NCBI RefSeq assembly: GCF_000737325.1
Contig: NZ_CP011125.1
Span: forward strand, 3,038,001 to 3,102,000
Length of the DNA: 64,000 nucleotides
DNA from: Sandaracinus amylolyticus
Lineage (GTDB): Bacteria; Myxococcota_A; Polyangia; Polyangiales; Sandaracinaceae
Direction: 5' to 3'
The notes beneath the pieces were generated by a model. That model worked only from the letters and a program-made list of their open reading frames with translations, ran no database searches and was not told the origin of the DNA. A program made the translations under genes and the position numbers. This document shows positions 1 through 64,000 of the stretch, in pieces (the first letter of the stretch is position 1; each line of letters begins with the position of its first letter).

Positions 1-273
1 CCCGGGCACCACGTCGGGCGCTATTACCTGCGCTTCACCGTGATGGATCGCCCCGGCGTGCTCGCGCGCATCGCGGGCGTGCTCGGCGCGTTCGACGTGT
101 CGATCGAGCAGATGATCCAGGAGGGCCGCGCCAGCGCCGACGGCGAGCCGGTGCACGTCGTGATGCTCACCCACGCGTGCAAGGACGCGAACGTGCGCAG
201 CGCGCTCCGCGAGATCCACATGCTGAGCGGCATCTCCGAGCCGGCGCGCGCGATCCGCGTCGAGGAGGGCTGA
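1..273 (+). CDS. hom: Homoserine dehydrogenase, C-terminal ACT domain (5' end outside window)
   Basis: The reading frame is open from base 1, so only the last 90 residues are present. They form a typical ACT regulatory domain: a YYLRFTVMDRPGVLARIAGVL strand-helix followed by the VDVSIEQM-type second strand and a closing VVMLTHACKD segment. This domain closes bacterial homoserine dehydrogenases, which reduce aspartate semialdehyde to homoserine in threonine/methionine synthesis, and it carries feedback control by threonine. The catalytic NAD(P) domain lies upstream and cannot be checked here, so another ACT-tailed enzyme remains possible. The stop lies 5 nt before the bactofilin start, so the two genes are probably co-transcribed. 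Confidence 0.8.
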   Translation, partial: PGHHVGRYYLRFTVMDRPGVLARIAGVLGAFDVSIEQMIQEGRASADGEPVHVVMLTHACKDANVRSALREIHMLSGISEPARAIRVEEG

Positions 274-278
274 GCACG

Positions 279-689
279 ATGCCCGCGCCTCGCGATCTCA
301 CCGGCATCGGTGAGCTGCACGCGCTGCTCGGCCGTGGCGCGCGCTTCGAGGGCAAGCTCGCGTTCGAAGGGCGCGTGCGCATCGACGGCGCGCTCAAGGG
401 CGAGATCCTCGGCGACGGAGTGCTCGTCATCGGCGACGGCGCCGAGGTCGAGGCGAACGTCGAGGTCGGCACGCTCATCGTGCGCGGCGGCGTGCTGCGC
501 GGGAACGTGCTGGCGCGTCAGCTGATCGAGATCCACCCCGAGGGCGCGGTGTACGGCGACATCCAGGCGCCGGAGATCGACATCTCGAAGGGCTGCGTGT
601 TCGAGGGCCGCTGCACGATGCTCCCGGTCGACCGCGACGAGGAAGAGGGCGAGACCGCCGAGACGGCCGTCCCCGATGAGCACGGGTGA
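279..689 (+). CDS. Bactofilin (polymer-forming cytoskeletal protein)
   Basis: A 136-residue protein built from short hydrophobic beta-helix repeats (FEGKLAFEGRVRIDG, GEILGDGVLVIG, AEVEANVEVGTLIVRG, RQLIEIHPEGAVYGDI), with an acidic tail rich in Asp and Glu. This is the bactofilin fold, which self-assembles without nucleotide into filaments that scaffold cell shape, chromosome positioning or cell-wall enzymes. The ATG at 279 is chosen because it follows the hom stop by 5 nt and gives the usual length. Longer in-frame extensions upstream run through the hom coding region and look like shadow sequence. A strong terminator follows at 804-840. Confidence 0.9.
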   Translation: MPAPRDLTGIGELHALLGRGARFEGKLAFEGRVRIDGALKGEILGDGVLVIGDGAEVEANVEVGTLIVRGGVLRGNVLARQLIEIHPEGAVYGDIQAPEIDISKGCVFEGRCTMLPVDRDEEEGETAETAVPDEHG

Positions 690-803
690 TACGGCGCGCG
701 GGCCCGAGCCCTTCTCTCGCCGACGAACGTCCCTTCGCGCGGGCGAGAGCCTCGTTCGGACCAAAGAACGGCTCGGGCCGGGGGAAAGCGGCGATCTTTC
801 GCC

Positions 804-840
804 AAAAAACGGCTCTGGCCCGGGGCCAGAGCCGTTTTTT
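804..840. terminator. Bidirectional intrinsic terminator
   Basis: An 18-bp perfect inverted repeat (804-821 with 823-840) has arms that begin with six A and end with six T, so each strand gives a GC-rich hairpin followed by a U tract. It lies between the bactofilin gene (+) and the outer-membrane protein gene (-) and can end both transcripts. The sequence before it (about 697-790) carries shorter, partly matching G/C-rich inverted copies, as if the terminator had been duplicated. Confidence 0.9.
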
Positions 841-869
841 GGTGGGAAATCGAGGGTTGGTGCCCGGAA

Positions 870-897
870 GCCTCGATCTTCACACGAAGATCGAGGC
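870..897 (-). terminator. Hairpin at the end of the minus-strand outer-membrane gene
   Basis: A perfect 12-bp stem (870-881 with 886-897) with an ACAC loop sits 8 nt after the stop of the 906-2168 gene on the minus strand. It has no clear U tract and may act with the 804-840 terminator or protect the 3' end of the mRNA. Confidence 0.6.
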
Positions 898-905
898 GTT
901 CGGGC

Positions 906-2168
906 TCACCAGTAGCCGATGCCGGCGAAGATCCCGATGCGCACGCCGCCGTCGGTCCCGCTGTCGCCGGCGAACGCGACGTCCGGCGGATCCGAGAACG
1001 ACAGCCAGTAGTTCACGTAGCTCACCTGGAGCGCCCAGGTGATCCCGAACGTCCCCGCGAGCGTGAAACCGCCGCCGATGGAGCCGCCGACGTCGAAGCC
1101 GATCGTGTCGCCGGCGTTCCCGTACTGGTTCAGATCGCCGCGGCTCAGCACCGGGCGCACGCCGACCTCGGCGCCGATCACGAAGAGCTCGCGGTAGATC
1201 CGCATGCGCCCGCGCAGCGCGGGGCGGAGATAGACGTACTCCGCGCTCTCGAGGAGCGGGTTCTCGCTGAGGTTGTAGGTGTCCCAGCCGGCGCCGAACT
1301 CGACGCCGAGATCGAGCACGTCGGCGAGCGGGAAGAGCCAGCCCGCCGCGAAGTCGACGCGGTAGAAGGTGCTGTCGACCGGCTGTCCGGTGCTGTCGAC
1401 CTGCGACGACAGGCCGACCGCGTGGGCGAAGAAGCCGCGGGCGTAGATGCCCTGGATCACGCCGGGATCCGCGTTGAAGGGGCGCACCTCGCCGCGCACC
1501 GCGAGCTCCGGGTACCACGCGTTGTAGCGACCGTGGCGACCGTCCTGGAACGTCACGTCGGCCTCGCGCGATCGCGGGACCACGCCGAACTGCAGCTCGA
1601 GCAGCGGCGCGCGGCGATCCCACTCGGAGGTGCCGCCTTCCTCCTGCTCTTCCTCCTCGACCTCGTCCTCGACGACCTCTTCCTCGTCGGGCAGCGTCGT
1701 GGTGCGCACGGGCGGAGGCGCCTCCTGGACTTCCTGGCGCGGCCCGGGCAGGCGCGAGAGCCCGTCGTCGAGCAGCGATCGCGCGGCGCGCGCCACGCCC
1801 TGACCGCGCATCTGCGCGCTGGCGCTGGCGACCTGGTGCCCGTTCTCGTCGAGGGCGGTGAGCTGGAGACGCCGGCGACGGCCGCGGCCGGTCACGCGGC
1901 CCTGCACGACCATCCGGGCGCCGAGATCGCTCGCGACGCGGCTCGGATCGCTCCCCGCGGAGTCCACGCGATCGAGATCGACGACCGACACGCGCCCGTC
2001 TTCCTCAAGGGCGCTCTGGACCTGACGTCTCGCCCCGCTCGCGCCCGCGCCCTCGAAGGGCATCACCGCGACCCGCACCTGGGCCTCGGCGGGCGCTCCG
2101 TCGATCGTGACCAGCGCCGCGGCCGCGATCGCGGCCGCGACTGGAATCCAGCGCGTCGTGACACTCAT
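906..2168 (-). CDS. Exported protein with a FlgO/TolB-like N-terminal domain and outer-membrane beta-barrel
   Basis: 420 residues. The N-terminus is a signal peptide (hydrophobic [19 protein letters not shown], cleavage after AEA). Next comes a small alpha/beta domain (VRVAVMPFEGAGAS to about residue 140) of the type that binds peptidoglycan or lipids in FlgO/CsgG-like proteins. A very acidic linker (DEEEVVEDEVEEEEQEE) leads into about 240 residues of alternating amphipathic strands ending in an aromatic (GIGYW), as beta-barrels do. The ATG at 2168 is used because the signal peptide starts there; the much longer open frame upstream is shadow. Exact function unknown. It is monocistronic and divergent from the ATP synthase operon. 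Confidence 0.7.
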   Translation of the reverse strand: MSVTTRWIPVAAAIAAAALVTIDGAPAEAQVRVAVMPFEGAGASGARRQVQSALEEDGRVSVVDLDRVDSAGSDPSRVASDLGARMVVQGRVTGRGRRRRLQLTALDENGHQVASASAQMRGQGVARAARSLLDDGLSRLPGPRQEVQEAPPPVRTTTLPDEEEVVEDEVEEEEQEEGGTSEWDRRAPLLELQFGVVPRSREADVTFQDGRHGRYNAWYPELAVRGEVRPFNADPGVIQGIYARGFFAHAVGLSSQVDSTGQPVDSTFYRVDFAAGWLFPLADVLDLGVEFGAGWDTYNLSENPLLESAEYVYLRPALRGRMRIYRELFVIGAEVGVRPVLSRGDLNQYGNAGDTIGFDVGGSIGGGFTLAGTFGITWALQVSYVNYWLSFSDPPDVAFAGDSGTDGGVRIGIFAGIGYW

Positions 2169-2520
2169 CGGCGCGGAGCATAGACGAAAAGGCGCACTCG
2201 GACAGAGGCTTCCCGCCACGTGCGGAGACGCGCTCGAGAGCCCCTCGCCGCCGCGCGAGAGCGACCCCACGTCCGACGAGAAAGGCCCATGTTTCTCGGG
2301 CATCCGCGGGGTCCGCGAGCACTCGCGACCACGCTTGACTGCCCCAACCCCCATGCTACACAGCGCCCGCCCGAGGGGGCCCTCCCCCCGAGCGCGCGCC
2401 AGCCGCCACTGATTTTCCGGCCCTCTCGAACCCCCGACCGCTTCGCGCTGCGCAGGGGGCCTCTCTCGAGGCGTTCTCGAGAGCTCCCTTGCGAGGCGTC
2501 TTCGCCCTCGAGGAATCGGC
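2169..2520. other. Intergenic region upstream of the ATP synthase operon
   Basis: 352 bp between two divergent genes. No coding signal stands out. It must hold the promoters for both directions; one candidate for the atp direction is listed separately. The segment 2460-2510 contains repeated CTCTCGAG/CTCGAGA motifs, a possible untranslated-leader structure. Confidence 0.5.
2335..2362 (+). promoter_or_regulatory. Candidate sigma70-type promoter of the atp operon
   Basis: TTGACT (2335-2340) lies 16 nt before TACACA (2357-2362), with a TG just upstream of the latter. That would give a leader of about 150 nt before atpF'. Judged by eye against the TTGACA/TATAAT consensus only. Confidence 0.4.
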
Positions 2521-2991
2521 ATGCCGTCCACTCTTCCTGCCCTGCTCCTCTCCGGAGGCGCGGTGATCGACCTCGACGGGTCGCTGCTGATCCAGCTCGC
2601 GATCTTCTTCGTCGCGTTCGAGCTCCTCCGCCGCCTGGTGTTCCGCCCGATGATCGCGCTCTTCGATGCGCGCGAGGCGGCGATCGACGGAGCGAAGCGC
2701 GAGGCGCGCTCGCTCGAGACCGAGGCCGAGGAGAAGCTCAAGGCCTTCGAGACGGAGATGAAGAAGGTGCGCGCCGAGGCCGCGGCCGATCGCGACTCGA
2801 TCCGCCAGGACGCGCAGCGCCTCGAGCGCGAGCTGCTCGCGAAGGCGCGCGTCGAGGCCGACGGCATGCTCGGCGACGCGACCGCGAAGATGCAGTCCGA
2901 CGCGGCCGCCATCCGCGCCGACATGAAGAAGACCGTGCCCGCGCTCGCGGGTCAGATCGCCGAGAAGCTGCTCGGCAGGAAGGCAGCCTGA
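2521..2991 (+). CDS. atpF': ATP synthase F0 subunit b'
   Basis: 156 residues. A short N-terminal segment and one membrane helix (LLIQLAIFFVAFELLRRLVF, about residues 20-40) are followed by a long charged coiled coil rich in Ala, Glu, Lys and Arg. This is the plan of F0 b-type subunits, which form the peripheral stalk linking the membrane rotor housing to F1. Two different b-type genes lie side by side, as in organisms with a b/b' heterodimer. Unlike the next gene, this copy has no signal peptide. Its stop overlaps the next start by 1 nt (TGATG), indicating translational coupling. Confidence 0.9.
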   Translation: MPSTLPALLLSGGAVIDLDGSLLIQLAIFFVAFELLRRLVFRPMIALFDAREAAIDGAKREARSLETEAEEKLKAFETEMKKVRAEAAADRDSIRQDAQRLERELLAKARVEADGMLGDATAKMQSDAAAIRADMKKTVPALAGQIAEKLLGRKAA

Positions 2992-3701
2992 TGCGCACGC
3001 TGCGGATGTGGCTGCTCGCGGCGATGCTCTGCGCCGGAGCGGCAGGCCTGTCGGTCCCGGCGATCGCGAGCGCTCAGGATCACGGCGCGCACGGTGCCGA
3101 GGGCGCGCACGGTGCGCCCACCGAGCACGGCGAGGACCACGGCGACGCGCACGGCGCCGGCCACGACGCGCACGGCGGCGAGCACCACGCGGAGATCAAC
3201 ACGTTCGAGCTCGGTGGCTCGGTCGTCAACTTCGCGCTCCTGCTGCTCGTGCTCTTCCTGCTGATGCGGAAGTCGCTCCCCGAGTTCCTCCGCAACCGCC
3301 GCGCGTCGGTGGTCGAGGGCATGGAGGAGGCGAAGCGCGTCAAGGAAGAGGCGGAGACGAAGTACAAGGAGTACTCGGCCCGCATCGACAACCTCGACGC
3401 CGAGCTCGATCGCCTCCGCGAGGAGATGCGCCGCGCCGGCATGGACGAGCGCGATCGCATCGTCGCCGACGCGAGCAAGCGCGCCGAGAAGATGCGCGAC
3501 GAAGCGCGCTTCCTCATCGAGCAGCAGATGAAGCAGCTCCGTGAGGACCTGACGCGCGAGGCGATCGAGGCCGCGGTCGCGGCCGCGGAGTCGATGCTCG
3601 TGCAGTCGACGAACGCGCAGGACCAGGAGCGCCTCGCGAAGGACTACCTCGGCACGATTCGCACCTCGCTCGCCGAGAAGGTGCAGGAGAAGCGGCTGTG
3701 A
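2991..3701 (+). CDS. atpF: ATP synthase F0 subunit b with signal peptide and His-rich periplasmic segment
   Basis: 236 residues. Residues 1-28 look like a cleavable signal peptide ending ASA-QD. Residues 29-68 are a low-complexity segment with ten histidines in DHG/AHG repeats. The membrane helix follows (about 72-92, VVNFALLLLVLFLLM), then a 140-residue stalk coiled coil. In b subunits the N-terminus faces the periplasm, so the His-rich part should be periplasmic and could bind metal. The stalk sequence is ordinary, which supports the assignment. The TGA overlaps the GTG start of atpH by 3 nt. Confidence 0.88.
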   Translation: MRTLRMWLLAAMLCAGAAGLSVPAIASAQDHGAHGAEGAHGAPTEHGEDHGDAHGAGHDAHGGEHHAEINTFELGGSVVNFALLLLVLFLLMRKSLPEFLRNRRASVVEGMEEAKRVKEEAETKYKEYSARIDNLDAELDRLREEMRRAGMDERDRIVADASKRAEKMRDEARFLIEQQMKQLREDLTREAIEAAVAAAESMLVQSTNAQDQERLAKDYLGTIRTSLAEKVQEKRL

Positions 3702-4261
3702 TCGCGTCGGGAGTCGCCAAGCGCTACGCGAAGGCTCTCTTCGAGCTCGCGAGCGAGCAGAAGACGGTCGAGACCATCGGCAAGGGCCTGGCCGACGTGG
3801 CGGGCGCGCTCGAGTCGAGCGTGGAGCTGCGCGGGGTGCTCGAGAACCCGAAGTACCTGCCGGAGACGAAGAAGCAGGTGGTTCGCGGCGTCGCGGAGCG
3901 CGCGGGCGCGCCCACGATGCTCGTGAACGCGCTGATGATGCTGACCGAACGCGGTCGCCTCGTGCATCTCCGCGCGATCTCGGACGCGTACCAGTCGATG
4001 GCCGAGGCCCAGGCGGGACGCCTGCGCGCCGAGGTGATCAGCGCGACGCAGCTGCCCGAGGCCTACTACGCCGAGCTCGAGCGCACGCTCTCGGAGGCGA
4101 CCGGTCGCAAGGTGCAGCTCGTGCGCCGCACGGATCCCTCGCTCATCGGCGGCGTCGTCGCGAAGGTCGGCGACGTCGTGTTCGACGGCTCGATCAAGAA
4201 CCGTCTCCGTGACATCCGCCACCAGCTCCTGGTGGCTGCTTCCCCGCAGGGTCGCGCCTGA
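3698..4261 (+). CDS. atpH: ATP synthase F1 subunit delta
   Basis: 187 residues beginning at the GTG that overlaps the atpF stop. The sequence has the family opening ([15 protein letters not shown]) and the closing segment [24 protein letters not shown], which matches the conserved C-terminal signature of delta (OSCP). Delta joins the top of the alpha3-beta3 head to the b-type stalk. Length is normal for the family (about 180). The gene lies in the conserved order b', b, delta, alpha, gamma. Confidence 0.95.
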
Positions 4262-4310
4262 GGGCTGCGGCTACCGGGACAACGAGCCAGTCGCCAACGA
4301 GGACAGGAAC

Positions 4311-6023
<1,713 letters not shown>

Positions 6024-6026
6024 TCG

Positions 6027-6908
6027 ATGGCCAACCTCAAGGCCATTCGTAAGCGGATCGGAAGCGTCAAGAACACGCAGAAGATCACGCGCGCGATGAA
6101 GATGGTCGCCGCGGCTCGCCTCCGGCGAGCACAGCAGGCGATCACCGAGCTGCGGCCCTACGCCATCAAGACGATGGAGGTCCTCAGCTCGGTCGCTTCG
6201 CGCGCCGGCGAAGAGGAGGTGCATCCGCTCCTCGCGCGGCGCGAGCGCAAGAAGGTCCTGATCGTCGCGCTGACCAGCGACCGCGGCCTCGCGGGCGCGT
6301 TCAACGCGAACATCAACAAGGCCGCCTTCCGCAAGTGGAAGGAGCTCGAGGCGCAGGGCGTCGACGTCGGCTTCGCGGTGATCGGCCGCAAGGCGCGCGA
6401 CTACCTCCGTCGCCGCAACGCGAAGATCGAGTTCGAGTTCACCGGCGTGTTCGAGAACCTCTCGGTGCTCAAGGCCGGCGAGATCGGGCGTGCGATCGTC
6501 GCGGAGTACAAGACCGACGGCTACGACGAGGTCCTCCTCGCGTACAACGAGTTCAAGAGCGCGATCTCGCAGAAGATCGTGCTCGAGCCGCTGCTCCCGA
6601 TCGTCCCGCACAGCGTGGGCGGCGACGAGGGCGCGGGCGGCGCGTCGGTCGACTTCATCTACGAGCCGAGCAAGGTCGCGCTGCTCGATCGACTCCTCCC
6701 GATGTACGTGGAGATCGAGATCTTCCGCGCGCTGCTCGAGTCGATCGCGTCGGAGCACGGCGCGCGCATGACGGCGATGGACAACGCGACGAAGAACGCG
6801 TCGGAGCTCGTCGGCAAGCTGACCCTCGCCTACAACCGCGCGCGCCAGGCGGCGATCACCACCGAGCTGATGGAGATCATCGGTGGCGCCGAGGCGCTCA
6901 AGGGCTGA
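6027..6908 (+). CDS. atpG: ATP synthase F1 subunit gamma
   Basis: 293 residues. The N-terminus (IRKRIGSVKNTQKITRAMKMVAAARLRRAQ) and the C-terminal helix (MTAMDNATKNASELVGKLTLAYNRARQAAITTELMEI) are the two conserved helices of the rotating central shaft. The start is 3 nt after the atpA stop. The usual next genes, atpD and atpC (beta and epsilon), do not follow, so those subunits must be encoded elsewhere. The last 26 nt overlap the proposed start of the next gene. Confidence 0.95.
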   Translation: MANLKAIRKRIGSVKNTQKITRAMKMVAAARLRRAQQAITELRPYAIKTMEVLSSVASRAGEEEVHPLLARRERKKVLIVALTSDRGLAGAFNANINKAAFRKWKELEAQGVDVGFAVIGRKARDYLRRRNAKIEFEFTGVFENLSVLKAGEIGRAIVAEYKTDGYDEVLLAYNEFKSAISQKIVLEPLLPIVPHSVGGDEGAGGASVDFIYEPSKVALLDRLLPMYVEIEIFRALLESIASEHGARMTAMDNATKNASELVGKLTLAYNRARQAAITTELMEIIGGAEALKG

Positions 6909-7890
6909 GACGCTCTGCACGGCCGCCGCGATCCTGCTCTGCGGGATCGCGGCGTTCGTCGTTCCGTCGACCTCCACGCTCGCGCAGCCGAGCGGAGGCG
7001 GCGGGTACGCGTGGGACGATCCCGAGTGGCGCTTCGTGCTGCGCTCGCGGCCGGTGAAGGTCGTGCTGCTCGCGGGATCGATCGGCGCGTGGCGCGACGA
7101 GCCGTACGGGCGGCTGATCCACAACTGGTGCGCGAACGCCGAGGTGCGGAACCTGTCGCGCGTCGGGTACGGCGCGTGGCAGCTCTACGAGCACTTCCGC
7201 GAGCAGGTGCTGGGGAACCCCCGCATCACGCTGGGCGCGCCCGATCAGGAGCACTGGCTCGTGTGGAACGGCGGGCTGAACAGCGCGGGCGTGTCGCACC
7301 GCACGAACCACTACATCCGCCGGACGTTCCGCGACGCGCATCGGCGCGGCATGCGCGTCGTCGGGATGACGCTGACGCCCTGGGGGAGCTTCGACGACGA
7401 GCGTCGCTGGGGCGGCGCGCGCGGGCTCGAGACGTGGCGGAGCACGCGGCGCATCGTCGACTTCGTGATGGGCCGCATCGGGCCGCGCGAGGCGCTCGGC
7501 GAGCACGCGCAGCACCGCGAGCTCGCTGCGGACGCGCCGTGGGCGCCGGAAGAGCTCGCCGACGTGCGCATCGATCTCTACGACTCGGTGCTGCGCGATC
7601 GCGGCGCCGCACCGCGCGACGTGGCGGAGATGCGGCGCGTGCTCGAGCAGGACTCGCGCGCGCGGCGGATGCTCGACGCGTTCCCCGAAGCGGTGCGCAT
7701 GGCGCGGCTCGACGCGGACTCGCGCATCCTCGCGGAGCTCCCGCGCTGGTTCCTGCGGCCCGAGTACCGCGGGTTCGATCCGGTGCACCCGAACCGCGAG
7801 GGACATCGCGTGATCGCCGAGACTGCGTGCGCGCAGCTCCCGGAGAGCTGGGGGTGCTCGTGCCCCAGCGCGCCGCGCGCATCGCGGTGA
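6883..7890 (+). CDS. Exported SGNH/GDSL-hydrolase-like protein
   Basis: 335 residues from a GTG inside the end of atpG. Residues 12-34 look like a signal peptide (AAAILLCGIAAFVVPSTSTLA). VVLLAGSIGAW resembles block I of SGNH hydrolases, with the nucleophile Ser in a GSI context. FDPVHPNREGHRVIA near the C-terminus matches block V, with the catalytic Asp and His spaced D-x-x-H. The substrate cannot be read; members act on acyl or acetyl esters of polysaccharides and lipids. Its coupling to atpG may only reflect shared transcription. An internal start (for example near 6961) is possible. Confidence 0.65.
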   Translation: MAPRRSRAETLCTAAAILLCGIAAFVVPSTSTLAQPSGGGGYAWDDPEWRFVLRSRPVKVVLLAGSIGAWRDEPYGRLIHNWCANAEVRNLSRVGYGAWQLYEHFREQVLGNPRITLGAPDQEHWLVWNGGLNSAGVSHRTNHYIRRTFRDAHRRGMRVVGMTLTPWGSFDDERRWGGARGLETWRSTRRIVDFVMGRIGPREALGEHAQHRELAADAPWAPEELADVRIDLYDSVLRDRGAAPRDVAEMRRVLEQDSRARRMLDAFPEAVRMARLDADSRILAELPRWFLRPEYRGFDPVHPNREGHRVIAETACAQLPESWGCSCPSAPRASR

Positions 7891-7942
7891 TCGTTTCCAG
7901 CGCGATCGTTCCGGTGTACAGCCGGCACCAGCCACGGGTATC

Positions 7943-9295
7943 GTGTGTGCTGTGGGCGCCCGATTCCTGTACGGAGACTCCGAGCCGTTTCCCGACGGCT
8001 TCGATTTCCTGAGCGCGCTCCGCAGCTTCGTGCGCGCGTCGAGCCGCGTGCTCGCGCTGGCGTACGAGGCCGACGAGCTCGAGCGCTCGCTCGGCGAGCG
8101 AGCCCAGGAGCACCTGCACGCGCTCGAGGCGCTGCAGGCGTTCTTCAACGGGCTCGGCGACGTGATCGCAGAGCGCGCCGCGCGATCGGGCGCGCCGCAG
8201 GTCGTCGGGCCCTACGCGAGCCAGCTCCTCGATCAGATCGACGCGCTCTCCGCGAAGGCGCGTGCGGCGCGCGCGAAGGATCTCGACGCCGATCAGGTCG
8301 AGGTCGCGGCGCGCATCCGGGCGCGGCGCAGCGAGCTTCGCGCGGCGCTCGCCGAGTACCTGGTCAGCGAGCCGCTGCCCGTCGACTCGTGGGCGCTCTC
8401 GCTCGGGCTCGGCGGCACCGCGCCGCAGGGGCAAGTCGTGCGCTCGCACCCGGGGGATCTCACGACGAGCTTCTCGCTCGACGTGTCGCGCGACGCGAGC
8501 TGGGGTCGGCCGCGGAAGATCGGCGACTTCGCGCCGGGGCTCGCGCTGCAGGTCGGGTTCAAGAAGGCGTTCCTGCGCAGCTCGCTGCACCCCGACGTCG
8601 TCGTGCTCGACGAGATGATGATCGCGGCGCTCGAGCTCGGGCCGGACTCGATGGAGATCCACCTGCGTCGCAAGCTCGACGCGCCGCGCGACAGCTTCGT
8701 CATCACGCTCGATCCCGAGGGCGACGAGCTCGTCGCGAAGATCACGCGCTTCGACGAGCGCAGCGGCGGTGGGAGCGACGCGCCCTACGCGAGCCAGGGC
8801 GACGAGATCGCGCGCATCGCAGAGCTCGCGGAGGCGCTCCGTGCCGAGTGCGCGCCGCTGGTCGCGCGCAAGCAGCGCCTGCTGTCGGCGCAGCTCGACG
8901 GGCACGACGTGTTCGAGCGCAACCTCGTGCACGTGCTGCTCCTGCGCGTCTCCGAGCGCCTCGCGAGCGTCGCGACGGAGGTCGCGCGTCACAGCCCGAA
9001 CCCGCACGAGCTCTCGCTCAAGCTCGAGCGCGAGGACGGTCGCCGCGAGGAGCTCTATCTGCGCAAGAGCGACCTCGTGCAGATGGTCGCGGATCTGCCG
9101 CCCGAGGCGATCCAGCTGTACCAGCGGTTGTCGTTCCTGCCGCTGCCGCAGACGCGCGCGCACCCGCAGTCGGTCGCGCCGCCGATGTCGCACGTCGACA
9201 TCGAGGTGATGGTCGAGCCGCCGCGCTCTTCGTCCGCGCCGCCGCCGATCCCCAAGCCGAGCTCGCCGCCTCCGCCGCCGAAGCGGAAGTGGTGA
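7943..9295 (+). CDS. Conserved-looking protein of unknown function
   Basis: 450 residues, soluble, no signal peptide or membrane helix. It opens with GARFLYGDSEPFPDGFDFLSALRSFV. Residues about 30-130 are strongly helical and may form a coiled coil (SSRVLALAYEADELERSLGERAQEHLHALE). The middle is mixed alpha/beta, and the last 35 residues are a Pro/Ser linker (PPRSSSAPPPIPKPSSPPPPPKRKW). I do not recognise the family. The start is uncertain between GTG 7943 and GTG 7952. It sits just ahead of a slipin and another unknown gene, so the three may work together. Confidence 0.6.
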   Translation: MCAVGARFLYGDSEPFPDGFDFLSALRSFVRASSRVLALAYEADELERSLGERAQEHLHALEALQAFFNGLGDVIAERAARSGAPQVVGPYASQLLDQIDALSAKARAARAKDLDADQVEVAARIRARRSELRAALAEYLVSEPLPVDSWALSLGLGGTAPQGQVVRSHPGDLTTSFSLDVSRDASWGRPRKIGDFAPGLALQVGFKKAFLRSSLHPDVVVLDEMMIAALELGPDSMEIHLRRKLDAPRDSFVITLDPEGDELVAKITRFDERSGGGSDAPYASQGDEIARIAELAEALRAECAPLVARKQRLLSAQLDGHDVFERNLVHVLLLRVSERLASVATEVARHSPNPHELSLKLEREDGRREELYLRKSDLVQMVADLPPEAIQLYQRLSFLPLPQTRAHPQSVAPPMSHVDIEVMVEPPRSSSAPPPIPKPSSPPPPPKRKW

Positions 9296-9345
9296 TCGGA
9301 TGATCCGCCGACGCTCGGTCGTTCCCACGCACCGGAGGTCGCTCG

Positions 9346-10212
9346 ATGGTCCCGCTCCTTCTGATGCTCGGTCTGGTCGGCGCCGCCGTGCTCGCCTCGT
9401 CGGTCAAGCAGATCAACGAGTGGGAGGTCGGGCTGAAGTTCACGCTCGGCCGTCTCTCGGGCCGCCTCGAGCCGGGCATCCGCCTGGTGTTCCCGCTCGT
9501 GCAGCGCTTCGCGCGGATCGACAAGCGCATCCGCAATCGTGATCTGCCGCGCCAGGTCGTGATCACGAGGGACAACGTCACCGCGCTGATCGACGCGGTC
9601 GTCTACTTCAAGGTCGTCGATCCGCAGAAGGCCGTGCTCAACGTCGAGAACTACGAGCTCGCGGTGAAGGATCGCGCGAAGGTCGTGCTGCGCGACGTCG
9701 TCGGCGAGATCACGCTCGACGAGCTCCTCGCGAACCGCGACGAAGTCGCGGCGCGCGTGCGCGCGCAGGTCGAGCAGTTCGTCTCGCAGTGGGGCCTGCA
9801 CCTCGAGCTGATCGCGCTCCAGGACATCCAGCTGCCGAGCAACATCTCGGACGCGATCGCGCGCAAGGCGATCGCGGAGCGCGACAAGCAGGTCGTCATC
9901 ATCAAGTCGCAGGCGGACCTCGAGAGCGCGAAGAACTTCGCCGAGGCCGCGCGCGTGCTCACCGCGCAGCCGGGCGCGCTCGAGCTGCGGCGCCTCGAGG
10001 CGCTGCAGGGCATCAGCGGAACGGGCAACACGAAGATCGTGTTCGACCTCGCGAAGCCGAGCGGCGCCGACGATCGCGCGCAGGCGGCGGCGCTCGCCGC
10101 GGCGATGGCGGAGGACGCGCGCCCGGCAGCCGACGTGCGCGTCGCCGAGGACGAGCCGGGCCTCGCGGAGGACGAGCCCGGCCTCGCGGCACGCATCCGG
10201 CGCAAGGTGTGA
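9346..10212 (+). CDS. Slipin/stomatin-like SPFH-domain membrane protein
   Basis: 288 residues. An N-terminal membrane segment (VPLLLMLGLVGAAVLAS) is followed by the SPFH/band-7 domain (INEWEVGLKFTLGRLSG, PGIRLVFPLV, RDNVTALIDAVVYFKV, LRDVVGEITLDELLANRD) and a helical region (ISDAIARKAIAERDKQVVIIKSQADLESAKNF). Such proteins oligomerise on the inner membrane, organise microdomains and often partner a NfeD-type protein, which is not seen here. The C-terminal tail carries a 7-residue duplication (AEDEPGL twice) from a 21-bp tandem repeat at about 10144-10186. It overlaps the next gene by 4 nt. Confidence 0.85.
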   Translation: MVPLLLMLGLVGAAVLASSVKQINEWEVGLKFTLGRLSGRLEPGIRLVFPLVQRFARIDKRIRNRDLPRQVVITRDNVTALIDAVVYFKVVDPQKAVLNVENYELAVKDRAKVVLRDVVGEITLDELLANRDEVAARVRAQVEQFVSQWGLHLELIALQDIQLPSNISDAIARKAIAERDKQVVIIKSQADLESAKNFAEAARVLTAQPGALELRRLEALQGISGTGNTKIVFDLAKPSGADDRAQAAALAAAMAEDARPAADVRVAEDEPGLAEDEPGLAARIRRKV

Positions 10213-10772
10213 GCGCGGTCCCCGAGCTGCGGCGCGCCGCGCTCGCTCGTGCGTCGTCGATGCGCGACGGACGGGTCGCCGAGGTGCTCCGGAGATCGAT
10301 CCCGCAAGTGTTCGAGCGCGCCGGCGATGCGTGGGAGTCGAGCGACGGAACGGTGCGCGCGATCGACGTGCGCCTCGCGGTCGACGGTCACGCGCTCGGG
10401 CTGTGCGAGACGTTCCCTTCGGTGCGCGATGCGGTGATCGCGACGATCACCGCGGAGGCGCCGCGCGTGCTCGGCGCGAGCGTGGTCGAGCTCGCGATCG
10501 TGTGGGGCGTTCGCGAGCGCAGCGTCGAGGCGGGCTATCGCGACGACGGGGGCGAGCCGCTCGATCGCGGGTTCGGCGACGACGTGAAGCGCGCGCTCGT
10601 CGGCTTCCTCCGCGCGAGCGGCGACGACGAGAGCGCGCGTGCGCTCGCGGGCGGTGAGCTCGAGATCGGCGCGCGCGAGATCGACGTGATCGGCGCGCGC
10701 GTGGATGCATCGAAGCTCGAGCCGGCGCTCGCCGCGCTCTACGGCCGCTCGATGCGCGTGATCGTCCGCTAG
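10209..10772 (+). CDS. Hypothetical protein coupled to the slipin gene
   Basis: 187 residues from the GTG overlapping the slipin stop; an internal ATG at 10260 is an alternative. No signal peptide, membrane segment or recognised motif; rich in Ala, Arg, Asp and Val with alternating strands (VRAIDVRLAVDGHALGLCETF, VVELAIVWGVRE). The overlap suggests co-translation with the slipin. Its end overlaps the convergent carboxypeptidase gene by 4 nt. Confidence 0.5.
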   Translation: MSAVPELRRAALARASSMRDGRVAEVLRRSIPQVFERAGDAWESSDGTVRAIDVRLAVDGHALGLCETFPSVRDAVIATITAEAPRVLGASVVELAIVWGVRERSVEAGYRDDGGEPLDRGFGDDVKRALVGFLRASGDDESARALAGGELEIGAREIDVIGARVDASKLEPALAALYGRSMRVIVR

Positions 10773-12529
10773 AGGCCGCCGCCGATCCCGACGCGACGCT
10801 CGACGTGGCCCGTGCGGCAGCTCCCGATGCGCACCGTCGCGGTGCCGCGCCCACGCACCACCCAGCAAAGCGTGCGGCTCGTCGCCGACCCCTGGCTCGC
10901 GGGGAAGAAGATCGAGTGCCCCGCGTCACCGATGCCGCGACCCCAGCCCTCGAGATGCCCGACCGACCGGTGCGACGTGCCGCGCTCCTCGAGCACGCAC
11001 CCTCCGTCGCAGATCACGTCGGCCCAGAGCGCCTCGTTGTGCGGAAGATCCTTCGCGTGCTGCATGCCGTACGTCGGCAGGTAGCCGTGGTTCTCGACGA
11101 CGACGGTGAGCTCGGTGACGTCCTCGCGCAGCGGAGCGACCTCGACGCGGCTCACGACGACGCGCGGCACGAGCGACGCGACGCGCAGCATCAGCGCGCT
11201 CTGCTTCTCGCAGATCGCGGGGAGCTCCTCGTACGACGGGTTCGAGAGCCCGACGCGGCGATCGATGCCGCCCACCTCGACGTCGCCGAGCTGCGGATGA
11301 CGCACGCGCTTCCACGGCCGGAAGATGCGCCCGCGGTTGTGATCCGCGTCCCAGCGCGCGAGCGCGACCCAGTCCTCGCGGCGGAACCGCGTGTAGTAGT
11401 CGACGAACTTCTTCGGTCGCGGCATGCCGAGCCGCGCCATCAGATCCCAGAGCTCGCACACGTAGGAGAGCGCGCCGCGCTGCTCGTACGCCCACTCGCT
11501 GAGCGCGCCGTAGAGCGGCTTGCCGGGCTCGTAGAGGAACTCCTCGTGGCCGCTGACCATCGGATATCCCGTGAGCTCCTCGGCCCACTGCCCGACCTGT
11601 CGATAGACCGCGAGATCGTATGAGCTCATACGATCGTCGGGCACGTCGCCGGGCGGACGGATGAACACGCCACCGAAGGTGTGCAGGTTCAGCCACGCGT
11701 AGAGGCTCGGCGTGCGCGTCGCGTGCTCGACCATCGCGCGCACCTCGGGCTCGCTCGTCGGGAACGCGCCCGCGCCGCGCTGCTGCGGCTCGGCGGCCCA
11801 GCGGAACGGGAAGTTGCGGTTGAGATCGACGTCGGTGTCCGAGAGGAAGTCGGGCGCGGGCACCGTGACGCCGTCGAAGTGCTCGATGCGTCCCTCGGGG
11901 AAGAGCTTGAAGTAGGGCGGCGGGTCGTCGATCGTGCGCGGCACGAGCAGCCCGGGATGCTCCGCGACCTCGACGAAGTCGCCCGCGGGGTCCTCCTTGC
12001 GCATGTAGAGCGCGAGCCCGTCGCCATCGATGTCCTCGGGGATCCACCGCGGATGCGCGCGATTGAGGCGCGAGTCGCGCGGCACCGAGCGCACGTAGCG
12101 ACCGGTCGTGAGCACGGCCTCGGCGCCATCGGGCGAGACGCGCGGCATCACGTGGAAGAGCACGTCCTTCACGATGCGGCGGAGGTGCCGCGGAAGGCCG
12201 ACACCGGAGACGGTCTCGTCGTCGAGGTGCAGCGCGATCACGTCCTCGGCGATCGCGAGCGCGACGCTCGATCCCGAGAGCTCCGACGCGTGCATGTTCG
12301 CGTCGATCCACACGCCGGGCCGCACGCGATCGGGCTCGGGGCCGATCGTGATCACCCAGAGCTCGCGGCCTTCGGGCGTCGTGCCGATCGAGCGCAGACG
12401 TACGATCTCGGGGAACGTGTCGGCCCACGCGCGGAGCTGCGCGGTGAGCGCGGCGTGATCGAGGTAGTCGCGGCGGAAGCCCGTCGAGAGCGCGGCGAGG
12501 CGGGCGCGGGGAGAGTCCTCGTTCCTCAT
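10769..12529 (-). CDS. M14-family zinc carboxypeptidase
   Basis: 586 residues. Zinc ligands are visible as His80 and Glu83 (MHASELSG) and His283 (WLNLHTFGG). The DLNRNFP motif at 235-241 is the substrate carboxylate-binding segment, and Glu359 in YVCELW is the likely general base. These define the carboxypeptidase A/M14 fold, which removes C-terminal residues or cleaves peptidoglycan-type amides. The C-terminal 130 residues resemble the beta-sandwich appended to many bacterial M14 enzymes. No signal peptide is obvious, so cytoplasmic location or non-classical export is open. Transcribed alone and divergent from the kelch lipoprotein. Confidence 0.88.
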   Translation of the reverse strand: MRNEDSPRARLAALSTGFRRDYLDHAALTAQLRAWADTFPEIVRLRSIGTTPEGRELWVITIGPEPDRVRPGVWIDANMHASELSGSSVALAIAEDVIALHLDDETVSGVGLPRHLRRIVKDVLFHVMPRVSPDGAEAVLTTGRYVRSVPRDSRLNRAHPRWIPEDIDGDGLALYMRKEDPAGDFVEVAEHPGLLVPRTIDDPPPYFKLFPEGRIEHFDGVTVPAPDFLSDTDVDLNRNFPFRWAAEPQQRGAGAFPTSEPEVRAMVEHATRTPSLYAWLNLHTFGGVFIRPPGDVPDDRMSSYDLAVYRQVGQWAEELTGYPMVSGHEEFLYEPGKPLYGALSEWAYEQRGALSYVCELWDLMARLGMPRPKKFVDYYTRFRREDWVALARWDADHNRGRIFRPWKRVRHPQLGDVEVGGIDRRVGLSNPSYEELPAICEKQSALMLRVASLVPRVVVSRVEVAPLREDVTELTVVVENHGYLPTYGMQHAKDLPHNEALWADVICDGGCVLEERGTSHRSVGHLEGWGRGIGDAGHSIFFPASQGSATSRTLCWVVRGRGTATVRIGSCRTGHVERRVGIGGGL

Positions 12530-12568
12530 GCAGCGCGGAGTGTAGATTCATTCGCAGCGGGGTGGGCG

Positions 12569-13561
12569 ATGCGCAGCGACGTGATGGTGGGCGCGTGGGC
12601 GGTGCTCGTGATCGGTGCGTGCGGCGACACACGCGACGCGCCGGACGTCGACGCCTCGCAGATCGACGCGAGCGTCGTCGATGCCGCGACGTCGAGCGCG
12701 TGGCGCAGCGAGCCCGCGGTGCCGGAGCGCATCCAGGAGATCACGGGCGCGGTGCACGGAGGGCGCCTCTGGATCGCAGGAGGGCTCGATGCCTCGGGCG
12801 CGACCTCGAGCGTGGTGCGCATCTTCGATCCCGACACGAGCACGTGGAGCGAGGGCCCGCCGCTCCCGCGCCCGCGCCATCACGCGATGATGGTGTCGAC
12901 CGGCGAGGACCTCTACGTGATCGGCGGGATGGAGACGCTCGAGTTCGATCCGCTCGAGACGGCGTGGGTGCTGCGCGAGGGAGCGAGCGCGTGGGAGGAG
13001 ATCGCACCGCTGCCCGAGGGTCGCGGCGCGGGGATCGCCGGCGTGATCGGCGATCGGATCGTGGTCGCGGGCGGCAACGCCACGCGGGGCGGGCTCGCGA
13101 CGAGCACGCTGCGCTACGACGTCGCGAACGATCGCTGGGATGCAGGCGCTGCGATCCCGACGGAGCGCGAGCACCTCGGCGGCTTCGTGCACGACGGACA
13201 GCTGTGGGTGATCGCGGGGCGTCGCAACTCGCTGTCGACGAACACCGACGTGGTCGAGCTCTACGATCCGATCGCCGACACGTGGCGTCCCGGGCCGAGC
13301 ATCCCGACGCGTCGTGGTGGCTTCGGGATCGCGGTGCTCGACGGCACGGCGTACGCGGTCGGCGGCGAGCAGCCGGATCGCGCGCTCGACTCGGTGGAGG
13401 CGCTCGATCTCGCGCGCGAGACGTGGTCGGAGATCGAGTCGGTACCGACGCCGCGCCACGGGCACGTCGTGCTCGCGGCCGCGGGGCGCATATGGGTCGT
13501 CGGGGGCGGAGATCGTCCGACGTTCGCAGCAGTCGACGTGGTCGAGAGCTTCGCGCCGTGA
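12569..13561 (+). CDS. Kelch-repeat lipoprotein
   Basis: 330 residues. A short lipoprotein signal (WAVLVIGAC) is followed by an Asp/Ala/Ser linker (DAPDVDASQIDASVVDAATS) and about six kelch motifs. Each has a GG pair and the Trp spacing typical of the family (LWIAGGLDASG, DLYVIGGMETL, RIVVAGGNATRG, LWVIAGRRNS, TAYAVGGEQPD, RIWVVGGGDRP). Kelch units fold into a beta-propeller used for protein or glycan binding. The ATG at 12569 is chosen because the signal peptide starts there. It probably sits on the outer or inner membrane, facing the periplasm or outside. No binding partner is indicated by neighbours. Confidence 0.85.
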   Translation: MRSDVMVGAWAVLVIGACGDTRDAPDVDASQIDASVVDAATSSAWRSEPAVPERIQEITGAVHGGRLWIAGGLDASGATSSVVRIFDPDTSTWSEGPPLPRPRHHAMMVSTGEDLYVIGGMETLEFDPLETAWVLREGASAWEEIAPLPEGRGAGIAGVIGDRIVVAGGNATRGGLATSTLRYDVANDRWDAGAAIPTEREHLGGFVHDGQLWVIAGRRNSLSTNTDVVELYDPIADTWRPGPSIPTRRGGFGIAVLDGTAYAVGGEQPDRALDSVEALDLARETWSEIESVPTPRHGHVVLAAAGRIWVVGGGDRPTFAAVDVVESFAP

Positions 13562-13930
13562 TCACCGCCGCATCGTGATCACGAGGCGGATGCGCGAGAC
13601 GTCGGCGGCGAGCGGATACGTGCTGGTCGAGAGCGCCCGTGCGAGGCACTCGAGGCGCGGCTCTCCTTCGCGCGACGCATCCAGCTTCATCAGCGCGAGC
13701 ACGCGACCATCGGGCGCCACACCGAGCCCGAACGAATAGGCGCCCGGCTCGCCCTCGGCGCGAGCGCCACGAGATGCACGATGAGCGCGACGATCCCCCA
13801 GCGCACGCGCGTTCGACAACGCGAGCGCGCGTGTGTTCCGGATCAGCTCCGATCGAGCGCGTCGAGCAGCGCGGCGAACGACGAGAACCGCGCCTGCGCG
13901 AGCGGCGCGACCATCTCGCGTCGCGCGCAC
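13562..13930 (-). CDS. Possible small TonB-C/AgmX-like protein or gene fragment, start unresolved
   Basis: The last 90 codons of this frame look like the second half of the TonB C-terminal-type domain common in myxobacterial proteins: a GAYSFGLGVAPDGRV strand pair, a lone Cys in LECLARAL, then a closing strand IRLVITMRR. Upstream, the frame runs 88 nt into the SMI1/KNR4 gene and becomes Arg-rich, which looks non-coding. Either the gene starts at a TTG or CTG near 13800-13840, or it is a remnant that lost its signal peptide and first half. Compare the intact double-domain protein at 32026-32814. Confidence 0.35.
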   Translation of the reverse strand: MRATRDGRAARAGAVLVVRRAARRARSELIRNTRALALSNARALGDRRAHRASRGARAEGEPGAYSFGLGVAPDGRVLALMKLDASREGEPRLECLARALSTSTYPLAADVSRIRLVITMRR

Positions 13931-14436
13931 GCGACCGGACCGAGCGCGATGAGCGCCTCGTGATCGAACGCGACCACGCGCGCGTCACCCCACTCGTCGC
14001 GCGCCGCCAGATCGATGCACAGCGGGCCCGCGTCGTTCCCGTCCTCGCCGATCACGACGAAGCCCGCGCGCTCGAGCGGGGACCACGCGTCGAGCAGGCT
14101 CTCGAGGTCGCGCAGCGGCGAGTCCGACCACAACGCCGGCAGGCGCAGCCGCTCGCTCTCGAGCGGCCCGATCGAGCTCGTCGAGAGCCACGCGCGCACG
14201 AGCGGCGGTAGCTTCGCGCCGATGCGCTCCTCCACGCGCTGCAGGTCGCCCGGCGCGACACGCGGCTCCGTCGCGCGCCAGCGCACCCAGCCCGAAGGAT
14301 CCGGCTCTCCGTCCCACATCGCCGGCGGCACGCCGCCGTCGTCGGGATCGAAGGGCGGCTCCTTGGCGACGTAGACGTTCTTGCCCGCAGCGATCCACCG
14401 CCGCGTCAGCGCCTCGATGCGCTCACCCGCCTGCAT
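13843..14436 (-). CDS. SMI1/KNR4-like protein
   Basis: 197 residues from the ATG at 14436. The central motif (LQRVEERIGAKLPPLVRAWLS) is the SMI1/KNR4 opening helix pair, followed by hydrophobic strands (FVVIGEDGNDAGPLCIDLA, DARVVAFDHEALIALG). In bacteria this fold is often an immunity protein to contact-dependent or polymorphic toxins, but many members are orphan. No toxin gene lies next to it, so the immunity role is only an option. Confidence 0.6.
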   Translation of the reverse strand: MQAGERIEALTRRWIAAGKNVYVAKEPPFDPDDGGVPPAMWDGEPDPSGWVRWRATEPRVAPGDLQRVEERIGAKLPPLVRAWLSTSSIGPLESERLRLPALWSDSPLRDLESLLDAWSPLERAGFVVIGEDGNDAGPLCIDLAARDEWGDARVVAFDHEALIALGPVACARREMVAPLAQARFSSFAALLDALDRS

Positions 14437-14554
14437 TGTCGACGCGTCTCCCCTAGCTCGTCGACGCGCGCGTCGCGCATCACGGCTCACTGCACACACT
14501 GCGTCGCGCGCGGCGTCCACCACGCCGCGCGCGCTCGTCACGTCGCGATCGGGA

Positions 14555-15970
<1,416 letters not shown>

Positions 15971-16019
15971 GAGTGCGTATCTCGGGTGGCAGGATAGGTT
16001 GCTGCGCACTTCGGCCGTC

Positions 16020-16062
16020 GTGCGGTGGCTCACTCGCGAACCCCGCGCGTGCGGTGGCTCAC
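16020..16062. repeat. 14-bp direct repeat upstream of boxB
   Basis: The sequence GTGCGGTGGCTCAC occurs at 16020-16033 and again at 16049-16062, a 29-bp offset, about 50-90 bp before the boxB start. The spacing of nearly three helical turns would suit a regulator binding on one face of DNA. A chance duplication cannot be excluded. Confidence 0.45.
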
Positions 16063-16139
16063 CCGCGTCTTTCTGCGCGTGGAAAGGCGCTGTGATCACT
16101 CACGGAAACGCATGACCCGACGCGCGTGAAAACGCGCAC

Positions 16140-16165
16140 GGCGAGGTGCTTCGTAGCACCTCGCC
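16140..16165 (-). terminator. Hairpin between boxC and boxB
   Basis: A perfect 11-bp stem (16140-16150 with 16155-16165) with a 4-nt loop lies about 50 nt after the boxC stop. Read on the minus strand, a short TTTT tract follows some 12 nt later. A second small hairpin with a GAAA loop lies at about 16122-16137. They probably stop or attenuate boxC transcription before boxB. Confidence 0.6.
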
Positions 16166-16213
16166 GCGGTGTGAACACGCGTGTTAACTCGTGCGTCGTG
16201 TGCCGCTGCGCGA

Positions 16214-17848
16214 TTAGCAGCGCGTCCACGCGAAGACGGCACGATCGGGCTGCCCGTACTTCGTGAGCGCGCCCTGCGGACCGACCGCATTGGGTCGCTG
16301 GAAGATCCAGTTCTGCCACGCGCTGAGGCGCGCGAAGATCTTCGTCTCCATCGTCTCGGGGCCCGCGAAGCGGAGGCTCGCTTCCATGCCCGTGAGCGCG
16401 TCGGGCGAGAGGCTCGCGCGCTCTTCGATCGCGATGCGCACGTCGTCGTCCCAGTCGATCTCGTCGGGCGCGACGGTGACGAGACCGAGCGCGTTCGCGT
16501 CCTCGGTCGTGATCGCGCCTTCGGTCGCGAGGACCTTCTGCACGCGCTCGGGCTCGCGCTGGAAGCGCGCCTCGAGGCGCGAGAGGCCGTGGCTCATCGG
16601 GAGCGCGCCCGCGTTCGCCGGAGACACCGCGATGGCGACCTCCTCGTCGTCGTCCGCGAGCATGTAGATGCGGTCCGACGCGAGCGCGAGCTCGAGCAGC
16701 GAGCCACCGAACGCCGAGCTCTTCTCGATCAGCGCGAAGATCGATCGCGACGTGAGATCGAGGCGGCGCAGCACGCGCGCCTGCAGGCGCAGGATCTCGT
16801 TCGCCAGCCAGTGATCCTTCGCCGCGTGCAGCGCGCGATCGGTCGCGACGACCTTCGCCGCGTCACCCTCGGTGCGCAGCACGAGCATGCCGACGTCGAG
16901 GTGATCGATGCGCAGGCGCAGCAGCGCGTCGTCGAGCTCGCGGAACGCACGCAGCGACCACTGCGACGCGCCCGCCGCTTGGATCGCATCGCCGCCCTCG
17001 GGGGTCGATCCCGTCGGCGCCTTCATCGTCAGCGTCGCGACGCGCGTCGTCGCGTCGATCGCGAGCGTGACGAAGCGATAACGATAGGTGCCGCCGTCGA
17101 TCTCGGGCGCGAGCGCGTCGAGCTCGATGCCCGCGCCCTTCCTCGCGTCGCCCGCCTTCTTCGCGAGCGATGCCGCGCGCTCCTTCACCGCGTCCGCGAA
17201 CCGGCTGCGCGGCGCGATCGCGTCGACGAGGCCCCACTCGACCGCGCGCTTGCCGCGCACGCCCTCGCTGGTCGTGCAGAACACGTCGGCGAGGTCACGG
17301 CGCACCTTGCGCTTGTCGACGACGCGCGTGAGGCCGCCGGTGCCCGGGAGCACGGCGAGCAGCGGCACCTCGGGCAGGCTCACCGCGCTCGAGCCGTCGT
17401 CGACGAGGAGGATCTCGTCGCACGCGAGCGCGAGCTCGTAGCCACCGCCGGCGCAGGCACCGTTCACCGCGCACAGGAACTTGATGCCGCTGTGCTTCGA
17501 CGCGTCCTCGAGGTACAGGCGCGTCTCGTTGGTGAACTTGCAGAAGTTGACCTTCCACGCGTGGGTGCTCGAGCCGAGCATGTAGATGTTCGCGCCCGAG
17601 CAGAACACGCGATCGGTGCCGCTCGTGACGACCACGCACTTCACCTCGGGGTGCTCGAAGCGCACGCGCTGGATCGCGTCGGCGAGCTCGATGTCGACGC
17701 CGAGGTCGTACGAGTTGAGCTTGAGCTCGTAGCCTTCCTTCAATCCGCCGTTCGGATCGACCTGCATCGCGAGCGTCGCGATCTCTCCGTCGAACGAGAG
17801 CTTCCAGTGCTTGTAGCGGCTCGGGTGCGTGTCGAACGAGATGGTCAT
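16214..17848 (-). CDS. boxC: Benzoyl-CoA-dihydrodiol lyase BoxC
   Basis: 544 residues with two crotonase-type halves. The first half shows the oxyanion-hole strands (DRVFCSGANIYMLGSS, AVNGACAGGGYELALACDEI, PEVPLLAVLPGTGGL). The second half is more diverged (SSAFGGSLLELALASDRIYML). BoxC opens the ring of the 2,3-epoxide/dihydrodiol of benzoyl-CoA, releasing formate and a semialdehyde-CoA. The ATG at 17848 gives the family start. The pair boxC-boxB, without boxA nearby, indicates aerobic benzoate-type aromatic breakdown. Confidence 0.95.
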   Translation of the reverse strand: MTISFDTHPSRYKHWKLSFDGEIATLAMQVDPNGGLKEGYELKLNSYDLGVDIELADAIQRVRFEHPEVKCVVVTSGTDRVFCSGANIYMLGSSTHAWKVNFCKFTNETRLYLEDASKHSGIKFLCAVNGACAGGGYELALACDEILLVDDGSSAVSLPEVPLLAVLPGTGGLTRVVDKRKVRRDLADVFCTTSEGVRGKRAVEWGLVDAIAPRSRFADAVKERAASLAKKAGDARKGAGIELDALAPEIDGGTYRYRFVTLAIDATTRVATLTMKAPTGSTPEGGDAIQAAGASQWSLRAFRELDDALLRLRIDHLDVGMLVLRTEGDAAKVVATDRALHAAKDHWLANEILRLQARVLRRLDLTSRSIFALIEKSSAFGGSLLELALASDRIYMLADDDEEVAIAVSPANAGALPMSHGLSRLEARFQREPERVQKVLATEGAITTEDANALGLVTVAPDEIDWDDDVRIAIEERASLSPDALTGMEASLRFAGPETMETKIFARLSAWQNWIFQRPNAVGPQGALTKYGQPDRAVFAWTRC

Positions 17849-17939
17849 GGTGACCGGGCACGATACGCGAGCGTCGTGATCGCCGTGGAGCCGGAAGTGC
17901 GGATCCGCACCGGGAACCGCGGCGGTATGCTCGTGGCGC

Positions 17940-18596
17940 GTGATCGATCTCAACTCCAAGACCGTCGAGTGCTGGTTCGACTACTCGAGCCCGTTCGCGT
18001 ACCTCGGGACGACGCAGATCGAGCGCGTCGCGCGCGAGCACGGTGCGCGCGTCGCGTGGCGGCCGTTCCTGCTCGGCGCGCTGTTCAAGCAGATCGGGAC
18101 GCCGCTCGTGCCGCTCGAGAGCTTCGGTGAAGCGAAGCGCCGTCACGCGCGGATCGATCTCGAGCGCTGGGCGGATCACTGGGGCGTGCCGTTCCGCTTC
18201 ACGTCGCGCTTCCCGCTGCGCACCGTCGACGCGCTGCGCGTGACGCTGCTGCTCGACGACGCTCTGTCGCTCGAGGGAGACAGGCGCGCGTCGCTCGTGC
18301 ACGCGATCATGCGTGCGTGCTGGGTCGAGGATCGTGACCCTGCCGATCCGGACGTGCTGCGCGCGTGCTTGCGCGAGGCGTCGCTCGATCCCGCGCTGCT
18401 CGATCGAGCAGGCGACGCGAAGCAGACGCTCTTCGACGCGACGACACGCGCGATGGAGATCGGTGCGCCGGGCGCCCCGTGTTTCGTGGTCGGGAATCAG
18501 CTGTTCTGGGGGCAGGACCGGCTCGACTTCGTGGGCAAGGCGCTCGCGGGGTGGCGTGTGCCGGCGCCTGGCTCCAGAGTTTCGGGCTCAACGTGA
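17940..18596 (+). CDS. 2-hydroxychromene-2-carboxylate isomerase-like (DsbA-fold, kappa-GST type)
   Basis: 218 residues from a GTG. The opening VECWFDYSSPFAYLG carries the Ser (16/17) that activates glutathione in HCCA isomerase and kappa-class GST. GAPGAPCFVVGNQLFWGQDRLDFV near the C-terminus is the conserved cis-Pro and FWGQDRL region. In naphthalene pathways the enzyme converts 2-hydroxychromene-2-carboxylate; many homologues act on unknown aromatics. It is divergent from boxC, 91 bp apart, so a link with aromatic metabolism is plausible. Its stop overlaps the GTG of the next gene (GTGA). Confidence 0.85.
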   Translation: MIDLNSKTVECWFDYSSPFAYLGTTQIERVAREHGARVAWRPFLLGALFKQIGTPLVPLESFGEAKRRHARIDLERWADHWGVPFRFTSRFPLRTVDALRVTLLLDDALSLEGDRRASLVHAIMRACWVEDRDPADPDVLRACLREASLDPALLDRAGDAKQTLFDATTRAMEIGAPGAPCFVVGNQLFWGQDRLDFVGKALAGWRVPAPGSRVSGST

Positions 18597-19984
18597 CCTT
18601 CTCGTTCCTCGGCATCCCCGTGCGCGTCCACGGGTTCTTCTGGCTCTCCGCCGTGTTCCTCGGCATGCCGTGGTACCGGGACGAGCCGATCGGGCTCACG
18701 TGGTGGATCCCGATCGTCTTCGTCGCGATCCTCCTGCACGAGATGGGGCATGCGCTCGCTGCGCGGCGCTACGGGTTGAACCCCGAGGTGCACCTGCTCG
18801 CGTTCGGCGGCGTGACGCGCATGGCCGCAGGCAGGCTCACGCACGCGCGGAGCATCTGGGTCAGCTTCGCCGGGCCGCTCGTCGGGCTCGTCATCGGAGG
18901 CGCGGCCTACTTCGCGCTCACGTCGGTGGCGATGCCGCGTGTCGCGACGATGATCGCGCGTGACATCTTCCTCACCAACTTCTGGTGGGCGATCTTCAAC
19001 CTGGTTCCGATCGTCGGTCTCGACGGCGGGAACATCATGGCCGCCGCGCTAGATCGCTTCTTCGGTGCGCGCGGTCAGCGTTTCGCACGTCTGTTCTCGA
19101 TCGTCGTCGCGGCTGCGCTGATCGCGCTGGCGCTCGCGGTGCAGAACCTCTTCATGGTGTTCGTGATCGGGATGCTCGCCTGGCAGAACTACCGCGAGTG
19201 GCAGGCGAGCTCGCAGTTCGCCGATCGACTTCAGAGCCAGGCGCGCATGCGTCCGCGCGCGCCCGCACCGCAGTCCGAGTCGCTCGAGGCGCCGCTGCGC
19301 GAAGGTTGGTCGGCGCTCGAGGCCGGCGATGCGCCGCGCGTGCATCGCATCGCGGAGGCGCTCGTGTCGCGCGCTCGGAGCGACGACGATCGCTTCGACG
19401 TCGCGCACCTGCTCGCGTGGGGCCGCGCGCTCACCAACGATCCCGAGGGCGCCGCGCAGGCGCTCCGCATGCTGCCGCGCGGTCGTCTTCCCGACGCGCT
19501 GCTCGAGGGCGTGATCCAGCTCGAGCTCGGCCGTCCCGCGCAGGCGGTGAAGCCGCTCGCGGAGGCGATCGTCGGCCGCGCGGACGACTTCGTCGCGAAG
19601 CGTCTCGCGCGCGCCGCAGCGGGATCGGCGCGCTACGACGACGTGCTCGCGATCCTCGACGACGCAGGTAAGAGCGAAGCGGTCGGCGTGCGTGCGCTCC
19701 AGATCGTCGTGAACGAGGCGTTCTACGCGGGGCACCACGAGCCCGCGGCGAAGCTCGGCGAGCGACTCTTCGCGCGCTTCGGGCAGGCGAGCGACGCGTT
19801 CAACGTCGCGTGCGCGCTCGGTCAGCTGGGGCGCGGCGCGGACGCGCTCGGGTGGCTCGAGAAGGCGATCGACGCGGGGCTCTCCGATCCCTCGGTGATC
19901 GATCGCGATGGGGATCTCGCGCCGCTGCGCGCGCTCCCGGAGTTCCAGGCGCTGCGCGTGAAGGCGGGCCTCGCGACGACGTGA
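18593..19984 (+). CDS. M50 site-2 protease-like membrane metalloprotease fused to TPR repeats
   Basis: 463 residues. HExxH is at 49-53 (LLHEMGH) inside the first membrane region, and the third ligand is Asp144 in VGLDGG, as in S2P proteases. Several membrane helices follow up to about residue 200 (FSIVVAAALIALALAVQNLFMVFVIGML). From about residue 230 the protein is soluble and helical with TPR-like repeats (LLAWGRALTNDPEGAAQALRML, NVACALGQLGRGADALGWLEKAID). Such enzymes cut membrane-bound substrates. The start at 18593 overlaps the previous stop; GTG 18551 is an alternative. The TPR tail may recruit substrate. Confidence 0.85.
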   Translation: MTFSFLGIPVRVHGFFWLSAVFLGMPWYRDEPIGLTWWIPIVFVAILLHEMGHALAARRYGLNPEVHLLAFGGVTRMAAGRLTHARSIWVSFAGPLVGLVIGGAAYFALTSVAMPRVATMIARDIFLTNFWWAIFNLVPIVGLDGGNIMAAALDRFFGARGQRFARLFSIVVAAALIALALAVQNLFMVFVIGMLAWQNYREWQASSQFADRLQSQARMRPRAPAPQSESLEAPLREGWSALEAGDAPRVHRIAEALVSRARSDDDRFDVAHLLAWGRALTNDPEGAAQALRMLPRGRLPDALLEGVIQLELGRPAQAVKPLAEAIVGRADDFVAKRLARAAAGSARYDDVLAILDDAGKSEAVGVRALQIVVNEAFYAGHHEPAAKLGERLFARFGQASDAFNVACALGQLGRGADALGWLEKAIDAGLSDPSVIDRDGDLAPLRALPEFQALRVKAGLATT

Positions 19985-20021
19985 GCTGAGTCGCTGCGCG
20001 CCCGGTGTTAGGCTCGCGGCG

Positions 20022-20990
20022 ATGAGGCTCAGGGTGGGGCGGTTCGTGAGCGCTGCGCTCGCCGCGCTCGTGATCGCGTGCGGCAGCGGCGGTGGGGAGC
20101 AGAGCGGGGGAGGGCGACCGCGCGTCGCGGTGTCGATCTTCCCGCTCTACGACGTCGCGCGTCGTGTCGCGGGGGATCGCCTCGACGTCGTCTGCGTGCT
20201 CCCGCCCGGGCGCTCGGAGCACGGCTACGATCCGACGCCGCGCGAGGTCGCGCGGGTGGCCGATGCGCGCCTCGCGGTGCTCGTCGGGCTCGAGATGGAC
20301 GAGTGGGCCGAGCGCATCGTGCGCGGCGCGAGCGACGCCGAGCCCGAGATGCTCGAGCTCGGTCCGCGGCTCGAGCCGCGTCGTCTCACCGCGCACGAGG
20401 TCGGCGACGAGCTCGACGAGCACGAAGACGAAGAGCACCACGACGACGGCGCGCACGAGGACGAGCACCATCATCACCACGGCGGGATCGACCCGCACTT
20501 CTGGCTCGATCCGGTGCGCATGCGGCGCGCGGTGCCGCTCCTCGTCGAGGCGTTCTCGCGCATCGACGCCGAGGGCGCGGCCGGCTTCCGCGAGCGCGGC
20601 GCGCAGGTCGAGGCCGAGCTCGGTCGCCTCCACGACGAGATCGACGCACGCGCGCGCGCCTGGACGCGCCGCACGATCGTCACGTTCCATGGCTCGTTCG
20701 GCTACTACGCCGAGCGCTACGGCTTGAACATCGCCGCGGTGATCGAGCCGTTCCCCGGTCGCGAGCCGACGCCGCGCTACATGCAGGACGTGCTCGGCGC
20801 GATCCGCGCGAGCGGCGCGGCCGCGCTCTTCTCGGAGCCGCAGCTCGATCCGCGCCCGGCGCGCGTCGTCGCGCAGCAAGCGAACGTGCCGCTCTTCGAG
20901 CTCGATCCGATCGGCGGCAGCGGCACCAGCACGAGCTACGAAGCGCTGCTCCGCGCGAACACCGACGTGCTCGAGCGCGCGCTGCGATGA
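20022..20990 (+). CDS. znuA: Zinc ABC transporter substrate-binding lipoprotein
   Basis: 322 residues. The lipobox ends at Cys20 (LVIAC), so the protein is lipid-anchored. It has the cluster A-I binding-protein fold, with the metal-ligand regions EHGYDPTP (His67), DPHFWLDP (His159), TFHGSFGYYAERYG and an Asp near EPQLDPRPA. Residues 125-154 form the long His/Asp/Glu loop typical of zinc-specific ZnuA proteins. It starts a three-gene operon with the ATPase (ATGA overlap) and permease. No Zur box was recognised by eye upstream. Confidence 0.92.
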   Translation: MRLRVGRFVSAALAALVIACGSGGGEQSGGGRPRVAVSIFPLYDVARRVAGDRLDVVCVLPPGRSEHGYDPTPREVARVADARLAVLVGLEMDEWAERIVRGASDAEPEMLELGPRLEPRRLTAHEVGDELDEHEDEEHHDDGAHEDEHHHHHGGIDPHFWLDPVRMRRAVPLLVEAFSRIDAEGAAGFRERGAQVEAELGRLHDEIDARARAWTRRTIVTFHGSFGYYAERYGLNIAAVIEPFPGREPTPRYMQDVLGAIRASGAAALFSEPQLDPRPARVVAQQANVPLFELDPIGGSGTSTSYEALLRANTDVLERALR

Positions 20991-21787
20991 CGACGTCTTC
21001 GCGACAGCTCACGATCCCCGATCGCACGTCGCTGCCGATCGTGCTCGACGCGAAGCAGGTCAGCGTCGTGATCGAGTCGCGCGTGATCCTGCACGACGTG
21101 AGCTTCTGGATCCCGAAGGGCGAGTTCGTGTGTCTCTGCGGCCCGAACGGCGCGGGCAAGAGCACGTTCCTCAAGACGGTGCTCGGCCTCTTGAAGCCGA
21201 CGTCGGGCACGATCGAGATCCTCGGCAAGCCGGCCCACGAAGGGCGCCACGCGGTCGGCTACGTGCCGCAGCGAAAGAGCTTCGATCGCGACTTCCCGGC
21301 GCGCGCGATCGATCTGATCGTCGCGTCGATGCGCGGCACCTGGCCCTTCCGCATCACGGACCAGGAGCGCGAGCGTGCGCGCAAGGTGCTGCGTCGCGTC
21401 GGTGGTGAGCCGCTGCTCGACAAGCCGATCGCGGGACTCAGCGGTGGCGAGACCCAGCGCGTGTTCCTCGCGCGCGCGCTGGTGAACGACCCCGCGCTGT
21501 TGATCCTCGACGAGCCCACCGCGGGCGTCGACGTGAAGGGGCGCGGCGAGTTCCTCGACGTGCTCGCGGAAGTCTCGGCGTCCGACGAGCTCGCCGCGAT
21601 CCTCGTGACCCACAACCTCGCCGCGATCGCGCGCACCGCCGAGCGCGTCGTGTATCTCACGGACGGACACCTCACCGCGTGGGGCCTTCCGCACGAGCTG
21701 CTCGGCCGACGCTCGTTCGAGGCGCTGCACGACGGAGCCTCGGCGCGCGCGCTCGGCAGCGAGAGCGCGTTTCCCGACGAGGACTGA
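20987..21787 (+). CDS. znuC: Zinc ABC transporter ATP-binding protein
   Basis: 266 residues. Walker A GPNGAGKST at 52-60, signature LSGGETQR at 151-158, Walker B LLILDEP at 171-177 and the switch His in VTHNLA are all present. It powers import of the metal delivered by the lipoprotein. It starts inside the stop of the binding-protein gene, and its own stop directly abuts the permease start. The N-terminal 20 residues are an extra unstructured stretch. Confidence 0.93.
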   Translation: MTTSSRQLTIPDRTSLPIVLDAKQVSVVIESRVILHDVSFWIPKGEFVCLCGPNGAGKSTFLKTVLGLLKPTSGTIEILGKPAHEGRHAVGYVPQRKSFDRDFPARAIDLIVASMRGTWPFRITDQERERARKVLRRVGGEPLLDKPIAGLSGGETQRVFLARALVNDPALLILDEPTAGVDVKGRGEFLDVLAEVSASDELAAILVTHNLAAIARTAERVVYLTDGHLTAWGLPHELLGRRSFEALHDGASARALGSESAFPDED

Positions 21788-22609
21788 ATGGACTGGCTGC
21801 TCGAGCCGCTCTCGCAGAGCTTCATGATCCGCGCGCTGATCGCGGGGACGATCGTCGGCGGTCTCTGCGCGACGCTCGGTGTGTTCGTCGTGCAGCGCGG
21901 CCTCTCGTTCCTCGGCGACGGTCTCGCGCACGCGGCGTTCGGCGGCATCGCGCTCGGCTTGCTGATCGGCGTCGCGGTCGACCGCGCGACGTGGGTCGCG
22001 CTGCCGTTCACCGTCGCGATCGCGCTCGGGATCGCGTGGGTGCTGCGCCGCGGAAAGCTGCGCGGCGACGTCGCGGTCGGCGTGTTCTTCTCGGTGTCGT
22101 TCGCGCTCGGCGTGCTCTTCCTCGGGCTGCGCCCCAACGATGCGCCGCCGGTGAACGTCGAGTCGGTGCTCTTCGGATCGATCCTCGCGATCTCGAACAA
22201 CGATCTCTGGGTGGTCGCCGGTGTCGCGGTCGCGTCCGGGCTCGTGCTCGCCGCGACGTGGTCGCGCCTCGCGTTCGCGACGTTCGACGCCGAGCTCGCC
22301 GCGATCGCAGGCGTGCCCGTCGCCGCGCTCGACTCGATGCTGCTCGCGCTCGTCGCGGTCGTGATCGTCGTCGCGGTGAAGACGGTCGGCATCGCGCTCG
22401 TGAGCTCGTTCATCGTCATCCCCGCCGCGACCGCGCGCATGCTCGGCCGCACGCTGCCGGGCGTCGCTGCGTACGCGCTCGCGCTCGGGACCGGCGGCGC
22501 CGCGCTCGGTCTCTTGCTCAGCTACCACCTCAACGTCGCGAGCGGCGCGACGATCATCCTCACGCTCGGCGTGATCTTCGGCGTGGTGCTGCTCGCGAAG
22601 CGTCGTTGA
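21788..22609 (+). CDS. znuB: Zinc ABC transporter permease
   Basis: 273 residues, almost all hydrophobic, with eight or more helices. The family signature is seen in LIAGTIVGGLCATLGVFVVQRGLSFLGDGLAHAAFGGIALG and in VKTVGIALVSSFIVIPAATARML. It forms the membrane channel of the ABC-3 metal importer. It begins on the base after the ATPase stop, closing the operon. Confidence 0.93.
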   Translation: MDWLLEPLSQSFMIRALIAGTIVGGLCATLGVFVVQRGLSFLGDGLAHAAFGGIALGLLIGVAVDRATWVALPFTVAIALGIAWVLRRGKLRGDVAVGVFFSVSFALGVLFLGLRPNDAPPVNVESVLFGSILAISNNDLWVVAGVAVASGLVLAATWSRLAFATFDAELAAIAGVPVAALDSMLLALVAVVIVVAVKTVGIALVSSFIVIPAATARMLGRTLPGVAAYALALGTGGAALGLLLSYHLNVASGATIILTLGVIFGVVLLAKRR

Positions 22610-22637
22610 TCGAAGGCGCGGGACTACATCCCTCGTC

Positions 22638-23504
22638 GTGCGCTGGCAGCAAGGTCGACGAAGCACGAACGTCCGAGATCTCCGTGGCAGCGGTGGCGGA
22701 GGTGGTGCAATGCGCCTCCCCATCCCGATGCGCGCCGGCGGCGGTCTGGTCGCGCTCGCGGTGCTCGCGATCTCGCTCTTCCTCGGTGTCGATCCGAGCA
22801 TGCTCACCGGCGGTGGCGACGCTTCGTACCCGAGCGACGCGCCCGCCGTCGCGCCGCCCGCGAGCGACGCGACCGCGCAGTTCGTGTCGGTCGTGCTCGG
22901 CAGCACCGAGGACACGTGGCCCGCGCTGCTCGCGCGCCACGGCGTGCAGTACCCGCAGCCCGAGCTCGTGTTGTTCGATGGGCAGGTGCGCTCCGCGTGC
23001 GGCTTCCAGTCGGCCGCGGTGGGTCCGTTCTACTGTCCGCCCGACTCGCGCGTGTACCTCGACCTCTCGTTCTTCCGCGAGCTCGATCGCGAGTTCGGCG
23101 CGCCCGGCGACTTCGCGCAGGCGTACGTGATCGCGCACGAGGTCGGTCATCACGTGCAGAACGTGCTCGGCACGTCGTCGCAGGTCGACGCGCGCATGCG
23201 CGCGCTGCCCGAGGCGCAGGCGAACGCGCTGTCGGTGCGACAGGAGCTGCAGGCCGACTGCTACGCCGGCGTGTGGGGACATCACGCGGCGCAGCGCGGC
23301 CTGCTCGAGCCGGGCGACGTCGAAGAAGGCCTGCGCGCCGCCGCGGCGATCGGAGACGATCGACTGCAGGCGCGCGCCCGCGGCTACGCGGTGCCGGAGT
23401 CGTTCACGCACGGCAGCTCGGAGCAGCGCGTGCGCTGGTTCCGTCAGGGGCTCTCGGCGGGCGATCCCGCCGCGTGCGACACGTTCGCCGCGTCGTCGTT
23501 GTGA
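22638..23504 (+). CDS. YpfJ-type neutral zinc metallopeptidase
   Basis: 288 residues from a GTG. A Gly-rich start (RGSGGGGGAMRLP) and one membrane helix (GGLVALAVLAISLFLG, 35-50) are followed by a periplasmic domain with HEVGH at 167-171 and the third zinc ligand in RQELQADCYAGVWG. FYCPPDSRVYLDLSFF is also family-typical. The function of this family is poorly known. It lies 28 nt after the zinc importer and may be co-transcribed with it, which fits a zinc enzyme. Confidence 0.88.
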   Translation: MRWQQGRRSTNVRDLRGSGGGGGAMRLPIPMRAGGGLVALAVLAISLFLGVDPSMLTGGGDASYPSDAPAVAPPASDATAQFVSVVLGSTEDTWPALLARHGVQYPQPELVLFDGQVRSACGFQSAAVGPFYCPPDSRVYLDLSFFRELDREFGAPGDFAQAYVIAHEVGHHVQNVLGTSSQVDARMRALPEAQANALSVRQELQADCYAGVWGHHAAQRGLLEPGDVEEGLRAAAAIGDDRLQARARGYAVPESFTHGSSEQRVRWFRQGLSAGDPAACDTFAASSL

Positions 23505-23519
23505 TCGCGTGAGAGTACG

Positions 23520-24098
23520 ATGGGGGCCTCCTGCGGAGGTCCCGTGCGCGCATCTCGATCCGTGGTGCTCTCGCTGCTCGTGCTCTCGCTCGTCGCGTGC
23601 GGCGACGACGACGGAGGCTCGGGCGGCGGTGACGGCGGTACGCGCGGCGACTGCGAGGACGGCCCGCTCGCCGCGCCGATCCCCGACTGCTCGCCCGCTC
23701 CGCTTCCGAGCACCGGCGACCCTGCCGCGGACTGCGTCGCGCGCATCAACCAGCTGCGCTGGGAGTGCCAGTGCCTGCCGCCGCTCGCGCGCTGGACCGA
23801 GGGCGAGTCGTGCGCATCGATGCACGCCGAGCACGACAGCACGCGCTCGCCGCACGCCGGCTTCGGCGACGGCATCTGCTCGCCGGGCGGGTTCGGACAG
23901 AACGAGTGCCCGGGGTGGGGCAGCGTCGACGACACGATCAGCGGGTGCCTCCAGCTCATGTGGGACGAAGGCCCGGGCGAGGACTTCGCAGCGCACGGCC
24001 ACTACCTGAACATGACGAACCCGGACTTCGGCGAGGTGGCCTGCGGGTTCTTCACGACGCCCGACGGCGAGGTCTGGGCGGTCCAGAACTTCCAGTGA
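23520..24098 (+). CDS. CAP/SCP-domain lipoprotein
   Basis: 192 residues. The lipobox is LSLVACG near residue 27, followed by a Gly/Asp linker. The remaining part resembles a CAP (SCP/PR-1) domain: INQLRWECQCLPPLAR, SCASMHAEHDSTRSPHAGFG with the His and Glu, GQNECPGWGSVDDTISGCLQLMWDEG, and HGHYLNMTNPDFGEVACGFF with the second His. Eleven or so cysteines suggest disulfides and an exported location. CAP proteins bind lipids or act as proteases; the role here is unknown. A GTG at 23544 is an alternative start. Confidence 0.75.
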   Translation: MGASCGGPVRASRSVVLSLLVLSLVACGDDDGGSGGGDGGTRGDCEDGPLAAPIPDCSPAPLPSTGDPAADCVARINQLRWECQCLPPLARWTEGESCASMHAEHDSTRSPHAGFGDGICSPGGFGQNECPGWGSVDDTISGCLQLMWDEGPGEDFAAHGHYLNMTNPDFGEVACGFFTTPDGEVWAVQNFQ

Positions 24099-24166
24099 AT
24101 CACCCCAATTCCTGAGACAAAACTCGTTGCTTGCGTCCATGCGCATCGTCGCATATATCGTCCGCC

Positions 24167-26596
<2,430 letters not shown>

Positions 26597-26704
26597 CCTT
26601 CTGCGAAGCCGGCCCGGGTCCCCCACCCGCCCGAAGCGCTCTCGACGCGTCGCGCCCGTCGGCGCGACACGTCTTCGCTGCTGATTCCGTAGCGCTCCGC
26701 GCAC

Positions 26705-26753
26705 GAGGACGAGCCGCCCGCTGCCGAACGCAGCGAGGCGGCTCGTTCCTTTT
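26705..26753 (+). terminator. Terminator between ahcY and the convergent gene
   Basis: ACGAGCCGCC pairs with GGCGGCTCGT, with an inner CGCTGC/GCAGCG stem and a GAAC-type loop, followed on the plus strand by TTCCTTTT. It separates ahcY from the convergent gene ending at 26756. Confidence 0.75.
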
Positions 26754-26755
26754 CG

Positions 26756-27808
26756 TCACTCGGTGATCGCGAGACCCGCCCAGCCGGCGAGCGAGCCACC
26801 GCTCACCGCTGCGACCGGGATCGCGCCGACGCGCGCTTCGAAGCCGAGCACCGCTGCGCCCACCTCGACGCCGAAGCGCAACGAGAGCGGGCCCACGACG
26901 CGCACGTCGAGCTCGCACACGCCGCCCAGCGCGACCACCGGGCCCGCGCCGTCGCCGGCCGGCGTCGCCGGGTCGTACGGTCGTCCCTCCGCCCACGCGA
27001 CGCCTGCCGCGACGCGACCGCCGAGCGTCAGCAGCACGTCGCGCCCGAGCGCTCCGGCCCACGCGAGCGCGATGCCCGCCGTCGCGAGTCCCACGTCGAT
27101 CTCGCCGAGGGGATCGAGCGCGACGCCGGCCACCACCTCCGCGTCGATGCGCACCACGAGCGGCGCGAGCGCCGCGACGTCGACCGAGAGCCGACCTCCG
27201 AGCGGCGCGATCCCTCCGCTCGGGAACGCGCGCACCACGAACGCCGCTGCGACGGCGGTGCTCGCCGCGCGCGTCTCGGGCTCGGCGGGCGCGACGGGCG
27301 GCGCAGGCTCGATCGGCGCGTGCTGCACGATCGGGGCGTCGTCCTGCGGGGCCTCCTCGATCGGCTCGGGTGCGGCGCTCGGCGCGGATCGCAGCAGCTC
27401 GGCGAGCGCGAGGGCCAGGGCACGCAGGCGCGCGCTCTCCGCGGTGCCGCTCACGTCGATGCGCTGCGCGACGAGCACGTTCCCCGCGAGGTCCTCGACG
27501 CTCACCGCGAATGCCGCCGCGCCGATCTCGCAGCGCTCGAGCGCGAGCTGCACCACCCGCACTTCTTCCGTGGGGGCACGCGAGATCGGCGCGCCGCGTC
27601 CGGCGAGACGCACCTCCTCGATGCCGTCGTCGTGGAGCTCGACCTCGAGCCGCGCGATCAGCGCATCGGTCTCGATCGGCGCGTCGGCGCACGGCTCCAC
27701 GTCGAGCAACAACGCCCGCGGCGCCTGCGCGCTCGCGAAGGGCGCGCCGAGCGTGATCGCGAGCGCGATGCTCACACCAGCGATGCACCGAGACCGTGTG
27801 GCGATCAC
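26756..27808 (-). CDS. Exported protein of unknown function in a sigma/FecR operon
   Basis: 350 residues from a GTG overlapping the previous stop (GTGA). A signal peptide (GVSIALAITLGAPFASAQA) precedes an alpha/beta domain (PRALLLDVEPCADAPIETDALIARLEVEL, VQLALERCEIGAAAFAVSVEDLAGNVL), a Pro/Ala/Glu linker at about 145-185 and a C-terminal half of repeated hydrophobic strands that could be a beta-barrel (LSVDVAALAPLVVRIDAEVVAGVAL, PLSLRFGVEVGAAVLGFEARVG). It is the third gene after the sigma factor and the FecR-TPR protein and may be their output or sensor. Confidence 0.7.
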   Translation of the reverse strand: MIATRSRCIAGVSIALAITLGAPFASAQAPRALLLDVEPCADAPIETDALIARLEVELHDDGIEEVRLAGRGAPISRAPTEEVRVVQLALERCEIGAAAFAVSVEDLAGNVLVAQRIDVSGTAESARLRALALALAELLRSAPSAAPEPIEEAPQDDAPIVQHAPIEPAPPVAPAEPETRAASTAVAAAFVVRAFPSGGIAPLGGRLSVDVAALAPLVVRIDAEVVAGVALDPLGEIDVGLATAGIALAWAGALGRDVLLTLGGRVAAGVAWAEGRPYDPATPAGDGAGPVVALGGVCELDVRVVGPLSLRFGVEVGAAVLGFEARVGAIPVAAVSGGSLAGWAGLAITE

Positions 27809-28932
27809 TCCGTCGTTCCGATGCGCCGCATGGCATCGATCTCGCGGCCGCTCGGATACTCCACGACGTACTGTGCAGCGACGGCCCGCGCGCCGTCGAG
27901 ATCGCCCAGCGCGCGACGCGCATGCGCGAGGCGAGCGAGCGCGTCGGCACGCAGCGCGTCGGGCACGTCGAGCGCGAGCGCGGTCTCGAACGCGCGCTCC
28001 GCGCGCTCGTACTGACCGAGGTTCGCCGCGAGACGACCGAGCGTGAACGCCGCGAGCGCGGCGCGCGGATCGCGCCGGTGACGGCGCACGACGTGCTCGA
28101 GCGGCACCATCGCGTCGGCGGTGTGACCCGACAGGCGCGCGACGTCGGCGATCAGGAAGAGATCGTCGACGCTCGCGCGCTCGCACGTGCTCTCGAGCCG
28201 CTCGCCGATCGCCGCATACGCGTCGTCCCACGCGCCGCGCTCGGCGGCCTCGCGCCACCGCGGCCGCGCAGGGGTGGTCGCGCGCGGTGCCGCGGCCTCG
28301 GGCGGAGGCGCTGCTTCGCGCTCCGGCTCGAATCGCGGCGGTGGAATCGGCGCCGGCGCGGCGACCTCGATGCGCTCGCCCGCGCCGAGCGTGCGCGCGC
28401 GATCCGGGACGTGCTCACCGCGCACCAGCACCGCGCCGCGCTCGACCTCGACCACGACGCGCTCCTCGGCGCGCGCGATCGTGAAGCGCGTCCCGACCAC
28501 GACGACGGTCGCGAGCCCGCATTCGATCGTCCAGCGACGCGGTCCGCCCGGCACCACGTCGAAGCGCGCGGTGCCCCGCTCGAGGAGCAGCACGAGATCA
28601 CGATCGTCGTTCTGCAGCCGGCGAAGCCGCGCCGACGCTTCGACCGTGATGATCGATCCGTCGTCGAGGCGGGTCACACCCGCGAGCAGCGCCGGCAAGG
28701 GCCCGCCGCCCTCGAGGCGCAGCGGCAGCGGCGCGCGCGCTTCGTGCACCTCGCCGCGCGGCATCGTGACGATCGCCAGCAGCGCGATCGCCGCCACCAC
28801 CACCGCGCTCGCCGCTGCGACGCGCCGTCGCGGCCGCGGTGCGCTCGCGCGGCGCACCATCGCCGCGACCTCGTGATCCTCGAACGGATCGCGGAGCACG
28901 CGCTTCACCGGGAGAGGAAGTCGCTTCGCCAC
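27805..28932 (-). CDS. FecR-domain membrane protein with TPR repeats
   Basis: 375 residues from a GTG 3 nt after the sigma-factor stop. A cytoplasmic N-terminus (1-37) is followed by one membrane helix (38-56, VAAASAVVVAAIALLAIV). Next comes a FecR domain (about 75-175: TRLDDGSIITVEASARLRRL, LLLERGTARFDVVPG, VVVVGTRFTIARAEERVVVEVERGAVLV, GERIEV), a Pro/Arg linker and C-terminal TPR-like repeats (AFTLGRLAANLGQYERAERAFETAL). FecR-type proteins act as anti-sigma or signal transducers for ECF sigma factors; this one is adjacent to its likely partner. Confidence 0.82.
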   Translation of the reverse strand: MAKRLPLPVKRVLRDPFEDHEVAAMVRRASAPRPRRRVAAASAVVVAAIALLAIVTMPRGEVHEARAPLPLRLEGGGPLPALLAGVTRLDDGSIITVEASARLRRLQNDDRDLVLLLERGTARFDVVPGGPRRWTIECGLATVVVVGTRFTIARAEERVVVEVERGAVLVRGEHVPDRARTLGAGERIEVAAPAPIPPPRFEPEREAAPPPEAAAPRATTPARPRWREAAERGAWDDAYAAIGERLESTCERASVDDLFLIADVARLSGHTADAMVPLEHVVRRHRRDPRAALAAFTLGRLAANLGQYERAERAFETALALDVPDALRADALARLAHARRALGDLDGARAVAAQYVVEYPSGREIDAMRRIGTTE

Positions 28933-28934
28933 GC

Positions 28935-29543
28935 TCAGTCCTCCTCCGGCTCGAACGACACGTGGGCGCGCACGTGCTCGTCCGCGCGCGCGATGCGCCG
29001 CTTCACCGTCGCGAGCGAGCACCCGCAGCTCCGCGCGACGTCTTCGAGCGGCATGTCCTCGACGTACCGCAGCGACCACGCGATGCGATCGGCGGCCGCG
29101 AGCTTCGCGAGCGCGCGGTCGAGCAGCGCGAGCTCGGCGCGCTGGTCCGGCGAGCACGCGTCGCTCGCGAGCGATGCGAGGCCGCCTTCGGGCTCTCCCG
29201 ACGCGAGCCCGAGCGCGCGCAGCAGCGTCCGCCGGCGAAACCGTCGGTGCACCTTGCGCACCGCGATCTGCATCATCCAGGAGCGCACCGCGTCGGGATC
29301 GCGCAGGTGCGGGAGCTCCGCGAGCGTCGCCTCGATCGTGTCCTGCACCACGTCCTCGGCGTCGAGCCGATCACCGAGCAGGCGCGCGACCGTCGCCGCG
29401 ACGTCGGCGAAGTGGCGGCGGACCAGCGCGTCCTCGGCCCAACGATCGCCGCCTCGCGCGCGCTGCACGAGCTCGCGATCGCTGAGCGCGTCCGCCGTCC
29501 GCAGCGTGACGACGCGCGGCGCGCGCAGGCGCGACGGCTTCAT
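28935..29543 (-). CDS. ECF-type RNA polymerase sigma factor
   Basis: 202 residues. Region 2 is seen in DALVRRHFADVAATVARLLGDRLDAEDVVQDTIEATL and VRSWMMQIAVRKVHRRFRRR. Region 4 is LAAADRIAWSLRYVEDMPLEDVARSCGCSLATVKRRIARADEHVR. The ATG at 29543 follows a GGAG ribosome-binding site by 6 nt. The downstream FecR-TPR gene is the probable regulator of its activity. The gene set is divergent from the haem-motif lipoprotein operon, with 97 bp between. Confidence 0.9.
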   Translation of the reverse strand: MKPSRLRAPRVVTLRTADALSDRELVQRARGGDRWAEDALVRRHFADVAATVARLLGDRLDAEDVVQDTIEATLAELPHLRDPDAVRSWMMQIAVRKVHRRFRRRTLLRALGLASGEPEGGLASLASDACSPDQRAELALLDRALAKLAAADRIAWSLRYVEDMPLEDVARSCGCSLATVKRRIARADEHVRAHVSFEPEED

Positions 29544-29640
29544 GCGCTCCACACCATGTTCATTCGGGACCACCAGCCTCGTGGATCGGCTCACGATGTT
29601 CCACGTGAGCCGTCCCGCGCGGCTGATGGTCCACAACGAG

Positions 29641-31155
29641 ATGCACCGCGTTCGCTCGATCTCGATGCTCTCGTGCCTGCTGTGCGTCGCCGTCGGCGCG
29701 TGCACACAGGGCGTCCGCGTCTTCGATCCCGACGGCGGCGACGGCCCCGATGCCTTCGCGCCGCCGCCCGACGCCGGCCCGTCGCGTCGCGTCTTCGTCG
29801 ACGACGGCATCGACCCGGACATCGAGCGTCGCTTCGACGAGGCGGGCGCGAGCCCCGCCGCGCCTCCGTCGCTCGTCTACCCCGAGGACGGCACGCTCAT
29901 CCCGCCGAACCTCCGTGGCGTCGACTTCCACTTCCATCCGAGCGGGTTCCAGACCTTCGAGATCACGCTCTCACAGCACGGCGAGCCCGCCGTCGTCGTG
30001 TACACGTGGTGCACGCCGATGGGCACCGGGTGCACGTTCCAGCCCGGCACCGAGATCTGGGAGGAGCTCGCGCGCCGCCGCCCCGACGGCCCGTTCGAGG
30101 TGCGCATCCGCGGCCTCGCCGGGGACCTCGCGAGCACGCCGTCGGAGCCGATCCACGTCGAGCTCGCCGACGAGCCGATCCTCGGCGGGATCTACTTCTG
30201 GACCGTCGAGCCTCCGTCGATCCGTCGCTACGAGTTCGGCCTCGCGCGCCGCAGCTCCGAGCTCTTCCTGAGCGGCGCCGAGGAGGGCAGCTGCATCGGC
30301 TGTCACGCGCTCTCGCGCGACGGCTCGCGCATCGCGGTCGGCGTCGCGGGGCCGAGCGGCGAGCCGGGCTCGCGCATCTACGACGTCGCGTCGCGCACGA
30401 TGGTGCTCGATGCGCCGGTGCCCGGCGATCTCGTCTCGTACGGCCCGACCGGCGACATGCTCGTGAGCGGCGCGATGACCGACGCGCCGGTCCGCTTCTT
30501 CTCCGCCGACGGCGCGCTCCTGCACGACCTCGGCGTCGTCGGTCGCGGCGGCGACTGGTCGGCGGACGGCGAGCACGCCGTGTACGCCGCGCACTTGCTG
30601 TCGGGCCCGTCCGAGCTCCACCTCGTCACGCGCGACGGTGACGCGTGGAGCGAGCCGCGCGTGATCCCGACGCCGACCACCGACGCCGAGGCGTTCCCCG
30701 CGTTCGCGCCCGACGCGCACTGGATCTCGTACGTCGGCACCGACACCGCGAACCCGACGCGCTCGCTGCTCGCGGTGCTGCACGTCGCGGACGAGCAGGT
30801 CGTGCACCTGCGCCGCGCCGCCGTCGACGACGACGTCACGTTCGCGCGATGGAACCCGAACCCGTACTCGCACCGCGGCCGGCGCATCTTCTGGCTCACG
30901 TTCTCGAGCCGCCGCGACTACGGCCTGCTCTCCGACGCGAACCGGCAGATCTGGATGGCCGCGTTCGATCCCGAGGCCGATCCCGAGGACCCGTCGCGCC
31001 CTGCGTTCCGCATCCCGGCGCAGACGTACGGCGTCGGCAACTTCATCGCGCAGTGGGCGCTCTCGGTGAGGCGGCAGCCGTGCGAGACCGACGCCGACTG
31101 CCCCGACGGCGAGGAGTGCCACGACGGCTTCTGCCGCCCGCGGGGGCCGGAATGA
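29641..31155 (+). CDS. TolB-like beta-propeller lipoprotein with a c-type haem motif
   Basis: 504 residues with this start; ATGs at 29626 and 29596 are alternatives. The lipobox ends at Cys21 (VAVGAC), then comes an Asp/Pro linker. One CxxCH motif is at 218-222 (SCIGCHALSRDG). The second half has TolB/WD40-like strands (SRIYDVASRTMVL, GDWSADGEHAVYAAHLL, FPAFAPDAHWISYVGTD, IFWLTFSSRRDYGL). It closes with a Cys-rich hook (CETDADCPDGEECHDGFC). The combination suggests a surface or periplasmic haem protein, perhaps in electron transfer, but the single haem site and lack of an electron partner leave this open. It is coupled to the next gene by an ATGA overlap. Confidence 0.75.
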   Translation: MHRVRSISMLSCLLCVAVGACTQGVRVFDPDGGDGPDAFAPPPDAGPSRRVFVDDGIDPDIERRFDEAGASPAAPPSLVYPEDGTLIPPNLRGVDFHFHPSGFQTFEITLSQHGEPAVVVYTWCTPMGTGCTFQPGTEIWEELARRRPDGPFEVRIRGLAGDLASTPSEPIHVELADEPILGGIYFWTVEPPSIRRYEFGLARRSSELFLSGAEEGSCIGCHALSRDGSRIAVGVAGPSGEPGSRIYDVASRTMVLDAPVPGDLVSYGPTGDMLVSGAMTDAPVRFFSADGALLHDLGVVGRGGDWSADGEHAVYAAHLLSGPSELHLVTRDGDAWSEPRVIPTPTTDAEAFPAFAPDAHWISYVGTDTANPTRSLLAVLHVADEQVVHLRRAAVDDDVTFARWNPNPYSHRGRRIFWLTFSSRRDYGLLSDANRQIWMAAFDPEADPEDPSRPAFRIPAQTYGVGNFIAQWALSVRRQPCETDADCPDGEECHDGFCRPRGPE

Positions 31156-31946
31156 TCACGCGCGCGATGCTCGTGCTCGTCGTGCTCGCCTCGGCGTGCA
31201 CGACGCGTGATCCCTCGCTCGACGACGACGCGGGCGTCGACGCCGCGACGAGCGATGCGGGACCGCCCGACGCCGCGCCCGTCGACGCGCCGATCTCGCG
31301 CGCGCGATGCGACGAGGACGGCGAGGCGTGCTGCGCCGACGGACGCTGCGGCGGCAACCTCCGCTGCGAGGCGGGCATGTGCACGCTCCGCGGATGCGGC
31401 GCGATCGACGCGCCGTGCTGCGAGCGCGACCTCTGCTCGCGCGGCGCGGTGTGCGAGGAGGGGACGTGCGTGATCGCGCCGTGCGGCGTCGTCGCGGGCG
31501 CGGCGTGCTGCGAGGCCGATCCCGCGTGCGAGGGCACGCTCGAGTGCATCGACGGCACCTGTGATCCGTGCGGCGCGTCGGGACAGGCGTGCTGTCCCGA
31601 GCGCGGCTGCGACGACGGGCTCGAGTGCCTCGGCGCGTTCTGCGGTCCGCCTCCGCCGTGCGGCGAGATCGGCGCGCTCTGCTGCGACGAGGAGCCGCGA
31701 TGCGCGTCCGGCTCGGGCTGCCGTCCGATCGCGGGCGAGGAACGATGCCTGTCCGGGCCGACGTGCGGCGCCGAGGGCGGCGCGTGCTGCGACGGAGACG
31801 TCGAGTGCGCGCCCGGCTTGGTGTGCGTGCCCGAGGGGCAGTGCGTGCGCTGCGGTCAGCTCGACACGTTCTGCTGCGATCCGCCGCTCGCGTGCGGGCC
31901 CGGGCTCGAGTGCAGCCCGGAGGGGACCTGTCGCTTCGCCCCGTGA
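31152..31946 (+). CDS. Cysteine-rich lipoprotein with seven CC modules
   Basis: 264 residues. The lipobox is LASAC (Cys16), followed by an Asp/Ala linker. From residue 50 the chain is a series of about seven units of 25-40 residues, each with a CC pair and the pattern C-G-x-x-G-x-x-CC followed by two or three more Cys (GEACCADGRCGGNLRCEAGMC; GQACCPERGCDDGLECLGAFC). This resembles the small disulfide-rich domains of eukaryotic secreted proteins and of some myxobacterial surface proteins. It should be heavily disulfide-bonded. No function is known. It is translated together with the haem-motif lipoprotein, which ends in a similar Cys hook. Confidence 0.75.
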   Translation: MITRAMLVLVVLASACTTRDPSLDDDAGVDAATSDAGPPDAAPVDAPISRARCDEDGEACCADGRCGGNLRCEAGMCTLRGCGAIDAPCCERDLCSRGAVCEEGTCVIAPCGVVAGAACCEADPACEGTLECIDGTCDPCGASGQACCPERGCDDGLECLGAFCGPPPPCGEIGALCCDEEPRCASGSGCRPIAGEERCLSGPTCGAEGGACCDGDVECAPGLVCVPEGQCVRCGQLDTFCCDPPLACGPGLECSPEGTCRFAP

Positions 31947-32025
31947 GGGCGACGTCAACCCGAGCGGAACGCTCCGGCGAGCGCGGATTTCCGCGCGTGG
32001 ATCGACGATCGGGTACAACCAGTAC

Positions 32026-32814
32026 GTGACCCGCGTCGTCGCACCCATCGTGCTCGCGGTCGTCGCCACGGCGGCGCCCTTCGTCGCCCACGCACAGCCA
32101 CGCACGGTGCGCGACCCCGACGTCGCCGACGCGGTGATCGCGATCGAGGCGCCCTCGGGCGCGCTCGGCGCGGACGAGCTCGAGACCGGGCTGCGCGTGC
32201 TCCTCGCGCCGATCAGCGCGTGCCTGCGGGAGCGGCCGACCGATCCGGCGGACATCGTCGTCGCGGTCGACGTGAGCGCGCGCGGGCGCGCGACGCCGCG
32301 CATCACGAGCGAGCTCACGAGCAGCCAGCGCCGGTTCGCGCGGTGCCTCACGCGCGCGTTCGGTGCGGCGCGCTTCCCCGAGCGCGACGCGAGCACGCGC
32401 GCCGTGGTGCACGCGCTGGTCGGCACGCCGACGCCGAGGATCGCGGGCGCGACCGAGCCTGCGGCGCCGACACCCACGCCGTCTCCTCCGGTCGCGGCGC
32501 CCTCGCAGCCGCCGACCGAGGAAGAGCTGCACGCGCGCGCGCTCGCCAGCGTGCAGGCCGCGCTCGCCGCGCACCCCGACGCGCTCGGCGCGTGCGCGCG
32601 CCGCGCCGCGGTGCAAGCACCGGGACGCGTGTGGGTGCGCGTCACGTTCCCGAGCGCGAGCGGCGCGCCGTCGATCGACATCGTGCGCAGCGACGTCGAG
32701 AGCGCGGCGCTGACGAGCTGTGTCGCCGAGACGATGCGCGGCTGGACCTACGAGAGCCCGGGCGCCGGCGCGAACGTCGTGCTGCCGATCGAGATCACGC
32801 GCCCGGCGCGCTGA
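32026..32814 (+). CDS. Exported protein with two TonB-C/AgmX-like domains
   Basis: 262 residues from a GTG. A signal peptide (IVLAVVATAAPFVAHAQP) is followed by two related units: about 60-135 (ISACLRERP ... ARCLTRAFGAARFPE) and about 175-262 (LGACARRAA ... TSCVAETMRGWTYESPG), joined by a Pro/Thr linker. Each unit has two Cys separated by about 40 residues, as in the TonB C-terminal-like domain found in many myxobacterial motility and envelope proteins. Function unknown. It follows the lipoprotein pair by 79 bp. Confidence 0.72.
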   Translation: MTRVVAPIVLAVVATAAPFVAHAQPRTVRDPDVADAVIAIEAPSGALGADELETGLRVLLAPISACLRERPTDPADIVVAVDVSARGRATPRITSELTSSQRRFARCLTRAFGAARFPERDASTRAVVHALVGTPTPRIAGATEPAAPTPTPSPPVAAPSQPPTEEELHARALASVQAALAAHPDALGACARRAAVQAPGRVWVRVTFPSASGAPSIDIVRSDVESAALTSCVAETMRGWTYESPGAGANVVLPIEITRPAR

Positions 32815-32840
32815 CGCCCAGGGCTCGCGGCGGGCGGCAT

Positions 32841-32995
32841 GTCTCGAGGCCACACGGTCTCTGGGTTGTACTGACCTGCGCTCTTCGGTGTGCACTCGCT
32901 CCAGGTTCGCGCCTTCGGCGCGAACGTCGCTCTGCTGGCTTCCAAGGGTCTCGGCGTTCGGGCCGCTCGTGGTGGGGTTGCTTTGCGGTGGGCGC
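32841..32995 (+). repeat. Module copy A
   Basis: Begins GTCTCGAGGCCACACGGTCT and ends at GGTTGCTTTGCGGTGGGC. It contains the hairpin GTTCGCGCC-TTC-GGCGCGAAC at 32905-32925, a 9-bp perfect stem whose loop reads C(TTCG)G, the most stable RNA tetraloop class. Confidence 0.85.
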
Positions 32996-33067
32996 CTTCT
33001 CAGTCCCCGCGGAGTCTCTCTCGGTAGCTCGTGCCGAGTCCCCGCGGCGTCGCTTGCGGTGGAGTTG

Positions 33068-33214
33068 GTCTCGAGGACGCACGGTCTTTGCGTCGTACTG
33101 ACCGTGTGGCTTCGGTGTGCACTCGCTCCAGGTTCGCGCCGTTGGCGCGAACGTCGCTCTGCTGGTTTCAAAGGGTCTCGACCTTCGGGCCGCTCGTGGT
33201 GGGGTTGCTTCGCG
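33068..33214 (+). repeat. Module copy B
   Basis: Same order of blocks as copy A, and clearly similar over its whole length. The hairpin stem is unchanged (33132-33152), but the loop reads GTT instead of TTC, so only the loop has drifted. The block GGGCCGCTCGTGGTGGGGTT is identical in A and B. Confidence 0.85.
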
Positions 33215-33410
33215 AGCGCGGTGTGCCGAGTCCCCGCGGAGTCTCTCTCGGGGGCGCGATCTCGAGTCTCCGCGGAGTCGTTCTCGGTGGGCGTGATCTC
33301 GAGGACACGCGCTCTTGATGCTGCCAGGACTCGGCAGACCGCCATCGCGAGCGACGCTGCGGGGACTCGGCAACACGCCGCCGAAAGAGCCTCTGCGGGG
33401 ACTCGAGATC

Positions 33411-33565
33411 GCGCCCACCGCGAAGCAACCCCACCACGAGCGGCCCGCTTGCCGAGACTCAAACGAAACAGCGGAGCGACGTTCGCGCCGAAGGCGCGAA
33501 CCTGGAGCGAGCGCACACCGAAGCCGGACGGTCAGCACGACCCAGAGACCGTGCGTTCTCGCGAG
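33411..33565 (-). repeat. Module copy C (inverted)
   Basis: Read on the minus strand it matches copies A and B from the ACGCACGGTCTCTGGGTCGT start to the GGGTTGCTTCGCGGTGGGCG end. The hairpin stem at 33481-33500 is again perfect with the TTC loop (GAA on the plus strand). Confidence 0.85.
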
Positions 33566-33671
33566 AGCGTCACCGTGAGCGATGCTGCGGGGACTCGGCA
33601 CGCCGCGGTCGCGAGCGATGCTGCGGGGACTCGGCAACACGCCCCCGAAAGAGACTCTGCGGGACCGAGAT

Positions 33672-33826
33672 CGCGCCCACCGCGAAGCAACCCCACCGCG
33701 AGCGGCCCGCTCGACGAGAGCCAAACGAACCAGCGGAGCGACGTTCGCGCCGAAGGCGCGAACCTGGAGCGAGCGCACACCGAAGCCGCGCGGTCAGCAC
33801 GACCCAAAGACCGTGCGTTCTCGCGA
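33672..33826 (-). repeat. Module copy D (inverted)
   Basis: Nearly the same as copy C; the first 26 bases (plus strand, CGCGCCCACCGCGAAGCAAC onward) and the hairpin block are identical. The least similar stretch is the 25 bp between the GGGCCGC block and the hairpin, as in the other copies. Confidence 0.85.
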
Positions 33827-33864
33827 CGGCGCCCACGTCCACGGCCCCATTGCCCCCATTGCAG

Positions 33865-33936
33865 TCGCTGGACAACAGATCTCTGTTGCCGATCGCTAAC
33901 GTTAGCGATCCGGAACAGATCTCTGTTGCCCAGCGA
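33865..33936. repeat. 72-bp imperfect palindrome
   Basis: Two 36-nt halves pair at 31 of 36 positions. The centre is a perfect 20-bp palindrome, GATCGCTAACGTTAGCGATC (33891-33910). Each flank carries another small palindrome (CAACAGA-TC-TCTGTTG on the left, the same without its first bases on the right), and TCGCTGG/CCAGCGA closes the ends. It is less G/C-rich than its surroundings. It could be a protein-binding site, a recombination or replication-termination site, or an element end. Confidence 0.9.
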
Positions 33937-34242
33937 CAACGTTACGCCCTCCCGCACGTCGCGAGGTCCCGCTTCGACAGCGATACCGGTTCCGCGACCT
34001 CCGGCTCTCGGTCGGCGACATCGTCAGCGTCGCTGGACACCGGCCTCTCCGAGAACGCTACGGCTGACGGTGCCTCCACTGCCCGCTCTCCGCGGCTCGC
34101 GCTCGCTCTCGATCGCGAACAACACGTCTTCGACGCAACGCCTTGATCGAGGCTCCGATGAGCACCTCGTCCGCGCGACGCGCCTCCCGAGCGGTCGCGC
34201 TCTCAGCCCGGGCTCTCCGGGAGAAAAAGTCGAGGCGTTCCC
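33937..34242. other. Intergenic region after the palindrome
   Basis: 306 bp without a supported gene. A further GTCGCTGGACA copy of the palindrome end occurs at about 34031-34041. A short GCCCGGGCTCTCCGGGAG hairpin precedes the next start. The promoter of the next gene should lie here. Confidence 0.5.
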
Positions 34243-35055
34243 GTGTCCGAGATCATCTTCAACCAGCACGGCGGGCCTCCGAAGGTGCCCGCGCAGAACG
34301 CGAAGCCGCTCTGGCGTCTTCTCGTCAACCAGGCGCCCTCCGACCTCACCCGCGAAGAGCGCGAGCTCCTCGACCGTGTGGGCGGTCATGCGGCGCAGCT
34401 CGAGGCCGCGCTCAAGCAGCGCGACGGGATGGGCGGCGTGCGCGACGCCTTCCTCGACTTCGTGAACGGCTGGAGCGCGGTGTACGGCGCGCTCGACGCG
34501 GTGAGCCGCATCCCGGCGTCGGCGAGCACCAAGGGCGCGCGGGCGGCGAAGCTCGTCGCGAGCACGTTCCCCGACGCGCTCGGGTTCACGCGCTTCGCGG
34601 CGCCGCAGGCGTGGGCACACGGTGACCGCCTGCTGTCGCGCATCGCGGAGAGCGGCGCCGATCGTCAGATCGACGAGCTGATCGGCCCCGATCACCTCAA
34701 GGCGGCGAAGAAGGTCACGAGCGCGCTCGGTGAGCTCATCGGCGCAGGCCGCACGCCGATCGAGATCCCCGACCCGACCGCGGTGCAGAACCTGCTCGGC
34801 AAATTCCAGCGCGCGGTCGGCCGCTACAGCCGCCTGATGCTCGCGAAGGTCGACGAGGAGGACCCGCGCAGCGTCGAGCGCTTCCGCAAGGCGGTCGCGG
34901 TCCCCGTCGATCGCTACCGCTCGACGCGCACGACGCGCGAGGACGACGGCGAGGTCGAGCCGACGGATCCGAGCGAGCCGTCGGATCCGAGCGAGCCCAA
35001 GACGCCGGTGATCGATCCGACGGGGCCGAACGGGCCGTTCCTCTCCGAGACGTGA
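34243..35055 (+). CDS. Hypothetical soluble protein with a Pro/Asp/Ser tail
   Basis: 270 residues from a GTG; no better start is visible. No signal peptide or membrane segment. Residues 1-215 are mixed helical (LWRLLVNQAPSDLTREERELLDRVGGHAAQLEAALKQ, DQIDELIGPDHLKAAKKVTSALGELI). The last 45 residues are a repeat-like tail (DPSEPSDPSEPKTPVIDPTGPNGPF). I do not recognise the family. It is expressed alone, between the repeat region and a strong terminator. Confidence 0.6.
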   Translation: MSEIIFNQHGGPPKVPAQNAKPLWRLLVNQAPSDLTREERELLDRVGGHAAQLEAALKQRDGMGGVRDAFLDFVNGWSAVYGALDAVSRIPASASTKGARAAKLVASTFPDALGFTRFAAPQAWAHGDRLLSRIAESGADRQIDELIGPDHLKAAKKVTSALGELIGAGRTPIEIPDPTAVQNLLGKFQRAVGRYSRLMLAKVDEEDPRSVERFRKAVAVPVDRYRSTRTTREDDGEVEPTDPSEPSDPSEPKTPVIDPTGPNGPFLSET

Positions 35056-35144
35056 AGACAGGCGCGTTCTCCGATGTCGTCGATCGACGCGAGGCACCGC
35101 CGCGGGTCAGACCCCGCCGTCGCCAGCTGATCACGCGAGACGAG

Positions 35145-35190
35145 AACGAGGAGCCGCGCTGCGCGCGCGGCTCCTCGTTTCTCTTTTTCG
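35145..35190 (+). terminator. Intrinsic terminator
   Basis: A perfect 15-bp stem (35145-35159 with 35165-35179), 5-nt loop, then TCTCTTTTTC. It ends the 34243-35055 transcript and may also serve the convergent protease gene. Confidence 0.9.
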
Positions 35191-35216
35191 CCCGCCGTCG
35201 CGGGCCTCGCATCACG

Positions 35217-36560
35217 TCACGGCATGCTCTGGCGGAGCGACGCGATGATCCCCGAGTACTCGCGGGTGATGCGCACGCCGGTGTTCGGGCGGTCGTCGTC
35301 GCCACCGCACGTGAAGCAGTGCTCCCAGCTCACGACGCCGGTGACCGCGACGGTGTCGGAGTCGAGATAGCTGTAGAGCGAAGAGCCGCTGTGACCTCCG
35401 GACATGTCGCAGCTGAATCGGAATCGACGCTCGATTCCATCGGCGTCCGTCGACGAGTGCTCACCGACGTTGCACGCCTGCGTGTCTCCGTAGAGCCCGA
35501 GTCGCTGGCACGAGGCCGGCGCGTTCACGGCGCCGCACACCGGATATCCGCGGTTGAACCGAGTGCGATTGGCGAACTCGCCGTTGTCGCCCCACCAGTA
35601 CCAGCCCATCCAGCCGACGGTCTCACCGAGGCGCGAGGCGTGCGTGACGATCACGCCGATGTCCCACGGCGTCGCGGAGTAGGGCATGTCCGCGAGCCCG
35701 TCCGAGAGCGCCATGAAGTTGCCGGGCACCCAGTACCAGGTCGCCGCGACGTCGGGATTCGGGTTGTACGGCGCCGACGAGCGCCACGCGCTCGGACCGC
35801 TGCGCCCGGCGTACGCGGTGGTCCCGCGCCAGGTGCCGTTGGTGAAGTTCCGGATGCAGTGCGCGGCGGTCACGATGTGCTTCGGCCCGACGAGCGTGCC
35901 CGAACAACCACCGTTCGTGCCGAGCGACACGAGACGTCGATGCGCAGAGTCGGTGTGCGCGACTCCGATCGTCCCGCGCAGCGTGCGAGTGTCCTGCGCG
36001 TTCGACCAGCCCTTGCGCGTCGTGGGATCGAGCGCGGCGTCGTCCTCGACGAACGGCACGGTCGGGCGCTCCGACGCTTCGGAGACGGGCTCGCGCGTGC
36101 CGCGATCGATGCCGCGCTCGTGCGCGCGATCGTCGGCGGCGTGCAGGACGTCGCGCGGGAATCGGACTTCGAACTCGTTCCCGGTCTGCAGGTGGACTGC
36201 CACCCACGTCGCGAAGTCGGGGTCGTCGGCGACGGTCGCGTCGTCGTCGGAGTCGCCGTACTCGACCTCGAACGGCGCGTCGTCGCCCGAGACGACCTCG
36301 CCGCGACCGCGATAGCGCACGACGATGCGCGAGTCGGCGTCGTCGCCGAAGCCGAGCTCGGTCGTCATCTCGCCCAGCGAGTCGCGCAGGGATGCGATGT
36401 CCGCGGTGAGCGCCTCGTCGGGCTCGAGGTCCTCGGGAAGGACGACCTCGACGGGGGTGACGGCGGGGGCGTCGAGCTCTGGCTCGGGCGCGGCGTCGTT
36501 GCCGCGGGCGGCGCAGCCCGCGAGCGTCACGATCAGCATCGATAGGACGTAGCGCTTCAT
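35217..36560 (-). CDS. Trypsin-like serine protease, lipoprotein
   Basis: 447 residues. The lipobox is VTLAGC (Cys16). An acidic N-terminal region of about 190 residues precedes the peptidase S1 domain. The catalytic His is in VTAAHCI, the Asp in PWDIGVI and the Ser in DMSGGHSGSSLY (GHSGS in place of the usual GDSGG, as in glutamyl-endopeptidase-like enzymes). Several Cys pairs suit a periplasmic or surface enzyme. The ATG at 36560 begins the signal peptide; ATG 36575 is an alternative. Divergent from the sensor kinase with 310 bp between them. Confidence 0.88.
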   Translation of the reverse strand: MKRYVLSMLIVTLAGCAARGNDAAPEPELDAPAVTPVEVVLPEDLEPDEALTADIASLRDSLGEMTTELGFGDDADSRIVVRYRGRGEVVSGDDAPFEVEYGDSDDDATVADDPDFATWVAVHLQTGNEFEVRFPRDVLHAADDRAHERGIDRGTREPVSEASERPTVPFVEDDAALDPTTRKGWSNAQDTRTLRGTIGVAHTDSAHRRLVSLGTNGGCSGTLVGPKHIVTAAHCIRNFTNGTWRGTTAYAGRSGPSAWRSSAPYNPNPDVAATWYWVPGNFMALSDGLADMPYSATPWDIGVIVTHASRLGETVGWMGWYWWGDNGEFANRTRFNRGYPVCGAVNAPASCQRLGLYGDTQACNVGEHSSTDADGIERRFRFSCDMSGGHSGSSLYSYLDSDTVAVTGVVSWEHCFTCGGDDDRPNTGVRITREYSGIIASLRQSMP

Positions 36561-36870
36561 GTCGTCTGTCTCCACGTGTCGAAGAAGAGCGGAAGGACGA
36601 CCGCGACCTCGTCGCGCCCCCTGCCCGACGGGCTCTCATTGCAGCGCACGTGCCGCGTCGGATTGCCTCGATTTCGGGCGATTTCCCGAGCATGCGGGTC
36701 GCGGGAATCTGCGAGTCGCGAGCTTCCGAGAGCGCCAGTCGCGAAGATTCGCGACTGGCATCCAGGCGTCCCCCCAGAGAGCCGGGTGGCTCTCGAAGAG
36801 GTGTTGGAGGCGGCGCGCCGAGACCTGTCCGTCCGTCGCGCGACGCCGCGCGCGCTATCCTCGCTCGCCG
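36561..36870. other. Intergenic region between protease and sensor kinase genes
   Basis: 310 bp, no supported gene. It contains the inverted repeat at 36734-36759 and should hold both divergent promoters. Confidence 0.5.
36734..36759. promoter_or_regulatory. 12-bp perfect inverted repeat in divergent promoter region
   Basis: GCCAGTCGCGAA and its exact complement are separated by GA. It is about 110 bp from the kinase start and 175 bp from the protease start. Without a U tract it is more likely an operator or RNA hairpin than a terminator. Confidence 0.55.
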
Positions 36871-38508
36871 ATGTCCAACGACGCCGATCTCGCTTCGCTG
36901 CGCGCCCGCATCGCCGAGCTGGAGCGCGAGAACGCGCGCCTGCGTGCGGGCGTGTTCGAGCCGAGCACACCCGAGGTCGTGCGCACCCCGGGCGACCTCG
37001 CGCCGCTCTTCGCGCAGGTCGGCGCGACGATGCGCGAGCGCTTCCGACAGATCGACATCGACCCGGCGCGCGCGATGATCGGCATCGCGGGAGAGCGCTA
37101 TCTGCTCGTGCGCGCGTCGTCGCTGGCGACCGACTTCCTCGACACGCTCGTGCAGCTCTACGCCGATCGCGGCGAGCGCGAGGCGCTGTCGATCGCGCGC
37201 GGGTTCCTGTTCGACATCGCGCACACGATCGGCCTGCACGACGCGCGCTCGATGCACGAGCAGCTCCGCTCGCGCGAGCCGCTCGAGAAGCTCGCCGGCG
37301 GGCCGATCCGCTTCGCGTACACGGGGTGGGGCCAGGTCGAGATCCGACCCGAGAGCAGGCCGATCGCCGACGACGACTTCTTCCTGCTCCACGCGCACCC
37401 GTACTCGTTCGAAGCGGCGAGCTTCATCGCGTCCGGGCGCAGCTCCGACGTGCCCGTGTGCATCATGGGCGCGGGTTACTCGTCGGGGTGGTGCGAGGCG
37501 AGCTTCGGCCTCGAGCTCACGGCGGTCGAGGTCGCGTGCAAGGCGCGCGGCGACGAGGAGTGCCTCTTCGTGATGGCGCCGCCGCACCGCATCGCCGATC
37601 AGATCCGCGCGCGCTTCGGCGGCGGCGATCGCGGCGGCGCGATGCGCGAGAGCGCGATCGACATCCCCACCTACTTCGAGCGCAAGCGCGTCGAGGAAGA
37701 GCTGCATCGGTCGATCGAGCGGCTGCGCGAGGCGCAGGAAGAGCTGGTGCGGAAGGAGCGGCTCGCGACCGTCGGCCTGCTCGTCTCGGGCGTGGCGCAC
37801 GAGGTGAACACGCCGCTCGGCGTCGCGGTCACCGCGATGGGCGTCGTCGGCGAGGAGATGAGCGCGCTGCGCACGCTCTTCGAGCACGGCGAGCTCACCA
37901 AGGGCTCGCTGCGCGCGTTCCTCGAGCGCGGCGGACAAGCGGCCGAGATGGTGCGCTCCAACCTCGACCGCGCGGCCGCGGAGATCACGAAGTTCAAGCG
38001 CGTGTCGGTCGATCACTCGAGCGAGGAGCCGCGCCGCATCGACGTCGGCGAGTACGTGCAGCAGACGCTCGACAGCCTGCGACCGCTGGTGCGCCGCGCG
38101 GGGCTCGACGTCCGCGTCCGCACCGGCGGCGACCTCGGCTGCGTCACCTGTCCGGGCGCGCTCGCGCAGATCGTCACGAACTTCGTGACCAATACGATCA
38201 TGCACGGCGTGCGCGGCGACGGGTCGCGCACCGCGGTCGAGATCACGATCACGCGCCCGACCGCGCGCACCGTCTCGCTCGTCTACCGCGACGCCGGGCG
38301 CGGGATGAGCGAGGCGACGCGCGCGCGCGCGTTCCAGCCGTTCTTCACCACGACGCGCGGCACGGGAGGGACCGGCCTCGGCCTCTACGTCGTGCAGTCG
38401 CTGGTGGCCGACACGCTCGGCGGCAGGGTGACGCTCGAGAGCGAGCTCGGCGCGGGGACCACGCTCACCGTGGTGTTCCCCGTCGATCGCGCGATCAGCG
38501 GCGCGTGA
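36871..38508 (+). CDS. Sensor histidine kinase with V4R ligand-binding domain
   Basis: 545 residues. A short coiled coil ([19 protein letters not shown]) is followed by a XylR_N/V4R sensor region (about 60-250), with [12 protein letters not shown] and [13 protein letters not shown] typical of the V4R small-molecule domain. A second coiled coil leads to the H-box [12 protein letters not shown] (His near 310) and an HK-type ATPase ([30 protein letters not shown]). No membrane helix, so it senses a cytosolic ligand, probably an aromatic or lipid-like compound as in XylR relatives. Its 3' end overlaps the convergent response-regulator gene by 14 nt, so the two are a likely pair. Confidence 0.88.
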
Positions 38509-40177
38509 TGCCGAAGCTCTTGAGCTGGTACGAGAGCGTCGAGGGCTTCACGCCGAGGAGGTCCGCGGCGCCGCCGGGGCCCGCGACCTTGCCGTCGGCG
38601 GCGGTCATCACCGCGAGCAGGTTCTCGCGCTCGAGGTCGCGCAGCTCGTCGGCGGTGTAGAAGCCGCGGGTCGGCCAGCGCGAGGCGCCGCGCGGCTCCG
38701 CGGGCACCGCGGACGAGCGCGCGGGCTCGGCGAGCACGTCGTCGGCCACGCTGCTCGCGCTGTCCGGCAGGATGGTCTCGAGCCGCAGCACTCCGTCGAC
38801 CGCGAGGATCACGGCGCGCTCCACCACGTTCTCGAGCTCGCGCACGTTGCCGGGCCAGGGGTAGGCCTCGATCGCGCGGAGCAGCGCCGGGGAGGGCGGC
38901 ACGAACGGCCGGCGCAGACGCGCGCACGCCTTCGCGACGAAGTGCTCGAAGAGCGGCGCGATGTCGGCGCGTCGCGCGCGCAGCGGCGGCACGGTGATCG
39001 GGAAGACGTGGAGGCGGTAGTAGAGATCCGCGCGGAACGTGCCGGCCTCGACGCACGCCTTGAGGTCGCGGTTCGTCGCGGCGACGACGCGCACGTCGAC
39101 GCGCTGGGCGCGGGTGTCGCCGACGCGCTCGACCTCGCGCTCCTGCAGCGCGCGCAGGAGCTTGCTCTGCAGCTCGAGCGGGATCTCGCCGACCTCGTCG
39201 AGGAAGAGCGTCCCTCCGTCGGCGAGCTGGAAGCGCCCGACGCGATCCTTGTGCGCGCCGGTGTACGCGCCCTTCACGTGGCCGAAGAACTCGCTCTCGA
39301 AGATCTCGCGCGGGACGCTCGCGCAATTGACCTTCACGAGCGGCCCCGACGCGCGCTCGCTGCGCGCGTGGATGGCGCGCGCGACGAGCTCCTTGCCCAC
39401 GCCGGACTCGCCGAGCACGAGCACCGTGGCGTCGGTCGCCGCGACGGCGTCCACCTCGCTCAGGATGCGCTGCAGCGTCGCGGACGCCGCGATGATCTCC
39501 GCGCCGCCGCCCGCCTCGGACACTTCTTCGCGCAGGTAGTCGCGCTCGCGCTCGAGCCTCCGCTTGAGCTGCGCGATCTCGTCGAGCGCCGCGGTCTGCG
39601 CCGCGTACGCGCGCTCGAGCTCCTCGCGCTGCGCGGTGACCTCGAGGAGCTGCTGATAGGTGCGCAGCGCCGCGATGACGGTGGTGAGGAGCCGCGTCGA
39701 GGTGAGCTCGGTCTTGGTGCGGTAGTCGCTGATGTCGAAGTCGCGGATCACCGTCGACTCGGGCGCTTGTCCCGGCTGACCGGTGCGCAGCACCACGCGC
39801 ACGTTGCGGTTGCCGAGCGCCTCGCGGATGTGGCGCACGAGGTCGAGCCCCGCGTCGTCGGTCTCCATCACGACGTCGAGCAGGACGAGCGCGAGGTCGG
39901 GATGGTCGGCGAGCAGCGCGCGCGCTTCGTCCGCGGAGCGGGCGCTCAGGAATTCGAGGCGTCGCTCGGAGAACGAGACGCTCCGCAGGGCGAGCACGGT
40001 GACGTCGTGCACCTCCTGCTCGTCGTCGACGATCGCGATCTTCCAAGCGCCGTCGGGAGGCGCGCCGGGCGCTGGACGCGCCGCGTCGTCGTCGTCGTCG
40101 CGCGCGAAGGGAGACTCGTGATCGTCGGACCGCACCACGTGCGCGAGCGTGCCGAGCGAGGGACGCGATTTCAACAC
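38495..40177 (-). CDS. Sigma54-dependent response regulator (NtrC-type)
   Basis: 560 residues. Receiver domain about 45-190 ([13 protein letters not shown]; phospho-acceptor Asp in [13 protein letters not shown]); a coiled coil about 195-225; AAA+ domain with Walker [27 protein letters not shown] and Walker [13 protein letters not shown]; a Fis-type helix-turn-helix at the C-terminus ([21 protein letters not shown]). The sigma54-contact loop reads GAYTGA instead of GAFTGA. It activates sigma54 promoters when phosphorylated, presumably by the V4R kinase. Divergent regulation of the nearby lipoproteins or protease is possible, but no site was identified. Confidence 0.93.
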
Positions 40178-40213
40178 CCCGTCGCCCGGCTCCTCACGCT
40201 CCGCGCGAGCGCG

Positions 40214-40939
40214 TCAGTACATGTCGTAGCCGAGGCCGCCCAGCAGCGCGATGGTCTGGAAGTCGTCGCCGAACCACGTCGGGTGCACCTCGAACGAGAC
40301 CTGGATCGCGTGGCGCTTGCCCGGGCCGTCGCTCCCGATGTTCAGCGCCACGCGCCCGTGGAGGCCGAAGAACGGGTTCGAGCCCGCGCAGCCTCGATCG
40401 CGCGCGGTGCCCACTTGTCCGTCGCCCTGCGCTCCATCGTCGCAGCCGGTCCACACGTCGATCGACGGGCCCGCGGCGATCGAGATCACGTCCGCCGGAG
40501 TGAGCTCGAACATGAACGAGTTCCAGAGCGAGAACGCGCCTTCCTCACTGCCGCCCTGCGCGACCAGCGACGCGTATTGCGCGGTCGGCTGGTAATAGGC
40601 CGCGACCAGATCGCCGATCTGGATGCCGAGACGGAGGCTCCCACCGAGCATCCAGCCCTCGGGCTCGTTGAACGTGTACCCACCGTTGATCGACGCGCCG
40701 AGCCGCGGACGGATCATGTCGGGCCTGTCGACCTCGACCTCGTGCATCGGCGCCACCTCGGCGTCGAGCTGTGCGGGCGGTGCCTCTTGCTCGACGACGA
40801 CGCGCTCTTCGACGATCACCGGCGGCTCGCCGGCGCGCTCTTCGATGATCAGCGTCTCTTCCTCGACCTGCGCCGACGCGCTCGGCGCCATCGCCGCCCA
40901 CGCGGCGCACGCCGACGCCACGATCCACATCCTCCGCAT
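40214..40939 (-). CDS. Small outer-membrane beta-barrel protein
   Basis: 241 residues. A signal peptide (ACAAWAAMAPSASAQ) precedes an acidic, Val/Glu-rich stretch (EEETLIIEERAGEPPVIVEERVVVEQEAPP), then antiparallel strands such as ASINGGYTFNEPEGWMLGGSLRLGIQIGDL and HAIQVSFEVHPTWF, ending in Tyr (GLGYDMY) as outer-membrane proteins do. Starts at the ATG 40939. The gene lies just downstream of the sigma54 regulator on the same strand (36 bp before it in transcription), so it may share regulation. Confidence 0.68.
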   Translation of the reverse strand: MRRMWIVASACAAWAAMAPSASAQVEEETLIIEERAGEPPVIVEERVVVEQEAPPAQLDAEVAPMHEVEVDRPDMIRPRLGASINGGYTFNEPEGWMLGGSLRLGIQIGDLVAAYYQPTAQYASLVAQGGSEEGAFSLWNSFMFELTPADVISIAAGPSIDVWTGCDDGAQGDGQVGTARDRGCAGSNPFFGLHGRVALNIGSDGPGKRHAIQVSFEVHPTWFGDDFQTIALLGGLGYDMY

Positions 40940-41134
40940 CGGTCCACGTCCTCCTGCGCCCGCGAGAGCGCGCTGGACGCTCCGCACTCCGCGTTCCAAG
41001 CGCTCGCGAGCTGCGGACCGAGGGCGAGAGATCACACCGCGCGGCGCGCCGGGCGGCGCAGCGCGGCGAGCCGCGAGCGCTCCGGCGCAGCACGCCTCGC
41101 GCGCACGGGCGCGCTCGGTCGTGCGTGGCGCGGC

Positions 41135-42925
41135 TCACGGATCGCGGGCGACGCGCTCCTCGACGCGAGCGGGATCGTGAGCCTCGCGATCACGCGCACA
41201 CCCGCGATCATCGACCACCGGACGGCGGGCTCGGTCGCGCGGCTCGCTCGCGGGCAGAGTCTGCAGCCAGGCGGGGTCGAGCGCGTCGGTGGCGCGCTTG
41301 CCGTCGATCGCCTCGGCGAGATGGCGGAACGCGGCGCTGCGCTCGTGCTTCATCACGAGCAGCGCCGCGTTCACACCGGCTTTGACCGCGATCGGGACGC
41401 CGCCTCCGAGCTCGGCCCACTGACCGCTGAAGATCAGATGTCGAATCGGTGTGAGGTAGTGCGCCGCTCCGCTCCACAAGTTGGCGCGGCTCGGCTTCGC
41501 GCCGACGATGCTCCCGTCGCGATTGCCCGTATATCGAAGGTGCGTGATCGGAGTGGCCACCTCGCGCACGACGACGTGCTCGCGGATGCGCGTCGACAGC
41601 GCCGCTTCGACGCGCGCGATCAGGATGTCGGCATAGGCGTTCTTGAACGCGACGTACTCGGATCCTCGCGCGAGGCTCGGCCCGGTCTTCCAGTGATCGT
41701 GATCCCGGATGTCGGCCGACACGGTGAGCCTCAGCGTGCCCATCCCCGGCGGCGCGAGGCTCGGATCGCGCACCGACGACGCGAGCGCCGTGATCGCGAC
41801 GCGCGTCGGATCGCCCGCGTTGTGGTCGCGCCGCGAGACGTCGTCCCGCGTGAGCATCACGATCTCGGAGCCGAAGCCGAGCTCCTCGGCGGGACGATCG
41901 AGGCCGAGGAACACCGTGAGATGCGAAGGGCCGATCTCGGCCTCGCGCAGCTTCGCGACCCAGTCGCGATCGACGCTCTCGGGCGGCAGCATGTGCTCGT
42001 ACACGCTCGCTTGGTCACAGGCGGCGAGCACGTACTTCGCGCGGATCGATCCCTCGCGCGCTCCCCTCGTGTACGAGACGCCGGTCACACGCCCGCGCTC
42101 GACGTGGATCCGATCGACGCGCGTGCGGCAGGCGACGTGTCCGCGCCACGCGCGGATCGCGCGGACCAAGAAGCGCCAGAGCTCGCGCGCGCCGCCGAGC
42201 GGCGCCGACTGGTAGTCGTGGGTGTACGCCCAGCCGAGCGGCAAGAGGCACGACAAGAGGCGCTCTTCGGAGCAGAAGATCCGCGCCATCACCCGCGCTT
42301 CGAAGAGCTCGTCGAACGCGTCCTCGGTGGACCACTTGAGGTGCTCGAGCAAGTTCGAGCGCAGGCCACGAGCCGCCATCCCGACGCCGTGCGCGGCCTT
42401 CTCGAGGAGCGACATCGTCGCGGCGATCCGCATGTGATCGGCGAACCCGCTCATCGACGTGCCGAGCGCCTTCGAGGCCTCGAAGAAGCGCCGCACTCCC
42501 TCTGCTTGCTCGGGCGCGTCCGCCGCGATCCGATCGCGGAGCTCGTCGGGCTCGTCCGTGAGCAGATAGTCGAAGCTCTGTCCCTTGTACCGTCGGATGC
42601 GGCGCAGCGCCGGAGTCTCCGGCGCGCCGGGCCCGACGATGCGCAGGATTCGCCGCACGGCGCCTTCTGGACCGCACTGATTCAGCCAGTGGATCCCCGT
42701 GTCGAAGACGAATTTCCCGCGGCGGAACCCCGCGAGGTATCCGCCGGGCGTGTCCGCCATCTCCAGCACGCAGACGCGGACTCCGGACTTCGCGAGCAGC
42801 GCTGCGCTCGTGAGCCCTCCGATCCCGGCGCCGATCACCACGACGTCACACTCGTCCGGAAGCATCGTCCGGAGGACATCGCCGCGGGCCCTCGCGCTCA
42901 CACCTGGTCGCCGACCGAAAGTCAC
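41135..42925 (-). CDS. FAD-dependent oxidoreductase of the phytoene desaturase / retinol saturase family
   Basis: 596 residues. The Rossmann FAD motif VVVIGAGIGGLTSAALLAKSGVRVCVLE is near residues 28-56, followed by GGYLAGFRRGKFVFDTGIHWL, typical of the carotenoid desaturase/isomerase and all-trans-retinol 13,14-reductase group. The C-terminal FAD segment is HLIFSGQWAELGGGVPIAVKAGVNAALLV. A GTG at 42925 with a GGAG site 6-7 nt upstream is preferred over ATG 42865. The last 45 residues are Arg/Asp-rich and probably non-structured. The substrate is a polyene or lipid, not determined. Confidence 0.85.
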   Translation of the reverse strand: MTFGRRPGVSARARGDVLRTMLPDECDVVVIGAGIGGLTSAALLAKSGVRVCVLEMADTPGGYLAGFRRGKFVFDTGIHWLNQCGPEGAVRRILRIVGPGAPETPALRRIRRYKGQSFDYLLTDEPDELRDRIAADAPEQAEGVRRFFEASKALGTSMSGFADHMRIAATMSLLEKAAHGVGMAARGLRSNLLEHLKWSTEDAFDELFEARVMARIFCSEERLLSCLLPLGWAYTHDYQSAPLGGARELWRFLVRAIRAWRGHVACRTRVDRIHVERGRVTGVSYTRGAREGSIRAKYVLAACDQASVYEHMLPPESVDRDWVAKLREAEIGPSHLTVFLGLDRPAEELGFGSEIVMLTRDDVSRRDHNAGDPTRVAITALASSVRDPSLAPPGMGTLRLTVSADIRDHDHWKTGPSLARGSEYVAFKNAYADILIARVEAALSTRIREHVVVREVATPITHLRYTGNRDGSIVGAKPSRANLWSGAAHYLTPIRHLIFSGQWAELGGGVPIAVKAGVNAALLVMKHERSAAFRHLAEAIDGKRATDALDPAWLQTLPASEPRDRARRPVVDDRGCARDREAHDPARVEERVARDP

Positions 42926-42965
42926 GCGCTCCGCGCGACGCTCGTGCGAAGCCGGGCGCGCGCGC

Positions 42966-43193
42966 CTACTGCGAGTCCGCGTCGGGGTAGTGGAACACCT
43001 GATCGAGCGGGGCTCCGAGCACGCGCGCGATCTTGAACGCCACTTCGAGCGAAGGTGAGTATTTCCCCTGCTCGATCGCGATCAGCGTCTGTCGCGTGAC
43101 ACCGACTCTCTCCGCGAGCTCCGCCTGCGTCATCTCGCCGCGCGCGAACCGCAGGGCGCGGATCGAGTTCGTGACCTTCGTCGGCTTCACCAC
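42966..43193 (-). CDS. XRE-family helix-turn-helix regulator
   Basis: 75 residues, almost only the DNA-binding domain: [50 protein letters not shown]. This size and sequence match the small Cro/CI-like regulators that control an adjacent membrane protein. Its start lies 7 nt inside the preceding membrane-protein gene, so the two are co-translated. Confidence 0.9.
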
Positions 43194-43615
43194 GGCGCGA
43201 AGCCCCGCCGATGGGCGACCAGCTTGACCGTCGTGCTGACCAGCGCCGCGAGCACGAACGCGAGATAGATCGCGTTGGCGATCCAGAAGTGATCCGCCTC
43301 GGCCATCGTCAGCGCGAGCGCACCGGCCACGCCCACCGACGACACGAAGTAGCCGACGACGTCGCCGTAACGATCGATCGCGCGATCGCGCTCGTCCTTC
43401 TGGTGCGCCTCCTTCGGCGTGGCGATCGAGAGCGCGATCGTCCCCACGATCGAGGCGAGGATCGCGATCCCGATCGCGCCGAGCATCGCGCCCGCGTAGG
43501 GCACGTCGGCGAGCGGAACGCCCTGCGCGCGCGCGAGCACGAGCGCGACGTACCCCGCGTACGAGAGCGCGGTGACGACGAGGTAGATCCAGGTGCGCTT
43601 TTCCTCGAAGGACAT
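43187..43615 (-). CDS. Four-helix membrane protein paired with XRE regulator (DUF2178-like)
   Basis: 142 residues with four hydrophobic helices ([86 protein letters not shown]) and a charged loop with a [13 protein letters not shown] motif between helices 2 and 3. Small membrane proteins of this layout often precede a tiny XRE regulator. Function unknown. Starts at the ATG 43615, directly after a structured repeat. Confidence 0.78.
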
Positions 43616-43616
43616 G

Positions 43617-43673
43617 TCCCTCGCACGTCGCACGTCGGACGTCGGACGTCGGACGTCGGCGACATGCGAGGGA
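43617..43673. promoter_or_regulatory. Inverted repeat enclosing four 7-bp tandem repeats
   Basis: Arms of 15 bp (43617-43631 and 43659-43673, 14 of 15 paired) enclose four exact copies of ACGTCGG (43632-43659) plus one near copy in the left arm. It ends 1-2 bp from the ATG of the membrane-protein gene, so it lies in the leader or promoter. It could be an operator for the XRE regulator or a translation-controlling hairpin. Confidence 0.75.
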
Positions 43674-43705
43674 TACGGGACAGTCCGCGCCGCGTTCAAC
43701 GCGAA

Positions 43706-44497
43706 TCAGACCGGCTCGGCGAGCTTCCCGTGCGCGCGCGCCTTGATGGGCTCGGGGAGCAGCTCCGAGATCGCGCCCATGACGCGCGTCTTGAGGCTGC
43801 CGCCGTAGAGCTTGTGCTTGCCGCGCATCATCGCGTCGAAGCCCTGCTTCGCGACGAGCGCCGCGTCGTCCTTCTTCTGCTGCCCGACGCGCGTGTGCTC
43901 CATGTCCGCGCGGCGGAAGAACGGCGTCTCGGTGGGCCCAGGCTGCAGCGCGGTGACGGTCACGCCGGTGTCGCGCAGCTCGTCGCGCAGCGCCTCCGCG
44001 AGCCCGAGGCCGAACGCCTTCGTCGCGCCGTACACCGCCGTGCCCGACGCGGGGATGATCGCGGCGACCGACGACGTGATCAGCACGCGGCCTTTCTTGC
44101 GCGCGACCATGCCGGGCAGCACGCGCTTCGCGAGGTGCACGATCGAGTCGCAGTTGAGCGCGATCATGCGCAGCTCGCGATCGAGGCTCGTGTCGCGCAC
44201 GAAGTCACCCGAGACGCCGACCCCCGCGTTGAGGAGGAGCGCGTCCACCGGGCGTCCGGTCTCGGCGATCTCGCGCCACGCCTCCTCGACGCCCTCGTAG
44301 GTCGCGAGGTCGATCTGTCTCGCGTAGACGGTCGCGCCCTTGCCGCCGAGCTCGGCCGCTGCATCGCCGATCTTCGCGTCGTCGGCGATGAGGAAGACGT
44401 CGAACCCGTTCGCCACGCACTGCCGCGCGAGCTCGAGCCCGATCCCGCTCGATGCGCCGGTGACGACGGCGAGAGGCTTGTCGGTTGCGTTCGCCAT
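43706..44497 (-). CDS. Short-chain dehydrogenase/reductase
   Basis: 263 residues. TGASSGIG cofactor site, NAGVGVSG, catalytic Ser in ITSSVAA and YGATK active site are present. It resembles the SDR group with a C-terminal segment for membrane or lipid-like substrates ([16 protein letters not shown]). The ATG at 44497 follows an AGGAGAG ribosome-binding site. Substrate unknown. Confidence 0.9.
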
Positions 44498-44723
44498 GCG
44501 GTCTCTCCTTTCGCAGCGCGTCGGCTCCGCAACGGTCGTACCGACGCGCGGACCTCGGACAGAGAGACGATCGGTGCGCGACGACGCGCCACGATCGACG
44601 CGATCACGCGGCCCGTCGTCACGCGTGCATCGCGCTGCACACCGGGCGCGCAACGCCGTGCGCGAGTCGACGCGAACGGCGGCGCTTTCGCGCGGCACGC
44701 CATGTGATCGGGTCGCGCGACCC

Positions 44724-45542
44724 ATGCGAACCACCCCGCTCGCCTCGCTCTTCCTGCTCGCTGCGTGCTCGGATCCAGCGCCTGCGCGCGATGATGCAGG
44801 CACCGATGCCTCCCAGCTCGATGCCTCGGCCCTCGCCGACGCATCCGCGCCCGACTCGACGACCGGCGCCCCGCGCAGCGGGCTCGTGTCGCTGACCCAC
44901 ACGAACCTCGGGAGCCACGTGCTCTTCGGGTACTTCGGGCCGGGCACCATCGAGGATCTGCGCGCCGGCCTGCTCTTCGCGGAGTGCACGATCGACGACG
45001 AGCGCGGCGACTGCATCGCGCTGACGTGCCCGGGTGGCAGCGAGACGGCGACTCACGACGCCGGCGCGCTCAGCGCCTCGATCGACGGCGTCGAGCTGCT
45101 CGTCGCAGGCGAGCCGGGCGCGTCGGGCATCTACTCGGCGCTCGGAACGGGCGCGGCCTTCGAGGCCGGCGACGTCGTGCGCTTCGCCGCGACGGGCGCC
45201 GACGTGCCGGCGTTCTCCGCGGACGTGATCGCGCCGAGCGCGCCCGCGATCACGCTGCCCACGACGATCTCGCGTGACGCGCCGCTCACGCTGACGTGGG
45301 GCGCGACGACCGCCGAGTCGGTGCAGGTCGGGCTCGTCGGCGCGGGCACCGGAGTGCGCTGCATCGTCCCGGCCGCGCGCGGCTCGGTCACCGTCGACCC
45401 CGCGCTGCTCGCGTCCGAAGCGCTCGGCTCGAACACGCTGCTGAACGTGACGGCGTTCACGACGACCGAGGTCGTCGCGGGCGACTACGCGCTCGACGTC
45501 AGCGTCTCGGATGGCGTGAGCGCGCCGGTGACGCTCGAGTGA
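44724..45542 (+). CDS. Lipoprotein with Asp/Ala linker, function unknown
   Basis: 272 residues. The lipobox is LLAAC (Cys15), followed by DDAGTDASQLDASALADASAPDSTTG. The rest consists of beta-strands without Cys clusters except a few (AECTIDDERGDCIALTC). Ends with VTLE. No recognised domain, perhaps one or two Ig-like domains. Its stop directly abuts that of the convergent lipoprotein. Confidence 0.65.
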   Translation: MRTTPLASLFLLAACSDPAPARDDAGTDASQLDASALADASAPDSTTGAPRSGLVSLTHTNLGSHVLFGYFGPGTIEDLRAGLLFAECTIDDERGDCIALTCPGGSETATHDAGALSASIDGVELLVAGEPGASGIYSALGTGAAFEAGDVVRFAATGADVPAFSADVIAPSAPAITLPTTISRDAPLTLTWGATTAESVQVGLVGAGTGVRCIVPAARGSVTVDPALLASEALGSNTLLNVTAFTTTEVVAGDYALDVSVSDGVSAPVTLE

Positions 45543-45559
45543 TCACTCGAGCGTCACCG
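45526..45559. terminator. 34-bp perfect palindrome at abutting convergent stops
   Basis: Each half is 17 bp and the centre is GATC with no loop. The plus gene ends at 45542 and the minus gene at 45543, both closing in the codons for VTLE-stop. It can form a long hairpin in both transcripts, so it may stop both; no U tract is present. Confidence 0.7.
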
Positions 45560-46211
45560 CGAGATCGAACGTGCCGCGCGACGCGAGCTCGCCGTCGACG
45601 ACGACGTACACCGTCGCGCCGGCGTCGACGGTGAACGTGATCTCCTCCGGCTCGCCGGCGTCGTTGAGCGTCGTGCCCGCGACGCAGCCGATGCCGCCGC
45701 ACGTGCGCACCGCGTAGAGCAGCGGGTCGAACGTGGTCGTGGTCGGCGTCACGCGCACGCGATACGTCGTCTGCGCGGCCGGGCTCACGACGTAGACGAC
45801 GTCGCGCCCCGAGGCCGCTCCGCCCGCCGGACAGCCGGAGCCCATCGGGCCGTAGTCGTCGGTCGCGTCCATCGTGCTCTGCGCGCTCAGCGTGGCGCCC
45901 TCGGTGACGTCGATCGCGCCCTCGCACGTGTCGCCGTCGTCGCCGGTGGATGCGTCGGCGGTCGACGCGTCCGCGCCTGCGTCCGTGTCGCCGGCGTCGA
46001 CGATGCTCGAGTCGATCGCGCCCGCGTCGTCGCTGCCCGCGTCGTCGCTCGCGGCGTCGATCGGCGTGCTCCCGTCGCGCGGCCCGGCGTCGATCGGTGT
46101 GCTCGCGTCGGCGCCGGCTCCGGCGTCGTCGACGGTCGCCCCGTCGTCGTCACCGCAGCCGGTCACCATCGCCACCACGAGCGCCATCGAGCACACGACC
46201 CGTCGAGTCAT
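45543..46211 (-). CDS. Lipoprotein with a pre-peptidase-like domain
   Basis: 222 residues. The lipobox is MVTGC (Cys19), followed by an 80-residue Asp/Ala/Ser/Thr linker. The C-terminal 130 residues (DTCEGAIDVTEGATLSAQSTMDATDDY to TFDLAVTLE) match the beta-sandwich type often seen as pre-peptidase C-terminal domains in myxobacterial surface proteins, with Cys pairs. Function unknown; the domain is likely a carbohydrate or protein binder. Confidence 0.7.
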   Translation of the reverse strand: MTRRVVCSMALVVAMVTGCGDDDGATVDDAGAGADASTPIDAGPRDGSTPIDAASDDAGSDDAGAIDSSIVDAGDTDAGADASTADASTGDDGDTCEGAIDVTEGATLSAQSTMDATDDYGPMGSGCPAGGAASGRDVVYVVSPAAQTTYRVRVTPTTTTFDPLLYAVRTCGGIGCVAGTTLNDAGEPEEITFTVDAGATVYVVVDGELASRGTFDLAVTLE

Positions 46212-46231
46212 GGGCCCGATCGTATCCCGGC

Positions 46232-47041
46232 TCACGCGAGATCGAACACCAGCACTTCGCTGTCCTCGCGCCCTTCGAGCGCGAGCCGCGTTTCCTCGCT
46301 GAGCGACGCGCCGTCGCCCTCGCGCAGCGTTTGATCGCCGAGCTGGACCGAGCCGCGCGCGACCTGCACCCACGCGTGACGCCCGGGGCGCAGCGCGAGC
46401 TCCGCGCGCTCTCCCGCGCCGAGCAGCGACGCGTACAGATCGACGTCCTGGTGCACGCGGATCGAGCCCTCGCGTCCGTCGCGCGACGCGACGAGGCGCA
46501 GGCGACCGCGTCGCTCCGCCTCGTCGAAGCGCTTCTGCTCGTACGAGGGCGCGAGCCCGCCGCGCTCGGGCACGATCCAGATCTGCAGGAAGCGCGTGCC
46601 CGCGTCGGCCTGCGGGTTGTACTCGCTGTGCAGCACGCCGCTGCCCGCGCTCATGCGCTGCACGTCACCGGGGCGGATGACCGAGCCGGTGCCCATGCTG
46701 TCGCGGTGCTCGAGCGCGCCCTCGAGCACGTACGACAGGATCTCCATGTCGCGGTGCCCGTGGGTCGGAAACCCTGCGCCCGCGGTCACGCGATCGTCGT
46801 TGATCACGCGCAGCGCGCGGAAGCCCACGTGGCGCGCATCGTAGTGCCCGCCGAACGAGAACGTGTGACGGCTGTCGAGCCAGCCCATGTCGGTGTGGAA
46901 CCGATCGTCGGCCCTTCGGAGCGTGATCATCGGATCGATCTCTCTTCCGCTCGCGACTGTGGTGGTGGGCTCGGGACGACAGCCCGCGAGCAAGGCCGTC
47001 GCTCCCATCACGCCCGTGGTGATCGCGTCTCGTCGCTTCAT
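46232..47041 (-). CDS. Pirin-family protein with a lipoprotein signal
   Basis: 269 residues. The cupin core is clear: GFPTHGHRDMEILSYVLEGALEHRDSMG with the three metal His/Glu positions, and SAGSGVLHSEYN. Pirins bind iron and some act as quercetin dioxygenases. The N-terminus (KRRDAITTGVMGATALLAGC) is an RR-containing signal with a lipobox, so this copy should be exported and lipid-anchored, unlike cytosolic YhaK. It overlaps the wrbA stop by 4 nt. Confidence 0.88.
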   Translation of the reverse strand: MKRRDAITTGVMGATALLAGCRPEPTTTVASGREIDPMITLRRADDRFHTDMGWLDSRHTFSFGGHYDARHVGFRALRVINDDRVTAGAGFPTHGHRDMEILSYVLEGALEHRDSMGTGSVIRPGDVQRMSAGSGVLHSEYNPQADAGTRFLQIWIVPERGGLAPSYEQKRFDEAERRGRLRLVASRDGREGSIRVHQDVDLYASLLGAGERAELALRPGRHAWVQVARGSVQLGDQTLREGDGASLSEETRLALEGREDSEVLVFDLA

Positions 47042-47646
47042 GATCCCGCGCGGACCTTCGCCGCGATCTCGGTGACGCGCTTGCCGAGATAGCGTCCGTG
47101 CGCGACGTCCTGATCGGTCGGTCCGTTGCCCGCCTGGCCCGTCGTGACCGAAGGACCGTAGGGGTTGCCGCCCGCGGCGAAGACGCTCTGGTCCGTGTAG
47201 CCCGGCGTCACGATCACGCCGCCCCAGTGGTAGAGCGTGTTGTAGAGCGCGAGCAGCGTGGACTCCTGTCCACCGTTCACGTTCATCGCGGACGTGAAGC
47301 CGCCGTAGACCTTGTCGGCGAGCTTGCCGTGGAACCAGAGCCCGCCCGTCGTGTCGAGGAACGCCTTGAGCTGCGCCGCGACGTTGCCGAAGCGAGTCGG
47401 CGTGCCGAACACGACCGCATCGGCCCAGTCGAGATCGTCGAGCGACGCGCGGGGCTGATCCTTCGTGCGGTCGTAGAACTTCTGCCAAGCGGGGTTCGAC
47501 GCGATCGCCTGCGCAGGCGCGTTCTCCGCGACGAGGCGCACTCGAACCTCGGCGCCGGCGGCCTTCGCGCCCTCCGCGACGGCGTTCGCCATCGCCTCGT
47601 TGGTGCCCGTCGACGAGTAGTAGATGACCGCGACCTTGGTGCCCAT
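47038..47646 (-). CDS. wrbA: NAD(P)H:quinone oxidoreductase, WrbA type
   Basis: 202 residues. Flavodoxin-like fold with KVAVIYYSSTGTNEAMANAVAEGAKAAGAEV (FMN phosphate loop), VFGTPTRFGNVAAQLKAFLDTTGGLW and MNVNGGQESTLLALYNTLYHWGGVIVTPGY, all WrbA signatures. It reduces quinones by two electrons, protecting against redox stress. The ATG at 47646 has a GAGGA site. The pair wrbA-pirin is divergent from a LysR regulator. Confidence 0.93.
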   Translation of the reverse strand: MGTKVAVIYYSSTGTNEAMANAVAEGAKAAGAEVRVRLVAENAPAQAIASNPAWQKFYDRTKDQPRASLDDLDWADAVVFGTPTRFGNVAAQLKAFLDTTGGLWFHGKLADKVYGGFTSAMNVNGGQESTLLALYNTLYHWGGVIVTPGYTDQSVFAAGGNPYGPSVTTGQAGNGPTDQDVAHGRYLGKRVTEIAAKVRAGS

Positions 47647-47706
47647 TTCGTCCTCCGCGAGCATCGAAGTTAGGTCGCGCGATCCATCGAAGGAAGTGAC
47701 AAAAGG

Positions 47707-47719
47707 TGGATGCCATCCA
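47707..47719. promoter_or_regulatory. Candidate LysR operator
   Basis: TGGATG-C-CATCCA, a perfect 13-bp dyad, lies between the divergent wrbA and lysR genes, with further CCATCGA repeats on each side (about 47680-47725). The position and dyad fit a LysR-type binding site. Confidence 0.5.
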
Positions 47720-47742
47720 TCGATTCGTGTCATGGATCGCGC

Positions 47743-48705
47743 GTGATCGATCCCATCACGCTCGACCAGCTGCGCGCGTTCGTGACCATCGCCGACGAGG
47801 GCAGCTTCTCGGCTGCGGCGCGCAAGCTGCGCCGCGTGCAATCGGCGATCAGTCATGCGATCGCGACGCTCGAAGATCAGCTCGGGCTCGAGCTCTTCGA
47901 TCGCTCGGCGCGGCTGCCGAAGCTGACGGAGCAGGGGCGCCTCGTGCTCGCGCACGCGCGTCGTGTCCTCGCGAGCGCCGAAGATCTGCGCACGCTCGCG
48001 CAGGGCCTGGTCGGTGGGCTCGAGCCGTCGGTGGGGCTCGCCGTCGACGCGATCTTCCCGACGGATGCGCTCGCGAACGCGTGTCGCGAGTTCGCGGGCA
48101 CGTATCCCACGGTGCCGCTGCGCATCCACACCGAGACGCTCTCGGCCGTGAGCGCGCTGGTGCTCGACGGAACGTGTCAGCTCGGCGTGGTCGGCCCCGA
48201 TGCGCCCGCGGTCGGGCTCGAGCGCCATCACCTCACGACCGTCCTGATGATCCCGGTGGTGGCGCCCTCGCACCCGCTCGCGCGCGAGAAGAGCCGCATC
48301 ACGACGAAGCGTCTCGCGGAGCACGTCCAGATCGTCACGAGCGAGCGCACGCGCGAGGGCATGCCCGATCGCGCGGTGCTCTCACCGCTGACGTGGCGCG
48401 TGGCGGACCTGCACACGAAGCACGCGCTCCTGCGCGCCGGCCTCGGCTGGGGCCGCCTGCCGGGCCACGTCGCGGCCGAGGACCTCGAGCGCGGCACGCT
48501 GGTGCGCGTGAGGCCCGAGGCATGGGGCGACACCGATCACCAGCTCGCGCTGGCCGCGGTGCACCGTCAGGACACTCCGCTCGGCCCCGCAGCGACCTGG
48601 CTGATCGAGCGCCTCGGCCAGCTCTGCCGCGAGTCGCTCCCGCCCTCGGCGCCTGCGAACAAGCGCTCGTCGCGCCGCAAAGCGAGTCTACGGGCTCGCG
48701 CGTGA
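47743..48705 (+). CDS. LysR-family transcriptional regulator
   Basis: 320 residues. N-terminal winged helix (LDQLRAFVTIADEGSFSAAARKLRRVQSAISHAIATLEDQLGLELFDR) and the usual two-lobed effector domain. The GTG at 47743 places the domain at the very start, as in the family; GTG 47710 would add 11 residues. Because it is divergent from wrbA-pirin with 96 bp between, it probably controls them. Confidence 0.92.
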   Translation: MIDPITLDQLRAFVTIADEGSFSAAARKLRRVQSAISHAIATLEDQLGLELFDRSARLPKLTEQGRLVLAHARRVLASAEDLRTLAQGLVGGLEPSVGLAVDAIFPTDALANACREFAGTYPTVPLRIHTETLSAVSALVLDGTCQLGVVGPDAPAVGLERHHLTTVLMIPVVAPSHPLAREKSRITTKRLAEHVQIVTSERTREGMPDRAVLSPLTWRVADLHTKHALLRAGLGWGRLPGHVAAEDLERGTLVRVRPEAWGDTDHQLALAAVHRQDTPLGPAATWLIERLGQLCRESLPPSAPANKRSSRRKASLRARA

Positions 48706-49613
48706 GCGAGGTGACCCGTCGCGCCTCGCGCGTCGAGGGCGGGGTAGCCAGAGCTCGACCGCGCCCGCGAGCACGCGCAGGTCGAGGTGCTCGGACGGGG
48801 GTTGGCCCGGCCCCGACACGATGTCGTCGTCGAGCCGCGCCGACGCGCCCGCGAGGCGGACGTGCACGTGCCTCGCGCGCTCGGTCGGGACCTCGAGCCG
48901 CGCGCCGTGATCGCCGGCGCGCAGCGCCGCGAGGTACGAGGTCAGCGCGCGGCGGTCACGCTCGCGCACGAGCACCACGTCGAGCGCTCCGTCGAAGGGA
49001 TCGGCGTCGGGCGCCAGCCGCACGCGCGGGCCCAGCGACGCGATGTTCATGGCCTCGACCAGTAGGTACTCGCCCGAGCGATCGGCGCCGTCGACGGTGA
49101 TGCTCCAGGCGCGCGGCCGGTGTCGCCGCAGCTCGTCGAGCAGCACGCCGAGCCCGCGCTCCTGACTCTTGTCTGCGCTCGACGCCTCGTGCTCGAGCAC
49201 GTGCTGGAAGAGCCCGACGCCCGCGCTCTCCACGAAGAGCCGCTCACCCCACGCGCCGCCCGCGATACCCACGTCGAGGCGCCGCCGGATCGGATGACGA
49301 AGTCCCTCGAGCAGCTCCTCGGGGCTGCCGTCCAGGCCGAGCGTGAGCGCGATGTTGTTCGCCGTGCCGAGGCGGACGATCGCGAGCGGGACGTTGCGCC
49401 CCACCAGCGCGCGCACGGTCGCAGCGACCGTGCCGTCGCCCCCCGCGGCGACCGCGAGGTCCGGCTTGCGATCGAGCCACGCGGGATCTTGCGCCGGCGA
49501 TAACGACGCCCGCACGAGACCTCGTATCCCGCGTGCCGCAGCGCGTCCACGAGGTCCTGCGACGGGCGCTGCGCGTCGCCGGCGGTGGTGTTGTGGATCA
49601 ACCGCGCGCGCAT
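48688..49613 (-). pseudogene. Diacylglycerol kinase/YegS-like gene broken by a frameshift
   Basis: The first part (ATG 49613, RARLIHNTTAGDAQRPSQDL to HAGYEV) has the phosphate-loop N-terminus of the family. The rest (RASLSPAQDPAWLDRKPDLAVAAGGDGT to DDDIVSGPGQPPSEHLDLRVL, stop at 48688) lies in another frame. The change of frame falls at about 49505-49530. The second part contains GGDGT, LGTANNIALTLG and the C-terminal sandwich, so the catalytic domain would be complete if the frames were joined. This is either a true disruption or a one-base sequencing error; translation from a GTG at the start of the second frame is also conceivable but would lose the first strand and helix. It ends 18 nt inside the convergent lysR. 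Confidence 0.75.
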
Positions 49614-49713
49614 TCGGCTGGCTCCTGCGTGCTCGCCCCTTGCAACGTCCCGCGCTCGTGGTGCGCGACGCAACGAGCAAGCACGCCTTGCGCCCGAGCA
49701 CGCCGGAGGCCTC

Positions 49714-50460
49714 GTGAGAATCCTCGTGAGCAACGACGACGGCATCTACAGCCCGGGGATCCGAGCGCTCGCGGAGCTCGCGTCGGAGCTCGGCGAGGTG
49801 CGAATCGTCGCGCCGGACTCGGAGATGTCTTCCGTGGCGCACGCGATCACCGCGACCCGGCCGATGCGCGTGCAACGGACGCAGATCGGCGACTTCGACG
49901 CATATCGCGTGAACGGCACGCCGGCGGACTGCGTCGCGCTCGGCGCGCACGCGTGGGAGCGGGTGGACCTCGTGCTCTCCGGGATCAACCTCGGGCTCAA
50001 CGTGGGAAACGGGATGTGGCACTCGGGCACGCTCGCGGCGGCGCGCCAGGCAGCGCTGCTCGGCATCCGCGGCATCGCGCTGAGCGCGCCTGCGCCTGAC
50101 GAGGGCACGGCCGACTACGATGCGCTCGCGCCTTACGTGCGGCGTGTGCTCGCGGTGTTGGCGCACCACCACGCGCTCGAGCTGGTGAACGTGAACTTCC
50201 CCGTCGCGCCGCGAGGGATCCAGTGGACGAGGCAGTCGCTCCGTCATTACGACGGACGCGTGGTGCCCGACCGCGCTCCCTACGGCCGCGAGCTCTTCTG
50301 GTTCGCGGCGCTCCCGGTCGAGACGACCGAGGAGGGCACGGACCGGTGGGCGGTCGAGCACGACCTCGTGTCGGTCACGCCGCTGCGGCGCGACATCACC
50401 GATCACGCGGCGCTGCGCCGCGAGCTCGAGGGCGACGCGGTGGCGCAAGAGCGTCCCTGA
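49714..50460 (+). CDS. surE: 5'/3'-nucleotidase SurE
   Basis: 248 residues. VRILVSNDDGIYSPGI with the metal-binding Asp8-Asp9, APDSEMSSVAHAIT, VNGTPADCVALG and VLSGINLGLNVGNGMWHSGTLAAARQAALLG are diagnostic. SurE removes phosphate from nucleoside monophosphates. The GTG at 49714 has a GGAGG site 5 nt upstream. It is the first of two plus-strand housekeeping genes (surE, ppa). Confidence 0.95.
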   Translation: MRILVSNDDGIYSPGIRALAELASELGEVRIVAPDSEMSSVAHAITATRPMRVQRTQIGDFDAYRVNGTPADCVALGAHAWERVDLVLSGINLGLNVGNGMWHSGTLAAARQAALLGIRGIALSAPAPDEGTADYDALAPYVRRVLAVLAHHHALELVNVNFPVAPRGIQWTRQSLRHYDGRVVPDRAPYGRELFWFAALPVETTEEGTDRWAVEHDLVSVTPLRRDITDHAALRRELEGDAVAQERP

Positions 50461-50499
50461 CCGGCGTGGCGGACCGCGCCTGCTACAACTCGGCCCGCA

Positions 50500-51051
50500 A
50501 TGGTTCACGCCTGGCACGATCTCCCCAATCCCGAGCACGAGCTCGAGCGCGGCTTCAACGTCGTCATCGAGATTCCCAAGGGCTCGAAGGTCAAGTACGA
50601 GCTCGACAAGCCCTCGGGCATGGTCCGCGTCGATCGCGTGCTCTACAGCGCGGTGCACTACCCCGCGAACTATGGGTTCCTGCCGCGCACGTACTGCGAC
50701 GACGGCGATCCGCTCGATGTGCTGGTGCTCGGAAACGAGAGCGTGTACCCGCTCTCGATCATGCGTGCTCGCGCCATCGGCGTGATGCGCATGGCCGACG
50801 AGGGCAAGGAAGACGACAAGATCATCGCGGTGCACGCGCACGATCCCGCGTACGCCGACTACAAGGATCTGAGCGAGATCCCGCGGCACACGTGGCGCGA
50901 GATCAAGCGCTTCTTCGAGGACTACAAGACCCTCGAGAACAAGCAGGTCCAGGTCGACGACATGCTCGGCGCCGAGCACGCGCACCGCGTGATCCGCGAG
51001 GCGATCCGCCTGTACCAGGCGCAGGAGAATCGCCTGCGCGGGTGGGGCTGA
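50500..51051 (+). CDS. ppa: Inorganic pyrophosphatase (family I)
   Basis: 183 residues. The active-site signature [11 protein letters not shown] and the N-terminal segment [17 protein letters not shown] with the conserved Lys and Glu are present, as is [17 protein letters not shown]. It hydrolyses pyrophosphate and drives biosynthesis. The ATG at 50500 gives the normal length. Confidence 0.97.
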
Positions 51052-51921
51052 TCACGCAGAGCGATCGATCGACGAGGGCGCGTCGTCCGCGCGCTCGTCG
51101 ATCGTGTCGGCCACTTCGCCGTGCTCCGCGACCACCTCGCCCTTCGGCGCGACGTCGCTCTTCGTGATCGGCGCGGGATCGCCGCCGACCTCGGTCGTGC
51201 CCGGCATCGCGCGCGTCGCGATCTCGCCGCCGGCGTGGAGCGCCTCGTAGCGGACGCCGCCGCCCTCGGTGGGCAGCCAGTCCTCGGGGTCGAAGCCCTT
51301 CGCGCCCTCCATCGGGCGCGGATCGATCGACGCGAGGCGCAGCGGATCGTTCGAGCCCTCCGCGACGCGGATCTCCACGTGGAACCCGGTGTCGCGCTTC
51401 AGCAGCTGACCGAATTGCAGCCACGCCTGCGCGATCTCGCGCGCGAGCGCGTCGTGCTCCTTGCGCTCCGGCGCGCTCGCCCAGCGCGCCTCGGCCGCCG
51501 CCTCGGCGACGGCGCGACGCCGCTTCGCGATGACCGCGATGATCACGCCGACGACGAAGCACACCGCGGCGGTCGCGAGGAACCACGACGCGGGCCGCAG
51601 GTACTCGAGCCACACGCCGATCGCCATGCCGCCCGCGGCGGAGATGAGCACGCCCGCGGGCTCGTAGTCGACCAGCGGGATCTTCGAGAGCGCGAGCGCG
51701 CTGCTCTTCGCCTCGGCGAGCCGCTTCATCTCGGCGTGCACCGGCGCGGGCAGCGCGATCTCGAACACCTTCGCCTCGAGGAACGGGCTCTCGGGCACGT
51801 CGACCGAGCCCTGCGAGCGCACGTCGCCCGGCTCGAGCCGACGCCACGCGACGATGCGTCGCCGCACCAGCGCGTCGCCCGGCGCGCCCTCGAGGATCCG
51901 ATAGACCGCCGGCTCGCTCAC
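51052..51921 (-). CDS. Membrane protein of unknown function
   Basis: 289 residues from a GTG. The N-terminal 95 residues are soluble. Two membrane helices follow (about 95-115 YEPAGVLISAAGGMAIGVWL; 118-137 SWFLATAAVCFVVGVIIAVI), then a helical segment and a charged tail rich in Asp, Glu and Ala. I do not recognise it. It directly follows the frataxin-like gene (4 nt apart) and is probably in the same operon. Confidence 0.6.
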   Translation of the reverse strand: MSEPAVYRILEGAPGDALVRRRIVAWRRLEPGDVRSQGSVDVPESPFLEAKVFEIALPAPVHAEMKRLAEAKSSALALSKIPLVDYEPAGVLISAAGGMAIGVWLEYLRPASWFLATAAVCFVVGVIIAVIAKRRRAVAEAAAEARWASAPERKEHDALAREIAQAWLQFGQLLKRDTGFHVEIRVAEGSNDPLRLASIDPRPMEGAKGFDPEDWLPTEGGGVRYEALHAGGEIATRAMPGTTEVGGDPAPITKSDVAPKGEVVAEHGEVADTIDERADDAPSSIDRSA

Positions 51922-51925
51922 CTCG

Positions 51926-52252
51926 TCACCTCGCGATCGCGATCTCGACGCCCTTGGTGCGCGCGATCGTCTCGATCGTCTCGCAGAGCTCGGTCCCGCT
52001 GCCCTTGTCGTCGAGCCAGCGCTCGCTGCGCTCGTCCCAGTCGAAGTGCCACGCGCGATCGCCGCCCGCGAGCCACACCTGACGCACGGGGCGCTGCGTG
52101 TTGACCACGCAGCGCGATCCGTCCTTCCACGCGATCGTGATCACGTCGCCGGCGCTCTCCGCGTCCGCGTCCTCGATGTCGACGTCGTCGAACGCATCGA
52201 GGATTCGCTTGAACGTGCGGTGCGCGAGATCGAGATAACGCGACTCGTCCAT
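51926..52252 (-). CDS. cyaY: Frataxin-like protein CyaY
   Basis: 108 residues. The acidic first helix (DLAHRTFKRILDAFDDVDIEDADAESAG), the strand DVITIAWKDGSRCVVNTQRPVRQVWLAGGDRAWHFDW and the final helix CETIETIARTKGVEI match the CyaY/frataxin fold. The protein modulates iron supply and rate in iron-sulfur cluster assembly. Starts at ATG 52252. Confidence 0.85.
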   Translation of the reverse strand: MDESRYLDLAHRTFKRILDAFDDVDIEDADAESAGDVITIAWKDGSRCVVNTQRPVRQVWLAGGDRAWHFDWDERSERWLDDKGSGTELCETIETIARTKGVEIAIAR

Positions 52253-52271
52253 CGTGGTGCCCTCTCGCACT

Positions 52272-52913
52272 CTATCGCATCGACTCCATCACGGCGCGCA
52301 ATCGCGCGAAGAGCGTGGTGAGCATGCGATGCGTCAGCCCCCACACCACGCGCGGGTGCTCTCCGTCGCCCACGCGGAACCCCGGGAAGCGCATGGACTG
52401 GCCCTTCCACACGTACTCGTGCGACGCGTCGCGCTCGCCGCGGAGCATCGGCGCGATCGGCGCCCAGTGGATCTCGTCGACCTCGACGCCGTTCGGGACG
52501 AGCTCGGGCACCTCGTGCACCTGCCACACGTACGGCTTCACCACGAGCCCGGTCATCAGCCCGCGCGCGCTGCCGGGGATCGCGTCGTCGAGGCGCCCGA
52601 GCAGCTCTCCGTGCACGTCGAGATCGAGCCCGACCTCCTCGCGCGTCTCGCGCACGGCGGTGGCCTGCAGGTCGGGGTCGTGGGGCTCGCGGCGTCCGCC
52701 GGGGAACGCCATGTGGCCCGACCAGGGATCGGAGGGACGCTCGGCGCGGCGGATCAGCAGGACCTCGGGCCCGTCGAGCTCGCCGGGGCGCAGGATCGCG
52801 GACACCGCGGCGTAGCGGATCTCCGTGCCGGGTTGCGGCGTCCCGACGTCGATCTCGTGCGGCGGTTGCGTTCGCAGCGCCGCGCGCACGAGCGAGAGAT
52901 CGAGCGGCTGCAT
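52272..52913 (-). CDS. Nudix hydrolase, CoA-diphosphatase type
   Basis: 213 residues. The Nudix box is complete: GGRREPHDPDLQATAVRETREEVG. PEVLLIRRAERPSDPWSGHMAFPGG before it is the NudL/CoA-pyrophosphatase signature. VGDGEHPRVVWGLTHRML is the family's C-terminal motif. It probably cleaves CoA or a related dinucleotide. It lies 19 bp upstream of the frataxin gene in transcription order and may head that operon. Confidence 0.92.
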   Translation of the reverse strand: MQPLDLSLVRAALRTQPPHEIDVGTPQPGTEIRYAAVSAILRPGELDGPEVLLIRRAERPSDPWSGHMAFPGGRREPHDPDLQATAVRETREEVGLDLDVHGELLGRLDDAIPGSARGLMTGLVVKPYVWQVHEVPELVPNGVEVDEIHWAPIAPMLRGERDASHEYVWKGQSMRFPGFRVGDGEHPRVVWGLTHRMLTTLFARLRAVMESMR

Positions 52914-52947
52914 GGACAGAGGCGCCTACTCCCCGCGCCCCTCCACG

Positions 52948-53040
52948 TCAACCGCCGACGAGCGGGACGTGGTCGTGAGCGTGGTCGTGAGCGTGGTCGT
53001 GGTCGTGGCTCGGCCGACCACCGCTCGCGTCGATGCTCAT
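52948..53040 (-). CDS. 30-residue His-rich ORF coupled to nadA
   Basis: The ATG overlaps the nadA stop by 3 bases (ATGA on the minus strand). The product is SIDASGGRPS followed by HDHDHAHDHAHDH and VPLVGG. Alternating His-Asp stretches bind divalent metal. It is too short for most gene finders. Its coding status is supported by the coupling and motif only. It may be a small metal chaperone-like peptide or a leftover tail of nadA. Confidence 0.5.
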   Translation of the reverse strand: MSIDASGGRPSHDHDHAHDHAHDHVPLVGG

Positions 53041-54503
53041 GCCGTCGCCGCGCGCGCCGCGCGACGCTCGTGGCGCGTCGTGACGTCCTCGACGAGCTCG
53101 GGCGACAGGTGCCCGGTCTTCGAGAAGTGCCGCATGTGCAGGATCGGCACGCCGCCGATGTCCGCCGCGGTGCGGCCCTCCACGAGCTCCACGTAGCTCT
53201 TCGGGTGGAACGACGCGAGCGAGTCGTCGTCCGCCACGTCGAGCCTGCGCACGAGATCGATCAGCGCGTCGAGCGAGTTCATCTTCATGTACGGGCACGT
53301 CGCGCAGCCGCCCGCGGTCGAGCATCCCTCGCCGCCCGACACGCCCGGCACGATCGCGAGATCGCTCTCGCCCGTCGCCGCGATCGCCTCGCTCGCGACG
53401 GGGAACGCGATCTCCACCGCGACGCCCGATCCCGCGTGCGCGCGCAGCGTCTTCTGCGCCTCGCGCACGATCGACGTGATCATCCCCGCCTCGGTGCCGA
53501 GCACGAAGCGCAGCGTCTCGTTCCCGCCGCGCGCGACCGCGCCCTTCACCTTGCGCGTGATGAACCCGAGGATGTCGCTGGTCGATCCCACGACGCCGCG
53601 ATCCGCTTCGCGCGCCTCGAGCGCGAGCTCGAACATCTCGCCCGGCACCTCGAGGTGCGCGGTCACGAACGAGCCCTTCTCCTCCTCGCGCACGCGCCGC
53701 ACCACGTCCTCGCCGAACATGTGGTGCACGATGCAGTGCCCCTGCTCGAACCACGCGAAGCGCTCTCGCACCTTCGCGATCGTCGCGCGCGAGTGCGCGG
53801 GGTGCACCTTGCGGATCTCCTCGTCGCTCATCTCGCTCATCGACGCGAAGAGCTGACCGAGGTTTCGGCCCATGTACGTGTCGGGGCCGAAGAACACGTG
53901 CACCTCCGGGATCTCGGCGAACGCGGTGAGCACGGTCTGCACGACGTTCGACGAGGTGCACGTGATCGTCGGCACCACCGAGTGGGCGCGCGCCTTCGTG
54001 CGCAGCGACGTGTTGATGTAGACGACGTGCAGCGCGCGCGGCGTCTTCGCCGCCTTCGTCAGCCAGGCCTGGTACGTCATCGTGTCGGCCGCGGCGGCGA
54101 GCGAGCAGCCGATCGCCTCGGCGGCGACGCGATAGACGGGCACGTGCTGGAGCCCCGCCTTGTCCAGCATCGCGCGCGCGTTCTCGCTCATGAAGTCGAC
54201 GCCGAGCACGATGATCGATCGACATCCCGCCTCGGCCATCGCGACCGCGCGATCCGCCATCACCAGCGAGTCGGAGATGTGGATGTGCGGCCACGTGCAG
54301 CTCGCGAGCACGCCCTGGAGCTGCGGGTCCATGTAGAAGTGCGCGACGACGCCGATCTTCTTCTCGGCGAGCAGCGCGTCGAGCTCGCGCACGATCGCGG
54401 GATCGGGCTGGAGGTACTCGGCTTGCGCCTCGGCGAAGGCCCCCTCGGCCTCGAAACGATCCTCGAGCACGCGCAGCGAAGGGAAGGTCCGGCTCGTCGA
54501 CAT
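53037..54503 (-). CDS. nadA: Quinolinate synthase
   Basis: 488 residues, longer than many NadA (about 340) but containing the three expected Cys ligands: SCTWPH, ITCTSSN and GGCATCPYMKMNSL. AHFYMDPQLQGV and CTWPHIHISDSLVMADRAV are family-typical. It condenses iminoaspartate and DHAP to quinolinate using a 4Fe-4S cluster in NAD synthesis. The ATG at 54503 opens the gene. A frataxin gene about 0.8 kb further in the same direction fits the iron-sulfur theme. Confidence 0.93.
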   Translation of the reverse strand: MSTSRTFPSLRVLEDRFEAEGAFAEAQAEYLQPDPAIVRELDALLAEKKIGVVAHFYMDPQLQGVLASCTWPHIHISDSLVMADRAVAMAEAGCRSIIVLGVDFMSENARAMLDKAGLQHVPVYRVAAEAIGCSLAAAADTMTYQAWLTKAAKTPRALHVVYINTSLRTKARAHSVVPTITCTSSNVVQTVLTAFAEIPEVHVFFGPDTYMGRNLGQLFASMSEMSDEEIRKVHPAHSRATIAKVRERFAWFEQGHCIVHHMFGEDVVRRVREEEKGSFVTAHLEVPGEMFELALEAREADRGVVGSTSDILGFITRKVKGAVARGGNETLRFVLGTEAGMITSIVREAQKTLRAHAGSGVAVEIAFPVASEAIAATGESDLAIVPGVSGGEGCSTAGGCATCPYMKMNSLDALIDLVRRLDVADDDSLASFHPKSYVELVEGRTAADIGGVPILHMRHFSKTGHLSPELVEDVTTRHERRAARAATA

Positions 54504-54713
54504 GGTCGGGCGAGTATGGAGCTGTTCACGGACGGGCGGCAGTCCGCGCAGACACGCGCCTCACGACCTCTCGGCAACCTTTGGCCAAGCGGCCGAAAGC
54601 TTGTCGCCGCAACGATTTCGATCGGCGTAAATGCTTGTCATCACAATAGTTTCCGGAGCGCGTCAGTTTGACGAACGGGGCTCCTCCGAAGCACCCTCGG
54701 CCCCGTCTTCGCC

Positions 54714-56308
<1,595 letters not shown>

Positions 56309-56312
<4 letters not shown>

Positions 56313-57052
56313 GCGCGATTCGTCATGCGATCGGTGGCGCGTGCGTCGCGCTGATGTCGCTCGCGCAGGCGGGCTGCTACGGCAACGAGGCGACGGTGTT
56401 CCCGGCGGGCGCGGAGCCCTGGGAGGAGAACCTCGCCGCGATGCCGCCGGCGGACGAAGGCACGCCGTGCGCGGAGGAGCTGACGTTCCATCGCACCGGC
56501 TGGCTGAGCGCCCGCTCGGTGCACGCGCGCGCGTGCATCCACCAGCCGCTCGACGTCGTGTGGCGCGCGATCCGGAACCCGCAGACCGGGCGTGATCCGA
56601 CGACGACGGCGCGCTGGCGCGTGCTCGAGTGGGACGTGGCGCGCGACGAAGATCCCGCGCCCGACTTCAGCTACCGCACGTACCTCTTCGTCGACGACAT
56701 CATCGATCTCGAGATGGAGCAGGTGTGGCGCCACTACCTGGTCCAGAGCGAGACCGACGACACGGGCGCGGAGACGCCGACGCTCGTCGCGACGCGCTGG
56801 CAGAAGGTGTGGGGCACCAGCGCGATCAGCGTGATGGAGGGCTCGCTCGTCGCGCGCCCGTTCGAGGAAGACCCGTCGATGACGCTGGTCGAGTACCAGT
56901 ACCACCTCGACGCGGTCGCGCGTGACGACCACGCCACCATCGAGACGTTCCTCGGCGTGATCTACGGGCGCCTCAAGCAGGACGCGCACGGCGAAGCGCT
57001 CGATCCGAGCGACTGCGACGAGTGCCCCGAGCCGCCCGACTCGTACCTCTGA
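56309..57052 (+). CDS. Lipoprotein with a START/SRPBCC-like region
   Basis: 247 residues from a GTG overlapping the previous stop. Lipobox LAQAGC (Cys23). RSVHARACIHQPLDVVWRAIRNPQTGRD and WRVLEWDVARDEDP, then YRTYLFVDDIIDLEMEQVWRHYLVQ, resemble the strand-helix pattern of SRPBCC hydrophobic-ligand proteins. It could present sterol substrate to the enzyme encoded just upstream. Domain call is tentative. Confidence 0.65.
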
Positions 57053-57059
57053 GCGACGC

Positions 57060-57470
57060 TCAGGCGCCCGCCGTGCTCGGCGCGCGGCGGGCGACTGCGA
57101 CCGCGGCGAGCACGGCGACGAGCGCAGCGGCCCAGAGCGTCAGGAGCGGCAGCGACGAGGTCGGCCGCACCTCCTCGGCGAAGGCGAGCGCGCGTCGATC
57201 CGGCGCGGTCGACACGAGCACCTCGACGCCGTGGATGACGCCGCTCACCTGATGTAGCAGGAGGACGCCGGTCCCGACGCTCGCGATCGCGACGCCGGCG
57301 CTCGCCACGAGGTGCACCGAGGTCCTCGCGTGCAGGCGCAGCGCCGCGGTGGCCGCGACGACCGGCACCACGAGACAGAAGATCGCGCCTGCGGCCGCGG
57401 TCGACCACAGGACGTCGGAGACGGCCTCGAGGACGATCTCGGGCGCGCCCTCGACGGCCGTCGTCTGCAT
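57060..57470 (-). CDS. Small membrane protein, unknown
   Basis: 136 residues with three hydrophobic helices (AAAGAIFCLVVPVVAATAALRL, VHLVASAGVAIASVGTGVLLLHQVSG, LPLLTLWAAALVAVLAAVAVARR). No motif recognised. Starts at ATG 57470, convergent with the lipoprotein gene. Confidence 0.6.
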   Translation of the reverse strand: MQTTAVEGAPEIVLEAVSDVLWSTAAAGAIFCLVVPVVAATAALRLHARTSVHLVASAGVAIASVGTGVLLLHQVSGVIHGVEVLVSTAPDRRALAFAEEVRPTSSLPLLTLWAAALVAVLAAVAVARRAPSTAGA

Positions 57471-57521
57471 CGCGGCGGCGACGGCGCGTGCACAGAGCGC
57501 GAGCGCCGCCGTCGTGCTCCC

Positions 57522-58097
57522 TCAGCTGCGCTTCTGGTACTCGAGCGTGAAGTGCACCGGCACCGGCATCATGGGGCCCTGCTGCGTCGCGGTGACCGTC
57601 ATCGTCCGCCCGTCGGGCGAGACCGCGTAGTGGTTCCAGCGGCGTCCGAGCGAGTGCCCGAAGTACTGCTCGAGGCGGCCGTCGCGGAAGTGCTGCGTCA
57701 CGTCGACCGCCGCGCCGTCGGGCAGCGTGAACGGCTGCGCGACGCCGGGGCGCGTCGTGTACGTGAAGCGCGAGTCGAACACGCAGCTGATGCGGCCGTC
57801 GGCGAGGAAGTCGAGGTCGATGCGGCGGTTGAGCGGCGTCTTCTCGCGCAGCTGATCGCGCGTCACGCCCTGCAGGAAGAAGTTCATCTCGCCGACCGCG
57901 CGCTCGATCGCCGCGTCGATGCGCTGCTGGCCGGTGCGCTCGGGCGTCGAGAGGAACCACGCGCCGTCGAGCAACGTGCGCAGCTCGGCCTCGGTGCGCT
58001 GTGGAGGCGGCGTGTCCTGCGTCTGCGCGCGATGTGGGATCGCGACGGCGAGCACGAGCACCAGCGAGAGCGAGAGGGCAAGACGTCGGGCCATCAT
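57522..58097 (-). CDS. Exported protein, unknown
   Basis: 191 residues with a signal peptide (RRLALSLSLVLVLAVAIPHRAQTQ). The mature part is beta-rich (LDFLADGRISCVFDSRFTYTTRP, RTMTVTATQQGPMMPVPVHFTLEYQKR), possibly a small lipocalin-like barrel. No certain family. Confidence 0.65.
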   Translation of the reverse strand: MMARRLALSLSLVLVLAVAIPHRAQTQDTPPPQRTEAELRTLLDGAWFLSTPERTGQQRIDAAIERAVGEMNFFLQGVTRDQLREKTPLNRRIDLDFLADGRISCVFDSRFTYTTRPGVAQPFTLPDGAAVDVTQHFRDGRLEQYFGHSLGRRWNHYAVSPDGRTMTVTATQQGPMMPVPVHFTLEYQKRS

Positions 58098-58201
58098 GAA
58101 GTCGAGCCTAGACTGCTCGACGGGCCCGTTCGATTCAATCGCGCCGTCTGCTTCGCGAGCACTCCTGTCGGGGAATGCGCGTATGCTCCGCGGCCATCGT
58201 C

Positions 58202-58960
58202 ATGGCCGAGGCCGAGCTGCATTCCATCGCGACCTGGACCGAGATCGGTCTCGCCGCGCTCACGTTCGTGTCGCTCTTCTTCGTGACCGCGCCCTACGGG
58301 CGGCACGGACGCAAAGGGTGGGGTCCCGAGATCTCGCAGCGCCTCGGGTGGGTGCTGATGGAGCTGCCCGCGTGCGTGCTCTGGCTCGGCATCTACTTCG
58401 CGGGCACGCACGCGCTCGAGCTCGCGCCGCTCGCGCTGATGGCGCTCTGGCAGCTCCACTACGTGAACCGCACGTTCGTGTTCCCGTTCCGCATCAAGGC
58501 GGAGGGCAAGACGACGCCGGTCTCGATCGTCGCGACCGCGATCGTGTTCAACACGCTCAATGCGTACGTGAACGCGCGCTGGGTCTCGGAGCTCGGGAGC
58601 TATCCGATCAGCTGGCTCTACGATGCGCGATTCGTGATCGGTGCCGTGCTCTTCGTCGCGGGGTTCGCGATCAACCAGCACGCCGATCAGGTGCTGATGA
58701 ACCTCCGGAAGCCGGGCGAGACCGGGTACAAGATCCCGCACGGCGGGCTCTATCGGTTCATCTCGTGCCCCAACTACTTCGGGGAGATCCTCGAGTGGAC
58801 GGGATGGGCCATCGCGACGTGGTCGCTCGCCGGGCTCGCGTTCGCGCTCTACACGATCGCGAACCTCGCGCCGCGCGCGCTCAAGCACCACGAGTGGTAT
58901 CGCCAGAAGTTCGCGGACTACCCGACCTCGCGCCGCGCGCTGATCCCGTTCGTGGTGTGA
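58202..58960 (+). CDS. Steroid 5-alpha-reductase-like membrane protein (DUF1295 group)
   Basis: 252 residues, six or seven hydrophobic helices. The C-terminal signature LYRFISCPNYFGEILEWTGWAIATWS and HHEWYRQKFADYP is that of 3-oxo-5-alpha-steroid 4-dehydrogenases; QLHYVNRTFVFPFRIK is also conserved. These enzymes reduce a steroid or enone double bond with NADPH in the membrane. Starts at ATG 58202; an upstream start at 58175 is less likely. With the cholesterol-oxidase-like gene 2 kb upstream it may belong to a sterol pathway. Confidence 0.86.
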   Translation: MAEAELHSIATWTEIGLAALTFVSLFFVTAPYGRHGRKGWGPEISQRLGWVLMELPACVLWLGIYFAGTHALELAPLALMALWQLHYVNRTFVFPFRIKAEGKTTPVSIVATAIVFNTLNAYVNARWVSELGSYPISWLYDARFVIGAVLFVAGFAINQHADQVLMNLRKPGETGYKIPHGGLYRFISCPNYFGEILEWTGWAIATWSLAGLAFALYTIANLAPRALKHHEWYRQKFADYPTSRRALIPFVV

Positions 58961-59106
58961 CCGGCACGACCGTGCACGAGCACGTGCACGTCGGACCGGG
59001 ACGAGAACGAGGACGCGTCGCGCACGCCCGTGCTCGAGAGCCGCACCGAGGCGCCGCTCGTGCAGCCCCCGCGACGGTTCCTTGACGCACGGCGCGCGTT
59101 GGGCCG

Positions 59107-60375
59107 ATGGTCGAGGACGTGCGCCGGACCACCGCGATCCTCGTGCTCGCGCTGTCGATCCTGCTGCTCGCGCCCGGACGTCCGTGGCGCGCGCGGCGGC
59201 GCGCGGGCGTGCGTCCCAACCACATCCTGACCGAGCGCGTGCTGCCCGCGGACTGGCCGAGCGAGCCGCGCACGCCGGCGCGCATCGATCACGCGCGCTT
59301 CGCTCGCGCGCTGCACGAGCTCTGCGGGTTCATGCCGCCCGGGCGCGACGAGCGCTGGGCCACGTGGATCACCCAGTACGCGCAGGAGTTCGACGTCGAT
59401 CCTTTCCTGATCGGCGCGCTCGTCCACCGGCAGAGCCGGTGTCTTCCCGACGCCGAGAACGTCGAGGGCCCGGGGCTCGGGCTCACCCAGATCCATCGCG
59501 AGATGTACGCCGAGCAGCTGCGCGACGGCGTGCTGCGCTACCGCGTGATCGAGAACGATCGCTGGGTCGAGCGCGAGCGCCGCGTCGATCGCTTCCCGTT
59601 CGCCGGGCCGCGGCTCTTGATGGCGGAGCCGAACATCTACTTCGCGGCCGCGATCCTCGCGATGTGGAAGGACCAGCACGAGACGCTCGACGGCGAGTTC
59701 GATCAGCAGGCGCACCGCCACTGGGTCTCGCACTTCCTCTGGGGCGACGCGGTGCGCAGCGACTGGGAGGAAGAGCGCGTCTTCGCCGATCGCCGTCGTC
59801 TGCTCGAGTACTACGGCGCGCACCAGGGCATGGCGCCGCTGCGCGTGCGCGGCGTCGAGATGGGCTGTCCGCTCGACGGCTGTCCGCGCGTCGTGCTGAG
59901 CTGGCTCGGCGCGGAGCGCGAGGGCGGGGCGCGCGAGCACCGCGGCATCGACGTGGACTCGCTGCCCGGCGAGCCGGTGCGCGCGATCGCCGACGGGCTC
60001 GTGACGTTCGCGGGCGTCGATCTGCCGGGGCATCGCTCGCACGTGCAGGTCGCGCGCGCCGAGGAGTACGAGCGCTACGGGCGTCGCGATCTCGGCGCCG
60101 GTGGACGCTACGTGTGCATCCGTCACGGGCGCGGCGAGGGCGACGACGCGAGCCTGCGCTCGTGCTCCATGCACCTCGAGACGGTCGAGGTGCGCTACGG
60201 CGATCGCGTCACGCGCGGCCAGCGCATCGGCACGGTGGGCCGCACCGGGATGCAGCGCAGCGCGGCGCACCTGCACCTCGAGATGTACACGGGCGAGCGC
60301 CTCGAGGACGCGAGCGAGCTGCTGAGCGGGCTCCTGCTGGGGCGTCCACCCGAGGACCCGCGGGCGCGTCGCTGA
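59107..60375 (+). CDS. Lytic-transglycosylase-like and M23 peptidase fusion
   Basis: 422 residues. A membrane anchor or signal (TAILVLALSILLLAPG) is followed by an SLT-like region (YAQEFDVDPFLIGALVHRQSRC, GPGLGLTQIHREMY). The M23 domain has its zinc motif in REHRGIDVDSLPGEPVRAIADG, then SMHLETVEVRYGDRV and AHLHLEMYTG with the HxH. The first part cuts glycan strands and the second cuts peptides; together they would remodel peptidoglycan. The SLT Glu is not certain (HRQSRC where ESxxxP is usual). Confidence 0.8.
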   Translation: MVEDVRRTTAILVLALSILLLAPGRPWRARRRAGVRPNHILTERVLPADWPSEPRTPARIDHARFARALHELCGFMPPGRDERWATWITQYAQEFDVDPFLIGALVHRQSRCLPDAENVEGPGLGLTQIHREMYAEQLRDGVLRYRVIENDRWVERERRVDRFPFAGPRLLMAEPNIYFAAAILAMWKDQHETLDGEFDQQAHRHWVSHFLWGDAVRSDWEEERVFADRRRLLEYYGAHQGMAPLRVRGVEMGCPLDGCPRVVLSWLGAEREGGAREHRGIDVDSLPGEPVRAIADGLVTFAGVDLPGHRSHVQVARAEEYERYGRRDLGAGGRYVCIRHGRGEGDDASLRSCSMHLETVEVRYGDRVTRGQRIGTVGRTGMQRSAAHLHLEMYTGERLEDASELLSGLLLGRPPEDPRARR

Positions 60376-60696
60376 TCGATTCTGTCGTTATCGCGGCTGA
60401 TGCGCTCAGGACCGCAGCGCATTCTGTACGTATCGAGGACGCTCCGCTCAGACGCGTCCGGGCGTCGGTAGGGCGCGGACGGCGTCGGGAGGGCGCCCGT
60501 CGGACTGATGGGACGGCTCGTTGGTCCGGTCGTGACGCTCGGGCGCGCGGTCGTGACGCTCGTCGGTGCGGTCGTGACGCTCGTCGGTGCGGTCGTGAGG
60601 CTCGCCGGTGCGGTCGTGACGCTCGTCGGTGCGGTCGTGCGGCTCGTCGGTGCGGTCGTGCGGCTCGTCGGTGCCGTCGCGAGGCTCGGGCGGGGC
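60376..60696. other. Gene-free stretch containing a tandem array
   Basis: 321 bp with no supported gene; the 60508-61419 frame that reads through it is repeat-driven. The 21-bp array is listed separately. The part before it (60376-60510) holds no recognised element. Confidence 0.5.
60523..60690 (+). repeat. Array of about eight 21-bp tandem repeats
   Basis: Consensus GTGACGCTCGTCGGTGCGGTC, with units starting at 60532, 60553, 60574, 60595, 60616, 60637, 60658 and 60679. Variants are ACG, AGG and CGG at one codon-like position. A period of 21 keeps frame; the plus translation would be a repeat of VVTLVGA and the minus one Arg/His-rich. The neighbouring minus-strand gene stops at 60697, directly beside it. 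Confidence 0.85.
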
Positions 60697-61365
60697 TCAC
60701 GACGGCGCGAGCGCGTCCCAGACCGCTTCGTCGAGCGCCGCCGTGTCGAGCACGAGCGTCGCGAGCAGCGCGATCGCGTCGCCCGCCGACGTCACGGCGT
60801 CGACGAGCAGACCACGCTCGACGCTCGACGGGGCGGTGACGAGCAGCGTCGCGGGGCCGGGGTGCGCCGGCAGGAACGCGTGCACGCCGCCGCCCATGTA
60901 GCTCGCGGTGGTGCGGGCGCGGAGCAGTCGATCCGACTCCATCGACGACTCCGCCGCGCGCAGCGCCTCGAACGCGCGGCACACGTGCGCCGCGGCGCGC
61001 GCGATGATCGCCTCCCGCGTCCGGTCGCGCTCGCGATAGCTGCCGAGCGCGTGCGCCGCGCGCTCGCATCGCTCGGCGAGCTTCGCGGCGGTCTCGGCAT
61101 CGCTCGCGGCGACGCTCTCTTCGACGGCGTGCTCGAACGTCTGCGTCTCCGGCGCGCTCTCGACGACCGCGAAGAACGCGGCCGCCGCCGACTCCGCGAT
61201 CGTCTCCACCGCGACGCCCGACACCGCGCCGAGCCACACGCGATGCCGCGACGACGGGCTCGCGTCCCACGCCTCGTCGAACGACGGCTGCTTCGCGGCC
61301 CACGCCGTGATCTCCGCGGGCGCATCGAATTCGCGGAGCCGCGCGGCGTGCTCGAGCTGCGACAT
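60697..61365 (-). CDS. Hypothetical helical protein
   Basis: 222 residues, Ala/Glu/Arg-rich, mostly helical (LEHAARLREFDAPAEITAWAAKQPSFDEAWD, ASDAETAAKLAERCERAAHALGSYRERD). No signal or membrane segment. The middle contains FFAVVESAPETQTFEHAVEESV. I do not recognise it. Divergent from purB with 80 bp between; probably monocistronic. Confidence 0.6.
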   Translation of the reverse strand: MSQLEHAARLREFDAPAEITAWAAKQPSFDEAWDASPSSRHRVWLGAVSGVAVETIAESAAAAFFAVVESAPETQTFEHAVEESVAASDAETAAKLAERCERAAHALGSYRERDRTREAIIARAAAHVCRAFEALRAAESSMESDRLLRARTTASYMGGGVHAFLPAHPGPATLLVTAPSSVERGLLVDAVTSAGDAIALLATLVLDTAALDEAVWDALAPS

Positions 61366-61445
61366 CGCGCGAGGTTGCCGTCGTCCCGCGCGCCCAGCAA
61401 GCAGCGGCGTGCGCGGTGACCGGGGGGCGCTAAGGTCGCGCCGCC

Positions 61446-62744
61446 ATGATTCCCCGCTACACGCCCGCCGACTTCGAACAGCTCTGGAGCCCCCGCCGCA
61501 AGTACCTCGCCTGGCTCGACGTCGAGCTCGCGGCCTGCGAGGCGATGGAGCGCGCGGGGATCGTGCCCGCGGGGACGGCGGCGCAGGTGCGGCCGGTCGC
61601 GGATCGCATCGACCCCGATCGCATCGACGCGATCGAGCTCGAGACGCGGCACGACGTGATCGCGTTCCTCACCCACGTCGAGGAGCTCGCGGGCCCGCCC
61701 GCGCGCTGGCTGCACCGCGGGATGACGAGCTCGGACGTGCTCGACAGCTCGTTCGCGCTCCTGCTCGTCGAGGCGACCGACAAGCTGATCGCGCGCACCG
61801 ACGCGCTGCTCGACGCGTTCCGCGCGCGCGTGCAGGAGCAGCGCAAGACGCCGATGATCGGGCGCTCGCACGGCATCCACGCGGAGCCGACGACGTTCGG
61901 CGTGGCGCTCGCGGGGCACTACGCGGAGCTCGCGCGCGGTCGTGCGCGGCTCGTCGCGGCGCGCAGCGAGATCGCGTTCGGGAAGATCGCGGGCGCGGTC
62001 GGCACGTACGCGCACCTCACGCCGGCGATCGAAGCGGACGCGCTGGGCAAGCTCGGGCTCACGCCGGAGACCGTCGCGACGCAGATCGTCCCGCGGGATC
62101 GCCACGCGGTGCTCGCGAGCGCGATGGCGGTGGTCGCCGCGAGCGTCGAGCGCTTCGCGACGAACGTGCGCCACTGGCAGCGCACCGAGGTGCTCGAGGC
62201 GGAGGAGCCGTTCGCGAAGGGCCAGAAGGGCTCGAGCGCGATGCCGCACAAGCGCAACCCGATCCTCAGCGAGAACCTCTGTGGCCTCGCGCGCGTGGTG
62301 CGCGCGGCGGTGGTCCCGGCGCTCGAGAACGTGGCGCTCTGGCACGAGCGCGACATCAGCCACTCGTCGGTCGAGCGCATGATGATGCCCGACGCGACGG
62401 CGACGCTCGCGTTCATGCTCGATCGCACCAAGCGCCTGATCGAAGGGCTCGTGGTCTATCCCGAGAACCTGAAGCGCAACCTCGAGAAGACGAACGGCCT
62501 CTGGGCGAGCGAGGGCGTGCTGCTCGAGCTGGTGCACAAGGGGCTCGCGCGCCAGGCGGCGTACGTGCTCGTGCAGCGCAACGCGATGCGCGCGTTCGCG
62601 GGCGAGGCGCCGTTCGTGACGCTGCTCGAGGCGGACGCGGACATCCGCGCGCACCTGAGCGCGGAGGAGATCCGCGCGCAGTTCGATCTGGGGCACGCGC
62701 TCGCGCACTGCGATGTGATCATCGATCGGGCGCTCGCGAGCTAG
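61446..62744 (+). CDS. purB: Adenylosuccinate lyase
   Basis: 432 residues. The fumarase/aspartase signature [11 protein letters not shown] lies near residue 262. [18 protein letters not shown] and [16 protein letters not shown] carry the catalytic His and binding residues. It acts twice in purine synthesis, on SAICAR and on adenylosuccinate. The start [15 protein letters not shown] matches the family. An IS21-type element lies after it. Confidence 0.97.
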
Positions 62745-62756
62745 CGCTTCGGCGTA

Positions 62757-62942
62757 GGCGGGGGGTGGAGGGTCCGCCGCCCTGTGTGCTCCCGGGCTGC
62801 TGTCATGAGAGGGCGCGAGCGTCGGGACGCGGTGGTCGCATCGCGGCGCGCGCTTCGCGCTCTGCCGCGATGCTTCGATCAGTCTCTGGTCGGCCCCGGC
62901 GGCCCCCGTCGCACGAGGGCGTCGGACCCTCCACCCCCCGCC
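62757..62942. repeat. 19-bp perfect inverted repeat
   Basis: GGCGGGGGGTGGAGGGTCC (62757-62775) recurs inverted at 62924-62942, enclosing 148 bp. It lies between purB and the insertion-sequence end and may be a stem of the mRNA 3' region or a remnant of a small element. Confidence 0.6.
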
Positions 62943-63927
62943 CGGTACCGCGGTTCTGCCGCCTCGCTGGGTTGGGGTGAGATGGCTCGCGACCGGTCCG
63001 CGCTTCGCCGCGGCCCGGACGCTCGCGGGTAGCATCGCGCTCCGCGCGTGTGCGCGCTGCGCGCGGGAATGGGAGCGCGATGCGCGAAGATGGGAACGCG
63101 CTGCGCGCGGGTGCAGGTTCCGGAAATTGTGAGCCGGGTTTTCCAGAAACTCTGAGCGCCTCGGTCTCGTCCTGATCGTCGTCCAAGGCGTTGTCTTCCG
63201 CCAAGTGCTTGGTGCGGATCGACGGGCCGTCGAGCTTGAGCAGGCGGCCTCTGTCGAGGATTCGATCGACGATGGCCTCGGCGAGGTCGTCGTCGTGCAA
63301 CACGGGTCCCCAGCGCTTCGGGTGCTTGTTGGTCGTGAAGACCATCGCGCGCTTCTTGATGTGTCGCTCGTTGACGACGTGGAAGAGCACGTTCGCGGCG
63401 TCATCGCCGTACGCGAGATAGCCGACCTCGTCGACGACGAGCACGTGCGGCTTCACGTAGCGCGCGAGCGCCTCGCGCAGCCGTCCCTCTCGGCTCGCGC
63501 ACGAGAGGTCGTCGATGAGCTCCGCGCAGTTCGCGAAGAGCGCGTCGAAGCCGTTCTGCATCGCGCGGTATGCGAGCGAGATCGCGAGGTGCGTCTTTCC
63601 GCGTCCGGTCTTGCCGAAGAGGATGACCGAGTTGCCCTCGGTCACGAAGTCGGGCGAGAGCAGCGAGCCGATGGTCGTCAGGCGCAGCGTCGACTGATAC
63701 GAGAAGTCGAACTCCTCGACGGTGCGCAAGAAGGGCAGCTCCGCGGCGCGCACCGCGCGCATCAAGCGCGTGCCGCGACGATGCGCGATCTCCTCGCTGA
63801 AGATCGTCTGAAGCAGCTGCTCGTACGACCACTCTTCGGTCTCGGCGCGGCGCACGAGGTCACGCCAGACGCGACGCGTGTTCGCGAGCGACAGACGCTT
63901 GAGCAGCGGGTCGAGGTCGCTGCTCAT
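62803..63927 (-). CDS. istB: IS21-family helper ATPase IstB, extended C-terminus
   Basis: 374 residues; typical IstB has about 250. Walker A is GKTGRGKT (105-112) and Walker B is VLVVDEVGYL; EEFDFSYQ before them is family-typical. IstB helps the transposase IstA choose target DNA. From about residue 260 the sequence reads through the terminal repeats at 63118-63158 into low-complexity flanking DNA, so the last 110 residues are probably not part of the original protein. It starts at the ATG overlapping the istA stop (ATGA). Confidence 0.88.
   Translation of the reverse strand: MSSDLDPLLKRLSLANTRRVWRDLVRRAETEEWSYEQLLQTIFSEEIAHRRGTRLMRAVRAAELPFLRTVEEFDFSYQSTLRLTTIGSLLSPDFVTEGNSVILFGKTGRGKTHLAISLAYRAMQNGFDALFANCAELIDDLSCASREGRLREALARYVKPHVLVVDEVGYLAYGDDAANVLFHVVNERHIKKRAMVFTTNKHPKRWGPVLHDDDLAEAIVDRILDRGRLLKLDGPSIRTKHLAEDNALDDDQDETEALRVSGKPGSQFPEPAPARSAFPSSRIALPFPRAARTRAERDATRERPGRGEARTGREPSHPNPARRQNRGTGRGVEGPTPSCDGGRRGRPETDRSIAAEREARAAMRPPRPDARALS
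63118..63158. repeat. IS21-type terminal repeat pair
   Basis: TTCCGGAAATTGTGAGCC (63118-63135) and TTCCAGAAACTCTGAGCG (63141-63158) match at 14 of 18 positions, 23 bp apart. Multiple direct repeats at the ends are a hallmark of IS21 elements and serve as transposase sites. Confidence 0.7.
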
Positions 63928-64000
63928 CGCGCACCTCGCTTGCGTTCCGCGCGCGGCGTTCGCTTCTTCGCGACGTGCGCTCGCGGAGCGCGCGGTTGCG
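63924..64000 (-). CDS. istA: IS21 transposase IstA, C-terminal end (partial)
   Basis: The last 25 residues (QPRAPRAHVAKKRTPRAERKRGAR) are in the frame whose TGA overlaps the istB ATG. Basic tails of this kind end IstA proteins. Most of the gene lies beyond the window, so this rests on the IS21 gene order. Confidence 0.65.
   Translation of the reverse strand, partial: QPRAPRAHVAKKRTPRAERKRGAR

Follow-up and report, generated by a model that had tools for sequence, protein, structure and literature searches.

A lineage-restricted family of interspersed noncoding repeats with a conserved 23-nt box in two Sandaracinus genomes

The window analyzed here is a 64,000-nucleotide stretch of DNA, positions 3,038,001 to 3,102,000 of the single 10,327,335-bp chromosome of Sandaracinus amylolyticus (the host genome, G000). 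We propose, with a probability of about one-half, that an array of repeated modules within it is one locus of a noncoding, lineage-restricted BIME/ERIC-like repeat family carrying a putative recognized box. The module is best read as a new noncoding family, interspersed and so far present in two Sandaracinus genomes, the second being that of a sister species (G002).

RESULTS

Layout of the array. The first-pass annotation of this DNA had described four modules, two copies per strand and tail to tail, with degenerate 36-bp subrepeats between them and no believable gene around them. This layout is real. The direct module pairs are 84% and 92% identical, the inverted pairs show 82 to 86% complementarity across 146 to 167 nt, which far exceeds chance, the subrepeats have a spacing of 36, and a codon-usage gene finder predicted zero genes in 32814-34243. 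The array ends near 33840 and not at 33864, where a separate palindrome begins. Modules are approximately 150 to 190 bp long, and the features are as follows (window coordinates).

32026-32814, + strand: upstream gene, 262 aa, no Pfam match; the array follows its 3' end
32841-33031, + strand: module copy m1, subfamily I
32905-32925, + strand: 9-bp hairpin of m1, 3-nt loop
32960-32982, + strand: box 1 of m1, GGGCCGCTCGTGGTGGGGTTGCT
33035-33062, + strand: 36-bp-type subrepeat in the m1/m2 spacer
33068-33258, + strand: module copy m2, subfamily I, GTT loop
33132-33152: 9-bp hairpin of m2, 3-nt loop
33187-33209, + strand: box 1 of m2
33227-33372, no strand: inverted center of the array, degenerate 36-bp subrepeats (CTCGAG...GTCCCCGC...) face to face
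33404-33576, - strand: module copy m3, subfamily I
33424-33446, - strand: box 1 of m3
33481-33501: 9-bp hairpin of m3, 3-nt loop
33571-33640, - strand: 36-bp-type subrepeats in the m3/m4 spacer
33666-33838, - strand: module copy m4, subfamily I
33686-33708, - strand: box 1 of m4, one change
33743-33763: 9-bp hairpin of m4, 3-nt loop
34243-35055, + strand: downstream gene, 270 aa, no Pfam match

The CTTCGGTG block of m1 begins 69 bp past the stop of the upstream gene. Just past the array, at 33864-33944, lies a near-perfect palindrome with 37-nt arms and a 40-bp repeat, AACAGATCTCTGTTGCC...GCTAACGTTAGC. The host genome has its motif at three loci, two of which adjoin modules, and the sister species lacks it.

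Copies and distribution of the family. Occurrence in the window alone would have counted against the first-pass reading, and blastn, box, and profile searches place the module in two genomes. With m3 as the query, blastn retrieved 26 pieces from the host genome, spread over 13 places. The core box AAGCAACCCCACCACGAGCGG, the reverse strand of box 1, occurs 23 times at 11 host loci with at most two mismatches; matches with three mismatches elsewhere in the host number four, no more than in the reversed control. A twelfth host locus, at 2.535 Mb, harbors a partial module copy without an intact box. In the sister species, boxes with no more than one mismatch number 20, and the profile recovers about 25 copies, at 16 loci. 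No box was found in the third Sandaracinus genome (G001) or in 54 relatives (7 of the same family and 47 of the same order). When the sequence-only profile R1 was run against 38 genomes, true copies reached E values down to 1e-24 and noise lay at approximately 1e-3; nothing among these genomes stood clearly above noise outside the two Sandaracinus species. Exact scans of about 85,000 species genomes, a set that may omit the window's own or near genomes, gave zero matches. The literature searched held no account of interspersed repeats in Sandaracinus and nothing specific for myxobacterial intergenic repeats.

Two subfamilies can be distinguished. Subfamily I (the window and nine other loci among those retrieved) carries GTKCGCGC hairpins, and subfamily II has a different GC-rich central hairpin (25 aligned copies); most copies in the family carry a central hairpin unlike that of the window. 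In the copy tree, copies from the same locus tend to cluster, as would be expected from local duplication or conversion. The host module loci span 2.39 to 7.72 Mb, and none lies within about 2.1 Mb of dnaA, at 9.82 Mb. Separate from this main dnaA, a Bac_DnaA-type AAA domain match is present in the window (63313-63636, - strand; E = 1.8e-10).

A second dispersed, hairpin-rich repeat of about 100 bp, with a CCCGACCGGCAAAGCCGGATCGGG core, gave 26 matches in the host and 50 in the sister species (e.g., L097 8280-8382, L099 18380-18460, L102 10508-10608, and L104 5072-5172), whereas neither G001 nor the window has any.

Position relative to genes. Gene edges were taken from simple codon-model gene calls. 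When copies are read with the CTTCGGTG end first, a same-strand gene 3' end precedes every one of the 20 copies for which any gene edge lies 150 bp or less upstream, although orthologous pairs are among these 20 and orthologous loci do not count as independent. The distance from stop codon to module is 15 to 62 bp in 14 of them. Gaps that contain modules are codirectional in 17 cases, convergent in 11, and divergent in 1, compared with 49, 10, and 21 control gaps at the same loci. Within the codirectional gaps the bias in orientation is only modest, with about seven loci for it, one against, and the window mixed. Exceptions to the 3'-end rule are the inverted half of the window array, the 6.31-Mb locus, and locus L087. 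The genes beside modules are unrelated, encoding a PP-loop protein, an amino acid permease, a histone-deacetylase-like protein, a polyprenyl synthetase, and a sigma-54 activator. A paralogous family of about 220 aa without an above-cutoff Pfam match also adjoins modules at three separate loci; its members are at L036 5177-5845, L082 6301-6969, L087 5385-6050, L028 5002-5742, and L092 4909-5571.

Genes of the 23S_rRNA_IVP type (PF05635, four-helix bundle) lie between modules at 6.31 and 6.40 Mb in the host and at 1.198 Mb in the sister species. An IVP element ending in modules was considered and rejected, as most IVP genes are elsewhere and have hexamer-repeat flanks; the association looks like one insertion that was copied locally. 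IVP genes of both genomes are bracketed by long inverted repeats of up to 307 bp, mostly arrays of 6-bp units, such as GGCGTC on one side and its complement on the opposite side. Such a flanking inverted repeat was found at 14 of 20 IVP loci in G000 and G002 (L116-L122, L124, L125, L126, L129-L131, and L133) versus 1 of 150 random stretches, and at 3 of 11 testable IVP loci in other genomes of the order. In this flanking arrangement the loci resemble 23S rRNA intervening sequences, which have a stem-loop architecture (PMC4990558). In G012 and G040, of the same order, IVP genes repeatedly form pairs placed tail to tail with about 45 bp between them, and each genome has several such copies (e.g., G012:C6 420045-420338, + strand, and 420383-420679, - strand), as if the inverted pair were a mobile unit.

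Sequence constraint on box 1. On the copy tree, box 1 has undergone 9 changes in its 23 sites versus 57 expected, a count as low as this being reached by only 1 of 100,000 randomly drawn site sets. Between ortholog pairs, box 1 differs at 2 of 229 positions versus 73 of 832 in the remaining module core (Fisher P = 3e-6). The blocks GGCTTCGGTGTGCAC and CTCGAGTCCCCGC also changed less than average on the copy tree. The conservation of box 1 speaks against neutral decay after the two species separated, but localized gene conversion without selection could also hold the box uniform. The data support a constraint that acts at the level of sequence, on a 23-nt box that the first-pass annotation had not singled out, and are best read as evolution keeping a short box rather than an RNA fold.

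Hairpin and RNA structure. Selection on structure had been proposed from a perfect 9-bp stem with a UUCG loop. All four window copies have the stem, GTTCGCGCC/GGCGCGAAC. The tetraloop was not confirmed: it is impossible with the 9-bp stem because positions 1 to 9 pair with positions 13 to 21 and close a 3-nt TTC loop (GTT in m2), and a c(UUCG)g tetraloop would need a register shift that sets C8 opposite C15.

Pairing in the hairpin is perfect in 13 distinct subfamily I sequences. Seven of its eight pairs are invariant; at the remaining one, the four window copies have U-A where the other nine distinct sequences have G-C, and one inserted C-G pair also sets the window copies apart from those nine. 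Compensation within the stem, which the first reading would predict, is thus seen once, and because all four window copies share the doubly changed pair it represents a single event. The covariation score of the hairpin is above that of shuffles, yet it derives from this one event common to four related copies, and the covariation terms are +0.27, 0, and -0.23. Template-switch correction can restore perfect palindromes without selection, and a palindrome-correcting mutation of this kind could yield the doubly changed pair. Among the pairs predicted by RNAalifold, 1 of 39 in subfamily I and 0 of 38 in subfamily II are changed on both sides. Fold z-scores for the two strands of m2 are 0.14 and -1.41, and the Rfam search gave no meaningful match, only subthreshold miRNA noise. 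Box 1 is able to pair with a CCCCGC block. Selection on RNA structure finds no support in these results, and the hairpin is probably a variable accessory rather than the conserved feature.

Orthology and turnover. For 11 of the host loci, the sister species has a module locus at the orthologous place, with flank identity mostly 88 to 97%. Copy number and orientation at these loci are unlike between the two species, and the arrays therefore turn over, with copies gained, lost, and inverted locally. The window array, 2+2 inverted, corresponds to three direct copies plus an extra fragment at the orthologous L088. There, about 6 kb of genes separate the 262-aa gene from its array; in the window, a synteny break at 26.6 to 32.1 kb (26593-32070) contains several genes without a counterpart in the compared G002 segment.

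At L089 of the sister species, roughly 250 bp comprising a 36-bp unit, a module, and another 36-bp unit are absent from the orthologous host site (L098). A 3-bp TCG is found at both junctions, the ends are not inverted repeats, and both insertion and deletion are compatible with the site. At L095, a gene and its module are missing in the host. The host appears to have undergone a deletion, as it retains a subrepeat-like tail; an attC-like cassette exchange was rejected on the same grounds. L031 and L087 each have about 200 bp of unrelated sequence in the other species.

DISCUSSION

Our results suggest that box 1 may be a recognized nucleic-acid site, either protein bound or met by an RNA partner at the 3' end of a transcript, and that it would be kept in every copy while unequal recombination among 36-bp subrepeats and modules creates, inverts, and loses copies. 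A more far-reaching proposal is that the module is an orientation-locked 3'-untranslated-region (3'-UTR) element whose candidate 23-nt recognition box has spread to unrelated gene ends and is still selected, in which case a myxobacterium would have a dispersed regulon that acts post-transcriptionally; we consider this unlikely.

The main rival reading, doubtful in our view but to be taken seriously, is that the copies are remnants of a nonautonomous, MITE- or REP-like transposable element whose transposase, now lost or unidentified, recognized box 1 and the ends and had a preference for the spacer that follows a stop codon. The dispersal of copies belonging to two subfamilies, the clean presence/absence polymorphism between L089 and L098 with TCG at both junctions, and the orientation preference at gene ends are consistent with this. 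However, L089 shows neither terminal inverted repeats nor a convincing target duplication, its TCG repeats are equally explained by microhomology deletion, and the genus has no Y1 (RAYT-type) transposase. In addition, 11 loci are older than the species split, and dead insertions of that age would differ at more than the 2 of 229 box 1 positions observed. Of the ideas in the first-pass annotation, an old nonautonomous element comes nearest to the repeat family that we favor.

A structured RNA family, acting as a cis-regulatory 3'-UTR RNA or small RNA via the hairpin, seems improbable. Perfect pairing across 13 sequences with one doubly changed pair, the location at gene 3' ends, and the possible pairing of box 1 with the CCCCGC block agree with it, but covariation amounts to one event with terms around zero, the fold z-scores and the Rfam search lend it no support, and subfamily II has another central hairpin instead. 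Little credence can be given to a chromosome-organizing or nucleoid-protein site of the matS, SIMC, or BIME-gyrase type with box 1 as the putative protein site: although the sites are repeated, the box is conserved by sequence only, and the host loci keep away from dnaA, there are only about 12 loci per 10.3 Mb, replication strand polarity is absent, L094 of the sister species, at 8.45 Mb, lies close to the inferred origin, and the positional bias may merely mirror a variable chromosome half. A protein-coding remnant is almost certainly the wrong explanation; the array does have long overlapping open reading frames, but the codon model predicts no gene, and 1- and 2-nt indels separate the conserved blocks in the alignments of both subfamilies.

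The repeat family that we favor can be traced locus by locus in two species, so that decay, gain, and selection become separable, and box 1 offers binding tests a concrete target. The window array also illustrates that RNA-level selection is not evidenced by the perfect retention of a hairpin among four neighboring copies.

Several known repeat systems resemble the Sandaracinus module. Integron attC sites lie just past stop codons in a fixed orientation and bear hairpins, and the modules are likewise oriented, hairpin bearing, and shortly after stop codons. On reading, however, they show no RYYYAAC/GTTRRRY core pair, and their upstream genes are unrelated and ordinary and form no cassette array. 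With MITEs the module shares its short, noncoding, dispersed nature and presence/absence polymorphism between species; it differs at L089, the sole clean site, where terminal inverted repeats are lacking and no target duplication is clear. ERIC is one long imperfect palindrome, which the module is not, although by general description it is similar to ERIC-like repeats of about 100 to 200 bp in size, low-to-moderate copy number, intergenic location, and occurrence in few related species. REP/BIME systems are built on a palindromic unit of 20 to 40 bp, usually in more than 100 copies, and are associated with RAYT transposases (PMC2817692, PMC3733652). RAYT (Y1_Tnp, PF01797) was found in 0 of 3 Sandaracinus genomes, with the control search positive in 5 of 14 known genomes, including Escherichia coli; a RAYT-driven REP was rejected on this result. 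The Sandaracinus module is also longer (about 150 to 190 bp) and less numerous (about 25 copies in each of the two species), and its conserved unit is the nonpalindromic box 1 within a module of about 150 bp, the hairpin varying by subfamily. In other respects the likeness to BIME/REP is close: the copies are intergenic and dispersed, with several per site and a small hairpin, and the alternating orientation of BIME clusters has a parallel in the 2+2 inverted array of the window, the other module loci being direct.
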